Shown: one piece after another, positions 1 through 64,000 of the stretch
How positions within the stretch are numbered: the stretch's first letter is position 1
Layout of the letters: every line of letters begins with the position of its first letter
Source of the DNA: Polytrichum commune
Taxonomy: Eukaryota > Streptophyta > Polytrichopsida > Polytrichales > Polytrichaceae
Reading direction: 5' to 3'
DNA length: 64,000 nt
Assembly: GCA_950295325.1 (NCBI GenBank)
Contig: OX485804.1
Span: 63,828,533-63,892,532, forward strand
Notes under the pieces: generated by a model
The model's input: the letters and a program-made list of their open reading frames with translations, nothing else
Database searches by the model: none
Told to the model about the DNA's origin: nothing
Translations under genes and position numbers: made by a program

Positions 1-5
1 CAACA

Positions 6-194
6 ATGTCTAATATTAAAAAAATCCTATCAACAGACGACACTGTATTTCGCAAGCAAAGTGATGGCATGGCAATTACTCCAGAGCAGCCGAAGTTCAA
101 GGGAAGGCGAATTCTATTGGAGCATCTTCAGCAACACCTTGTAGAATATGAGCGTGGAAAGGACTTAGAACTATGGGAAATACAGCGGTTTTGA
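6..194 (+). CDS. Unrecognised short open frame at the window edge
   Basis: A 62-residue frame opens at the left edge and ends in TGA. The translation is mixed and charged (for example KFKGRRILLEHLQQHL, followed by an acidic/basic stretch), unlike the low-complexity frames nearby, so it could be the last exon of a gene lying mostly outside the window. I do not recognise the family. No splice acceptor can be assigned because the upstream sequence is missing. About 280 bases of AT-rich, UTR-like sequence follow. It may equally be a chance frame. Confidence 0.15.
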   Translation: MSNIKKILSTDDTVFRKQSDGMAITPEQPKFKGRRILLEHLQQHLVEYERGKDLELWEIQRF

Positions 195-664
195 TCTACA
201 GAATCACTTTTATGAGGTAGGCATGCAGCTATACAATATATGCTCACTTCAAAATTCGTAACCAGACATGCAAAGTAGGTAAATATAAGGCAAATAGAGC
301 ATTGGAGGTGAACAAGATATGTTGTATACTTACAATCTGCTCAAATTGCTTATAACCTGGATTGCATGTACTATATGTTATAGGTTCCACATTTATGAAG
401 AACAATAAAACTTGTCGACTGGAGGATATTTGAATGCTGTTGGGGTCAGTTTGAATTCAAAGATGACACCCTATCTCAATTTTGAAGCTCATAATTTTTT
501 GGGGTTATCACCTTCTTCATGAGGGATGTTGTTTGCTGCAAGTTCGTCAATAAGTTGTATGTGATACTTGGGATGGGATACTCAAATTCATTCTCAAAAT
601 GTATACCCCTTGTATATTTCTGCTTGCAAGAGGATGCATTCGACAGCACTATAATTAGAGATAG

Positions 665-832
665 ACAGATGCCATCCATATATATATAGACATATAGACA
701 TATAGATATATATAGACATATAGACATATAGATATAGATATAGATATAGATATATGTATATAAATAGATATAGATATATAGATATAGACATATATAGATA
801 TATCTGTGTTGTGTGTGTGTGCGCGTGCGCGC
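665..832. repeat. AT-rich TAGATATA/TAGACATA microsatellite ending in a TG/CG run
   Basis: Imperfect tandem TATAGACATATAGATATA units run for about 135 bases and are followed by alternating TG then GCGC. The open frames on the - strand here (tyrosine/isoleucine/leucine-rich) are artefacts of this repeat. Confidence 0.9.
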
Positions 833-1101
833 GCAGAGGGATTATTTTGATAAAGTGAACATTACAGTGTAGAAGAAATTATACTATCCCTTTATGTAAT
901 AGGAAAGCCTTCTCTAGAGGACTTTTCTAGAAGTGGTTTAGTATGAGAACAAAAACCTGAGGACAAAACCTGAAATCTAGAAATATCCAATGAGATTACT
1001 TTTGCTTACATATATGCCATTCTCTTCCATGACTTGGATACAACAACCTTGCATATGTCGAAGATCTGTTGACAGTTTATTATTAAAAATAGATAGACAG
1101 T

Positions 1102-1464
1102 CTAGATTCGCCCGACAGTTCCAAACCTAGGTTCGGAGATAGTGCAATCAAGATTTAGTTTGATGGTGTGTGCAAAGTGGGCATCGAGTCTGTAGAGAAT
1201 TTCATCTCCAATTTTGTCTGAGGCTGTGCTTGTGGATTCAGAGTCGAGTTCCTCACCTCTGCAATTAAAAAATGTGTAGATTCGGTCATCCTCTGAAACA
1301 ATGAGAGTGGCTACTTGGCTGGACTGATTGTCTGGGTTATAATTTATGAGAGTAATCTGGTGTGTTGATGGATTTCTCTTCGTATCAAGTAAATCAGAAA
1401 TGAAAGTTATCAATCTTTGAATGTCAATCCAAGTGGATGTTTGAATAGGGAACACGACATCACC
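1102..1464 (-). CDS. Unrecognised open frame, possible last exon
   Basis: On the - strand a frame of about 120 codons runs down to a TAG/TGA-type stop near 1102. It has no ATG at its upstream end, so it would have to be an exon entered through an acceptor near 1465-1480. The translation is complex and non-repetitive: a hydrophobic N-terminal part (TWIDIQRLITFISDLLDT), a serine/threonine/acidic middle and a basic end. I cannot name a family. There is no visible partner exon; the frames upstream on this strand to 2360 fall in a dispersed repeat. Treat as a candidate exon or a decayed gene fragment. Confidence 0.22.
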   Translation of the reverse strand, partial: GDVVFPIQTSTWIDIQRLITFISDLLDTKRNPSTHQITLINYNPDNQSSQVATLIVSEDDRIYTFFNCRGEELDSESTSTASDKIGDEILYRLDAHFAHTIKLNLDCTISEPRFGTVGRI

Positions 1465-1694
1465 ATATAATTTGCATATGTTTTAGAAATTTATTTGTGT
1501 AGTTATCCTGAAAAGACGATTGAGATGATCACCTTCTGAGGCCAACATGGCCAGTGGTGAACTTCTCACCAGATAAATTGTGTGATGGTGCTTGGATCAA
1601 AATCCACACCCAGTTGATAAGGCCTGTTGAAATATTCTGTCATTATTTTTTCTCGAATTGTCCACTTTTTGCCATTACATCCAGGATGTCATAG

Positions 1695-2000
1695 GTTTTT
1701 ATTCCGATTCTTCCTAAAGACCTATTATTCTTTGGGTCCCACATAAAGGTCAATGCATACTTTTACGCTGAAAACTTTGCCACATTTCTCAAAGGTGAAA
1801 TGCCTGATTCGGACACCACGTACTTGAAAAAGAATGCAAATGATATGATGCTACAGAACATACTGATTGATTCAGACAAGACCTCAATGTTCAAGTTAAG
1901 ATTATCTGCTTTGGATAGGGAGGTGGGGTTATATAACCGGTTTAGATTGCAAAAGAATTATGACTTTCATTCATCATATCTAAACCATACGACCTATTGA
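1695..2000 (+). pseudogene. Unrecognised 101-codon open frame without an upstream start
   Basis: From just after a TAG at 1692-1694 the + frame stays open to TGA at 1998-2000. The first ATG is at 1800, so at least 35 codons lie upstream of any possible start. The translation reads like real protein (FFGSHIKVNAYFYAENF, then a lysine/aspartate-rich helix-like part). It could be an internal exon or a relic of a coding sequence. I do not recognise it. It is on the opposite strand to the 1102-1464 frame, so the two are not parts of one gene. Confidence 0.2.
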
Positions 2001-2093
2001 AATTCTGGAACTCATTGATCAATCGCATTATTCTCCTTATGGATTTGACAATTTAAAAATAAGAGTTATTTGAAGATTTCTAAGCACTTTACA

Positions 2094-2350
2094 TTAAGGG
2101 TCTCCAGCAATAAGTGGGGAGAACCGACAGCTAGTTACATATGAACCGGTTGAGTTTGAGAAATAACTAGTTGAAGTCCAAGACTCCAAGAAATTACCGA
2201 TCATTTTAGAGGAATCTATGGAATATACCCCCAAATTAATAAAGAAAAACCAAAATATCACAACATGTAACTGGTTGGACTTGGGAACACTAGGATTTTG
2301 GCTGATTATGCCCAAAAATCTCCCTGGAGACTGGTTTGAAGTGCTCAAAG
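2094..2350 (-). mobile_element. Dispersed repeat family A, copy 1
   Basis: About 255 bases that match, in reverse complement, four other segments of this window (near 32738, 35618, 44508 and 54776). Shared landmarks in order are GGAGATTTTTGGGCATAATC, CCAAGTCCAACCRGTTA, TTTTCTTTRTTAATTTGG and CTCAACCGGTT. No transposase or clear target duplication is seen. The 87-residue open frame here is only the repeat. Confidence 0.7.
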
Positions 2351-2702
2351 TGTCCATTACAGATGCTTCTAACTTGTGGATCTGACACTTCTTTCACTTC
2401 AGTGTTTCATGTTTAAAGTCTTCAACTTCCTGTAAGCACTCCCTGTAAGCACTCCTTGCTTTTGTTATGAGAACAATAGCTTTATAATTTCACGTGAGTA
2501 GTTGAAGGAAGGCTATATATATATATAAAATTTATTTTGCAGGAGTTTTGATTCCTTGTACAAATTTTTCAATCTGTGTAATATTTATGTCAGGATGAGT
2601 TGGCAGAGTCCACTGCCAGCAGAATTTGATCTGCTTGGCTTGCAAGTGGTCGTCACTTATTCTCTTCCCTGTAAGTAGTGAATCTATTTAGGGATCACTG
2701 CT

Positions 2703-3420
2703 CTTGTTTCTTCTTCTTACAACCACCTCTGCAGTTGCATGTCTACAATATTGCATTATTCTTGACATAATGAATATTTCCACCAGGAAGCTGCAGTAAA
2801 CCTGAGAAACTCTTCCAAAGGGTGGTGGTCATGGGCTATGTATCCAAGGTCAACTTAGTCCTATTCATCATCATTTACTATAATGTTAAAACCACTGACG
2901 ATGCTCCTACCCATTACTCAAGAGTCCTCTTCGAAGTGTTTGAACTTCGTAGGCTCACTCTTGCAAGCTTGCACATGATGCCATACCAGCACCAGCAAAT
3001 TAGTATTCACCAGCTTGGAATTAAGAGGAAGTACAGAAAACATCTTGTTTCTTCGTCTAACAACCACCTCTGTTTGTTTGTCTAGAATTTTTACACGGTT
3101 TCCATCAGGAACGATATGCCATAGTGGTGGCCTATGCAAGGTCAACTTAGCCCTTTCATGATTTGCTATTAGGTTAGTATATACCAGAAGCCAGATTTCA
3201 ATTTTCTTGGTTGAGAAGTAGAATTCGAAGCTAGTAGCCTGTTACTCACTCCTACCCATTACTCAAAGATTCCTCAACGGTGAAATGTTTGTATATGTGG
3301 TTGATGCTGTACTACCAGCACAGACAAGCAATAAATCCAGCAGCTTGGAAAGTTGCCGAGACATTGAAATTTGGGAGGAAATTTTTGCACGCGAATAAAT
3401 TATGTAAGTTTTGTCCCATG
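2703..3420 (+). repeat. Two-copy tandem duplication, period about 345 bp
   Basis: ACAACCACCTCTG recurs near 2720 and 3060. The phrase TCCTACCCATTACTCAA recurs near 2904 and 3250. The intervening phrases also recur in order (CAAGGTCAACTTAG, TACCAGCA, CAGCTTGGAA). The short frames across it are not conserved between copies, which argues against coding. Confidence 0.7.
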
Positions 3421-4140
3421 CCCCTGACCTCATCCATACAGCCAAGCGCTAAAGGGCATCTGGAGTCTGTGAGTCAACCCTATATATATATATACTTACT
3501 TCAAGGCGTACTTCCATCTACTTTTAAGTGCTCAGAGCCTGAACCGCCCCAAACTCAAAGTACATATTCTCAGCTTCCACAATCCCCCATAGAAAGTGAG
3601 GTGAGTACTTCTACTCTCCTTTAATTTCGTAAATCGATCGGGAAAGATTTTTCCTTCTCTCTTCGCCAACCCAACACTTGTCTGCATAGCTCACAGGTAG
3701 AGTGTACTCTGAGGAACTGGCCCAGAGATCTCTAACTAGTTACTTCCCTTTCTTCCTGAGTCAGCTCAGGCCAGGGCCAGCGAGCCTTCTTGCGATGAGA
3801 ATTTTTCTGCTTTTGGTGGAGAAATAATTGTGGACATGTGGAGATGTGGACACAGATGTATACACATGGAATTGTAGGGCTAACTTGAGCAGCGTACTCA
3901 TTCTTGATCTCTGATGAAGAAATCATGTGACTCTTTGGATCCTGGTCTGCTTAACACTGTCATAAACGCTACATGTGGGTTATGGATTATAGGTACATAC
4001 TCGATATCGCTCATCCAAGTGGAGGGCACTTGATCCAACAACTCCCACATGCTAACTTTCTGTACTTACACACAGAAAACATTCCATCCATAACCTCTAG
4101 GCCAGTTTACGTCCACGAGTAGACCGGTTATGTATTTGAT

Positions 4141-4270
4141 AATGGCCATTGGGTAGACCCAAAGCAAGCGTTAGGTGGTCGTGAGCAGGGTCCACCGTGC
4201 AATGGCCATTGGGTGGACCCAACCAAGCGTTAGGTGGTCGTGAGCCAGGTCCACCGTGCAATGGCCACTA
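4141..4270 (+). repeat. 60-bp tandem repeat, two full units plus a start of a third
   Basis: Two successive 60-base units beginning AATGGCCATTGGGTRGACCC and ending GGTCCACCGTGC differ at only a few positions. A third unit begins at 4261 with ATGGCCA and then diverges. The flanking 4280-4450 stretch repeats shorter GGTCCACC / TTGACC phrases. Confidence 0.85.
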
Positions 4271-4449
4271 TCTAATGTTGTTCCATAGCAAAAAGGTCAT
4301 TTATTTTATCCACATCATTTAAGACTTTGTCGACAGTGTGGTGGAGTACCCTGTGACAATATTGACCGTAAGCTAGGTCCACCCTATATTGACCATTGTT
4401 TAATGTAAATTCCGTTGGGAAAAGCTTATGGTCGACAATAATTCGACCA

Positions 4450-6320
4450 TATGACTATAATATTTGAGTGATCAAGTGGATATTGTGCTTCAATATGTGA
4501 TTCACCCCAAGAAACTTTGGGTGGAGGTCATGATCTCGTCTTGATGGTAATTAAGTAGTCCATATAAATTACTAAGCGCAAGAGTCTTGCTCCTTACTAA
4601 CGTGCTATCACACGGCATGAATGTCCAATCAATCGTAGTTCTCATCTTCTGTAAAAGCAATCACATCCTTTAGTGTTGTCACTTGTTGTACGTCATGCAC
4701 AGGTACCGATGCATAATATTATATATATACATAAACATAAATATGTGTATATTGGTAGAGCATATACTAGTAGAGATTCATCTAGAACAATGTGATTGAC
4801 CAACATTAAAGTTAATGTTTTGATGGTTACTTTGCCTCGTTTGTTTTCAACGTATAGGTACGCTCTTGAAAGATGAATCTACGAAAATGTACCGTGTGGT
4901 GGTGGGTGTGACCCCTCCCTCAGCTGGGGATTAAAGGGGAGATATTTGAACTCAGCTGTGGGACCCTAAACCCCTCTTGTTCTTGTTGATGTAAGTTCTC
5001 AAACTTTCTAGTTTCTGCAGTCTGATGGTAGTGGTACTCATCTCGTTGGACGTGCAATATCGGGTCATGTACATGGTTGATTAGTGGAAAAAACAAAACA
5101 CAAAAAATACATGGCCACAACAAAGCATGATGCTTCATTCGACTCATGCAGTACATGAGTACTCGCTAGATCATATATAACTGTGGATGCAACCAAGTGC
5201 GGTTTTAATTTGGAGCGTCAGAATATCTTAACCGCCCATCAAATCCCCACAGAGAGAGAGAGAGAGAGAGAGTTCCAATATGTAAAATGTTAAATTTATT
5301 ATGGACTACACTCACAGTTGTAAGTTTCATGCATCAAGTGTCATGTGAAGCGTCGGATCTTGGAGCAAATCAACTGATTGACATTGCCTATCTAGCAGCA
5401 GATCAGACTTACCCTTGGCAGTAATTACAGTAATTAACTCCAACTATGTAGTAGCTAGTGCTGTGGTTAAACTTAGAATCTGCTATCAGTTAGAATCTGC
5501 GAGGTAGAAATGATATTTAATTTCACTGTGATTCCAGAGTGACAGTATTGCTGCTGTATGTATAAGTAGTACGACATGATTTGCAGCTGCAGGATGTTTC
5601 GGAGCTCACACTAGTACTGAGCCTAACTGCAATTAAAGTGTTCCAGATTTCATCTGCTTGCGTAGAGGATTCAATTCACCAACTTGGTTGCAGATGCCGC
5701 GCGCAGTCAGGTTGCAGGACTACTTCTGGACGTATTGAATATGGGTAACATCAAGAAGAAGTTGAGTTAACGAGAGGTAGGTCGGTGACTGACTCATGAT
5801 CTGAACAAAGGCGTGAGTACAGATCATATTCAGCTGCAGGTGGTACTACTCTGACGAAGATAAGTTTATATATAAAAATCGATGAAGTGAGGGTTTGGGG
5901 TAGAATGCAAGTCTCATCAATATTATGAATGTATAATCCTGATCAGTGTGCACAAAGATCGTCATTACGAGGCCCCTGTAATTCCATGGCACAGCTCATA
6001 CCGCGGTTATATGGTCTCGAAGTTGATGTGGAGCCTGCGGCATCAGCCCAGGACTAGCTACCACTTTTAATTTGTTCCTGGCAGGGAGTTGACAGTCCGA
6101 GGCATTTCATGAATCTTTGGGACGAGACTCGACTACTCCAGAACAATATATACACTTATATGAGCAGATTGGTGGTTACCAAAGAGCTAGCGAGGGTTAA
6201 GTTTAATGCTTGACATCTGTACAGGCTAAAGGAGGAGAGAGAGGTTACGAGCCTTACAAATACAGCGGCAGGAATTGCAGATAGTGCCCAGATCAGACTT
6301 TTGTTTGGCCTTTGTTTGGT
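4450..6320. other. Gene-free upstream stretch
   Basis: No credible coding sequence or family repeat was found. It holds an (AG)n run at 5251-5272 and several short AT-rich tracts. The part nearest the GRDP gene (about 5600-6320) is non-repetitive and is the likely upstream regulatory region of that gene. Confidence 0.5.
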
Positions 6321-6326
6321 GATCTG

Positions 6327-6335
6327 TATATAAAG
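6327..6335 (+). promoter_or_regulatory. Probable TATA box of the GRDP gene
   Basis: TATATAAAG lies 108 bases before the chosen ATG at 6443. A start of transcription about 30 bases downstream would leave a 5' leader of roughly 80 bases. The ATG context has G at -3 and G at +4, a good plant initiation context. This is motif evidence only. Confidence 0.5.
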
Positions 6336-6442
6336 TGGTGGGAATTACGAAAGGATATGCGTTAAGGCGGATGTGAAGACTCGCGGGAGACAAGGTTTGG
6401 GGTACCGACCAAAGTTTCAATTTTTCGCATTCGGATTTCGGA

Positions 6443-9400
6443 ATGGAGGCGTTAGATGATCCGAAGGCAGCTGCTGATGCCGCCAAGGTCTTGAAAAAAA
6501 ATTTCCAGGCGGAGGTGACGCTGCGAAAGGAAATTTTGTCATACCACGAAGAGGAGCTGAAAAGGGCTCAAACGATCCAGATTTCGGTCGACCTCGTGTT
6601 GGCGGCGAAGCGTCAGTTAGGGTTTCTGCGGACGATCGACAGCATCACGACCTTGCACCGAGGCCCGGCAGTGCCTCATGCCATTCAAAGGTTGGTTAGA
6701 TCTTCACCGCCCAAACCTTAACTGCTCAAGAATGATGTAACAACTTCGCTTTAGGCTGCAAAAATTAATTAGTAGCTAGTTTCTGACTGCAGCTGAAAAT
6801 CTTCAAATTAAGCTCTGAGGACAGGCCAGCTTCTCCAGAAAATCACTGAGGGGATTCTGGATGAATCAAGAAAAAACATTTCTTCTCTCCAAGCCTGCGG
6901 CGGTACACAAAATAAATTGATAACATTCGACTGCTCTTGATCTATCTAGCCTCCCGTAAACTACCTCCTGAGGACAGCAAACTTCTTGATGAGTAGTGTC
7001 AAAATTGTCAGAATCTCACATGACTGACGTCAGTGGTGATCGCCGATGTTCATATCCTCAGACACACATCTCGCAGCTTGATTAATCCATCAGCAGACGC
7101 AACATGGTTTGACTTTGAATGAAGCATGTGGAATCCGGAGTTTTTAATCGACGAGACCAAGCATATATAAGTCATTTCTTAAGCCGGTCGATTGTCCGGG
7201 ACTGTATCTAACATGGAACCATCAGAGTAAATTGAGTATTTAATCAATCTTGGGACGGTGAAACCTTCGGAGATGAATTGGCAGACAGGCTTGTACTTTG
7301 GTGTGCAAGCGCGCCATGCAATGATCTAGCATCTATTTGAGATCTGTATACATCTGACCGAACAAAAAAAATCCATATTTTAGATTTCTACTTGTACTCG
7401 ACGAGTAGATGAATTTTCTTACAGAATTTCGTGTACAAATTTTGTGTTGAGGATGATGATGATGAATTAAACGTGTCTCTCACATTCAACACTTTTCCAT
7501 AACTATCCCAGGTACAACAACTGCTGGATGCCAATAGCGGCGGAGGTTGCAGATCATCAGCTCGCCGATCACAGTAGCACTGCTTTGCTTCCTCCCCTGG
7601 ACGTTCAGTGGGTGTGGCATTGCCATTGTCTAAGCCCGGTGAGAAATGGCGCACAAAATTTTCCATTCCAGAGCTCCATCCCATGCATCGATCGGAAGCA
7701 CAGTCTGCAAATACTACGTAGCTGTGTACAGATAAAGGAAGGGTCTCGGAGGTAATATAACTGGATGCTGTACGTAGTAGGTGGGATTTTTGATAATATA
7801 ATTTGGTGATGACCTCAATTCATCTCCATTCTGACGAGATCCTCTTCATGTCTTACATCATCGTGATCGACATCAATTTTCTCCCTGGCAGATGGCGTAC
7901 AGGAAGTTCTGTGAATCCAAGTTCGGAAAGGTGATCAACTATCCCATCCTTCCTGACACGGAGAGTGAAGATAAAGCACGGAATGCATGCAAACGCATTT
8001 GGTGTGAACGATACAAGGATGAGCCTTTCGACATATTAGCGAACCTGGTTAGGGCTGATTCAAACCTCAACTCTGCAGCAGCAACAGAAGTTGATGATCC
8101 AGATCAGGTGTCCCCGGTAAAGGGGTTTTGGAAACAGGAGCTGGATGAGCTCGTCTCCATCATTGCGAGGCAGAGTTCTTTCTATTACCAGGTAAGTGAT
8201 CCATTAGGGCGCCAAACTCAAAACGATCCAGCAAACGCCCCGTGCAATATCCGGTGTAGCTCAGGACTTGTATCTGGAACGGTGTATTTAGAAGCAGAGA
8301 CACAATCGATCATAACATTCTTAAGGTTTGGAAGGATGCTTTTTTTCTTTTTCTTTTTTTTTCCTTCTATTCTAGGTTCAAGAATAATTTTTCAAGATGT
8401 TTATTCAACGTGCTGATTGATCAAATGCACGCATGAATGCCGAGGATAGTCAAGCTGTGGCAACTTCTCATGTGCAGACGCTATAGCTAATTAATGTCAT
8501 TTTTCGGGCATGGAGCCTTAATCTCTAATCTACCAACATTCATATAAACGACCAGTAAAAACACTTAGGTTGCAATCGGTGTATATCAGAACTGTATACC
8601 TAATCTGGAACAGTTATTTAGATGCAGCCAATACAGTTGATCATTGTGACATTTTAAAGCTTTGGAAGGGCGCCTTCTTTCTGTCCGAGAATAAAATTTC
8701 CAAGAATACTCAACGTGCTTGATTGCACGCATGAAGGCCGAGCATAGTCAAGAATAGTCTCATGTTTCGCCACCAATCTCACTGTTCGGACATGAAGCAT
8801 TCTCCTATCTACCAACATTCAATGGAAGAGGTGCGTCGGCCCTAAATGTAATCATTCTTAGGTCGTCCCATTGCCTATTAAGAATTATTCCATTTGCCCC
8901 GGAAGACTAGTACATAGGTCGGCTGCTCAAGAATGTTGTGATGAAATACATCGAACCATCCCAGAAATATACAACTAGGTCGTCTCGAAGAATTTCGAAC
9001 TTTCAAGCTGATGTTGATTGAGCAAGAAAATAAATGTGCTCCCAGGTGTCTCAGCCTTACATGTGGGAAGAAGCGTTCTTGCAAGCAGCGTTGGATCGAT
9101 ACAAGTGCTTCTTGCACATTGTTGGCAAGTCCAAGGGAGCCATCATGTGTGTGCCCACCTACGACATCGACCTTATATGGCACGCCCATCAGGTGACATT
9201 GATCACACATGGATCCCTGTCCCATGAAATATAATCGAACACTCATTAGCACTCTTATCTAACGTTGTAATTAATTCTCCCAGAATGTAATTTCACGTAC
9301 TGAGATAGAAGTAGGACATATATATAGATTGTTGTGAATTTCATTGTGATTTTGGGGGCTTTATGCAGGTGTCTCCAATTGCATATGCGAAAGATACGAT

Positions 9401-12400
9401 GACGCTGATGGGATCCGTGGTAGACCACGATGACAGCATGGAGAGAGGTCCGCACACCAAGCTTGGAGATGGGTTTGAGGACACAACTCGGCTATGGGAG
9501 AGCACTTTCGGCCAACCTTACGAAAGGGCGGGCTCCTTGTACCGAGGATCGAAGCCCGTGAATCTGCCTGCACCCCCGCACGATGACCACGACGGTGAAC
9601 AGATTGTGGAGTGGATCCCGGGAATTTTGTCCTCCGACTACCGTCTTTCCGATGTGAATGCCAAGTTTCCTTTGCTCGTTCCCAGGCGCATCGTGCAAGT
9701 GAGTGATCATGGTTCCCCTCACATTCGAACAGAAAATTCAAAGTGTTGTGATTTCCCCTCAAATTTGAACATGACATTCAATGCGTTGTGATGATTCCGC
9801 TCAAACTCATAAGGCTAGGATATCCATTGTGTTGTCATTTTCCCTCAATATCGAATTCCAGGAAGTTTATCGTGTTGTCATTTCCTCTCAAATTCGATCA
9901 GGAAATTCATGGTTTTGTTTCTCCTCACATTCGAACAGGAAAATAAAAGTGTTGTGATTTCCCTCAAATTCGAACATGAGATTTGTTGTGTCGTGGTGAT
10001 CAAACTCATTCGACCAGGATGTCCATTGTGTTGTCGTTTTCCCTCAATATCGATTTGCAGGAAGTTCATTGTGTTGTCATTTCCTCTCAAATGCGAGCAG
10101 GAGCTTCAATGTGTTTTGATTTCTTACAGCACGTTCTGGAAGAATATTCTTCACTGGAAATCTGTTGGAAGGAAGCTCCGTCACCTACGATTTCCAGTGC
10201 TGCTAACAGAGAATCGCCTAACCTGTCTCCTCTGTAATTGGTACTTGTCCATGGTTTCTGAAGTCTTCTGGAATTCTGATGTAACAATGACTGGGAATTA
10301 AATATGATGATCATGTGTAGGTATATGATGACCATACATCAAGAAGCATCGATATTCCAGGTTCCAGAGTAGTTTTTTCCAGAGTGTTATTCAGGAGTAG
10401 GTAATCTGATATAAAGGGAGTTGGTAATTCTGGCAGGTATGCATAATGATCAAAAGTGCGACCAATGTGGTCGCCGTAGCGAAGGAAAATCGTAAACTCT
10501 TTGTTCGCTTGCGAGCGCTGGAAGCTCACAAACTTCTCAAACTGGACACCCCGGTGGTGGCCTTCACCTCCGACCATCAATGGCAGAAGCTATGGCTCTT
10601 GCAATGCGAAGTGGCCACTGGCGGGGTGGTGCTGGAGCTGCGGTGCCGTGTGGCAGGATGTCTCGGGAACCGCACCAAGGTGATTGGATCGACAGTGCTC
10701 GCCTGGAACACTCTCCAAGAATCTCCCATGCTGTCGATCGACACACTCTTCACTCTGAAAGAGAAAGAAAAGGGAAGTAACCCTCTTCAGCTCCGACTTG
10801 GGGCGTCGATAACGCCTCCGGTGCAGGCGAGTTGTCTCCTCAAACGATTCTACCTATCCTGTTTCTCGCTGAATTTCAGTTCATCAATACCTTCGAAATT
10901 TTTAACTCAAAGGCCGCAAATTTTTCACTTCAAAGTACCGTGAGATAATGCAGTTCCATTCCACCATTGCATAAGGTTTAGAGCATTGAAGGTAGGATGG
11001 GAGGTCATTGATCCTAAAGTTCAATGACAACGATCTCTCCTACTCAAATTGATACAGCGAGAGGAACTTGAATTACATAGATTTGCTTAAACCTCTCCTT
11101 TGATTGAGGTGCCTGAAGTGGCTGCCGCTGAATTCCAAATCATCAACATCTCCTGAATCTGTTTGTCAGAGACCGCGCATTCATCACATCAAGGTTCAAG
11201 ATACCCTGCGAGAATGGAGTTTCACTGCATCATGATAGCATTAGGGTTAAATGCATTGGAAGGCTGGATCATTGTGAGGTCATTGATCCTAATACTTAGT
11301 GACGAGAATCTCTCCTACTCAATTTGAGATGTGAGGAAATTCTTGAATTACATAGGCTTGCTCTCCCCATGGTTTGCTCTAAATACTTACCTATTCTGTT
11401 CAGCAAAGACCAGGAGACTGTGCGAGGTTTTAATCGATTATCTGTACAAACAATGGTGGTTGGATTTCGTGCTGATGTTATGATGATGAAAATCTGAAGA
11501 GATGATTTGATGATGCCTTGAGGTTCATAATTTTTGATGATTTTTTTTGAATGTGTAGGGTCCGTACCTTCTTAAATCCGTGCCTGACCGAGTGACAGAT
11601 GACAATGGTGGAATGCTATCCAACCTGATTCTGCGTATGAACAGGTTCCAACCTCAGCGTGGGAGATGGATCACACGAACTGTGCTCAACCACATGGGCA
11701 GAGAATGCTTCGTGATTCGCGTCAGGTTGAATTCATGTGATCACCATCATCACAGTTATGACTTCTTCCAAGACAAATGTTGTGTAGTAGGAGGTGTAAG
11801 AATTTTCAGCTTTTGGATTTTAATTCGAATTTGATGTTGGTTTGTGCACACCAGGGTGGCGAAAGGAATCTGGAGGAAGAGTGGAGATAGACCAGAAGGT
11901 GTGGATTGGCACGAGCGTGTGATTGATGTATGTGAGGGTGGTTGGACATATGTGGCCGGTGCAACAGGTTATGCTCCGAGTAAGTTTCGATCTGTCTTCG
12001 AAATCCGAGCTGGCGTCCTTGAATCACATATCATCAATGATGTGTCGTCCCACATATAATTCTATCTTTCAATTGTTCTTGCAGGGCCGACGACCGTGGT
12101 CGTTTGATCGATGATGATCCTTTTCTAATTGTCGCTGCTGCTGCTGATTTGTTGACAGACAAAATTGTCGGAAGTGCAATTCCGTTTGCGGATGAGCTTG
12201 AGCATTACAAATTGAGCTGGCACCTGAGCAATGGCAGCACGCTGGTCATCTCCAGGCCCTTCCACGATGACCACGACTGGGAACAAAACCTTGAGTTCAC
12301 TCTCACTGGTTTCTCCACTAGCTTGGTAAGCTGGTGTCACGAGATTGCTTGAGACTTGCTTGAGAAATGGCTGATATCCACTCTAGGTTCCTCTGAAGTA

Positions 12401-15400
12401 CCCCAATTTAATCTAAACCAAATTTCGGAGATGTTTTACGTATACAGCGATCTCTGCTGTGTCGAATTTGTAAACTGGTTCGCTTGAGAATTGCTCGGGA
12501 AATGGCAGATTTCTGGGTTCCTCTGAAGTACCTCAAATTAATCTTAACCTAATTTCGCAGATGTTTTACATATGAAGTGAGTTCTGCTGTCTTGAATTTG
12601 TGAGCAGGTGTCAAGCAATTACTTCAGAATTGCCTGACAATCGCTTGACAATAGCAGGTTCCCGGGTTACTCTGAAGTCCCTTAACTTCAAACCTGAACC
12701 AAATTTAGAATCTAGACCTAATTTCGGAGATACTAACATATAAAATGAACTCTGCTGTCCTGAATTTGTAAGCTGATGTCAAGAGGTTGCTTGGGACTTG
12801 CTTGGGAAATGGCAGATTTCTCGATTCCTCTGAAGCACCTGAACTTCAAAGCTGATCCCAATGTAGAATCTAACCCTAGTTTCGGAGATGTTTACCAGTA
12901 CAGTGATCTCTGCTGTCTCCAATTCGTACGCTGGTGTCAAGAGATTCCTTGGAAATTGCTCGACAAATTAATTGCAGATGTTTACATGTACAATGATCTC
13001 TGCAATCTTGGATTTGTAAGGTGATGTCAAGTGGGTTGCTTGAGAATTGCCTGAGAATTGGCAGAATTCTCAATTCCTCTGAAGCACCTGAACTTCAGAC
13101 CTGATCCCAATGTAGAATTTAACCCTAGTTTCGGAGATGTTTACATGCACAGTGAATCTCTGCTGTCTCGAATTTGTAAGCTGGTGTCACGAGATTGCTT
13201 GAAAAATTGCTCGAGAATCAATTGCAGACGTTTACATGTACAATGATCTCTGCAATCTTCGATTTGTAAGGTGGTGTCAAAGTGGTTTGTTTGAGAATTT
13301 CTTGGGAAATGCCAGATTTCTTGGTTCCTCTGAAGCACCTGAACTTCAAACCTAATCCCAATGTAGAATCTAACCCTAGTTTCGGAGATGTTTTACATGT
13401 ACAGTGAATCTCTGCTGTCTTGGATTTTGTAATGTGGATAAGAATACAGAGGTCTTACGTGCATTGCAAGAGAGAATGTAGGTACTCTTGATCAATGGGA
13501 GAAGATTGGAATACGAGGTACACGATAGTACGCCTGAGGAGGAAGAGGGCTTCGTCACTCTCGTACGCTACAATGCCCAAACTCCACAAGGAAAAGCGAC
13601 CGCATTATTCAACTGGAAGGTTTCAGCTATGGAGATTCATCCCGAAGAGGATGTGGTCCTGGTCCTCCTCTTATGCACTGCCACCATGAGGTCTGTCGCC
13701 GACTTCGGAGGAAAACACCAAGGCAATGTGTTTGCTCGCCGTCGACACAAGGAGGTCCGACCAGGCCTCAAAGACTGGGGTTCTGTGGTCCTCGAACATG
13801 CCACCTCGCAATCCAACCTCGCAATGTGGTACCTCAACACCCCGCAATTCATCTACAATGCAGATGGCACCGACCGAATCCACAGCCACCCAGGCAAGCT
13901 CCGCCCAAAACTCAATTCCTCATCTTCATCCCCTCTCCTTAGCTGCTGCTGCCAACCTTCCTTCTACTCTCATCTGATCTTCCAGCCACTTTTGATGATG
14001 CAATCTTGAACCATGATTCCATTTCCCTGCTTCCGAATTCAGGCATGCGAATTTTGATTAGTATTTGTCAACCTGAAACATGTCAACCTAAAGGCTCGGT
14101 TACACTAGTACAAAGATGGTCGTGGTCGAGGACCTCCAATCAACTACAACTACAATTTTCGTCATTCACAACTGCGAATCCTTGTGGTTGTGGTCGGTGG
14201 CGGGGCAATGGGGTCGGTCTTTGAGATCGTAATCTATCATTGGTTTAGGTCTTGGGCTTGAAAGAAGATTAGAGCGATTATTATACTTGTTTGCTTAGGA
14301 TTCTAGTGTTAAAGTGGTTTCCTCCTGAACTTTCTCCTCATACCTTGGCCTTGAAGCTCTTTGGTGATGCCACATGAGCATGAACAACCACCCCAAGGGT
14401 GGTTGTGGGGGTGGTTAGTATTAACTATTCCTTTTCCATGGAAATAGAACTAAAGAAAGTACACCATGACCACGATCATGGCCACGACCACAACCACAAC
14501 CACAACCATCCCTAGTGTAAATGACCCTTAAAGATACAACATTGCATAAGTCTTATAGCCCACTTGCACATGACGAATGTCGGATGTTTCGAAATGTTAA
14601 GGACTCCAAAAGTTGGGGAGCCACCTTCTTGTGCACTTTACCGTCGGACAACCAAGAACATTGGAAGTCCGATTGCAGTGTTGTCACGGTCATCGAACGT
14701 TTTGAAATGTTGACAACTCTCAAAACACAGTAGGATGAAAGACTAAGTTACGAATCCCGGTTTGTGATTGGTGAGAACTTTATTATCCTTGTGTTTGAGT
14801 CATGACTTTCTTCCGGAATAGTTTACTTGAATGTTGGACATTTCAAAATGTTCGACATCTCCAATTCTTTTTGCACTCACACATACGGGCCTTCTTTTTG
14901 AAACATCGAATGTTCCAAAACATCTGATGTTTGACGTGTGCAAGCAGTGTATTAAGTTGACAGGTTTTGTCACTCTTGAATCCATAGCCTAGACTCGGCA
15001 AGTGACAACCATATCCCTAGTACGGATTTGGTGCCTGTCAAAATGTTCCAGTAGGCCTCCTTCATGTGAATTTGCCGTGTATGAGCATGTTTAGTTTTTG
15101 ATTCCATCGCGAATGGTTCTGAAATCATGGTTTCAAATTGAATATCAAGGTTAAGGCCTTGGCTTTTGAGTAGTCTGAGACAGGGCCTGCAAATACCAAC
15201 AATCCAGAACAACACATACTTAGGTTTAACATGTTTCATCATTCTTGCATCCATAGCCTAGACTAAAGCGACAACCATCACTCCAATAACGAATTGGTAC
15301 CTCAAAATGATCCAGCACCCCTCGTCCATGTAAATTTGTGGCCAAAAAGCACAATTAGTTTTCGATCCTTGAACGCTCAAATTTGACCGAATCGTAATAT

Positions 15401-15996
15401 CAACCTCAAAAGGTTAGAACCATTGGAACATCAGGATTTGCAATCAAGCCAATAGCTTGAGTGGTTGGGACTCATCTCCACATTGCAGGCATGGTGTAAT
15501 TCCATTCTCCACCAAGCAATGCTAGTGTTACCTCTATGGTCCACCCAATCATTCTGGGGGGTCGCCGGGTCAACTAATCATCTTCCAAGCTACGGACTAT
15601 ATAAACAACGAGAGGAGAGTGGATGACTCCCATGGCGAGTCATCCATCTACTTGAAGTTGGATATCAATCATAACCGATCAGCTCATGCACAAAATCTAG
15701 GAATTATGAATGATACCGCACTTTCATGGATGCATACTTGTAACGAATTCTAATAACCCTTATGTTCTTGGATGAAAGATCGGTTACAAATACAGATACC
15801 AAGGAGCTCGGTGAGCCTAGTATAGGAGGAACAATGAGCGATTGAGGTGCTCCACTTACGGCCATTAGAAAGAGTCCACCTCTTAATTGAGGCAGAAGCA
15901 ACCTAGCATGTGTAGGCGAAGACACTATAAATCATGCTAATATTGACAACCATAGGCAAGATCCTCTCTTTCTTGTTTTTTTAAGCAACAAAGTGG

Positions 15997-16030
<34 letters not shown>

Positions 16031-16283
16031 CTATTGAAGCTTTGATCATGTGGCAGGTCCTATGGGAGGTGCGTGTGGATCAAGTTGCCAAGCTGGGGAT
16101 GGTGTGGGGTCAGCAGCTGGAGGTTGGGCAGCAGGGCAGTACCAAGGCTGGAGAGAAGTAAGCCGAGATTATTCAAGTCATGGGTCCGCCATAGGTGCTT
16201 GGGGCAGGAGGACTGGAAGTGGTATACCAATGAACACCTCTGCAATTCCTCCCAAACTCAAACATATGAACTCTATAAAGTGA
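6443..16283 (+). CDS. GRDP: Glycine-rich domain-containing protein (GRDP, DUF1399 family), 11 exons
   Basis: Exons by splice-site and phase matching: 6443-6690, 7512-7638, 7892-8191, 9046-9192, 9369-9698, 10437-10826, 11559-11725, 11855-11979, 12159-12325, 13482-13893, 16057-16283. They total 2640 nt, or 879 residues, close to the roughly 800 residues usual for the family. The N-terminal half is the GRDP-like domain: a start helix (KRQLGFL near residue 57), WVWHCH (116-121) and VPTYDIDLIWHAHQ (261-274). A beta-rich central part follows (exon 6), then RGRWITRTVLNHMGRECFVI (exon 7), EEDVVLVLLLC and DWGSVVLE (exon 10). Exon 11 gives a Gly/Cys-rich tail. In Arabidopsis, GRDP1 and GRDP2 act in osmotic/ABA responses and auxin-linked growth; a similar role here is inference. 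Introns 6 and 10 seem to begin with GC. If intron 10 is retained, the frame stops at 14009 with an unrelated Ser/Cys tail (842 residues). Exons 1-10 are strong; exon 11 is less certain. Confidence 0.85.
8235..8850 (+). repeat. Two-copy tandem duplication inside GRDP intron 3 (period about 330 bp)
   Basis: Paired phrases recur in order: ATCTGGAAC near 8272 and 8602, TTTAGAAGCAG/TTTAGATGCAG, GTTTGGAAGG/CTTTGGAAGG, CTCAACGTGCT versus TTCAACGTGCT, GCACGCATGAA, and CTACCAACATTCA near 8530 and 8810. The first copy carries a long T-rich tract at 8341-8362. The whole lies between the exon 3 donor (8192) and the exon 4 acceptor. Confidence 0.75.
9707..10120 (+). repeat. Higher-order tandem repeat filling most of GRDP intron 5
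   Basis: Short units of about 45-60 bases (TTCCCTCAAATTCGAACA... GTGTTGTGATTTC) repeat about eight times. They are grouped into two super-units of about 206 bases: the phrase ACATTCGAACAG recurs at 9721 and 9927, and the AGGCTAGGATATCC / GACCAGGATGTCC variant recurs with the same spacing. The array begins less than ten bases after the exon 5 donor. Confidence 0.85.
10850..11390 (+). repeat. Two-copy tandem duplication inside GRDP intron 6 (period about 270 bp)
   Basis: GAGGTCATTGATCCTAA recurs near 11009 and 11277, ATCTCTCCTACTCAA follows in both, and TTGAATTACATAG occurs near 11069 and 11352. Upstream phrases (CGCTGAATT, ATCATCAA, the phrase around CACATCAAGG/CACTTCAAAG) also pair. The duplication occupies about three quarters of the intron. 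Confidence 0.8.
12326..13430 (+). repeat. Array in GRDP intron 9 whose units repeat the 5' splice site
   Basis: Starting exactly at the real donor (GTAAGCTGGTGTCACGAGAT at 12326), related units recur with GT at about 12470, 12600, 12768, 12926, 13016, 13176, 13266 and 13429. Each has the form TTTGTAAGCTGGTG, then TTGCTTGAGAATTGC, GGCAGATTTC, CCTCTGAAGCACCTGAACTT, CCCTAGTTTCGGAGATG and CTCTGCTGTC. Spacing is about 130-168, with two short units of 90. At 13176 the match to the real donor runs 28 bases or more into the intron. Confidence 0.88.
14092..14528. mobile_element. Inverted-repeat element H (437 bp) with TAA target duplication
   Basis: The ends AGGCTCGGTTACACTAG and CTAGTGTAAATGACCCT are inverted repeats with three mismatches in 17, flanked by TAA at 14089-14091 and 14529-14531. 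Sub-terminal GTGGTCGTGG / CCACGACCACAACC runs extend the inverted repeat. A TAA duplication is typical of PIF/Harbinger (Tourist-like) MITEs; that class is inference. There is no transposase. It lies in GRDP intron 10, or just 3' of the stop if intron 10 is retained. Confidence 0.7.
14945..15430 (+). repeat. Two-copy tandem duplication (period about 265 bp)
   Basis: ATCCATAGCCTAGACT occurs near 14980 and 15249. It is followed in both copies by GCGACAACCAT or a variant, a TACGGATTTGGT / AACGAATTGGT phrase, CAAAATG.TCCAG and AATTAGTTTT. Short open frames across it are not maintained. It lies within GRDP intron 10. Confidence 0.65.
15999..16031. repeat. (TA)n(CA)n microsatellite before the glycine-rich exon
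   Basis: A TATATA run passes into ACACACAC ending 25 bases before the proposed exon 11 acceptor. It replaces a usual polypyrimidine tract at that distance, one reason the acceptor is given moderate confidence. Confidence 0.9.
16057..16283 (+). CDS. GRDP: Candidate terminal GRDP exon encoding the glycine-rich tail
   Basis: This GC-rich island in AT-rich surroundings encodes 74 residues starting PMGGACGSSCQAGDGVG and ending in TGA at 16281-16283. The acceptor reads TGTGGCAG before 16057. Its phase (two bases before the first full codon) exactly fits a donor at 13893 that leaves one base, giving Gly at the junction. Seed-plant GRDP proteins end in a glycine/cysteine-rich domain, which this provides and which the exon-10 read-through lacks. 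Against it: the intron would be 2163 bp and start GCAAGC, and another frame is also open here. The exon lies 1.2 kb before the stop codon of the opposing RNase H gene. Confidence 0.5.
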
Positions 16284-16394
16284 ATCATATATGGTTGTAA
16301 TGATTCTCTCTCATGTGCTTAACTAATTAGTTTCAAGTTCTTAATTGAAGTCCATGCCATCTCTTTCATGCTCATGAACTCATGCTCATAATCT

Positions 16395-17167
16395 AAGGTA
16401 TGTAGATGTTATTTGGTTCAATATTCATTTTCTCCAAGTTCTATCAGTTAGAGTTACACAATGATAATTATGTTGCATTACCATGTCTCCAATGAAGCAT
16501 CAACAATTGGATTGAAAATTGCTCTTCCCATGCTTGAGTTATGGTTATTGGAAGAGCATTAGAAGAGGACAAGGGAGTCAAATAGGTCTCGGAGGACCCT
16601 CAAATTGGTTAGTAAGAATTAAATGCTTTCTACTAATTTGATTTCCACCCATGGACTCAGGCAACCAAGAATCTCATGAGTAGATCCCATTAGAGCGGGA
16701 AATGTAAACGGCAAGAAATCTAAATTTCTCAACCAGTTCATCTTTAACTAGTGGTTGGTTCTCCTTGTTCATTGGTTTGGTGGGGCATTCTGCATATTTG
16801 ATTAATGATTTTCTTGTCTCGATTTCATGTGTGACACGTAACATGCCACAAAGGATGAGAAAGAAAGTATAGTCAGACATTTTTTTTGGGGGGGGTTCAA
16901 ATCCACTAATAATTTCTCAAACTCGAGCCCCACTAGTATAACACTTCCTCCTCTAATGGTATGTTTGTTGATTCCTTAATTGAATACATAGATCCCAATT
17001 GTGTTGACTATTGATGTGGAGTAGAGTAGTTAATAAAATTTGAAGATGTAGTCCAATCTCTTTTCAATATGTGCCATTCAAGTGTTTGTTCTTTGATCTT
17101 CACCTTACCACACCAACTCGAATATATGTGTCTGATTAAGAAAACAACCAAATAACACCCGCATACC
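16395..17167. mobile_element. Inverted-repeat family C, long copy (773 bp)
   Basis: The left end AAGGTATGTAGATGTTATTT pairs with the right end AAATAACACCCGCATACCT. The element fills the gap between the ends of the convergent GRDP and RNase H genes. Its right arm is recognisable as the complement of the C element at 20322. An internal piece near 16700-16780 resembles the end of family A. Confidence 0.65.
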
Positions 17168-17508
17168 TGATCTCTTTATCCCACTGAGAAGTGGCTTTCA
17201 TTGGAGACAGCACCAAAGAGTATTTCTGAGTAGGCAGTACAGTGATCATGGGATATGGAATAATGAAAGGGCAGACTCTGAAATGTGTGCAGCCAGGCAC
17301 GCGGTTCTTTGTACTTTGAATTCACAATCTGAATGTTTCTGCAGTCTAGAGAGATATTATTGTAAAATGTGAGATTGTCTTGATGATTCTTTCAACAATT
17401 TGGTAGTGACTTCATCACCTGATTTGTCAAGCAGTTCAAATATTTCACATATTTCAAATAAATTTTGCAAATCTAGAAAGGAAGGTGGTTTAGTAGGAGC
17501 TTCATTAA

Positions 17509-19950
17509 TTACCGTCTCAGTTGCAAGTTAGGAGAAGCCATGGATGATTTCTCTTGTGAGTACACTGCAGGCCTACTAGGGTTTTGTATGGGTGTTTGAA
17601 ACCGCGGTAGAGTTTGTAATGGAAATCCAAAATACTCATCATCTGCATCATCTGAGTCAGATTCGGACTCAATATTGCGCTGGACCAGTGCTGATGAGTT
17701 GCTCTTGGAATGAACACCTAATTTCGCAAGATATTCATCAACGGCTTGATTGGCAAGCCTGTCTGCAAGCTCATTATATTCCCTAGGAATGTGCTCCAGC
17801 CGGAAACTCTTGAAGTGTTTCACCAGACTCGTCACCTTGCGCCAATGTGGTTTGAAGCTCTCATCCCTTACTTCCCAGTGACCCATCACCTGAATCACAG
17901 GAAATTTTTAAAATAATTATTTTGAATCGGTGTGACCACAGCTGTATATAATTTCTCTCATCTCACAAATTCAACTTCGATCCAACATAACCGATTCACC
18001 TCACCGGCCAGGTTTAGGCCGGAATAATCAGAGAATGATAATAGTCTGTGAATATCAACTCATGTGTATAGTACAGAAAATAGTCTTTACTGAATCGAAT
18101 GAACTCCAGGAAATCCTTGACAACCAACAATAACCCCTCCTAACAGCCATGCATCCCTCACCAGTCACGACCCTGTGTCCTATCACCTGAATCACACGAA
18201 AAGGAAATGCTCTGAACTGGTGTCACAGATATAGTTTCTCATTTCACAGATTCATTTTCAATCAAACAAAAAACTAATGATAATAGGCTGATCTCTCATG
18301 TACACAATTGCATACAGAAAATAAATTCACTCAATCAGATGAACTCCAAGGAAGTCTTCAGGACAAAAAATTAATGACTCCACCTAGCAACAAGGCATCC
18401 CTCACTTCTCAGTCACCCGTCACCTGAATCACACGAAAAGCAATAAATGCTCTATATTGATGTCATAGGTAAATTCCAACACAGATTCACCTTCAGTCAA
18501 ACGAAAAACTGTGATAACCCATCAGATTGAAGCCGGATTTAAGGGCGTGATAGTCTGAATATCTCTAGACTACTCATGATGTGCATATAGACGAATTCTT
18601 TACTGAATCAGATGAACTGCAAGATTGTTGAGTGCCTTAGGAAAGATGTGACAACCACCAAAAGTCATCCATGCATGCATCGAATTAGCATCAACACGAA
18701 CTCAATTGGCACCCCTGACCAGAGTGGAATGCTCTGCAATAGATGATTATATTGAAGGATGATGGTCTGAACTCTCTTGACTGCTTTTGTTAATATTACA
18801 GATTTGGCAGAGGTTTTTGATCCCCCCACCTTGTCTGCGAATATTTCTACTCATGATGTGTATACAGGAAAACTCTTTACTCAATCAGATCAATTGCAAG
18901 ATCGACTGCCTTAGGAAAAAGGTTATTTGACAACCACCACCAGCCATCCATGGATGCATCGACTTGGCATCATCACGGAATGTATTAATTGCCACATCCA
19001 AAAGTCTGAGCAGAGTGGAATGCTCTGCAAAGGATGATGCCAAACTCTTTCGAATGCTTAATTTGTTATCACAACAACTTTGGCAAAGTTTTCTGATCCT
19101 CCCACCTGGTCTGTGAATATCTCTCTACTCGTGATGTGCACACAGACAAATCCTTTTCTCAATTAGATGAACTGCAAGATTGACTACCTTAGGAAAGATT
19201 TGACAACCACCAACAGCCATGCATGGAATTTACAACACGGATTAAACAAATCATGGCACCCCTCCTGAGCGAAGTGGAATGCTCTGAAGGGCGACAGATA
19301 ATGTTCAAGGATGATGATGTCAAACTCCCTTAAATGTTGTTGATGTTAGCACAACAAATTTGGCAGTGTTTTCTGATCCACCCACCTGATCTGTGAATAG
19401 AATTCTCTATTCATAATGTGCACACAGAAATCCTTTACTCAATCAGATGGAATGCAATATTGACTACCTTAGGAAAAGGTTTGACAACCACCAACAGCTA
19501 TACATGCATCGAATTGGCACCAACACGGAATCAATTGGCACGCCTGAGCAAAGCGGAATGCACTGAAGGGCAGCAGATGATGTTCAAGGATGATGATGTC
19601 AACCCTCTCTTGAATGTTTTTGATGTTATCACAAATTTAGCGGTAGAGGAGAAGGCTAGTAGGTTGGTTTCGGATCCTCGCACCTGGTTATAGACCAGCA
19701 GCGAATCGCCCTTGGCGACAAGATGTTGCACATTTAGCCACTTAGCTTTCTCCAGGCCTGCGATCAACGCCAGATACTCGGCCACATTCTGCGACACATT
19801 GCTGTCCACACAGTTCTTGATGGTGGCCACCACATGTCCGTAACTATTTTTCAGCGCTGCTCCGATCCCTGGCGGCCCCGCGTTGTTCACACGCAATGCA
19901 CCATCGAAGTACAACACCCACGGCGTCCTCGCCCTCCCTCGTACACTCAT
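17509..19950 (-). CDS. RNase H-like protein (plant RVT_3/RNase HI-like), two exons, 215 residues
   Basis: Exon 1 is 19950-19684 and exon 2 is 17889-17509 (TAA stop at 17511-17509). The phase-0 intron starts GTGCGAGG after AACCAG and ends TGTGATTCAG. The fold is an RNase H domain: YFDGA (first catalytic Asp), NVAEYLALIAGLEKA (Glu), AKGDSLLVYNQ (second Asp), then HIPREYNELADRLANQAVDE carrying the final Asp. The four-acid active site is therefore intact. The family hydrolyses the RNA strand of RNA/DNA hybrids or acts on retroelement-like substrates; the cellular role is unknown. The last 60 or so residues are serine-rich and acidic (ESESDSDDADDEYFG) with no known domain. ATG at 19950 is chosen over the upstream TTG because it starts just before the fold. 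No clear transit peptide is seen. Confidence 0.85.
17890..19683 (-). repeat. RNase H intron: tandem array carrying copies of its own splice junctions
   Basis: The whole 1794-bp intron consists of about six or seven diverged units of 230-300 bases. Read on the - strand, decoy 5' sites of the form CAGRYCAG/GTGGGNGGATCA lie at about 19385, 19105 and 18829, against the real one at 19683, each followed by the same downstream intron phrase (CTGAAGGGC, GGAATGC, GACATCATCATCC). Decoy 3' sites GTGTGATTCAG/GTGA lie at 18187/18186 and 18424/18423, and each is followed by a copy of the first 30 or so bases of exon 2 (ACTGAGAAGTGAGGGATG versus ACTGGGAAGTAAGGGATG). Confidence 0.88.
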
Positions 19951-19967
19951 CGGGAGAAACAACAACA

Positions 19968-19998
<31 letters not shown>

Positions 19999-20001
19999 AG
20001 A
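19968..20001. repeat. (CAA/CGA)n trinucleotide run in the RNase H 5' leader
   Basis: On the - strand this is a GTC/GTT repeat immediately upstream of the ATG at 19950. It creates an in-frame leucine-rich extension only from a non-ATG start, so I treat it as untranslated leader. Confidence 0.9.
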
Positions 20002-20170
20002 TTAAGCAAGCTGCTGCCGGCTTACTCTACCTACCCAACTTACTTGAAGGAATGAATGAATGTATGAATGATTGATTTGCTAAGGATCAAGCTCAGCTTC
20101 TTGCAAAGCAATCAAAGTGTGCATGTGAAGATAGATAGAAGCAACCAAATCTTTTACCCTCAGTCAGGCG

Positions 20171-20180
20171 GTTATTTAAG
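20171..20180 (-). promoter_or_regulatory. Possible TATA box of the RNase H gene
   Basis: On the - strand CTTAAATAAC lies about 220 bases before the ATG at 19950, which would give a leader of about 190 bases. The leader includes ATG-poor, CATT-repeat sequence (20045-20080) and the trinucleotide run. Motif evidence only. Confidence 0.35.
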
Positions 20181-20321
20181 CGGTAGATGGCTTGGTGTCC
20201 CTTGTCTCGGCTGAACGCTCACTACTTAACTTAACTTAACTTACTCGTAATCCAGGCTTCTATCGGAGCCTAACTTATGGCCCACTTTCACATGACACAC
20301 TTTTTGGAACAGTATGGCGCC

Positions 20322-20690
20322 AGGTATGCAGGTGTTATTCGGTTATTTTTCTTAATTGGACACCTATATTTGATTGGTGTGTTGTTAGGTGAGGATCAAA
20401 GAATAAATACCATATATAGAAACCACATGTTGAAAGAGATTGGACCATGTCTTCCAATTTCACTAACTACTCTATTGCACACTCAATAGTCAACACATTT
20501 GGGATCAAGACCTATGTATTCATTTAAGAAATCAACATACACTTCCGATAACTAAATCAAAGGAGGTCCAATTGTTTTTAATTGATGCTTCATTGTAGAC
20601 TTGCTAATGCAACACAAGTTTCGCCATGTAAAACTATATGGTAGAAGTTGGAGAACATGAAAAACGAACCCAGTAACACCCACACACCTT
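20322..20690. mobile_element. Inverted-repeat family C copy (about 370 bp)
   Basis: It starts AGGTATGCAGGTGTTATTC and ends AGTAACACCCACACACCTT, an inverted repeat. The left arm continues for more than 200 bases as a near match to the reverse complement of the right half of the 16395-17167 copy (GGATCAAAGAA, GAGATTGGACC, AACTACTCTA, TAGTCAACACA). No coding capacity. It lies within about 150 bp of the RNase H promoter candidate. Confidence 0.75.
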
Positions 20691-23159
20691 AATGTGTCAA
20701 TGGCAAAGACAGTATTAGTACAGCATGCAATGATGGCACAGGGCTGAGAGAATATGCTCTGTGAGAGATCACAATGTTATTCGAAAATAAGTCGGAAAAT
20801 AGTATACTTGGGTGAAACCGAACGACTTCATCTGCATATCCCTTATTGTTTTGTTGCTACGGCGGCACTCCAACGATGCAAAACCAAAACCGAGTCGAAA
20901 TTGGAGAGGAATCGTTTGGTTTATTGCACTCGGTAGGTATGGGCTCTAAGGAGAGTGAGAGAGAGGGCGAGGGAGAGGTTTGCGAGGAGAAAGCTGTCGG
21001 ACGAGGTGAAGGGGAAGCACATGGAGGTTGCCGCCAACTGAATTCGCAGTTCCAATTGAGGTGATTAGATCGACATCCACCACCACCTCAAGGTGAATGT
21101 CGCGTGATGCATTGAATCCTTCCTGTTTAGTTGTTTGTCAAGTCTTAGTGTGTCTGTGTTTTAGCTTTTCCTCCAAAGAAAGTTCGAAGCCTCTCGTTTC
21201 TAGGCCACAGGAGCCTCAATCTGACAGAACATAATTCTTAAGTTGCTTTCAAGCGGATGTGATGCATTAGGAGGCTAATGAAGGTGATCGTTCTCCCACA
21301 TACGATAAGCCAACCTGGGTCTCAACATATTGAGACAAGTTAGTTTGTGTCTCAAGATGGGCTCCATAGCCTCAACAAGATGCCGAAGGAGAGCACGGAA
21401 GAAAATTTCATCATAGCACTCAGCAGAATTTTTTATAGTTACGACAAACCTCTTCAGGAGTCAGGTACATTTGTTGTTCATCGTCCTGACTTTTTCTTAT
21501 TTTGGCGATAGATTGGAAGTGAAGCTCTGCTTTTAGGTATTTGCGAAGTGTTTGAATGCAAGCTTTTATCAAGACTGTAGATAGTGTATCACGAATAGGA
21601 GGCTATAATCCGAAAGCGAAGTTTGTGAGACAGATTCTTGTGATGCAGTCTCTGTCATCTTCCATTTTGTAATTCCCTGATTGGGCAAGAATCTCTCATA
21701 TGTTATGTACGCAATCGAGGGTTTCAAGGGAAATAGACATTCTGATTGACGACTCTAAACATGACAGAATTAAGGCACGAGGGGACAAAGATTATGTGGT
21801 TGAAAGGAAATGCTGATGGAATAGGTGCAGCTAATGTCCTCAAGTTAGCATTATGCAAACCTCTACTAAGTCTATCAGCATAGTGTGTGTGAATCAAGGG
21901 CGGACGTGATGCTTAGAGCCAAGTCATGCCCATTTGCACATCCATGTCTCAACTTAATGTATAAGATGAGGTATGTAATGGATGGCTTAGCTTATTAATG
22001 CACACCAATTATTATCCTCAACAATTGAAAAGACTTCTAATAGTGTTTGTTCAGACAACCAGTGAAATGATTTGGACAAAACCCATGATGTAGGAGGCAA
22101 CAAGTTGTTCAAGAGTAGATAACTCAAGCTGCAACAGTGGAGGATATCGATGATCTGTGTCTGATGGTTCAAATTTGAGCTTCATAGGTGATCGTTTGCA
22201 TACTTTTTAAAACTGGGAAATGGGCAGAGTCACAGACCACGAGTAAATGGAGAAAAAAAAATTATAGAACAAAAATAATTCACTTCATTCTATTGCTGTG
22301 GATGATTATTAATACATGTTGAAGCTGGGACTGAATGTTTATTGCTATCAAGAAGCTGACATTTGTTTGGCAGTAAGTAGTCATGACCTCACCTTACCAC
22401 GTAGTGAACTACCAGAAGTGCAGAGTATAATCATGACAACAGACACAAATCAATCCGCAAACATGTTCCATAGTACGTACGTAGGGTCAGTCGCTAATAA
22501 TATACTGCAATTGTGGCTGCCAGACAATTGCTGCAATGTGCATTGATGTGTTTTTTCTTGCTCATGGTATTTGTCCAATGTCTACTACTGATGTGTGCTG
22601 TGATGGATCATCGTGCCTTAAGATGATGTTATGGTCACCAACTATGTCCACGACTGGCTACGGTCGTATGTCACCAAAGTAAATATCTCACGGGCATCCA
22701 TTATGTATGTAATTATTATATACCTAGGTCAGGTACCCTTGTGTGCTTTCAAGTGTGAAGCTAGGTATATAGCCGACCAAGACTCGATCAGCAGCATGAT
22801 ATTTATCAAACATTCAATTTGTTGCCCCATTTAAATTAGGATTATTATTGTCAGGTTGATTCGTGTCTCTTGATATTCGCAAGGTTTGAAGGCTAGGTAG
22901 CAGGCACAGTTTCCCACCACCAACTGTGACTTGCTGGTCCCACTCAGGAGGCAGGGGGCAGGCTTAATCGTGGTGGTCGAAAGGTGTGCAAGGACTGCAG
23001 GCAGGTTTGCAAGTGCGTTCAACTCCCAGATAAGATGAACAGCACTTGCAGCAAGCAGGGACAATCCACTCTGCTGCCGAATACGAAAAAGTTCGTTAGT
23101 ACTACAAGGATCTTATCAATATTGACACGACCTCGTACAATGGGTACAGTACTTCTCTC
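20691..23159. other. Unassigned stretch with possible coding islands
   Basis: No family repeat is recognised. A GC-richer island at 20939-21060 could be a first exon on the + strand (ATG, glutamate/glycine-rich 40-residue start, then AG/GTGATT donor), but no partner exon was found. Cysteine-rich short frames at 22984-23202 look unconvincing. Confidence 0.2.
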
Positions 23160-23850
23160 GCAGCTCACTTGGGCGCAAAATTTTGCAGCAGGAGGATGGT
23201 GATTACCTATATATATAGAGAGAGAAAGTGACAGAAGTTAAACCAACACTAATATATAAGTAGCTGCTAATCATGGTCCGGAAATTGGCCTGGCTTCTCA
23301 TTGTTGATGTCAGGTTTTTGAGAAACTAAACTTTCATGATCAGCACAGTTCCCCAGTAAAGAGGTCATTTTTAATGTGTGTGCATGTGATAGTTTTGGAA
23401 AAATGTTGTGGCAGCTCACTTGGGCGCAAAAGTTTGCAGCAGGATAGAGATTACCTATATATGTATTGTGAAAGACGATAAACTGACACCATTTTAATAA
23501 GTAGGTGCTGATTAAGATCCAGAAATTGGCCCTGCTTCTCATTGTTAATGTCAGGTTTTTGAGAAACTAAACTTTCATGATCCAGCACTTTTTCCCAGTA
23601 TATAAAGAGGTAATTCTCGATGTGTGTGCACTTGATCATTTTGGAAAAAATCTGCAGCCGGATGACGGTGATTACCCATATATCGTGACAGAAGATAATT
23701 GTCACTGATTAAGTAGCTGCTAATGACCCAGAAATTTGGGTGTCTCGTTCTTGTCAAGATTTCAAGACACTTTCATGATCAGCACTGTTTCCCAGTAAAT
23801 AGGTTCTTGATGTGTGTGCATTCGGTAATTCTGGAAAACTCCTGCTGCTT
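23160..23850 (+). repeat. Three-copy tandem repeat, periods about 251 and 230 bp
   Basis: Units begin GCAGCTCACTTGGGCGCAAA (23160, 23411) or a shortened CTGCAGCCGGATGACGGTGA (about 23650). All continue with GATTACCYATATAT, GACAGAAG, AAGTAGCTGCTAAT, AGAAATTGG, GTCAGGTTTTTGAGAAACTA, TTTCATGATCAGCAC, CCCAGTA and GATGTGTGTGCA. The style (200-300 bp units, moderate divergence) is the same as the intron arrays of the two genes, but no flanking exons were identified. Confidence 0.85.
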
Positions 23851-24483
23851 GGGAAGAATTAAGCTGTTTGTATAAGGTAGATATATGGAAAACGGTGAAA
23901 ATGAGCCGATTCAGCTAGAACGAGTTGTTTTGTAGTTTTATTCCTTCTAAATAATGAATTACATCTTCCCAAAGAGGTAAGTAAGTCAAACCTCCTACTT
24001 GTACACTAGAGTCTTCCTAATTTGAGCATCAAAATATCCTATATTGCATATGAACACACACAAAACGGTTAACTCAATGGCACCCAGGAGAGATTGCAAG
24101 TGGTGTTGAAACAACACCTATATGACCAATCATTGTATCCCACCTAGCATTGCACTCTTTTCGAGCCACCACTTTACAACTAGCCATTTTGGGTCCACAC
24201 AAGAATCATTCTTCCCCTAGTTCAGTGCACCAATAGTGGTCATTCATCGTTTTAGGTTTGTCTATCCCAAAACACATGCAATGTAAGGTAGTTAGCTTGA
24301 CATGATTCACTTCAAAAGTAAGAATACTTAAACTATGCTTGAGAAAAAAGAAAATTTGAACAGTTCTTGTACGAATCAACTGTCACCAAGGTACATGAAC
24401 CCACCCATCCTCGAGTAACTTGCATTGAATGCTTCATGTTTGCCACCTACATCATTGATTTTTTAATAGTGTGGACCACACTA

Positions 24484-24698
24484 CACTAAACATGATATTA
24501 GTGTCACTTACTATTTGCAATAACACAATGCTATACCTATTAACTGTATATCTCATATTTTACCAACAAATATCAAATTGGTTGTATGGCCATTATAGAA
24601 CATCAACAACTTTACTTGGTAAAAAATTACACCAAATATAGAAAGACATAACACCATGTAACTCCAATAGTACGTGACACTAAATATCATATTTAGTG
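24484..24698. mobile_element. Family D inverted-repeat element (215 bp, TA-flanked)
   Basis: The ends CACTAAACATGATATTAGTG and its counterpart CACTAAATATCATATTTAGTG are flanked by TA on both sides. Sub-terminal CACTTACTATTTG pairs imperfectly with the right side. The interior has ATCTCATATTTTACCAA and CATTATAGAACAT. It is nearly collinear with the copy at 40546, which supports real element boundaries. Confidence 0.75.
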
Positions 24699-25079
24699 TA
24701 GTTTTGAGCATCCACATTTTGAAATTGTTGTGGACCACAACATTTGTATACAACAAATGGTGTCATGTACTAGTGTGCACCACATGAGGCATTATGGTGT
24801 TTAAAATACATTGTAGTGTGAAGTCGATCTATGTAGAGAATCTTGTGTGTCATGTGACATCACCATTGTCATCGGATATGCATGGCACCAAACCACTTAA
24901 CATGAGATACGTGTGTTCAAAATAAGATATATTATGAGGTCAATCAATGTAAATATCTTGTCCACATGCCACGTGGCACCATAATTGTTATCGGTGGGCA
25001 TTGCATCATGCCACTTGTCATGGTCACACCTTCATTACTATGTAAATCACACCAAGCCAAGTGACACATCATACCACTT

Positions 25080-25297
25080 CACCATTTATGGTGTTTAGTG
25101 TCACTTACTATTTGAAATTACGCAATTCTATAACTTCTTGTTAATGAAATCATTTTTATTAACAAAGGCTAATTAGGTTGTTTGGACATTGCAGAACATA
25201 CATGACATGACTTAGTAAAACTATAGTACATTCTCTAAGAAAAGTCACAGCATTGAGTAGTTCCAAATAGTAAATGACACTAAATACCATAAATGGT
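25080..25297. mobile_element. Family D inverted-repeat element, variant ends
   Basis: CACCATTTATGGTGTTTAGTG at the left pairs with CACTAAATACCATAAATGGTG at the right. The next-inner CACTTACTATTTG / CAAATAGTAAATG also pair, and the interior matches the other D copies (GGTTGTTTGGACATT). The terminal palindrome is a different one (ACCATTTATGGT). Confidence 0.7.
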
Positions 25298-25454
25298 GTT
25301 GTGGAGTTGTTGAAATGGGCACTACGCCACTCTACATAACCTAGAAATAAAACCAAAGTTGAACACTATATTTGGGGCCAAAGAATAAATGTACTAGCTT
25401 TGTCTGTAAATAAAACCTCCAATATCCTTAGGTTCCGTGGATCTCCCATAATTA

Positions 25455-25695
25455 TAAATGGATAACCAACGTCGGGCAATCCGATGTGAATTTGAGCCCG
25501 TTGGCCCTACCCTGCCCAAGAATCCTCTTGGTGCAGGGTGGGGTTTACTGCCTACTTTGCGGTGGGCAGTCTCTGGGCTTCCTACCTACTTAGGTAGTTT
25601 TTCCCATCAAGTAGAGAGAAGATTTCACAACGGGAATTGAACCGCCAACCACTCCATTCAGAACTGGGTACCTCTCCACTATCACCTGGTAGTTT
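25455..25695 (-). mobile_element. SINE-like sequence with tRNA-type promoter boxes
   Basis: Read on the - strand, ACCAGGTGATAGTGGAGAGG resembles a pol III A box. About 35 bases later GGTTCAATTCCC resembles a B box. The body continues for about 180 bases. Related phrases CCGTGGATCTCCCATAATTA and CCGTGGATCACCCACTCATA flank it at 25435 and 25705, compatible with a degenerate target duplication or an older tandem repeat. Confidence 0.35.
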
Positions 25696-26499
25696 AGAGT
25701 CATCTTGGACCGTGGATCACCCACTCATATTGATAACCGCAGCTTGATGGGGGACGATAACTACTCTAGATATATAGAACAGATGGTGATGCTGAGGACT
25801 TATATGTTGGTTTACAACATTGGATATTTGATGTTGTCCACTCCATTTATTATCCAAACTATTTGAAATAAAAGAAGTGGCTCTAAACAATGTATCCCTC
25901 CATCCACCAATTTTTATTATGTAGTGTGATCTTTCGATTAGGGTTCCCAAACATTAGTGGGACTTATAAAGTCACAAAATTTTGAAGCTACTAAAAACAG
26001 TGTATCTTAAATAATGATAGAACACTAATTTACATACTGTTTTTTTAAATGTATTAGAATGTAAAATAATGTCCTTTAACTTAAGATAATGACAATTGCA
26101 CGTCAATTTATAGAGGAAGGATGTATACCCCAACCTCTGTAATGTCACCGTCCGTAATGTCACTCCCTCTCTGTTATCACAAATCCTAGGGAACAAATGT
26201 GCTCAATTCAAATCTCCCTCCTTGTTGTCACATTTACCTCCCATATATCACATTTTGACATTAGAATAATCTACCAAAGAATTCAAATCCATACTCGAAC
26301 GCATCACATTGTCATCATTGTCATTATTGCAATGTTGACTTTGTGCAATTCCATAATGTCACATGCTACACTAGTTCTCTATTATCAAGCATCCATGTTA
26401 ACACTACATACCTCCTTAATATCACGTGCACTTTGGTTGCCACAAGCATGATGTTAGGGAGGTTAGGGTATATTTTGAAGCTCACTACGCCTAAGGTAG

Positions 26500-26690
26500 A
26501 TGTGCCTAATATGGTTGCTTATCTTAATCAAACACCTATATTTGAGTGGTATGTGGGTAGGTGTGGTCCAAGAATAGATACTAGAAAGACAAGTGTTTAA
26601 AGAAGATTGGACCTCGTGTTCAAAAGATGATTGCTATTCTAGGTTCAATAGTTAAGATAATTGGGAGGGACCTATATGAGCACTTAGTGA
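26500..26690 (+). mobile_element. Fragment of family C
   Basis: TTATCTTAATCAAACACCTA, TATTTGAGTGGTATGTGGGT, GATTGGACC and GGGAGGGACCTAT match phrases of the other C copies (20322, 33095, 49447). The outer ends are missing or diverged. Confidence 0.5.
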
Positions 26691-26761
26691 GCATGAGAAC
26701 CTTTACTTTGAATATGAATAAGATATTCAAATGAGCTTTGAAATTATGTGGAAATTGGCAT

Positions 26762-26945
26762 TATTAGGATTTGGGGCTAGAACACACTGCCCATTTGATA
26801 TGGGCGGTCAATAAGACATGGTCCCATTTACATGTGTCGGGTCCAATCTATAACAATTGTAGATTGGACCCGACACATGCAAGTGGGTCATGTCTTAATG
26901 ACCACCCGTGTCAAGTGGGAAGTTGGTTCTAGGCCCCACAATCCC
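26762..26945. repeat. Foldback element with arms of about 80 bases
   Basis: The two halves are reverse complements around a 9-base loop (26851-26859). The inner 20 bases on each side (26831-26850 and 26860-26879) pair perfectly. Pairing continues with scattered mismatches out to GGGGCTAG (left) and CTAGGCCCC (right). No coding frame. It could be a foldback MITE; the RNA would form a long hairpin. Confidence 0.85.
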
Positions 26946-26949
26946 AGTA

Positions 26950-27065
26950 GTGTGGCTACAGCCTCGATTTGGATTTGCTAACCATCTCGTACTAATATTG
27001 TTTTCTATATCCTAGGAGAAGTGGGATAGTTGGAAATTGTAAGCATTTAAGACCCATCTACCTTC
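26950..27065 (-). repeat. Dispersed repeat family K, inverted copy
   Basis: Its reverse complement shares AGGTAGATGGGTCTT, CTCCTAGGATAT, GATGGTTAGCAAATCC and GAGGCTGTAGCC with segments at 28409-28600 and 34222-34415, which lie in direct orientation. Confidence 0.6.
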
Positions 27066-27201
27066 TTCACTCAATAAATGATGACCTAAAAATGCATGTA
27101 TGTTGCAATACAAATACACAATAAAATAAGAATTAGTGGGGATATCTCGTACTCTCTTTCCTTTTTTTCTTTTTCTTTTTTTAAAGACAGAATAGCTCAA
27201 T

Positions 27202-27763
27202 GCTAAGGGCCACTCATGCACGAGCCAAGGTCATGACCATGTAATTGTGAGGGCCCTTGACACTCATCCAAAGGCCGTACGAGTTGTCTAAGGCCCTTGA
27301 TTTTGTCATGGTACGTCCCGGGACAGCGCCCCACTCAAATGGCCATAACTCCTAGCTCACACCTCCGATTGAGGTGTTCTTGAGCATTCTAGAATCACCA
27401 CGCCATGAGCTACGCATAGCTCATGGCCTTACCCTTGTGCCTCCTAGTCTCCGTGGGTGGGAGGCGTTCCCAACGCCCGGGGCCCTCACCCACACTAGGA
27501 TCACTTGGGCCCTCTCACCAACGGCGCCACAAGTCCCGGGTGTCACTCCGGGGTCCCCCTTGTGCCCATGGTGTTTCGGGCACTCCTCATGGAGAGGTGC
27601 GCGACACATGTAGACTTTTCATTCATGACAATTTCTTTGGGCCCGTAGGCCTTCACCTTCTAGTGTGAACTAACTTGAACGGTCTCAGCCTTTTCGACCA
27701 ACAAGAGATCTTAGAATGCAATGGTCGCAACCTTCATTCTTGTATGTGAAGTGGCCCTAAGCA
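27202..27763. mobile_element. Family B inverted-repeat element (about 560 bp)
   Basis: It begins TGCTAAGGGCCACTCATGCA and ends TATGTGAAGTGGCCCTAAGCA, which are inverted. The interior holds GGCCCTTGA, CGGCCTTT-like and CTACTTTTCATTC-type phrases shared with the copies at 45150, 51070 and 60995. A GC-rich insert (27420-27600) is not in the other copies; its overlapping frames on both strands are compositional artefacts. Confidence 0.65.
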
Positions 27764-28405
27764 TGCATCCAGTCACACTAAATATAAAAACCTTTGTAGA
27801 TAATCTGGAAATTATTAGCTACACCTCCACAAGTGACATTGGTTTGAAGACTTTTGCAAGGACATCACACCTTATCACTTTTGATATGCATGAAAACAAA
27901 CTTAAACAATAGTGGTCAATGACTAGACAACCATAACATTATCTAGCTATGATTGTAGGCTAGGTGGGACCGGGAATAAGTAAAATATTATTCAAAACTA
28001 TACCATGCTTATTCTCTCTTATTAGCATATTCAACTTGATAAATTCAGGTGAAGCATTGTAATTGATATTATCAAAATGGAACTACTGCTAGCAAGTAAT
28101 AATGTCATGACAACCACTTTATTATTATTATTATTATTATAAGGAAGAATGACATTATGATGAACACAACCTACGAGCAACCCAGGTTGGAGGTTACAAT
28201 ATTAACATTATAGGCATCGATCATTCCACCTAGAACTATCGATGCTAGCCTTAGCTAACTCCAAGTAGACACTTATTGTTTTTTTCTTGCTGCATCAGTG
28301 GCCCCGAATCAATGCGTCCGTAGCAATAGTACTGGGGCAATCTATGACGATTCCCTGTGCATTGCTTGAGCAATGCCAACAATCCTTTGACCACATCTTA
28401 TAAGT
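27764..28405. other. Gene-free stretch with a (TTA)n run
   Basis: No coding sequence is seen. A (TTA)n microsatellite lies at 28121-28140. The rest is unique AT-rich sequence. Confidence 0.5.
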
Positions 28406-28408
28406 ATT

Positions 28409-28600
28409 AAGGTAGATGGGTCTTGAATGGTTACTTATTCCGACTAGCCCACTCCTCCTAGGATATGAAACACGCGGTTAGTACAAGGTGGTTTACAAAT
28501 TCAAGTCGAGGCCGTAGCCACTTTCTTCACAATTTTCAGAGCTCATATGAATATCTTATCTATTTTCAAGGTGAAATCCACGTGTTCATTATCGTGTATA
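28409..28600 (+). repeat. Dispersed repeat family K, direct copy
   Basis: It matches 34222-34415 through GTAGATGG.TCTT, TGGTTACTT, CCTAGGATA.GAAACACG, GAGGCCGTAGCCACTTTC, AGCTCATATGA and CTCATTAT/TTCATTAT. No open frame is conserved between the copies. Confidence 0.65.
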
Positions 28601-29154
28601 GGGATCATGTGGTCATCCCATTGGACTGGATGTTATTGGTCTCAAAGTATTCATAGAAAAGTCAGAGAAAGTGGTCAAAGTCATTGTCATGTCCATGTGA
28701 CTTTTGGCATAATTGGGCAACCTCACTTTTGAGTTCTTCAGTTAGGGGGCATCCAGTGAGGTCGACTATGTCATTACATGCATAGAATTAGTGATGAAAT
28801 CAATTTACACTATTAGTTACATAACATAATTTGAATTTGAGAATAATGTTTTGAATGCACACATTTGAAGATAGGTCCTACAGTGGGGAGCAACTTTTGA
28901 GTTCATTTGAGGAGCTTAAGTGAGCTCAAAGATGATTCCCAGCGCGAGGAACCGCTTTTGAGGAGCTCTTGTGAGCTCAAAAATGGTTCATGTGGTAGGG
29001 ATCAATATTGTGGCCCACACTAGCTAGTAGGAGAATTTAGTACACCACATTAGGTTTGGCCCCTTATTTTGTGGCCTCCTTCACATCTCACTTTAAGCAT
29101 GGCTACTTTGAATGGATCAATACATCCGTTAGCAACCTCAATGTGTGCATGTGC

Positions 29155-29330
29155 AATGAGTGAGCTTTGGTGGCTAGGCCAACACTTTGGGAGTGGTAAA
29201 GTCCCGAGTTTGAAACCCTTCGCTAGCGCCCTCAGCATAGTCATGAAGGCCTACGTAGGCCCCATACCCATGCAGTGAGACGCCTAGATGGAAGCCTACT
29301 AATTGGTGGGTTTTGTTTTAGTTGAGTAAT
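29155..29330 (+). mobile_element. SINE-like sequence with weak tRNA-type boxes
   Basis: TGAGCTTTGGTGGCTAGGCC resembles an A box. GAGTTTGAAACCC, 40 bases on, resembles a B box (8 of 11 consensus positions). About 110 bases later it ends in a T-rich stretch. No flanking duplication was found, so this could be chance. Confidence 0.3.
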
Positions 29331-30225
29331 CCTAATGATTGCAATTACTCTAATTATATCCATTCTTTCCTAAGTTGATGTTGCATTATGTGTGGGAGCT
29401 AAAGGGGGGTGACTTAGAAAATTTTAGTTGGAATGGTGTGTCCAAAGATATAGTGTAGTTTATTAATTGTACCTAAAATTATAAAATGTTTCAGAGGTAA
29501 TATGTGATGGATAAAATATACCATATTGGATTATAGCTAATATAAGGTCCTACATAACATATCCAATTTAGATAAGATACCCCATGTGGGATAAATTATC
29601 TTCATGTTGATCACGGACCATCATTAAGATGTGTGTTGTTTGTGCCATTGAGTGTGTAATGGTAACATTTGTGAAATCTAAGTTATTGAAGTTTAGAATT
29701 TTGGGTCGTCAATACAAAAGCAATTACCATTTGAAACTCAATGTTTCATGGTGTCATTCCTTGATAACTTAATGTTAGATTTTGACATAAGTAACTTTTA
29801 AAGTGAAAATTCATTTCCATTATGACATTTAGCTTGATACATTGGGATACTTGAGATGATAATTTTACATTTTAGTATGCAAGGGCAAGATATTATTGAG
29901 CATACTAATGCCAAGTATCATTTGTGTAAACTTTAGTCAACTTGTAGTGCATTGTGTTACATAGGGATACATCTCATAACACTATTGAACATTCTCATGC
30001 CAAGAAATTAGCAAACGCACTTGAACGCCAAGTGTCATGAAGTGACACTAATGGGGAAGTTGTTGATCATTAATGTAACCTAGCATATGCCTTAAATAGG
30101 GTAAGTGGCATTATTACACATGTGACACTAAATACCATAATTAAAACACTTCTAAAGTGGTTGATTTGCCAATAATTTGATAGTGTTAAATGGTCATTTA
30201 GATCCCCTTGAATATGTTGACTATT
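29331..30225. other. Gene-free AT-rich stretch
   Basis: I see no gene. Short D-family phrases (GTGACACTAAATACCATAAT near 30120) suggest an eroded D element. Otherwise nothing is recognised. Confidence 0.45.
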
Positions 30226-30385
30226 GAGTCTAGATCATGTTTGTAGCATGAAGTCCTATAGCTTTCAAACACATGTCTTTTTGGTACATATTCTAGGAAT
30301 TACACACCTAACCACATACCACGCAAATATAGGTGTCCAAGATAGATTGGTCAGCGAATTAGGCACATCTACCTTAAATAGTAGT
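30225..30385 (-). mobile_element. Fragment of family C, inverted
   Basis: Phrases in reverse complement order (TAGGTGTCCAA, AACCACATACCAC, ACATGTCTTTTT, TATTGAGTCTAGA) match other C copies. Part of the same text occurs at 34425-34615. Confidence 0.5.
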
Positions 30386-30453
30386 TAGATTTTGATTTGT
30401 AAATGAATATACCAATGAATTAATGACATGTCTTTATGTAAATGTACTAACTA

Positions 30454-30812
30454 CACTAAATAGTCCTATTATTGTGGGCCACATTAATTATCTAGAGCCC
30501 ATGCTAATTTTCATAATGAGAATCAACGTGTGCCACCTTACTTTTCAACCCACACTAAATTTCTAGTAGAAAATTAGTGTGGGCCACCATAATTGTTTTT
30601 CTAGAAAATTAGAATGGGACATTCTTTTATTTTGCGTTACTTCTGTCCTATAACTAATATTCAGTGTGTTGGTTGGAAGTCTTCACAAAGACTTGGGGGA
30701 AACCCAGGGTCTTGGACCCACGTGAATCCCAACTTGACTAGAAAATTAGTCTGGCCCACACTAATTGTTTTGCACGCTAAGTTTTCACCCATACTAATAG
30801 GACTATTTAGTG
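30454..30812. mobile_element. Family D-like element (359 bp) inserted in repeat family J
   Basis: The ends CACTAAATAGTCCTATTATT and AGTAT..., read as ACTAATAGGACTATTTAGTG, are inverted and flanked by TA. The host sequence on either side (AATGTACTAACTA and GCTAGGAATG) is found joined in a related repeat copy at 34763-34800 (AATGTACTAACTAACTATAT, then AGGAATG), an approximate empty site. The interior contains a second smaller palindrome around TTTCTAGTAGAAA. Confidence 0.7.
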
Positions 30813-30814
30813 TA

Positions 30815-31640
30815 GCTAGGAATGTCAAATTTCATTCAGGCAGTCGAACACAAGGTAATATTGGTTGTAAGTTCTAACTGTATTCACCATCATCAACATT
30901 GATTTTATGTCACTCCTTGTGACCTTTGAAGAGTGAAGGCATTTGTTAACCAGATCTCTCAGTGGTCCCCAAAGAGAGAGAGTTTTTAGGGTTTGGGTCA
31001 CTCTGGACACACCTTGAGAAGGTTGCAGATTAAAATATGAAGAGGTCATGAATGTTAGGCCAGGAAAGGAGCTCTTTGGAATTCGATCGCCTCGAATCGA
31101 GAACTTAGGTTCCATGCCATGGTTTTGAGATAGGTGAAACTAAGTCAGATTCGATTGAGAACGTAGTTGTTTGAGAGGACTCCTTGTGATGTATATTCAC
31201 AACGCATGTATGTATACTCTGCAGTGGCAGACATGCAATAAATCAGAGGATCTTCAAGTCAGTAAGTGTTTGTGTGTATAATCTTGACTGAACTATATAT
31301 ACCTTCGATCCATGTTCACATCTCATTCTCGATAGTTACCACACCTCTTCCAACCTTTTGGAATGAGAAGTGGTTATTGCTTCAAAGACAAATTCTTGAG
31401 CAGAAAACCAGTTGACAATCCTTTGACCACATCTAGTAAGTAATTGTACACATATAACAACGTCCTCATACATAGAAGTCTTTATGCAAATGTACCAACC
31501 TCCACGAATGTCAAGTATAAACCAGGCTCTCGATGAACACCATGTTGATCTGGTTCTGAGTATATTCACCATCAACAGCATGATTTTTTTCTCACTTCTT
31601 GTGAACTTTGAAGGCTGTTTGAAGTGCTCACTACATTGCA
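30815..31640 (+). repeat. Repeat family J, two copies
   Basis: GTATATTCACCATCA, a GCAT/ACATTGATTTT phrase, CTCACTTCTTGTGA, CTTTGAAG and GCTCA-type phrases occur at 30860-30960 and again at 31470-31640. Similar copies lie at 34740 and 35095. Frames through them are not conserved. The 31120-31400 stretch between them is unassigned. Confidence 0.6.
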
Positions 31641-32281
31641 AATTGACTGATGCAGAAATTATGGGAATTATCTACCGGACGTCCTAGCTAATAGACTAAC
31701 TTTCACATACACATACAGAGCTAGGGAATCGTGTTGGATATGGAAACTCGTCCAATGTGAAGGTGAAAGACGCAGTGAATTATATTATATTCTGTAAATG
31801 GTTATTTGTAGATTATTCAACTCCGAAAATAGAATCATCAAAGACTCTAAATTAACATGTTGAAGTCAAATTGGAACAAATCGGCCCTCAATCTTGTAGG
31901 GGACTCTTTTATTTTATCACCACCCCTTATTCACAGTGGATGAGTTTACACAGATGCCACAAATTCCAAGCCCCTCCCCCCCCAAAAAAACACACACACA
32001 CACTCATAGAGGTATCTTACACAAGGCAGCTTGATAATCTCAATGTTGCCAGTTCGGTAATGCTCCATTGAAAAATCAGCAATCAATTAGCCACTTCTTG
32101 CGCTCTTCAATACCTTCAATAATACGCGCTAGCTGTACTGTACAATCCACACTGACTCATGGAAACCCCCAGTAACACATCCACCATATCCTAGAATAAC
32201 ACTTCCACTTTTATTCTCTAAATTGTCAAGGAGGCCTATCTATTAACTCAGGCATTGAAACCTAGTATACATGCCCTACAC

Positions 32282-32706
32282 TAAGGTAGAAATACCATAA
32301 CCCGTGAAAATAAGTTAATTCGCATTGAAGATCTGGTCTGACAATCATGAGATAATTTTTCAAGATAGACGAGAAGGAATCATGAAGAATGCAAGTTGTT
32401 TCATATTATTCTGCCCTATACAAAGAATGCTACAATTTTTCAAAGTGGAAAGTTGTCCAAACCCCTACTCGTTCACTAGATTTTCCCTACACCAAACACG
32501 ATAATCCGCATTTCCATACAGAACATCGCCTAAATCGGTTACCTCATGAGTACATTAGCACTTGACTCTCATTGGCTACACTAAGTGTACACGCATTGAA
32601 GTTGCCACCGAGCCATGATCAGTTTTAGAAATGGCACTTCACCATTATGACAGTAGTCTAGTGCACAGCTAGAGGGTGGTGAACGGGTTATGGTATTTCT
32701 ATCTTA
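32282..32706. mobile_element. Family G inverted-repeat element (425 bp)
   Basis: The ends TAAGGTAGAAATACCATAAC and GTTATGGTATTTCTATCTTA are inverted repeats of more than 20 bases. A second, highly similar copy lies 30 kb away at 62709-63173. No transposase and no long open frame, so it is a non-autonomous DNA element by structure. Confidence 0.82.
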
Positions 32707-32737
32707 CTCAAGGCCATGTGAAGGTGAATGTGATTTA

Positions 32738-32970
32738 GTGTCCCGGGAGATTTCAGCGGCATAATTGGTCGAGATCTTAGTGTTTACAAAACCAACCGGT
32801 TATGTGTTTGACATCTTTCGGTTTTTCTTTAATTAAGTGGGGATTATTCCATAAATCCCTTTAAATGCCTTCAATAATTTTGCTGAAGTCTTTGAATTTG
32901 AACCGGTCATTTCTCAAACTCAACTGCTTCATTTGTAATTAGCGGTCGGTTCTCCCCGTTCATTGGTGAA
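32738..32970 (+). mobile_element. Dispersed repeat family A, copy 2
   Basis: GGAGATTT, CATAATTGGTCGAGATC, CAACCGGTTATGTG, GGTTTTTCTTTAATTAAGTG, CTGAAGTCTT, GAACCGGTCATTTCTCAAAC and GTCGGTTCTCCCCGTTCATT appear in the same order as in copies 3-5. An (ACATC)n run follows at 32983-33003. Confidence 0.7.
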
Positions 32971-33094
32971 CATGACGTGTATCACATCACATCACATCAC
33001 ATCAACGTGACCATCTTTTTTTTATTTCCTTTCTTGAATGACTCACAGATAGTATCAATGTATTGCATGCAACACCCATCTTTTGACCATATGT

Positions 33095-33320
33095 AAGGTA
33101 TGTAGGCCCTATGTGGTCACCCTTCTTAATTGAACACCTACACTTAATGGTGTATGGCAAGGTTTGTTGGAAAGGGGGTCAGTCAAAATGGACACCAAAT
33201 CACATGTGCTATGATGCAATTGGATTAGGTTATGTGGTCATAATATTTAAACCATTCTAAGTTCAATAGTGAATACAATTGAGAGGACCTATGTGATCAC
33301 TCAAAAAGATTGAAGCGTAA
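33095..33320 (+). mobile_element. Fragment of family C
   Basis: It begins TAAGGTATGTAGGCCCTATG and carries CTTCTTAATTGAACACCTAC and GGACCTATGTGATCACTC. The same truncated arrangement recurs at 49447-49640, so this may be a sub-family lacking the right end. A 14-base G run lies at 33424-33438. Confidence 0.55.
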
Positions 33321-33439
33321 TTCAAGACAATACTCAATTTGACCATGGTTTGGAACTCTTCCATCCCTTAAAATGAAAATTATATGTGTGATCAGCATCA
33401 CGTTATATGTGTAGAGAAGGTTTTGGGGGGGGGGGGGGC

Positions 33440-34220
33440 ACTCTTCTTTGGGAGTGGGAGCCAAGTGGGACCCTTATTAAAACCCCATATATACAAAAAT
33501 GATTATTACCAAAAGAAGACTATACATACAAACCATTGACTATATAATAATCTCATGTATGTATACAATTTTTTTTAAATTTCTAGAGTAAAATATCTCA
33601 ATTATGTATACATATATAAGACATTGAATGTGTTTCTTCCAATTAGACATTTCTTGTATTAATGCTCATACATCATTGTATTGATGACAAAATACAATGA
33701 AGTATGACATGGGGGCTAACAAATATTGTTGCATGGATGCAAAACACATGAACTTTTGGGAGGTGTAAGTTGATATATGTGGACTAAATGAACTCCTCTT
33801 GTAAGAAACCTAAAGGGGAGTTAGGGTACACTTACCCCTCCCCAAACATTCAAGCTACCGTATTCATTCTTAGAAAACTAGATGGAACAAAACCCATCCC
33901 ATGTGTAGACTTTGTAACTTAGTCTCTCATTAAATACCCTTTCCACATTTAAATGGTACCATATGGGCGAAATTGAGTGCCCTCTTTAAAAATCTACAAG
34001 TATTGACTAGATGAAACAATTCCCAATTCAATCCAAAGGTTAGGATTACATGTAGAGTTGGAAGTGCCCACAACAAACCACAAACCTAAATTAATAACTT
34101 GTAAATTGAGATAACAATGTCTTCATCATAACTTTACTCAGCTTTGGTCCCAATCTCTGTAGGCTAGAGATTTTTGGGTCAAAATGCATCTCGATATTTC
34201 CCAATGGATTTCCCATGGGC
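33440..34220. other. Gene-free stretch
   Basis: No gene or clear repeat. AT-rich TATACAAAAATG / TATACATA phrases at 33480-33610 loosely resemble the interior of the 51901-52615 element. Confidence 0.4.
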
Positions 34221-34221
34221 T

Positions 34222-34415
34222 AACGTAGATGGATCTTAAATGGTTACTTTTCTTTTACTAGCCTCCTTTTCCTAGGATAAGAAACACGAGATTAGCACAA
34301 GATGGTTAACAAATCCAAAATGAGGCCGTAGCCACTTTCCTCATAATTTCCAAAGCTCATATGAGTATGTTATTCAAATGTTAAATGAAGTGAAGATTCT
34401 CGTGCTCATTATTTG
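34222..34415 (+). repeat. Dispersed repeat family K, direct copy
   Basis: The partner of 28409-28600. Followed at 34425-34615 by the same family C fragment that is seen at 30225-30385. Confidence 0.65.
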
Positions 34416-34739
34416 GTCGCATAGGTTCCCCCAATAATTATATTCACTGTTGACTCTAGAAGGATTATCATATTCTGAACACGTAGTCCAATCTCTTTTA
34501 GAACACATGTCTTTCATGCAATTGTTCTTGGAGCCACACCTGAACACTTACCACTCAAATTTAGGTGTCCAATTAAGATACATAAACCGAATTCGGCACA
34601 TCTACCTCATATGTTCAGACTAAGTTTATGTTAGCATATATGCAGCAAACGCAAAGCCATATGTCCATCCTTCATGGCAGGCGGTGTAAGGAAGGCAGAT
34701 TTTTGACACAAAGCAATGAGCGTCACCCCATTGAAGCTG

Positions 34740-35345
34740 AATAACGTTATGATGGCCCTTATTTATGTAAATGTACTAACTAACTATATAGGAATGTGGA
34801 GTTTAAACAAGGCTGCAGGTCAGATTCTGGTTCTAAGTATATTCACCATCATTAGCAATAAATTCACCTCACCTCTTGTCAACTTTGAAGGCCTCTTGAA
34901 CTGCTTAATTACTGCTTCAAAGAGTTGTAACTGACTGGATCGGGATCAGTAACTGCTTTGTACCCATCTCTCTTGAGCGGAATTAATAGATTTAAATAAC
35001 AGAAGAAAAAACACACAACGATCCTCTGAAGGTCTTGAGCGACATCTACGCTGCAGTAATTCGGAATTTGGAAATAAATATAACAACGTCTTCATGACCA
35101 TCTTCACTCTTTATGTTTATGTACAGTACATCCATGTACTAAATAAGTACCTGGGAATGTGAAGTCTAGCCCAGGCAGGCAGGCAGTCGATGCTCGAGCG
35201 CCAGGGAATTAATCACGCTTCTAAGTATATTCACCATGATTCATCAGCATTAAATTTTTATCTCGCCCCAGCTTGTGACGAGTCACGACAACGGGCTCGC
35301 TCCAACTTTGAAGGCCTTTCAACCTTTGGAACTTTGAAGAGTTAC
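34740..35345 (+). repeat. Repeat family J, two further copies
   Basis: TCTAAGTATATTCACCAT, TCACCTC/TCTCGCCCC, CTTGTCAACTTTGAAGGCC and variants occur at 34835-34910 and 35220-35320. Each is preceded by ATGTACTAA...GGAATGTG. The first copy supplies the approximate empty site for the insertion at 30454-30812. Confidence 0.6.
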
Positions 35346-35617
35346 TGACTGACTCAAGGACAGGAGAAGTAGTACTAAGGTACTGAACAAAAATCTAGGT
35401 GAGAGTCGCGGTACTATGCGCCTTGAGGCGAAGAGTAAGAGAATCCAGTGGGAGATCCTAAACCCATGTTCTCAGCCTGGTGCTGGCCTTCAGTGTGCTT
35501 CCCCTTTTAAACTTTAGTCGTTCAAGCTCTTAACCTGCTCCAAGGCCGACTTCACATTATTCTTCTCCTTATTATTATTAATACTATTATTATTATTGTG
35601 GCTCCAGCACAGTCTCC

Positions 35618-36012
35618 AACTTGTCCTGGTGGGGGATTTTGGGCACAATCGGTCAAGATCCTCGTGTCTCCAAGTCCGATCGCTTCCACGCTGCGATCTT
35701 TCAGGTTTCTCTTCACGAAGTTGGGGTATATTTCATAGATTCCTCCAACATGGTAACTTTCCTGCATTCTTGAACTTCAACCAGCTACACAGGGTGCATT
35801 TGGGAAATTCCTGCATGGGAAAAGGGATAGTTCTCCCACTATGGACATTCCCACTTTGACATAATTCCCTCCTTTTGAAGGTGATTCTTATATTTTTTTC
35901 CCGCACACAAGAGGGGATTGTGCCAAGAAGGAATGCTGTAAATCGCCCTTTGTGCTTAGTTCTCAAACCTCAAGCGGTTCCTCTACAACTAGCAGTCAGT
36001 TCTCCGCATGCC
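35618..36012 (+). mobile_element. Dispersed repeat family A, copy 4, interrupted by a 186-bp insertion
   Basis: The family A order is intact from GGGGGATTTTGGGCACAATC to TTGAACTTCAACCAG (35783). It then resumes at CTCAAACCTCAAGCGGTTCC (35970). The intervening 35784-35969 is absent from other copies. Its ends (CACAGGGTGCATTTGGGAA and, reversed, CACAAAGGGCGATTTACAG) are loosely inverted, suggesting a small DNA element. The 86- and 87-residue frames here are not genes. Confidence 0.65.
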
Positions 36013-36687
36013 TTGCTCCTCCGGCAGGTGATATATTGCACAGGTGGGGTTTTAAGTTCGACTGTCCTCGAATCATCAGAAACTGGAATCATTACCAATC
36101 ACCTTCACACATTTGAGGAATTCATGAAGGAGTAGCTAGCTAGGAGGAGTGGCGGGGTATGGATCATGCCCGGCTCTTCAGGCCCTGTGAGGCCTGGAGG
36201 GAGCCTGTAATATCTCCAGTAATCAAAGCCGTGCATTATGTTGACGGGGTACGAAGAAGCGCACATCACACAAAGGAATCTGGCAACGGAGGAGATAAGA
36301 TGCATCATTTGGTGTCATGAATTGGAAGCCATGTGTGTACGGGGCAGCCGAGGTTTAAATGGCTCCCACTCATGAGCCGAATGCAAGTAGGATCGAGTGG
36401 GTACTGCCCGAATTCAATTAATTTACGGTTTAATGGATGTGGAAGCCAATAGAATAAAACAAATAAAATGAAAGCGATGTTGGGGTTTCGTTTATGAAGC
36501 CAATAGACATATGCACCATAGCAGTATCAAGCATGGTGTGTATTCGTTCTGTGGGTTCTGAGAATATATAACCATGGGATGCTAGGAGCTCGGTTTTAAT
36601 TTGAGTCCCCTTGCGCAAGGCTGGAGTGTTCCACGGTTCAAGGTGCACAAAACGAACGCACATTGTTTAGTGATGTTATGACTATGT

Positions 36688-37063
36688 AAGGTGTATTGTG
36701 GGTGTTTTTCGGTTCGTTTTTATTGAACTCTCTATGATCTGCTATTTCATATCGCATCTATGTCTTGAAAATTGTGGTGCATTAGCTCATCTTATGATTG
36801 AAAGTCGGATTTTTTCCTATTTTAGTTGTGGTTATTGGAAGTGCATGTTTGTTGATTTTTTTTAACTAATCAATACATAGGTGCTTCCAATTGTGTTCGA
36901 TGTTGTGTGTAAAGGAGGTGATAAGATTTGACGACGTAGTAGTCCAATCTCTTTTAAACGTGTGTCTTGATGATGTTTGTTCTTTGGCCCTCACCTAACC
37001 ACGCATTGATGAAATGTAGGTGTCTGATTAAGAAACGTAACCAAATGACACTCAGATACCTTA
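36688..37063. mobile_element. Inverted-repeat family C copy (about 375 bp)
   Basis: The ends TAAGGTGTATTGTGGGTGTT and AACCAAATGACACTCAGATACCTTA (last bases) are inverted. The interior TGTGGTTATTGGAAGTGCATG, AGTCCAATCTCTTTTAA and TTTGTTCTTTGGCCCTCACC match the copies at 16395 and 53008. Confidence 0.75.
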
Positions 37064-40000
37064 TGGCATGTGGATGTTTGCTTTCAACTCTAATCTATGA
37101 AGTAGGTTTTGGCTGCAAACCTCCATCTTGAATTGGATGTGCCCTCAAATAATCGTAACCAAAGAAAACAAAAACCATCCTTGAAACCAAGTTTCCTAAC
37201 CTCAGGCACATGCTAAGGTCAAATTTTGTTTACCTTCACCCACTAAACTTAGTTTGAAAACGACGTTTTTGAACATGTGTGATCTCATCCTCCCCCCAAT
37301 GCGGAGTCAAAATAAGGCTAATCCACTAGCTAGATGTATAGGAGTAGATGTGTGACAAGCATTACACAAAGGAATTTGATAGAGAAGATTTGAAGGTGTA
37401 TCATTTGACATGAAATAGGAACGATGTGTACAATATATGCTTGAATGGCACTAACACTAGTGAATTTGGGAGGTACACAAATAAAACGACATCATTTTGG
37501 GAGCAAGCATAGTCAAGTATACAAAAAAAGGTGCCCCGGTATACTAAAAGCATACTTTTTTTTGGTCAAACACCTAAAAGTGTTGTTTAAATTAGATGTT
37601 TTCTTCATGGCACCCTCTATTGTTGTGTTAGGTACTCACATATAGAATGTCAAGATGAGATCTCTAAAACTTATCATTTAAAGTATTGCTCAAATGATAA
37701 TGGCTAAATATGGTTTTGGATGTAGGATTCATGACCTTAAATGTTTTAAAGTTGGATTATTTTCATGTTCCTTGCATTCATTGTAAACTTGAGGGCAGCA
37801 TCACAAAATATTTAAAGATATAAATTTATCATATTTAAAAAAATCAGACAACTACATATTCAATATACCTACTTGCACACTACTTGCATTGTCTTTTAAA
37901 ATTTGTAGAATTTTGTTGATTTTTTTCTCAACACAAATTTCTTGGCTTTGTAGATGAATTTGTTTCTTAGATGTTTATGATTTTTTCTTTCACAAAATTC
38001 AAAGATAATATACAGTTTTGAATCACTTTCACTTAAACCTTTGTAGGGTAATGGAGTTGTGTACTTGACTATACTTGCACCTTTTTAAAATCTAAAATGC
38101 CAAAATACTTATCAAATCTGGACATAGAAGTTCATCAACATGGAGTCAAAGGCCAATTCCGTGTACATGTGGGTATACAACAACCTTCACAAATGATTGT
38201 TAGAAATCTTTGATGTTGAAGTAGTCTAAGTCTTTTCCTTCGAAAAAATAAAAAATAAAAAATATTGATGTTCTAGAATCAACAGGATTGTGAGCCCGTT
38301 ATCTTTATGCTAGCCATTTTCTTGTAAAATTCTATAGGGTAGTCTTAGGAATGATTATTTTCTCAAGGAATGAATCTCCAAGGCCAAGGGGCCCTCATTC
38401 TAGGAATAGATGCCAAACCTAGTCTTGGAGCAGCTCATATTACTCCTCAGCCTATTGTTGCCTATCTAGGACATATAGGTGCCACACTTTAGATTCAATT
38501 GGAAAGTGTAGGGGGAAAAAAAGTTGTGAATCTTGAATCAATAATATTCATAAAGATACCTTTCAAGAAGTGGTCCATCCCATGGGTCAAACCTACAAAT
38601 GCATAATACCATTATTTGCAAGGCCAAAGGTTCAAAGAGACCCCACTCTTGAGCTATAGATGCTTGTTGTGACTATACCTAGCCAATTTGATTGATGGTT
38701 GTGATAGATCATAAACTAAATTCTTTCACTAGAAGAAAACCCGGCCATTCCAACCCGTCTTTGCAACACCAAAAACATTGCCACCACTTAGTTGGCAGAC
38801 CCCTTTCAACATGCTATGTTCTATTGCTATGGTCATTTACGGGGCTAGGTCATTACAGGTTGCACAACACATGAAAAAAATAAAGTCAACCAAATATGAA
38901 TGTAGTGTAGGGTTGGAAGTGCACATGCTTACTCATACCCTGAGCTAAGGCAAAAGAACTACTAAAATTTGATAAGAGAGAGAGAGAGAGAGCACTAAAT
39001 CGCCACCTTCCCAATGCACATGTTTACGCAGACATGATGAATCCTTGGCTTGGGATTGATGGCGTCTACATAAACTCATCCATCATACGTATAAAGGGAC
39101 TCCAGCCAAAAGAACCGCTACAAAATTGAGGGCTGACTCATTCTCATTTGACACCACTATACTAATTCGGACTCTTCGACTCTATTTCTGGAATCAAACC
39201 GCCTTTAAATGACCATTTAGGAGTTACAACATAGATCGATGCGTTCTCACCTTCGCGATGGATGAGTTTACATAGGCACCACAAACCCCTAGCCTCATGT
39301 CCATCTTACATATCTGACCTTGAATCCATTACCTTATCATTGTCATCACCAATTCTCCTTGGTCCAATTGGGCCGCTCCAATTTGTACCTGGTAGGTAAC
39401 TTTTGGCAACTCATTGCCTTACATTCAATGACTTACAAAACATTCATAGACAACCAGCTGGCTGTAAGATTGCAAGTTGGCATCATGTGCCCAAGAATCT
39501 CCACACGTAGTACATATGAAGCTCATCAACAACGTCCCTCGTGGTAACACTTGGGGTCTAATCTTGGTGAATGTCGGCCACGTCGCCTCTACTAGAAGAG
39601 AAGAGGCAATCACACTCATAGCTAACTAAAATTGGATCGAGGCCCAATCCAAGTTGCTTGAGTTGTATGTAGGATCTACCAATAGAATTGCATATGCAAC
39701 ATGATTATGATCATGTCAATATAGATGTGTCATTTAGATTCTCATATTTTATCCTCGCTCTCTCTCCTTAAAGTCAACATCAAAAGCTTATGTGATTGAA
39801 GTTTAATCAATTTTTGATAAATCGAACCTCAAATGATCAATAGGGATTCGCATAGGATTCGCATCTATTCCATGCGATTTAGATGAATTGAGAGTATACG
39901 TATGGATCAACCCATAGAAGTGAGGTTTTGATAGGAACTCAGTTAGTTCAATGTGAGATGGAATCTGGAATTGTTTACAGTTCTTATTTCAATCCTTATA

Positions 40001-40540
40001 ATTGTACCCATTGTCAACACATGTGAGTTTTATACATGTTTTTTACAAGTTTAAACAACCCAATCACCACTTGTACATTAGAGATGCCAAAATGAGTTTG
40101 GTACCCAATGAACCAATATGGAATGTCCTTCGTTCAAACCTCCACATTGACTTCAAGGATGCACCCAAGACTTACCAAACATGGAAAGTTATGCATGCAA
40201 AACAATCAACTCCCTTCTAAAACTCCGGTTGAGTTAATGGATAACTCTATTATGGTATAAAAGGTTGGACCAAGCAACTGAACAATTGGTCAACGAAATA
40301 TGCAAAACTTCAAACCTCCACCCCCAACACCATAAATAATATGGTCGAGATCAAAACATCGCTTCTCAAGTGCAATCACGAGATCACTCTTTTCCGGTTG
40401 CTTCATCGGAGAGGAGGTTGGCATGATATCATGTTCAAGAATTGAACTCAATTTATACGTGAAAATTCCAAGGAACATAGAGGAGAATGGGAGTCTATTC
40501 TTGTGCATAATTTTGGACCTAATCAAGAGTTCGTAGACAG
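37064..40540. other. Gene-free stretch of 3.5 kb
   Basis: No gene is recognised. Frames are short and lysine/asparagine/isoleucine-rich as expected from AT-rich DNA. Short (AG)n at 38972-38990. A phrase GATGAGTTTACAYAGG.ACCACAAA at 39261 also occurs near 31937, pointing to another eroded dispersed repeat. Confidence 0.4.
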
Positions 40541-40545
40541 AAGTA

Positions 40546-40762
40546 CACTAAATATGATATTTAATGTTACTTACTATTTGGAATTACGCAGTGCTATATC
40601 TATTTACTGTATCTCTCATATTTTACCAAAAATGCTAAATTGGTTGTTTGGACATTATAAAACATTAACAACTTTATTTGGTACAAATTTTTTTTTCAAT
40701 GGTGAAAAGATACAACACTATGTAATCTAAATAGTAAGTGACACTAAGTATCATATTTAGTG
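40546..40762. mobile_element. Family D inverted-repeat element (217 bp, TA-flanked)
   Basis: TA then CACTAAATATGATATTTAATG at the left and CACTAAGTATCATATTTAGTG then TA at the right. Each terminus is itself close to a perfect palindrome. The interior is collinear with the 24484 copy (ATCTCATATTTTACCAAAAA, GGTTGTTTGGACATTATA). Confidence 0.8.
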
Positions 40763-41269
40763 TAGCTTCTAACTAAAATAGAGCATGCTGACAACATGCC
40801 CTAATCATTACCCAACCCAAAACCAACACCTTAAAATCTTACACAATAGTTTAGTTGTTCTTAAAAGGTCGGGATAGAGGGTGAACACGAGAAAAAATCA
40901 CGAGTTTTAATGTATTTCTATTCTTGTGTAATTTGTCTCTTTTGTTTCAGGAGTTTTAAAGGAATACATGCCCACAAAGAATTTTCCTCCTATTTTGGGC
41001 ATCACTTGAGTTTTGTCTTGAGTTTGATCGTTATTTTAGAACATGTAATTTGAGCTTCAAGGGAACTCATTTCTAGGGAGCCGCAAGGTAGGTGAGCCAA
41101 ACACGTCTATGTCCAGAGTATTTGTGGGAGCCAAAAAGCCACCATTTCCCAACCATACCACTGCACATGTTTATGTTATAATCTTTTGAATTTGCACCCA
41201 TGGACAGCTTAAATTTTGTGTGAAGCCTCATAATTTTACAAAGATGCCATCCATACGATCATTTGCAAT

Positions 41270-41478
41270 ATAATGCCATGCCCACATTTACCAGTGGGCA
41301 TAGCCAACGGACAACTCCCACTAGCATGGGTCACTTTTTCATTCGCTTTTACCCAGCAATCGCTCGTAATCTAATTACATCACATCCACTGACTAGCGAA
41401 AAGTGAATGAAAAAGCGTCCCACACCTATGGGAGCCGTCCACTATCCATGCCCACCAGTAAGTGTGGACATGGCATAA
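41270..41478. repeat. Foldback element of about 210 bp
   Basis: The left half (ATAATGCCATGCCCACATTT, ACCAGTGGGCAT, ACTCCCACTAGCATGGG, CTTTTTCATTCGCTTTT) pairs with the right half in reverse order (AAAAGTGAATGAAAAAGCG, CCATGCCCACCAGT, GTGTGGACATGGCATAA). The central loop is about 50 bases. No coding frame. Confidence 0.8.
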
Positions 41479-41646
41479 AAGGTACTACATACTTTCTTCA
41501 GTAAGTTGTCAACAAGTTGCACTAAATTACTTGAGGTGATTAGGGAAAGATTTTACTTTGACTTTCAGGGGTCGATTTGCTGACGATTTTAGTGACATCA
41601 ACCGTATGTCATCCACTACTATTTTTTTTCCGCCGGGTGACGACAA

Positions 41647-41666
41647 CCCCCCCCCCCCCCCCCCCA
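41647..41666. repeat. Poly-C run of about 19 bases
   Basis: An uninterrupted C run within an otherwise AT-rich area. The open frame across it (41577-41987) is simple sequence, not a gene. Confidence 0.95.
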
Positions 41667-42527
41667 CACACGTCCAATGAGCTAGAGATCAGAAAAGGCG
41701 GAAGGAAGGAGTTGATCCCTTTTAATTTGTGCATGCTTTTTGCCCCATTGGATGGCAATCTTTGTCGATGTTCGACAACATATACCTACCCTATTTCGAC
41801 ACACATGATCGCATACTCATCAATTCCATCATTGAACTTTCATTTGTTTTTGTTTTTTTGGTTGTTGTTGTTTTTATTTTGTTCGTTCTCTTTTTCAATT
41901 TTTGGAGGTGGTCGAGTCATGCTTGGTTGTAATATATGTGTGTGTATGACCCGGCACAAAACACACATATGGCTTGGTTGGATTTAAGGGTGGGGACAAA
42001 CTACACCCTTTTAAGGGTACAGGTGTTTTGTTTTGAAATGGATATCAAGAACATGATGTAGATGCAGCACATCGCTCCATTGAGTTTGGACTAATGAGCA
42101 GCCTTTTCATAATTTGTCAACTATCGAGAGAGGTCTTGAAGGAAATAATAGAAGAAGAAGAACTTTGGTCCTTGTGCAGGGGGCCGGAGTGAATAGAGTG
42201 TCTATTCGTAGAACATCCTTGGTCATACCCCAGGGTAGTGGCATTTGGATGTAATACTACTAAAGGAAATAACATTATCACATTTAGGTATTAAGATGCG
42301 TGTGTCTAAAAGCGTTACCGAACTTTGTTACCGTCCATTTAATTTTTAGTATAAATTTATGCGTCGTATCATTGTGTATGGATCCCATCCAATCTAGGTG
42401 GGTTAGATGTAGTAGTTGTAAAGGCATGTTCACAATGGTTGCAGAAGTAAGTTTTACAGTGCAAAAGTATGTGGGGATGGACCCCCTCCCCCAACTCCAC
42501 AATGAAAGGCCTAATGGTCACTATGAA

Positions 42528-42565
42528 GTCGGACCATGGAAGATGGTCTTTTTCCATGGTCCGAC
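42528..42565. repeat. Perfect 14-base hairpin
   Basis: GTCGGACCATGGAA at 42528-42541 and its exact complement at 42552-42565 are separated by a 10-base loop. A third related copy (ATGGTCCGA) lies at 42583. No terminator-like T run follows on a gene strand, so no function is assigned. Confidence 0.9.
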
Positions 42566-42611
42566 TTGATGGTCCAACTTCTATGGTCCGATTTCTTAAA
42601 AAAACAATTTA

Positions 42612-42785
42612 CGAAGCCTTTGGGCCTCTCATTAGATGTAACTTGAATGTGGACCAAGAGGAATGACCATGCACCGAAAAGTGAATGTGTTGATTTTTTT
42701 CAATGTATGTCCCAAAAAGGGCAGTTTTGAAACAAATTTCAAGTTTGACCATTCTCTTGTCTTTTCTTGTCTTCATCTTCTCTTC
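42612..42785 (+). repeat. Dispersed repeat L, copy 1
   Basis: GCCTTTGGGCC, AATGTGGACCAAGAGGAATG, ACCATGCACC.AAAAGTGAAT, TTTCAAGTTTGACCATT and a TCTTC-rich tail are shared with 63672-63850. The copies differ by about 15 percent by eye. Confidence 0.7.
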
Positions 42786-43184
42786 CCCAAATTTTTATTA
42801 TTATCAAAACTTTAATATAATAGTATTTATATGCCATGGGCTTTGTTTTTTTTTAATTATAGCACCTATTTTGCCTCTCCCACCGCAAAACCATGCTAGG
42901 CCATGTTAGTGGATAATGTAGGCCCTTAATATGTGTGTTTTGGGGACCTTGAACTCCATGGTCACTCTGACATTTTTTTCCCTTGGTGTTTACCGAATCG
43001 GTCTCGGGACGTGTTCAACAACCAATCACAGATTTTACAGGGCCTTGGGACGACTTCATGGTCCATGGTGTAAACAAACCCTAAGTTTCATAAGAGCTTA
43101 ACTGAAATGATAGACAACATGCATCCCACTGTCACATGTCCTTGTTGGGTTTTACAACATTGTGAATTTGCTCATGCCAATGGC

Positions 43185-43530
43185 AAGTTGAAATTTGAAA
43201 CACAACATCGATTATCCCATGTAGTGAGGGTGGGTTAATACCGCGTGTGGGAAACTAGTGGAGCTGATACTAAATTTTATTTATGATATAAAATTAGTGG
43301 CCACCACAAGATCTAATTATCAAAGTGCCAAAACTATTAATGCAGACTCTCTTTAATTTCTTCATGTTAGGAGATTCCTCAAGAGTGAGTGGTGCCAGCT
43401 GAAAAGAAGATGGGAAAGCTTCTTCGAGCTCACTAAAACAAAATTATGCACTCTACAAACATCTAAGATCATGCACCAATTCTCTTAAAGTGTATGGTAA
43501 ACGAGCATGTATTCATGAATTTCGTATCAC
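43185..43530 (+). repeat. Dispersed repeat I, copy 1
   Basis: TAGTGAGGGTGGG, GATACTAAATT, CTCAAGARTGAGTGGTGCC, CTGAAAAGAAG, CTTCGAGCTCACYAAAACAA and TATGCACTCTACA are shared in order with 47265-47630, 4 kb away in the same orientation. The related spacing would allow an eroded LTR pair, but no retroelement coding sequence lies between. Confidence 0.65.
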
Positions 43531-44507
43531 TTGGTAAAAATTACAACCCCCAATAAATTTGAGATTTGGCAAAAGAGTGTGTGTTTCAGGCATTAGAACC
43601 ACACACACTAATAAGATAATCATTGTAGTTTTGTTGTGCATGAAGACTTATTCATGACAAAATCTGGCCACACCTCCATCTTTCTATATTTTACTGAATT
43701 GCATTATGCCACTTGTTAACAAAAACTACAATAGAGTTATGCGTAAAGTCCCTCAAAGAGAGATGAAATCATGGGTTCACCTTATTGACATAATTCTCTA
43801 TGGAGAGCTTGCGAGCTCATCGTGTGTTGGAGCCCATTTTGAAAGTTGTTTGAAACTCCACGGACCTCCTCTCGCTATCTCAAAAACCTCGAGAAAACTT
43901 CAAGATCTAAAATATGAATCTTCCATGTGACATGTCACCCTAAATCCTAGATTGAGTCGATGCAAAGCTAGCTTAGCCCACCCATCCTAGTGTGATAAGC
44001 TAGATATTCAATCCTTATTAACCCGACACCACTCTTTAAACATGTTATTTCTAGATTTAAGAGAACTTGGGGGGCTTTATGGTTTCGCTTTTAAACCTAG
44101 GTTTTAGTCAACTAAACGGGAGTTTGACCCCACATCTTCAAGCACAACTCTAATGTGGAAATTTTCATTTGGTTCGTTGGGCAAGGGATATTTGATCTCA
44201 TGACGGCAACTGACTCAAATCAATGAGAGTGAACTATGTTATAAGAACGTACCTCTCATCCATCAAACATAAAAACTTGAACCTCTATAAGTTGTGGCCG
44301 ATTCATCTCAAAAGAATTAAACTAATTGAAGAAATTAAATTCAATATTTTAAACATCTTAAACTAATTATATATTTTTGAAGCTAATTTCAGTATCAACT
44401 AACCTAAAAATAATATCATACAAGTTGCATATTATTTCAAGACTTTTGTGTTGAATGAATGAGAAGTACACTCGTACGCAACAATCCTTCTCTCTCCCTC
44501 ATTGTCA

Positions 44508-44690
44508 AGGGAGATTTTTGGGCATAATCGGTGAATATCCTATTCTTTCCAAGTCCAACCAGTTACATGCTATGATCTCTTAGTTTTTCTTTGTTAATTT
44601 GAGATTTATTCCATAGATCCTTCTAAAATGACAATCAATACTCATGAAGTCTTGAAACCTAATTGGTTATTTCTTAATTTCCCATGCATA
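44508..44690 (+). mobile_element. Dispersed repeat family A, copy 3
   Basis: GGGAGATTTTTGGGCATAAT, CCAAGTCCAACCAGTTACAT, TTTTTCTTTGTTAATTTG, TTCCATAGATCC, GAAGTCTTGAA and TTGGTTATTTCT follow the family order. The 3' CCGGTT part is lost. Confidence 0.7.
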
Positions 44691-45149
44691 AAATTATTTA
44701 GATGTTATGAACCGTTCCATTCTAATAATATTCATTGACAGTATTTCACCCGAATCTCACTTCATTTTCAGGTTGATTTTACTTAGCGACAAGCATTCAT
44801 AGGATTTAATTCTAGCACCTTGCATGACATATTCCTGGTCCCATCCAACCTAGTCACTCAGCTGAATAACGCTATGAGTGCCTACAGTAAACATAATCCA
44901 AGGAGATGGAATCGCTTTAGCCATAGTGACTCATCATATTAGGGTATCTAGTTGCATCTGCTTGTAAGTCAAAAGCCCAACGTACCCTCGCTTTTGGGAA
45001 GGTTTACTCTATATAGGATAATGCAACCGGCCTGGGTGTCCTTTCACCTATAACTACTGTAGTTCTTGAGCAAGAAAACTATATGATAAAGTGTTAAAAC
45101 GTGGAATGAAATAGGGCTATTGGGCCCATGCATTTCTCGTGAATGATCA
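44691..45149. other. Gene-free stretch
   Basis: No gene or repeat family is recognised here. Confidence 0.4.
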
Positions 45150-46147
45150 GAGCCACTTCACACACCAGACTGAGGGCCCGTGACCATTGTACTTCAAGCA
45201 CTCTCGTTGGTGGACAAGGGAGAGCCGGTCCAAGTTCGCTTCACACTTAGCTTGAGGGACCAACGGAGTAAGGGTCACTTCACACACAAGACTTGAGAGC
45301 CTGTGACCATTACACTTCAACCACTCTCATTGGTGGAAAAGGCGGAGCTGGTCTAAGTTCACTTCACACTACGCTTGAGGGACCAATGGAGTATGTGAAT
45401 GCAAGATGGATGTAAAGTCTACAGGGATTCCTACATGGCATCGAATGGATCATGTTTCATGGTCACTTGGACTATTTTCAAAGACCACTTCTTGGAGGTA
45501 GGTTTAATATAAAATCGGGAGACCGTGGTACTTCAAACGCTCACACCCGTTGATTTATTCTGTTTTATCATGTGTGAGGACCCGCATGAATTGAAATTCG
45601 TTGAAATAGCATTTGGTGAGGGCCCAGTCACATATGACTTCACACTACATTTGAGGGTCCGTGACCACACTACATGATTTTGGAGGTGTCTTGGGACAAC
45701 CTTTACACACACTTTCTTTTGGGCTCTCACACTTTCATGGTCATGGCTTTTGGCTTTGTGTGTGAAGTGGCCCTAAGTGAATCCAAGGTGCATAGAAAAG
45801 TCTACATGAATTCCTACATGACATCAAATGGATCATGTTTCATGGTCACTTGGATTATTTTCCAAAAACCACCTCTTGGAGGTAGGCTTCACACAAAATC
45901 TAGAGACCATGGCACTCCGAAACCTCACAACCATTGATTCGTTATATTTCATCATGTGTGAAGACCCCACATGAACAGAAAGCATTAAAATAACATTTAG
46001 TTCATATATGGCTTCACACTACACTTGAGGGCCCGTGACTACACTACTTGATTTTGGAAGTGTCTCGGGACGGCCTTTGGACACTTCTTTGGGCTCTCAC
46101 AATTTCATGGTCACGCATCTTGGCTCGTGTGTGAAGTGGTCCTTAGT
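45150..46147. mobile_element. Family B cluster: one long element plus a fused partial copy
   Basis: The first unit runs from GAGCCACTTCACACACCAG (45150) to TGTGTGAAGTGGCCCTAAG (45777). A duplicated left end (GGGTCACTTCACACACAAG) lies near 45272. A second body copy (45788 on, matching 45405 on: GTCTACA.GAATTCCTACATG, ATGGATCATGTTTCATGGTC) ends TGTGTGAAGTGGTCCTTAG at 46147. Frames of 65-87 residues here are repeat-derived. Confidence 0.75.
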
Positions 46148-46252
46148 ACTATACTAAACCTTAAACCCTGCACCCTAATTCCTAGTTCATTCCATGCGTT
46201 GACACACTTATGCGAATCCCAAGATTGCATTATTGGAGGATTAGAGATCGCG

Positions 46253-46294
46253 GGCTTGGGCTTGGGCTTGGGCTTGGGCTTGGGTTTGGGCTTC
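46253..46294. repeat. GGGCTT hexamer repeat, about seven units
   Basis: Tandem GGGCTT, with one GGGTTT variant. Its - strand reading gives a proline-lysine repeat, which I treat as an artefact. Confidence 0.95.
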
Positions 46295-46299
46295 ACTTG

Positions 46300-47230
46300 A
46301 AGTGGTTCTGAGGTTCTCAGAGCCTACCTTGTGGATGGGACCGGGGTGTTGCCGATGTTTAGCTCTTTGCTCTTAGCAATTTCCATTTGTCACAATAAAA
46401 CAACAAACATGAAGAAAAAAGAAAGAAAAAGAAAAAGAAACCTAGTCCATGTCATTGTTGTATGGATACATAGAGTCTCGACTCTCACTTAAGCATGCTA
46501 CAACGGTATATGCAATGATATGTGAGAAGTTAGAACGTGTCCAATTGATGTTAAGAACTACTATATCTTGTAAATATTGACATCCTAACAACATCATAAA
46601 ATCAAAAGGTACACACCAAACTCAATAATCAAGCAATATAACCTACTCTTGATTTATGTGTCATTGGACATGAGTATTGAGGTTATTACTACATGGGACA
46701 TACACATGTTTTTTTGTTTTTTTAATCTCTAGAAATACATATATCGAAAGAGTATCAAGAAAAACAAGAAATATATGAACATGGTTGATAGCAAATATGA
46801 TGACACCCACACAACACCGTTATACAATCATCCTAGCATACTTGAAACTCCAAAACAATGAAGTCCAAGAAGTGTGCTAGGAGGCATGTGGCAATTTAAA
46901 GGTTGGTTTGAACCTTCTAAAGTCCCAAAATTGTTAAAGAGCCTCTCAGCCTTACTTATAGAGGGCATATCTTAATGCACATGGTCACTAATTATGATAA
47001 CTCAAAGGCCCAAGCTTGATCAATCCAAGAAGCCACGTTGCTACATGAATCAATTTGCCCGATGTTGCAACAACAAATTAAGCGACCAATCGCGAACTAA
47101 AACGAGCACACACTAAGGGAGTTCTTGCGTTTTGGCGTGACTGCAAATATTGTGACACTTGGGATCGTAAATTTGTAGGAAAGAAAAGAACAAGAAAGAA
47201 AAAAAATCGATTGAAACATGTGGGCACACA
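46300..47230. other. Gene-free stretch
   Basis: Nothing recognised apart from A-rich runs at 46410-46440 and 47175-47210. Confidence 0.4.
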
Positions 47231-47264
47231 CATTGTGACATGTTAGAATTCGAAACAGTTCAAT

Positions 47265-47630
47265 GATTCTTCCATTTAGTGAGGGTGGGCTCATAGTCCA
47301 GGTGGGAAATTAGTGAAGGTGATACTAAATTACTTTCCGCTATGTAACTAGTGTCACTGTAAGATCGAGGGTTTTGCGAGCCCAAAGTGTCAAAGTGTCG
47401 GGAAACTCTGAATACAAGCTCTCTTTTAGTTTCTTAATATTAAGAGATGCCTCAAGAATGAGTGGTGCCGACTGAAAAGAAGAAGAAGGAGGAGGAGAAG
47501 AAGTCGTCGCTTCGAGCTCACCAAAACAAATTATGCACTCTACAGACACCTTCGAGAGCACGCACCCATTCTCTTGAAATGTATGGCGCGTGAACATGCA
47601 TCCTAGCTTGTGTGGTTTTGGGGGATAGCG
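47265..47630 (+). repeat. Dispersed repeat I, copy 2
   Basis: The partner of 43185-43530, with an added GAAGAAGGAGGAGGAG run at 47479-47504. The 100-residue frame on the - strand across it is not conserved in the other copy. Confidence 0.65.
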
Positions 47631-47963
47631 AGCGTGGATCATTTATCCGCGAAAAGAGAGGCCACAAACTTGATGGAAAAGTAAAAGTACGGCACACACA
47701 CACCTGTCCACATGGCACGCTCGTGGATGTCGATTGGTCGTATTATACACACCTTTTTGGGGCTGGAACAAAACGCTCACATACTCCATAGATTGACTCG
47801 AGGTCAAGGACGGAGACTGTGGCCGGTTCCAAAAGGTGAGACCATCCAAAGTGGCATGGCCTGGGGAAGATAGATCGATAGATAGATAGGGGCGGATGAT
47901 GGCATGGGAATCCAGATCCAACCAAGTTGACCCGTGTTTTAGATGTTCTCACGGCCTGCCCTA

Positions 47964-48170
47964 CCTAGCTAGCTTCTAGCTCCTTCTAGCTCCTTCTAGC
48001 TGCTTCTAGCCTGCCCGCTCATCAGCTAGATTCTAGCCTTTGTGGCCTCTCTTGATGAACAATTTAAGAGCAAATATCGAGCCTACGCTTGCCACCCAGC
48101 CGGCCGTACGAGGCCAATGTGAGGAGGAGGTATATAAGCTTGTGTGTGTGTGAGTGTGTGTGTGTGTTGT
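47964..48170. repeat. CTTCTAGCTC short tandem repeat and (GT)n run
   Basis: About four units of CTTCTAGCTCC lie at 47970-48012. An interrupted GT repeat lies at 48139-48168. The region 47940-48370 is GC-richer than its surroundings, but none of its overlapping frames on either strand is recognisable. Confidence 0.8.
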
Positions 48171-48399
48171 AGGCCTGCATGATTGTACCACAATAATCCC
48201 CTTCAAAGATCTCCAGCTTTCCCAAAACGGGAGGACATCATCCTTCCGCCTCGATTGGGTCCGTCCACTCACTGCTCGACAAGCGAGCGGCCCTTTTAGA
48301 TGTCTCCCTCTTTCAGCGCCCACCCACCAATTCCTCCCTTCCTTAATTACCCGACGATGGAGAACCCACCCAGTCACCAGTCCATTGTATTCATCCGCA

Positions 48400-49445
48400 T
48401 CTTTAGTAGTAGTTTTTTTTACTCTTTTTTCGAGTTCAATTCAGCTCCCGAATTGGCAAAAGAGATCCCGTTGAGGGTATTTTGGAGTGGCACGTGCGTA
48501 GCACTGTCACTTACCATGTTTTGAGGCGTATGTGGTAGGTTACATTGATGATAAACAACTTCAGCAGAAGTGTCAGCTCTGGAGACTCGACGTTCAAGTG
48601 CGCTTGCGAATATCTTGGCATGAGTATGTTCAATAGTGGTATGAGGTGCATGCCTATGTTAGACACTGGTCTACAAGTTGACTAAAGTGTACACAAATGA
48701 TACTTGCCATTAGTATGTTCAAGAATATCTCCCTCTTGCATGTTAAATCTGTAAACACATGACACTTGTCATTAGTATGCTCAAAAATATCCTCCCCTTG
48801 CATACTAAAACGCAAGACTATCATCTAAAATATCCCAATGTGCTACTTCAAATGTCACAATGTAGATATTTTTTCCACTTTAAGAAGTTACTAATGATGA
48901 CGAATGGAATCATAACGACCATTAGCGGAGGTGACACTTTGAGACCTCTAGACATCTAGTTTAGCCCCTTCACAAATAGTGTACGTGGCACTAAATACCA
49001 TGAACAATGTAGTGTGGCATGGTAATGAATATGATTGTTTGGCAAGGAAGCGATTCTTCTCTCCTTGAAATAGAGGGTTTATTGGTTGTCGCTTAGTTTC
49101 GTGGATCATTTAGGTCTCCAAATGCACGATCGGACTATTATGATGTATCATCCACTTTGAGTCGGGCACCCACTAGTCTTACCTAGTGGAAGGTGAAAGC
49201 TTGGTCAATTATGTCATCTTGAATAAATATCCTTTTTTGAGTTGATTCTACTCCCGAATCGGCATCGGAGATCCAAATTTCATCAGGCATTGCTTACTTG
49301 TGATGATGTCAATTGCTTGACAAAGAAATGGGTCCTTTTCTTCAAGAAAGAGGGGTCCGTTGGTAGTCACTAGTCTCATGGATCGTGCAGCCCTTCCAAT
49401 GCACGGACGGACTACTATGTGTCTTCCTCTTTGAGTTGGGTACCT
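48400..49445 (+). repeat. Scattered duplicated phrases
   Basis: GAGTT.ATT.AGCTCCCGAAT and GAGTTGATTCTACTCCCGAAT occur at 48430 and 49238. A block around CTCATGGATCGTGCAG / TTTCGTGGATCATTTAGG occurs at 49080-49150 and 49360-49445. This suggests old tandem copies of about 280 bp. No gene is recognised. Confidence 0.4.
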
Positions 49446-49446
49446 T

Positions 49447-49640
49447 ATGTGGCCACCCTTCTCAATAAGACCATAGTATATGTGAGTGGTATATGACACG
49501 ACTTGTAGCTAAGAATGGTCACCAACTAGACATGTCTTATCATGAGAATGGACTATATATGTGGTCAAAAATGTAAACAGTACTCTAGCTTCAATAATTC
49601 ACACGATCGAGAGGGCCTATGTGATCACTCAAAATCCACC
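49447..49640 (+). mobile_element. Fragment of family C
   Basis: ACCTTATGTGGCCACCCTTC, TCAATAAGACCATAGTATAT and GAGGGCCTATGTGATCACTC match the 33095-33320 copy. Confidence 0.5.
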
Positions 49641-49890
49641 TCCACTAAAATTACATATTTGTGTTTTTGCATCAATGCATCTCAACCCAAATCGTGAAAC
49701 TGAAAATGAAAAAATCTTAGTGATTTGCAATTGCTAACCAACTAAAACACATCTTGAACTGATCCAACGGTCAATTGTATATGTGGAGTTGGAAGTGCCC
49801 ACAATAGAGCCACACACACACACCATAGTCATAGGAGGTTAAAGATTAATTCCCCTCCACCCCCCTCCCCCCACTCCAATGGCTCCAACA

Positions 49891-50163
49891 CGTAACCGGT
49901 TGGCCGCTTTGTTTCGCCGAGGTGGCACTACACGATTGGCTCTGAGCACACAGGTTTGCAGACGATAACCTCGACATCCCAGCCGGTTATGATCTAAATC
50001 GGATATAGACAGATTACAGAATCACTTAAAGCCGGTTATAAGCAATTTGAAACGAATATGAGAACTATTCCGACACGTGGCATTTTAAGGATGCTCAAAT
50101 TTCAACAGGTGACCCACTGTTTAGGTCACCTGCGCGGCTCAACAAAGCGGCCAACCGGTTACG
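49891..50163. mobile_element. 273-bp element with perfect 23-base inverted ends
   Basis: Positions 49891-49913 (starting CGTAACCGGTTGGCC) are the exact reverse complement of 50141-50163. The interior contains two further CCGGTTAT motifs and a CAGGTGAC / GTCACCTG hairpin at 50106-50132. No target duplication is evident and there is no coding capacity. Confidence 0.8.
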
Positions 50164-50166
50164 TCC

Positions 50167-50243
50167 GGTAATCGTTTTATTGGAACCGGTCATCAATGCA
50201 GAACCGGTTCTGCACCGATAACCTTTCCAATAAAACGATTACC
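50167..50243. repeat. 77-bp hairpin with 17-base perfect ends
   Basis: GGTAATCGTTTTATTGG (50167-50183) pairs exactly with 50227-50243. Inside lies a perfect 16-base palindrome GCAGAACCGGTTCTGC. It abuts the 23-base inverted-repeat element, so the two may be one composite. Confidence 0.85.
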
Positions 50244-51060
50244 TAATACATACCACAAGATTCCCAACACCACCGGTTGCTTTTATGATCCACTACAATA
50301 GTAGATTTTTCTTTCAATCCACATTCATAGATTTCAAATCCTTGTAGCAAAAGATGACCGTTGATAAGGAACCACGAGTCTCGTAGTGATAAAGGAGCAG
50401 CATTCTAGCTTTAATAGTACAACAATAAAAAAAAAAAAACAACAAGCGAGGAGCGGAAACAACCCCATGAACTGTGACAAGGGAGATGCGAGGACTTGCA
50501 TGACGAAGGGCAAGCTGCGTGTTCCACATGGTGAGGAAGGGGAGGGAATATATAGAGTGGAAAGGTGTGTGATATGTATGTGGCCGCGTAACATCCGCAT
50601 CCGGCAAATAATCATAACATAGTCTTTTGTAACCTAGTGATTGCTCGTGGCCGCCGGCCGGGGTTGGTTTCAAGGCTGGCTCCAGGCGTTCGTGCAGGGG
50701 GTGATAAGTTAAAAAATAAAATAAAAGGTAATAATAAAAACGACTTCAACTTTGTGGAAGCTCAGTGACTGGTCCGACAGCAGGCCGATGAAGCAAAAGC
50801 GAAGATGCTGGCTGGCTGGCTGGTGGGCTGAGGAGGAGTTCCTTGGAGCCCTACTAGCTAGCTAGCTAGCCGGTCCCTTTTCATGGCCCTGACAAGGGAG
50901 TCTACCCAAAGCTATTTGACTGCATCGGACCTGCAAATGGTGTGCCCCGCGGGCCAATGCCTCTTGCAGGCCAGGCCAGGCCAGGCCACCCCAATGCTTG
51001 TCGTATGCGCTGGGGTTCTAGCGAAGGAATCGGTGACAAGAGAGACAGAGAGAGAGAGAG
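50244..51060. other. Unassigned stretch
   Basis: Poly-A at 50428-50440. GGCT runs at 50808-50830 and CTAG runs at 50858-50872 are simple repeats. The overlapping frames (up to 119 residues) on opposite strands are not convincing. Confidence 0.4.
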
Positions 51061-51069
51061 GGAGGGAGA

Positions 51070-51561
51070 GAGGCCACTTCACACATGAGCCAAGAGCCGT
51101 GACCATGAAATTGTGAGAGTCCAAAAGAAAGTGTCTAAAGGCCGTCCCAACACACCTCCAGAATCATGTAGTGTGGTCACGGCCCCTCAAGTGTAGTGTG
51201 AAGTCATATGTGACCGGGCCCTCAACCAAATGCTATTTCAATGAATTTCTATGCATGCGGGTCCTCACACATGATAAAGTAGAACAAATCAACGGTTGTG
51301 AGCATTCGGAGTGCCATGATCTCCCGGTTTTGTGTTAGGCCTACCTCCAAGAGGTGGTTTTTGAAAATAATCCAAGTGACCATGAAACATGATCCATTCG
51401 ATACCATGTAGACTTTACATCCAACTCGCATTCACATACTTTGTTGGTCCCTCAAACATAGTGGGAAGCGAACTTGGACCGGCTCTACCTTTTCCACCAA
51501 TGAGAGTGCTTGAAGTGTAATGGTCACATGCTCTCAATCTCGTGTGTGAAGTGGCCCTAAG
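51070..51561. mobile_element. Family B inverted-repeat element (about 490 bp)
   Basis: It starts AGGCCACTTCACACATGAG and ends CGTGTGTGAAGTGGCCCTAAG, inverted. The body carries ACACCTCCAGAATCATGTAG, GTGTGAAGTCATATGTGACC, CTCACACATGATAAA, ACCTCCAAGAGGTGG and CCATGAAACATGATCCATTC, all shared with the 45150 and 60770-61604 copies in inverse order. An (AG)n tract abuts its left end and a (GGA)n tract lies at 51728-51755. Confidence 0.8.
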
Positions 51562-51900
51562 ACGTAAGTTACCCCACCCACCCATGGGCTGGGACGAACC
51601 AACCCGTACACTAGTTCTTTGGAGGCAAGGGTTCAGGCATCTAACAAGGAACGAGTGTATGGATGGGTTGGTTTGCCCGCCCAAATCCCCACCCATGTAC
51701 CTACTGGAATCAAGTTCCCATCAGGACGAAGGAGGAGGAGGAGGAGGAGGAGGAGCCGTGAGGCTGTGCAAACCAAACCTTTCCTTCCATACTAAGTTGT
51801 TGTAACCCCCCTCCTCCTTCACTCACTCACAAGCACGAAAGTGTGCATCGGAAGGGAACGAGGACAAAGAGTTTGTCCCAATCGTTAAGGTGTGTGGCTG

Positions 51901-52615
51901 CTCGGGGGGTGCACCTTTCATTAAAACCTAGAATCACATGCGTTCACTGCATACTCTAAAAACCCCCCTATATACAAGTTATTTTTTGTGAAATGAAGTA
52001 ATACACATACAATTGCAACAATAAATATACAAGTGACAATATGTATACACAAAAAAAACATCCATTCATATATAGTCATTAACATAAGTATACAAATATA
52101 CTTTTGAACAATAATCAACCCCTATAATATGTATAACAAAGTATCCTAGCTTTCATCAGCAAAGTCGTTGAAAACTTTTTCATCTCCTGGATGTAACTCA
52201 GAAACATTTGATTCACCAATATATGTCATTGTAGCCAATGCAATTATTGTCTCTAAGTCTACCATCAAATGATCAGTAAGATCATATGTCCACTTGTTGT
52301 TAGCCCTTTTTTGATACCAACATAAACCAATCTCCACGTTTGATGGACGGTCCATCAAGTCAATTGGACCCCTATACTCCACCCAACGATTACCAAACGA
52401 TTTCATCCAATATAAAAACTTATGATATGTAGTATAGTAACAGTACCATACAAGTACAATTATTGTATACTTTTTAAAAGCCTTCCATATATGTACGTAA
52501 CTATAAATTATAACATGTATACCATATGTATATGTAATACGGCAAGGTCCATATCAATACCCCTCTTGTGCACTCACGTATACTCGTACATGTTTAGTAC
52601 AGTGCACCCCCCGAG
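51901..52615. mobile_element. 715-bp inverted-repeat element with 8-bp target duplication
   Basis: The ends CTCGGGGGGTGCAC and GTGCACCCCCCGAG are perfect 14-base inverted repeats, flanked by TGTGGCTG at 51893-51900 and 52616-52623. Across the insertion the 200-bp array unit is cleanly interrupted. An 8-bp duplication is typical of hAT-type elements (a 9-bp reading, Mutator-type, is possible if one end base is moved). The interior is AT-rich with one 86-residue frame. Confidence 0.85.
52146..52406 (-). CDS. Unrecognised 86-residue frame inside the 715-bp element
   Basis: ATG to TAG on the - strand. The translation is of mixed composition (WVEYRGPIDLMDRPSNVEIG, then KWTYDLTDHLMVDLETIIAL, acidic end) and stands out from the AT-rich flanks. 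I see no transposase motif. It may be captured host sequence or a remnant of the element's own gene. Confidence 0.3.
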   Translation of the reverse strand: MKSFGNRWVEYRGPIDLMDRPSNVEIGLCWYQKRANNKWTYDLTDHLMVDLETIIALATMTYIGESNVSELHPGDEKVFNDFADES

Positions 52616-53007
52616 TGTGGCTGTGATTCGGTTTGTTTTTTTTGTGTTCTCCAACTTCTACCGATTAGATCTACACAACAACACTCATGTTGCACTAGCA
52701 CGTCTAATGTAACTCATCGAGTTGTTGTAACCCTCCTCCTTCGCTTGCTCACAAGAGCGGAAGTATAGATTGGAAGGGGACGAGGACAAAGAGTTGGTCC
52801 CGATCATTAAGGTGTGTGGATGTTATTCGGGTTGTTTTTTTTTGTGTTCTCCAACTTTTATTGATTAGATCTATACAACAAAACTTGTGTTGCATTAGCA
52901 CATCTAATGCAACCCATCTAGTTGTTGTAACCCTCTTCCTTCACTTACTCACAAGAACAGAAGTGTAAATTTGAAGGGAACGAGGACAAAGAGTTGGTCC
53001 CAATCAT

Positions 53008-53359
53008 TAAGGTGTGTGGATGTTATTTGGGTTGTTTTTTGTGTACTCCAACTCCTACTGACTAGATTTACACAACAAAACTCGTGTTGCATTAGCACAT
53101 CTATGATAAAGCATCAACATATATTGAATCGAAAGTTGGAACTCCCTTGATTTTGTTGTGGTTATTGTAAGTGCATGTTTATTGCAATGCTTTTTTGCTG
53201 AATGGGTTGGAATAGTTAACAAAACGTGAAGACACGGTCCAATCTCTCTTTAAACATCTCTCTTTATGGTGTTTGTTCTTTGATGCTTACCTAACCACAT
53301 ATCAATTAAATATAGGGGTCCCATTGAGAAAAATAACCAAATAACACATGCATACCTTA
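53008..53359. mobile_element. Inverted-repeat family C copy (about 350 bp)
   Basis: The ends TTAAGGTGTGTGGATGTTAT and ATAACACATGCATACCTTA are inverted. TTGTGGTTATTGTAAGTGCA and TTTGTTCTTTGATGCTTACC match the other copies. Its left end is also part of each unit of the preceding 200-bp array, implying that the array arose by amplifying one end of a C element. Confidence 0.75.
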
Positions 53360-54775
53360 TATGCAGATTCGAAATCACTACCAGCATATCAATCTTCGGT
53401 AGTTGTCATGCGTCTCTGGAAGAAAACTGCAAATCCATCACTATGATAGATTTTGCAAAATTTCAGTGATCTAGGTCAATGACCCATAACTCATATGCTT
53501 GTAGTGAATGTACAATTTGCAAAGATCTTGATTTGTTGGGGTTTAAGCCAAAGACATTGAGAGGCTACTAATTTACCCACCCACCCACTTTCCAACCAGC
53601 CCATTAAGAAGAGATGGAGTCATGAAACTTCCAACTGTTTCCTTCTACACTAAGTTGCAATTTTCCTCCTCAATTACTTGCAAGTGCACAATAATGTAAA
53701 TGGGAAGGAACAAGGACAAATGATTGTTCTCTAACTGTTGTACTCTTGGTTGCACTATGGGAAGTCCATGGTCTTACCACTAGTTTCCAACCACTAGATG
53801 GTTATGTGATTTATAATTGCGGACTCCAAATTCACTTCTTTCACAGGTCATGAGTTTGTCTAACGGCCCGGAACTAATGGATTCTAACACTAAATTGTAA
53901 GGACACAAGGACAAATGTTTGTCCTCCCGTCTTTTTGCATTACGGTGATCGCATGATCAAGTTATCATCGGTTCTTGGTCACTATATGGCTATAAAATCT
54001 ATGATTATGGATCTAGAATCTACTATCTTGATAGATCATGAATCCATCTAGTGAGCAAGAACCAATGATAAATTGACCACATGACCCCTATAGTTTTGAC
54101 AATCGTATTGTAAGCAACCACTACATGGACGGCATGGTCTTAACATCCATTCATGGTCACTAGATGGTTATCAAATGTACACTACACGAGTGATGGGTTA
54201 TTGGTCCTATGTCACTTTAAACTCTTGAGGTGATTTGCTAATACTTATGAGACCACTTCCTTGGGTAGATCATAAAAACACATGGATGGGAACCCATGAG
54301 ATAACGGAGAGAAGGAATTATCGATACGAGTGTACCTCTCATTCATCCAACATAAAATCCATGCATTAGCATGCAACTTGGAGGTAAATGGGTTTTTCTT
54401 TTTAGTTTGACACTAGAAGTGCATAATAGTATTCGGCTGATGAGTTGTGTTTAGCTGCCTTGACCTCGATTTGAAGCACTAAGATTCCGACATCCGGAGG
54501 CTTTATTCTCGAATGTACTGCGGGGGCCCATGAACATAACTCATTAGTTGAAAAACATTATGTTGCTTCAAAGACCCTAACTTAATGTACTTGAGGTCAT
54601 TTAAGATGAATCGGCAACAACCTTGAAGAAGTCAAGTTTTTATGTTGGATGGATGCGAGGTATGCTCGTATACTATAATTCCCTCTTTTGAGAAAACCGT
54701 GTGCCTCCATTTAGAGTCTAGGTCTTGGTTGATTAAGCACAACTTTTTTTCTTCTTTTTTCATGTGATAGCTCGG
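53360..54775. other. Gene-free stretch
   Basis: No gene. A degenerate piece at 53640-53730 resembles the 200-bp array unit (CACTAAGTTG, CACAATAATGTAAA, AAGGACAAA). Confidence 0.4.
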
Positions 54776-55012
54776 TGTCATTCTAAGTCAATGTCCGGGG
54801 AGATTTTTGGACATAATCGGTCGAGATCCTAGTGTTTTCAAATCCAACTGGTTATATGTTGACATCTTTTGGTTTTTCTTTATGAATTGGATGAATATCC
54901 CTTGCATCCCTTAAAATGATGGATAATTCTCCTGAAGTCTTGAACTTCAACTGGTTATTCTCAAACTCAACCGGTTGATCTGTAACTAGATTCATTGTTC
55001 TCAGTTACAATT
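54776..55012 (+). mobile_element. Dispersed repeat family A, copy 5
   Basis: The most complete copy: GGGGAGATTTTTGGACATAA, CGGTCGAGATCC, CAAATCCAACTGGTTATATG, GGTTTTTCTTTATGAATTGG, CTGAAGTCTTGAACTTCAAC, CTCAAACTCAACCGGTTGAT. Confidence 0.75.
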
Positions 55013-56229
55013 TACCTATAAGGTTCAAGTCAACAATTTTCCTCCCCTAAAAAGCTGTTAATGCCACATGTAACCATCATGGACAAGCGTGCGGCATAAC
55101 AAAGCATCCGAGTCTGAGGTGATTTACTTTGATGTGCTTTGCTAGAAAAGTTTAGTTTTATCATTGTTGCAATTTGATTGTTACTTTGAGTAGGATGCAA
55201 TCTTTATTTTGATTTGTCAGTCATTTATACTGTATGTACTGCGTAGTCAGCTCTCAGTTTAATATGATGTGAAGAGCTCAACTGCTTCAATTCATTTGGA
55301 ATCGAAAGTAGTCAGGGATTTTGACGAGGAATTTCACTTGCTGGTATCGCCAGTCAAATTGAATGTGCGATCTGGTACTAAAGCGGCAGTTATGTTGAAC
55401 CAATAACTACCAATATCATGATGTTGCTTATCGATCAATTTTCCTTCTACTGAAGCCTTGAGTTGAGCCGGAAAATGAACAGATCGACTATTTATTTCTT
55501 AATTACTCTGTCAACTTTAAGGTACTAACCAGTGTTGGTCCGGTATAGAGGTGAATGCATGGCGGGATCTATAATCAACAATCAAGAATGGTTTCAATTT
55601 AAGAACATACATGTGGGTATATATACCAGTCAAATTTTGATATTTGGTGGGTATGTAAAGTGAGAGAATCTTCTATACCCAAGTTATTATTTCCTTCAAC
55701 ACCATTCTAAACCATATCGATACTAGGATGATGTTTCCGAGCCATGAAGATTCTTGCATGCTATATAAACTCAAATGGTATCAAAATAAAACACCGTCAA
55801 ATATACCTACCCCTATTTGCATCAAAAAATATCCATTATAGATACCCGATGGTGCCAAATAAATAAAATTAAAATGGTACCAATTCAATGCTCGTACTAA
55901 CCGCACTATGCACAACATATTTCACTTCTACTTATTGCTAAGGTGGGCCCCTTGGTGATGTGTAACACTGTTCTTTTCTTCTTCTTCTTTCTTGAGATAT
56001 GAGGCCCAAAGCCAATGACATATGCATAAAGATCAAAGAAGGAAGACGCGCCCACTTCGAGGGCAGGCGGGGGGGGCCCTCGGACTCGCCACATCGCCAC
56101 GTAAAGAGTAACAAATGGCCAAGTAACAAAGACCCCACCAAGGACAACCTGCCAAGCCACCAAGCCAAGGACCACCCCACCCCACCGGCCAAGGACAACC
56201 CCCAAACCACCAAGTAACCAACCAAAGTG
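55013..56229. other. Gene-free stretch at the 3' side of the LINE
   Basis: No gene is recognised. The CTTCTTCTTC tract at 55975-55995 (GAA repeat on the - strand) may mark the LINE 3' tail. The glycine/tryptophan/leucine-rich - frames at 55906-56265 come from a CCAAG-rich low-complexity block. Confidence 0.4.
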
Positions 56230-59200
56230 CCTAACTAACCTACATACGTGCGTTTCCAATTCCAAGTGACTCTCATCCTATCCCATCCACAAAGGACGTT
56301 CCTCGCCCCCCAAGTTTCGAAAAATCCTTTGAGGAGGGCCTTGGCCGAGTAGGCACTAAACTAGACTAGACTAATTTAACCACCCTAGCCCAAGCAATCT
56401 TGGCATACATAATGAGGACATCTCAAATAAGGTGTTTAACCTTGAATTCATGCCATTGTTCTTGGTTAAACACCTTATCACTATGCTCAATCCAAATCGT
56501 CCAAAGCGTAATGCCATGTAGGAGGTGCCAAATTTTGATTTTCTTAACATAGTCCTTTAGGATCCTTTCCCCAAGAAGGTTTGTTTCCAGTTTAAAATGT
56601 CATAGTTGCATGTTCTAACCCCATAGAGCTCGTGCATGATGAAAGCACCCACCACCAAGCCCGAAGGGCTTGGATGTAGTCCCAAAACTTACACTTAATT
56701 GATTCACTAATTTTAGGGAGGCAAAAAAATACATTGTTTGGAAATGGAGGCTAGGGCGACACATGCTTGCCATTCATTGACTATGCCTACCTTATGCGAA
56801 ATGAACCACATAAATGCAAACTCCTTACCAGATTGTGCTAGGTTCCAAGCATGTGACTAGTAAAATTGGCAATTCTCCTGGAGGTAGCCTTTTCCACTTA
56901 TCCGCCACTTGGGATGTGTCGAAATACATGTTAATGATTCCATCTCTGCCCATCTTAGTGGTATAATTTAGAAAGCAGACCCCCCACCCATCTCCAACGG
57001 TGTGGATCCCACTTGAGCGTAGCAAGTTTGCCATAGAAGAATGTAATTTCCTCTTTCTTCCATCCTCTAGTGGTATACATGACTTTAACATGATGAAAAA
57101 AACCACTCATATTGCCAGTAGGTTTCTCCTACTCACCAAGGCACTTGGAGAAAGTACCCACTGTAGAACACTTATCCAAAAGAGGCAAAGAGATGTGATG
57201 TCGATGCTCCATGAAGGGAGTAAATTAGGTGTAGTAGTGGAGGACAAAGGCCGGATCCCCACTCATTCAATGTAGAACCCAACCCACTAAACGGAATGGC
57301 TGACAAACAAGTCATTTTCCACCACATGACTCCAAAGGTCTATGATTTTGGAAGTAAGTAAGATCCAATCATTTGAATCAAGCACAGTAAATTTGAACTT
57401 ATCTTGTGCCTCCTCCCACAAGATGAAGGTACCGTATTCGCAGTCCCAAATGTCCCACACCCATTGAATCCCTTTACAATAGAGTTCATGGGCCCTAGCA
57501 TAAGTAAAATTATTATCAATGAATTCCAGGCCTACTGACCACTAGAAATCATAATGAAGTACACTAAATATGATATTTAGTGTAATATGGCATTTAATGT
57601 CACTACAATAACTTTTTTAGTGACACTTTCAATGAATAAGTTTACAAAGATTGTCATCCCAACCTACTTTCAATTCATCCAAATGGCGATTATAGAAACA
57701 AAGTTCGGTATATTCTGCATCCTAACAAATATGTGATGAGATATTGTCATGGATGTTTGAAAATTGGATGAAAAATCACTTAGTAAGTGACAATACTTGC
57801 AACATTGTAAATTTGTAATGCCCAATTTTATTTTTGCAAGGAATGACAAATATTGTTAGGTTAACATTTAGTGTTGGTGACACTACAATTAGTATTGAAC
57901 AAGACAATTAGAATTGGTGACACTAAATACCATACATAGTGTAGGACGTACACCCCTTTAGCCATGATCTTTCAAGCTTTGTTGATATGCTCCCAAACCT
58001 TAGACCTATAGAAACCTTGATGTTTCTTGCTAGTAAACCTATCCAAGCTAACCCCCCAAATTTTTTTCCTCTTTGTGGGTTGTATTTGGCCAATCTATGC
58101 CTAAGTACAAGTTGAAGGTTGGAATCCTTGGGTTCCATGGCCTTCACAATCCAATTACAAAGAAGACTAGTCTTGGTGGCTTTTGGATCGACAAGGCCTA
58201 ATGTGCCGATTCGTTTTTATTATTAGCAACGCTTTTTCCAACTAACCTTAGTTCATGTGAGTTGCTCTTTGTCAAACCAGATGTAATTACGGATGGCGCA
58301 TCTAATTTTTGGAAGAAATTTGTTAGAGCCTCCCTCATACCATAATAAAGAACCATAAGTTTGAAAATAAAACATGATTACAAATAACTACCATGTCTGC
58401 CAACGATAGCTTCATAATACTCCAATAGTCCAGCTTTTTGGAAATTTGGGAGTAGGAAAATTGGTCCATGTATGGAGTGTTTTGGTTAAGGCCAAAAGGG
58501 ATTCCTAGTAGCTTGGATAAATCTCCTTCTCCCGCCCATCTCCAGTCCTACCCCTCCAACCATGCGGGTTTGTGAGTATACTAATAGAACCAATAAGGAC
58601 AAGATTTTTCTCAATTGATTTGCATCCATGAGGCATCACTAAACACCTCTAGGAGTCTAACCCATTCATCCACGTAGTACTTGTAACTTCTCACCATGAA
58701 AGAGGAATTGTCGGTGTACTACAAGATGCCCTGTTGTTTTAGTCTTGCTTGGGAGAGTGATTCCCTAAGCCTACCTGCTACTGCTGATTTTTTAATAATG
58801 TGGGTAAGAACCTCCCCCACAATCAAGAAAAGGTAAGGGACAAGGGGGCCTTGTTCTTACCCTTCCATAAAGGTTAAGGCTATGTTCGTGACCCATCTTT
58901 CACTAACATTGAGATTCACACAAAACCTTGGATCCTTTGATGGTGTGTTTGATTGATCTATACCAATGACTTCTCCTAGAGATTTGACGATGTCTAGGGC
59001 TTGGTCATGATGTTCAAATGGCAAGTGTCTAAGTGAGACACATGTGAGGAATGCTAGATTGCTAGGGTTGTCGAAATTAAAACCCGGAACCCAATTTTGT
59101 AGCATACAAGTTCCCTGCTTGGATTTAAATGGGGATAACATGAGCGTCTTATGAATCATGTCACTCAAAATTGCTAGACAAGACGAAGCATCCCTTGCCC

Positions 59201-59945
59201 ATGCTTCTACAAAACTCTAGTAGAGAGTGTTGACCTACTTCCTAATTTAGGGTTTGGGTCCAACAATCCAAAGCCTTAGGGTTAGCTTTTAGATCCTAGG
59301 AACTTGGCGATCGCTAGTTGTTCTTTTAGCAATGCAATGCGAGCTATCAAGTTTTGAGAATCAACTTGAAAGGAACCGTGTCCTTTCCAACCAAAACCCA
59401 TTAATATTCCATTGAACATTGATTGGCAAGATCTCATCAAGTTGGGCTCGAAAAGGGTTGGGACCATTCCCGGATGTGCCTTGGCTTGTCTTAGCCATGA
59501 CCTCAATTACTACATCCTCCATCTCCACATCATGCTTCGGAGCCTCCCCTAAGATCCAACCACTTTTTTTCTCCTTTCCTTCTAACATGAGGTCAAAGCA
59601 AAACGCACTGCCAAATTTGACCTCCTCCACACATCACTCCATTATGTGTTCTCCAAATAACAACGTTGGGATTTGGTAACACTTACTCCTCTCCACCAAG
59701 AAACCTTTGCTCTAATGCCTCCACATCCAAAAGAGGTTTGTATACAAATATCTCAGTCTAGTTTTCTCCAAATTTCAACACTCACATCCTCAATGCGCCC
59801 GGACTTTGATATGCAATGTTTATTGTCCTCTAGAGCTAAGATGATCCATTAAGGCACAATCCCAATGTGTTTGAGACTTGGGCACATGCTCTACCTGCAC
59901 TTCCTTGGACGAGCCATTCCCATTTCTCCAATACCTAACCCTCCT
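56230..59945 (-). pseudogene. Decayed LINE (non-LTR retrotransposon), internally deleted
   Basis: On the - strand an ORF1/gag-like part (59945 to about 58860) includes FLTCVSLRHLPFEHHDQALD and DPRFCVNLNVSERWVT, typical of the DUF4283-type nucleic-acid binding N-terminus of plant LINEs. It joins almost directly to the C-terminal half of a reverse transcriptase: the catalytic region near 58730-58706 reads QGIL-stop-YTDNS where YADD is expected. Then come KLSLADMVVICNHVLFSNLW, a KFGGLAWIGLL region and, near 56460, LWTIWIEHSDKVFNQEQWHE. The endonuclease and the front of the RT are missing, and stops and frameshifts are frequent. Inactive. Confidence 0.75.
57562..57941. mobile_element. Family D element (380 bp) inserted in the LINE
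   Basis: TA then CACTAAATATGATATTTAGTG at the left, and CACTAAATACCATACATAGTG then TA at the right. The LINE reading resumes on both sides. It is longer than the other D copies, with internal duplicated phrases (TTTAGTGTTGGTGACACTA). Confidence 0.75.
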
Positions 59946-60770
59946 CTAATCGAGATTTGATGGTTGATTTTTTAATATAAAAATAAAATAAAATAAAAAT
60001 CATATACCGAGTCAAATTCTCCCTCTGTAGTTGGCTTATAAAAGCTCTGTAGCATTTGAAATACATATTTAAAATATTAAAAATGGAGGCGCCTATAACC
60101 AATCACTTGAGAGATTGTGTGTAAGATTTGGAGAAGTTTAAGGCAATGCAAATTGTTCCCATGTAGGAAGATAGAGATCAGGAGGATTGTAATTTTTTTG
60201 GTAATATTACTTCTCTAAATTGAAATTTTTGTGAACTTATGAAGCCAAAAGTTGGCCCAAACATAACATCAATAACTAGAGTATGTCGTAACTGCTCATT
60301 GAAATTGCTCACTCCTCCCCACTTTAGCACTCAAAAATCAGGACATGTGTCATGACACGATTGGCTCTAGCATAATTGAAATTTGGTCCTAACTATACAA
60401 AAATTTAGTCCTAGCTTGATCAAAATATTGGTACCTTATGGATTGTTGATGGGGTCCGGATCAGGAATAGGAGACTATATTATAAGATCAATGTGTGTGT
60501 CATTCAAGATCATAAGCACATCAATCATAAGTAGAATGATTATCCCAATCATAGTAGATTCGCCTATTCCCAGTTAGGTCCCCATCCGCAATCTATAGGG
60601 TACTGTAATTCCAATAAGATTGAGACTCAATTTCGATTAGGCTAGAACCAATAGTGCCATGATAAATGTCCTAATTTTGAGCACTAAAGTAAGGAGGAAT
60701 GAGCAGTTATGGTAGACTCTAGACATTCGTAATATGTTTAGCTCAACTTTTGGCTTCAAAACCCCATGAA
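59946..60770. other. Gene-free stretch
   Basis: No gene. AT-rich with AAATAAAATAAAATAAAAA at 59980-59998. Nothing else recognised. Confidence 0.4.
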
Positions 60771-61183
60771 ATTGGGAGAGCCCAAAAGAAAGTGTCCAAA
60801 GGCCTTCCCAAGACACCTCCAGAATCATGTAGTGTGGTCACCAACCCTCAAGAGTAGTGTGAAGTCATATGTGATCGGGCCCTCAACCAAATGCTATTTC
60901 AATGAATGTCTATTCATGCGGGTCCTCACACATGATAAAATAGAATAATTCAATGGGTGTGAACATTCGGAGTGCCATGGTCTCCTAGTTTTGTGTTAGG
61001 GCCACTTCACACACAAGGCTGAAGGCCCTTGACCATTACAATGTAAGAGCTCTCATTGGTCGAAAAGGCGGAGACCATCCAAGTTCACTTCACACTAGGA
61101 GGTGAAAGCCTAAAGGCCCAAAGAAAAGTTCGTGGATGAAAAGTCTACATGGAGTCCTACATGGCTAGTTGTGGATAAGGGTG

Positions 61184-61254
61184 CATGGTCTACCGGAATT
61201 TGCGTCAGACCCACCTCCAAGAGGTGGGCTTGACGCAAATTCCGGGAGACCATG
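61184..61254. repeat. Hairpin with 34-base arms and 3-base loop
   Basis: 61184-61217 and 61221-61254 are reverse complements with three mismatches; the loop is CAA. The left arm includes GGAATTTGCGTCA and CCCACCTC. The single-arm phrase (ACCTCCAAGAGGTGG) occurs in other B copies, so one arm seems to have been duplicated and inverted here. Confidence 0.92.
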
Positions 61255-61275
61255 AATTTTTTAATATTTTTTCCA

Positions 61276-61346
61276 GCAGGACAGATTTCAGGATAGACTG
61301 CATGGCAGATTCCAGGACATATTCCAAGACAGATTCCAGAACAGAC
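61276..61346 (+). repeat. ACAGATTCCAGGA short tandem repeat
   Basis: About five imperfect units of 14-17 bases (CAGGACAGATTTCAGGATAG, CAGATTCCAGGACATATTCC, and similar). Confidence 0.8.
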
Positions 61347-61914
61347 AAACACCACCAAGTAGTTCTCTTAAATTGATAAACTTGGAGACATATTATATTA
61401 AACCAGATCCTCCCCTCTTATTCTGCCAACAAAATATGCAATGGTCCCGCAACATGGTTCATTCTCACTTCACACTATGCTTGAGGGCCAAAGGCTACAT
61501 AAAATGGCTTTCCCAACACCCATGGTACGGCCTTTGGATGAGAGTCAAGGGTCCTCACCATTACAAGGTCACGGCTCTTGGCTCATGTGTGAAGTGGCCC
61601 TTAGTGTCTGACTAATGTTTTGGATAGCTCACTTCCAAATCAGCGACTATTTCACAACATTGGTTACAATTAGTGGAGTGATGAAACCACATATGGATGA
61701 TGATACAAATTCCCATCCAAATTCATGCGCTTGCCTCTAAAATATGATGAGTTTATCTAGTTTCCATGATTTTTTTGTGAGATTTTTTCTGACGATTTCA
61801 TCCACGCTAAAAAGCTTGAAAAAAAATCGCACAATACTCTCTCTTTTTTCCTCCCATTTAGTGATGGATTGCCAGTTTGAAAAGCACTGTTCCGAGCGGA
61901 ACTTTTACGTCCTG

Positions 61915-62240
61915 CATCGGCATTGAAGTTCAGGTCAACTGGCTGTCGAGCTTTCTGGATTCTGGTGGCATTTTACCTCCTCTCATGCATGTTCCTAAAA
62001 TGAAAAAGCAAAAAACTCAACAAATTACAAGCCATGCATGCAACATCAGATGCACTAATAAGCACAGTGCAAACAGCATATTGGCCAGTACTGGTCCCCG
62101 TGATGAGCTTTCGAGCTCACTCAATTATATACGCCCCAAATTAAAGGTACTGATGAGCTTAGCTCACTTCCAAGCGTCACTTTAATTAGGGCCCCGCATT
62201 GAAGTTCCAAGTCAACTGGCTGCCATCGAGCTCTCTGGAT
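61915..62240 (+). repeat. Duplicated phrase, period about 280 bp
   Basis: GCATTGAAGTTC.AGTCAACTGGCTG, TCGAGCT.TCTGGAT recurs at 61919 and 62199. GATGAGCTT.GAGCTCACT-type phrases recur within. The 102-residue frame between them is of uncertain value. Confidence 0.55.
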
Positions 62241-62708
62241 ATATAACTTCCTCCCATCTCTGGACCCCAAACTATATATATATAAACACTATCAAAAAAA
62301 CTATCAGAAAAGAGCATGCAGACCATGTCACATTAACTTAGACATAATTAAAGTTAAGCCCAGTACGAACGGCATGCAAGCTACTTATGGGCTGGCCACA
62401 CACACGCTTATTAGCTCGTGAGTGAGTGAGTACCAACACTTTCATCGGCTTTGATGTTAACTGTTCTTCATCACGAGGCTCAACACACGATTGCGGTTTC
62501 CAAACTTGTAGGAGTAACTCCAATTTGATCATTGTCACGACTCTGGACTCGAGCCTGCTGCTGCGGTAGCCTTTAAATGAGGGCCTATTCCATGAGTACG
62601 AGTACTATACACGCAGTGCAGATTTTGATCATTCCCGCTTCCATAAAATAGCTGTAAGTTAATACGCATCCGCATGTGTTGGAGGGAGGGAATAATCGTG
62701 TAAAAGTG

Positions 62709-63173
62709 TAAGGTAGAAATAAGGTGATTCACATTGAGGATTTGGTCTGACAATCGTGAGATCATTTTCCAAGATAGACGAGAAGGATTCGTGAAGAATG
62801 CAAGTTGTTTCATATTTTTCTGCCTTATACAAAAAATGCTACAATTTTTCAAAGTGGAAAGTTGTCTAAACCCCTACTCGTTCACTAGATTCTCCCTACA
62901 CCGAACACTGTAATTCGCATTTCCATACATAACATCGCCTAAATCGGCTACCTTGTGATGCTAGGATTAAAAGTATGCAGTATGATTAAAAGTACTGCGA
63001 TCTGTGATACCTTGTGATATATTAACACTTGCCTCCCATTGGCTACAATAAGTGTACACGCATTGAAGTTGCCGCCGAGCCATGATCGGTTTTAGAAATG
63101 GCACTTCACCATTATGATGGCGGTCTAGTGCACGGCTAGACGGTGGTTAACGGGCTATGGTATTTCTACCTTA
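62709..63173. mobile_element. Family G inverted-repeat element, second copy (465 bp)
   Basis: The ends TAAGGTAGAAATA and GGTATTTCTACCTTA match the copy at 32282-32706, with close similarity throughout (CAAGATAGACGAGAAGGA, CTACTCGTTCACTAGATT, CGCCTAAATCGG). It has about 60 extra bases near 62955-63015 containing a duplicated TACCTTGTGAT phrase, and its inner left end has diverged. Confidence 0.82.
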
Positions 63174-63349
63174 CATCTCATTCACCCAACGTAACATGCC
63201 TGAAGTAGAATGCAATCCATAGTTTTTTTTTATAAATTTGATACCGTAACTGGTTTTAAAATCTTGAATAGTCTACTGAGAGTTATTTGAGATGATACGG
63301 CAACAAACTTATAGGGAGTCAAGTTGTAATGTTGGATGGGTGAGAGGTA

Positions 63350-63352
<3 letters not shown>

Positions 63353-63383
<31 letters not shown>
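63353..63383. repeat. (CT)n microsatellite
   Basis: About fifteen CT units. It is followed at 63383-63640 by a degenerate family B fragment (TCCAAGTTCACTTTACACTAG, CCTCCTACATGGC). Confidence 0.95.
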
Positions 63384-63385
<2 letters not shown>

Positions 63386-63671
63386 CTTGTGTGCCCCTAA
63401 GATTGAGTGCCACTTTACATTGGAGTTGGCCCCTTGACCCTGTGATATGCAAAATATGTGATAGGTTGCTAGAGATAGTCCAAGTTCACTTTACACTAGA
63501 CGTTGAAGGCTTGAGGTACCAGAGAAATCAAATGGATGAAAATTTCTATATGACCTCCTACATGGCAGCAAGTGCATAATGCTTCATGGTCTACCTACCA
63601 AGTATTGCATTAGGCCAATCAAAAAGAGATAAGTCTAACACAAAACTAGGAGTAGTGCGTTAGGCCTTTGG

Positions 63672-63850
63672 GCCCTCACTAGGTGTAAACCCAATGTGGA
63701 CCAAGAGGAATGACCATGCACCAAAAAGTGAATGTGTTGATTTTTTTTTAAATATGTGCCCAAAGAAGGGTAGTTTTGAAAAAATTTCAAGTTTGACCAT
63801 TTTCATGTCTTCTCTTGGCTTCACTTCTCTTCACTTCTCTTATCTTTTTG
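63672..63850 (+). repeat. Dispersed repeat L, copy 2
   Basis: The partner of 42612-42785. The end of the window (63851-64000) shows nothing further. Confidence 0.7.
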
Positions 63851-64000
63851 TTTTCGCATGTTTTCACCTTGAATTTCAATAAGCATGCAATGAAGGAGAG
63901 GAGGAGACAAATTTGGCTCTTAGGCTTATACATGCTTTTGTACATGCTTATAAAGCATGTTGTCGACAACAAGCATTGATTTTGCAAGGATAATGAGAGA

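Follow-up and report, generated by a model that had tools for sequence, protein, structure and literature searches.

The predicted intron of an RNase H gene in Polytrichum commune consists for the most part of two interlocked tandem arrays, one holding four copies of its donor side and the other three copies of its acceptor side, and it carries decoy copies of its own splice junctions. It is a plant example of the mirage structure known from lancelet genes, with larger units, copies that are older by their divergence, and both ends of the intron involved. The structure recurs in a paralogue at the same position and, on the donor side, in a neighbouring gene within the window, as we call the 64,000-nucleotide stretch of DNA analyzed. 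Very probably, an old spliceosomal intron whose position is common to five genes was enlarged by two local series of tandem duplication, with the decoys carried along. What is new here is this shared position in five genes, an apparently separate 3' mirage in one paralogue (L032) and the donor-side case in the neighbouring glycine-rich domain protein (GRDP) gene.

The exons on either side of the intron, on the minus strand, join to encode a 215-residue protein that matches Pfam RVT_3 (1.8e-24) and also RNase_H; solved RNases HI align to the joined protein and continue unbroken over the exon junction. This homology, together with four paralogues whose intron occupies the same position, points to 17890-19683 as an intron, and the coordinates given for it in the first-pass annotation were correct. 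An (ACG)n microsatellite (19962-19998) lies directly upstream of the ATG, in open frame with it. Rfam gave nothing at gathering level over the whole window and nothing at E<=1 over 17850-19720, and four of the five other open frames of the window that were scanned had no Pfam match. The features are collected in Table 1.

Table 1. Predicted features of the RNase H and GRDP genes, in window coordinates.
Feature	Position	Strand	Length and content
RNase H gene exon 1	19684..19950	-	ATG at 19950; ends ..LLVYNQ (CAG)
RNase H gene exon 2	17509..17889	-	starts GTGATGGGTCAC (VMGHW..); ends with the stop codon
RNase H intron (predicted)	17890..19683	-	1,794 bp; 1,518 bp tandem-derived by BLAST criterion
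Donor-side unit 1	19386..19683	-	298 bp; begins at the predicted donor in use, CAG|GTGCGAGG, U1 duplex -6.8
Donor-side unit 2	19106..19385	-	280 bp; decoy donor CAG|GTGGGTGG, U1 duplex -12.5
Donor-side unit 3	18830..19105	-	276 bp; decoy donor CAG|GTGGGAGG, U1 duplex -10.3
406-bp segment	18424..18829	-	decoy donor AAG|GTGGGGGG, U1 duplex -9.3, opens donor-side copy 4; then core and acceptor-side copy 1, which terminates in decoy acceptor TGATTCAG
237-bp segment	18187..18423	-	exon-2-like start (24/30), core, second acceptor-side copy, decoy acceptor at end
297-bp segment	17890..18186	-	exon-2-like start (21/30), core, third acceptor-side copy, predicted acceptor in use at end
GRDP intron 9	12326..13481	+	array 12323-13436 includes the donor; GTRAGN donor copies repeated
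Tandem arrays in three more GRDP introns	9710-10124, 10867-11362, 8272-8752	+	37-62% of intron

In a self-comparison of the RNase H intron, the dominant offsets were 273-282 and 235-244 bp with their multiples; the number of matching 30-bp windows was 1,040, whereas 50 dinucleotide shuffles averaged 1.3 and reached at most 15. The periodic diagonal at 230-300 bp on which the first-pass annotation had staked its reading is therefore present. A repeat finder gave a concordant picture, and Tandem Repeats Finder reported two 280-bp copies at 19064-19634. Identity is 74-79% among the four donor-side copies and 62-67% among the three on the acceptor side, and a core of about 100 bp occurs in both arrays; two acceptor-side cores were tested, and for neither of them did any of 2,000 shuffles match as well. 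A description of the donor and acceptor sides as one single homologous array was also tried and rejected: in profile alignment, 7 of 150 permutations were as good. The same profile match extended into the shared core, and with the core removed its local score was reached in 91 and its global score in 236 of 1,000 shuffles.

The decoy 5' sites at 19385, 19105 and 18829 read CAG, CAG and AAG|GTGGG, respectively, and each is followed by the downstream context of the real donor, as had been proposed and as the identity of the donor-side copies bears out. The decoy 3' sites at 18423 and 18186 have the form GTGTGATTCAG|GTGA and run on into exon-2-like sequence; the earlier suggestion that about 30 bases of the start of exon 2 follow each of them is supported by identities of 24/30 and 21/30, which were equalled by 0 and 2 of 5,000 shuffles. 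At the 5' decoys, no copy of exon 1 was found beyond CAG (2,999, 3,987 and 3,817 of 5,000 shuffles were equal), so the 5' array touches the exon boundary without copying exon 1. The proposal that both ends had been duplicated inward together with flanking sequence thus stands for the 3' end, where exon 2 was copied, and falls for the flank at the 5' end. Tandem repeats therefore lie at the gene's own exon-intron boundary on both sides, and exon sequence is part of the unit on the 3' side and not on the 5' side; for the mirage class, one side suffices.

The four paralogues, all in the same genome, have their introns after the same Q codon, with lengths of 138, 991, 919 and 1,693 bp, so that introns at this position range from 138 to 1,794 bp over the five genes; the CAG|GT donors of the paralogues were placed by hand. 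The joined paralogue proteins match RVT_3 across the junction (E 2.7e-14 to 7e-22). The exon-2 match alone is weak in two of them (E 0.09 for L032/L037 and 0.38 for L031/L039), and the pairing of the L032/L037 exons relies on their position, an open frame and the match of the joined protein. L035 holds a further exon-1-like match. Since the intron occupies the same codon position in all four paralogues, in one of them at only 138 bp, it would predate the arrays.

The longest of the paralogue introns, the 1,693-bp L032/L037 intron, seems to be a separate 3' mirage of its own, with five decoy acceptors and a sequence unrelated to that of the RNase H intron; BLAST of the RNase H intron against the four paralogue introns, L032 included, found no similarity. 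The L032 array extends 22 nt into exon 2 (BLAST, E 2.7e-33), and five of six tested AGGT sites (534, 884, 1215, 1366 and 1543) match the 40 nt upstream of the real acceptor, with 0 of 3,000 shuffles as good in each case. The start of exon 2 is also copied at 1215 (5 of 3,000 shuffles) and 1366 (0 of 3,000); a copy of it was not significant at 534 (248 of 3,000), 884 (2,438) or 1543 (1,913), and the sixth site, at 120, showed no match to the acceptor on either side (307 and 2,361 of 3,000). More AGGT sites occur in this intron at 319 and 406. With this separate case, junction-spanning growth seems to have occurred at this position on at least two occasions.

The simplest ancestral layout would be an old intron of about 400 bp, composed of donor side, core and acceptor side, and the 406-bp segment appears to be the nearest to it. 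Two overlapping series of tandem duplication, probably through unequal exchange or replication slippage, would then have enlarged the RNase H intron. Array 1 repeats the unit from CAG|donor side to core and reaches the donor exactly, while array 2 repeats core, acceptor side, acceptor and the start of exon 2; the overlaps at the joins, read by eye, are short, at about 2 bp (AC) in the 5' array and 4 bp (GATG) in the 3' array. The outermost donor and acceptor presumably remain in use as the only copies with an intact exon next to them, and the copied sites would have been carried along to their present place inside the intron. As every copied site is AG|GT and any complete removal would yield the same mRNA, the duplications could have been near neutral. 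Enlargement by unequal exchange or slippage that takes splice signals with it, as first suggested, fits the two core-sharing arrays, the shared intron position and the L032 case, although the choice of mechanism is an inference.

The decoys are most likely passengers. A passive account must, however, invoke exon context, since the three 5' decoys surpass the donor in use: their U1 duplexes (-12.5, -10.3 and -9.3) are the best three among the 123 GTs of the intron, where the donor in use, at -6.8, is joint eleventh. It is possible, if rather doubtful, that the decoys are instead used for stepwise removal, either recursively at AG|GT or by an inner splice followed by an outer one, so that a weak outer donor would be tolerated. 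All five decoys are indeed intronic AG|GT sites with donor strength, the feature looked for in recursive or dual-specific sites; the 3' decoys score -8.1 and -8.2 as donors and are richer in pyrimidines (0.70 and 0.75) than the acceptor in use (0.60), and human UBC, according to the available text, uses dual-specific AG|GT sites that lie within tandem repeats (PMC10809524). Each segment has GT at its start and AG at its end, so that complete removal in one step or stepwise would leave an identical mRNA. Conservation of the decoy motifs does not, however, exceed that of the remaining unit, and there is no sign of selection on the decoy donors, whose motif has 10 of 13 invariant columns, a figure equalled by 27% of 104 unit windows. 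The 5' decoys would also make poor acceptors, with a pyrimidine share of 0.35-0.45 and another AG 5 nt upstream (five of the nine GRDP acceptors have a share of <=0.55), and the accessible part of the lancelet report describes mirages without effect on regular splicing (PMC3087553). Stepwise splicing at the decoys is a candidate process. The wider idea, that introns here repeatedly grow via tandem duplication through their own junctions, that tolerance of AG|GT permits this growth and that the inner copies do part of the splicing, is similarly speculative.

Much less probable is that the segments serve as alternative mini-exons or are included in a regulated manner. A donor-like GTGAGG does lie 25 nt past the decoy acceptor at 18186 (U1 duplex -8.6 at 18161), but all six segments between AG|GT sites contain an in-frame stop, which makes whole-segment inclusion unlikely to be useful, and of the 64 combinations of retained segments just one, that in which all segments are removed, stays in frame up to the genuine C-terminus of the RNase H protein. 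Segment inclusion could still trigger mRNA decay. We consider it very improbable that the repeats are a mobile element, a satellite or an introner family that imported splice sites. Tandem arrays are common in this genome, but the DNA of the RNase H intron matches its own locus only in the 407.8-Mb assembly (a search that skips very common words, so that its counts are lower bounds), and it is therefore not seen as a dispersed repeat with similar copies elsewhere; it also lacks BLAST similarity to the four paralogue introns, and its 3' copies hold the RNase H gene's own exon-2 start. A 2007 PNAS paper reportedly dealt with human introns from tandem arrays. The least credible reading is the Rogers model, in which tandem duplication of an AGGT segment within an exon would have created the intron anew, since, for all that CAG|GTG stands at both intron ends and a potato intron is described in the available text as gained via duplication across an intron-exon boundary (PMC4974935), the four paralogues with an intron at the same codon position, the shortest of 138 bp, speak against an ancestor without it, and the similarity between donor and acceptor sides is not significant (summed local score, 91 of 1,000 shuffles).

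The first-pass annotation knew of no described class of such introns, which was wrong: lancelet mirages are a known class, and the potato RdRp gene offers a plant relative. Mirages lie at either boundary of introns in lancelet genes, and in the accessible parts of the reports splicing is said to be undisturbed (PMC3087553; PMC3902484). They share with the RNase H intron tandem repeats that span a boundary, 5' or 3', with AG/GT inside the repeat. The present case differs in coming from a plant and in involving both ends of one intron, as well as in segment size (237-406 bp, against 150-160 bp in lancelet globin, 10-72 bp in Adh3 and 60 and 108 bp in PGBD5, as far as those accounts give them) and in copy identity (62-79%, against 81-100% in the part of the record seen for BflGb6), so that its copies appear old. 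The available accounts of the class also include haplotype copy-number variation alongside the undisturbed splicing, whereas the RNase H intron is known from the sequence of one assembly.

In the potato RdRp gene, also from a plant, the excerpted report has a single tandem duplication across an intron-exon boundary making a new, used intron together with an exon (PMC4974935), whereas the RNase H gene holds several copies within one old intron. In human segmental duplications, internal tandem repeats located at exon-intron boundaries can likewise alter gene structure and yield novel introns, according to the accessible text (PMC2812944); those repeats are variable, recent and supported by transcripts, in contrast to the RNase H copies, which are presumably old and silent as far as known. 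Human UBC and VCX3A resemble the RNase H intron in their repeated AG|GT, each a potential donor or acceptor, and the part of the report available presents the use of these dual-specific sites as supported by reads and the UBC repeats as coding (PMC10809524), unlike the non-coding RNase H repeats. Stepwise removal of the kind outlined for recursive splicing and stwintrons would need sites like the RNase H decoys, which, like the repeats around them, are read here from genomic DNA. At the level of titles and the beginnings of abstracts, with subscription papers mostly outside the search, no plant intron was found in which both junctions had been copied inward, and the portion consulted of a moss paper (PMC8361020) had nothing on copied junctions. 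The case makes it possible to ask, in measurable terms, how far introns grow by local tandem duplication and whether the copied junctions stay silent or serve as stepping stones; in addition, decoy donors stronger than the real one can mislead gene predictors.

The neighbouring plus-strand gene is GRDP (Pfam GRDP_C), for which we made a model with nine introns by hand. The array of its intron 9 starts 3 nt before the donor and is a case of the donor side only. Here the order of strengths is the reverse of that in the RNase H intron: the real donor has a U1 duplex of -8.0, against -4.3 to -4.8 for five TTT|GTRAGN copies. The array at 9710-10124 starts 11 nt past the donor of its intron. Intron 8 (window 11980-12084), which is short, breaks the frame, and the fault may lie in its border, in the model or in the gene; intron 6 may have a GC donor (CAG|GCGAGT, 10821-10826) a few bases later, judged by eye from the paralogue in L043. 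No self-similarity was found in the introns of the GRDP paralogues in L042 and L043.

Local tandem duplications are abundant in this genome, and more so in the introns that were examined than outside them. Tandem-derived sequence makes up 3,821 of 6,764 bases (56%) in the ten modelled introns of the window, against 31 of 3,243 (1%) in its exons and 3,582 of 53,993 in the remainder, which may still contain genes; at a comparable setting, a genome sample of 20 evenly spaced 10-kb stretches of one contig gave 14,674 of 200,000 bases (about 7%). Circular shifts gave p of 0.0008-0.001 for all ten introns over four settings and 0.0008-0.0095 for the GRDP introns alone, a test that is partly after the fact because GRDP was modelled once its arrays had been seen. 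In a survey of one contig and a few, partly chosen genes, arrays were present in 7 of the 12 examined introns longer than 600 bp, for which 6 of 11 is the fairer count because L019 was chosen for its high repeat content; the five array-free introns were three of 821, 991 and 919 bp plus the two from the GRDP paralogues in L042 and L043. All four introns longer than 1.1 kb (GRDP intron 9, the RNase H intron, L032 and L019, the last chosen for its repeats) are 63-96% tandem, and none of five introns shorter than 260 bp has an array. The L019 intron (3521-5736, minus strand) has 2,216 bp, of which 1,773 are tandem-derived; its flanking exons join in frame, and the gene has a helicase-like open frame, named by eye. 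Additional diverged tandem arrays lie outside both gene models, at window positions 23160-23838, 45154-46147, 49034-49444 and 52615-53103.
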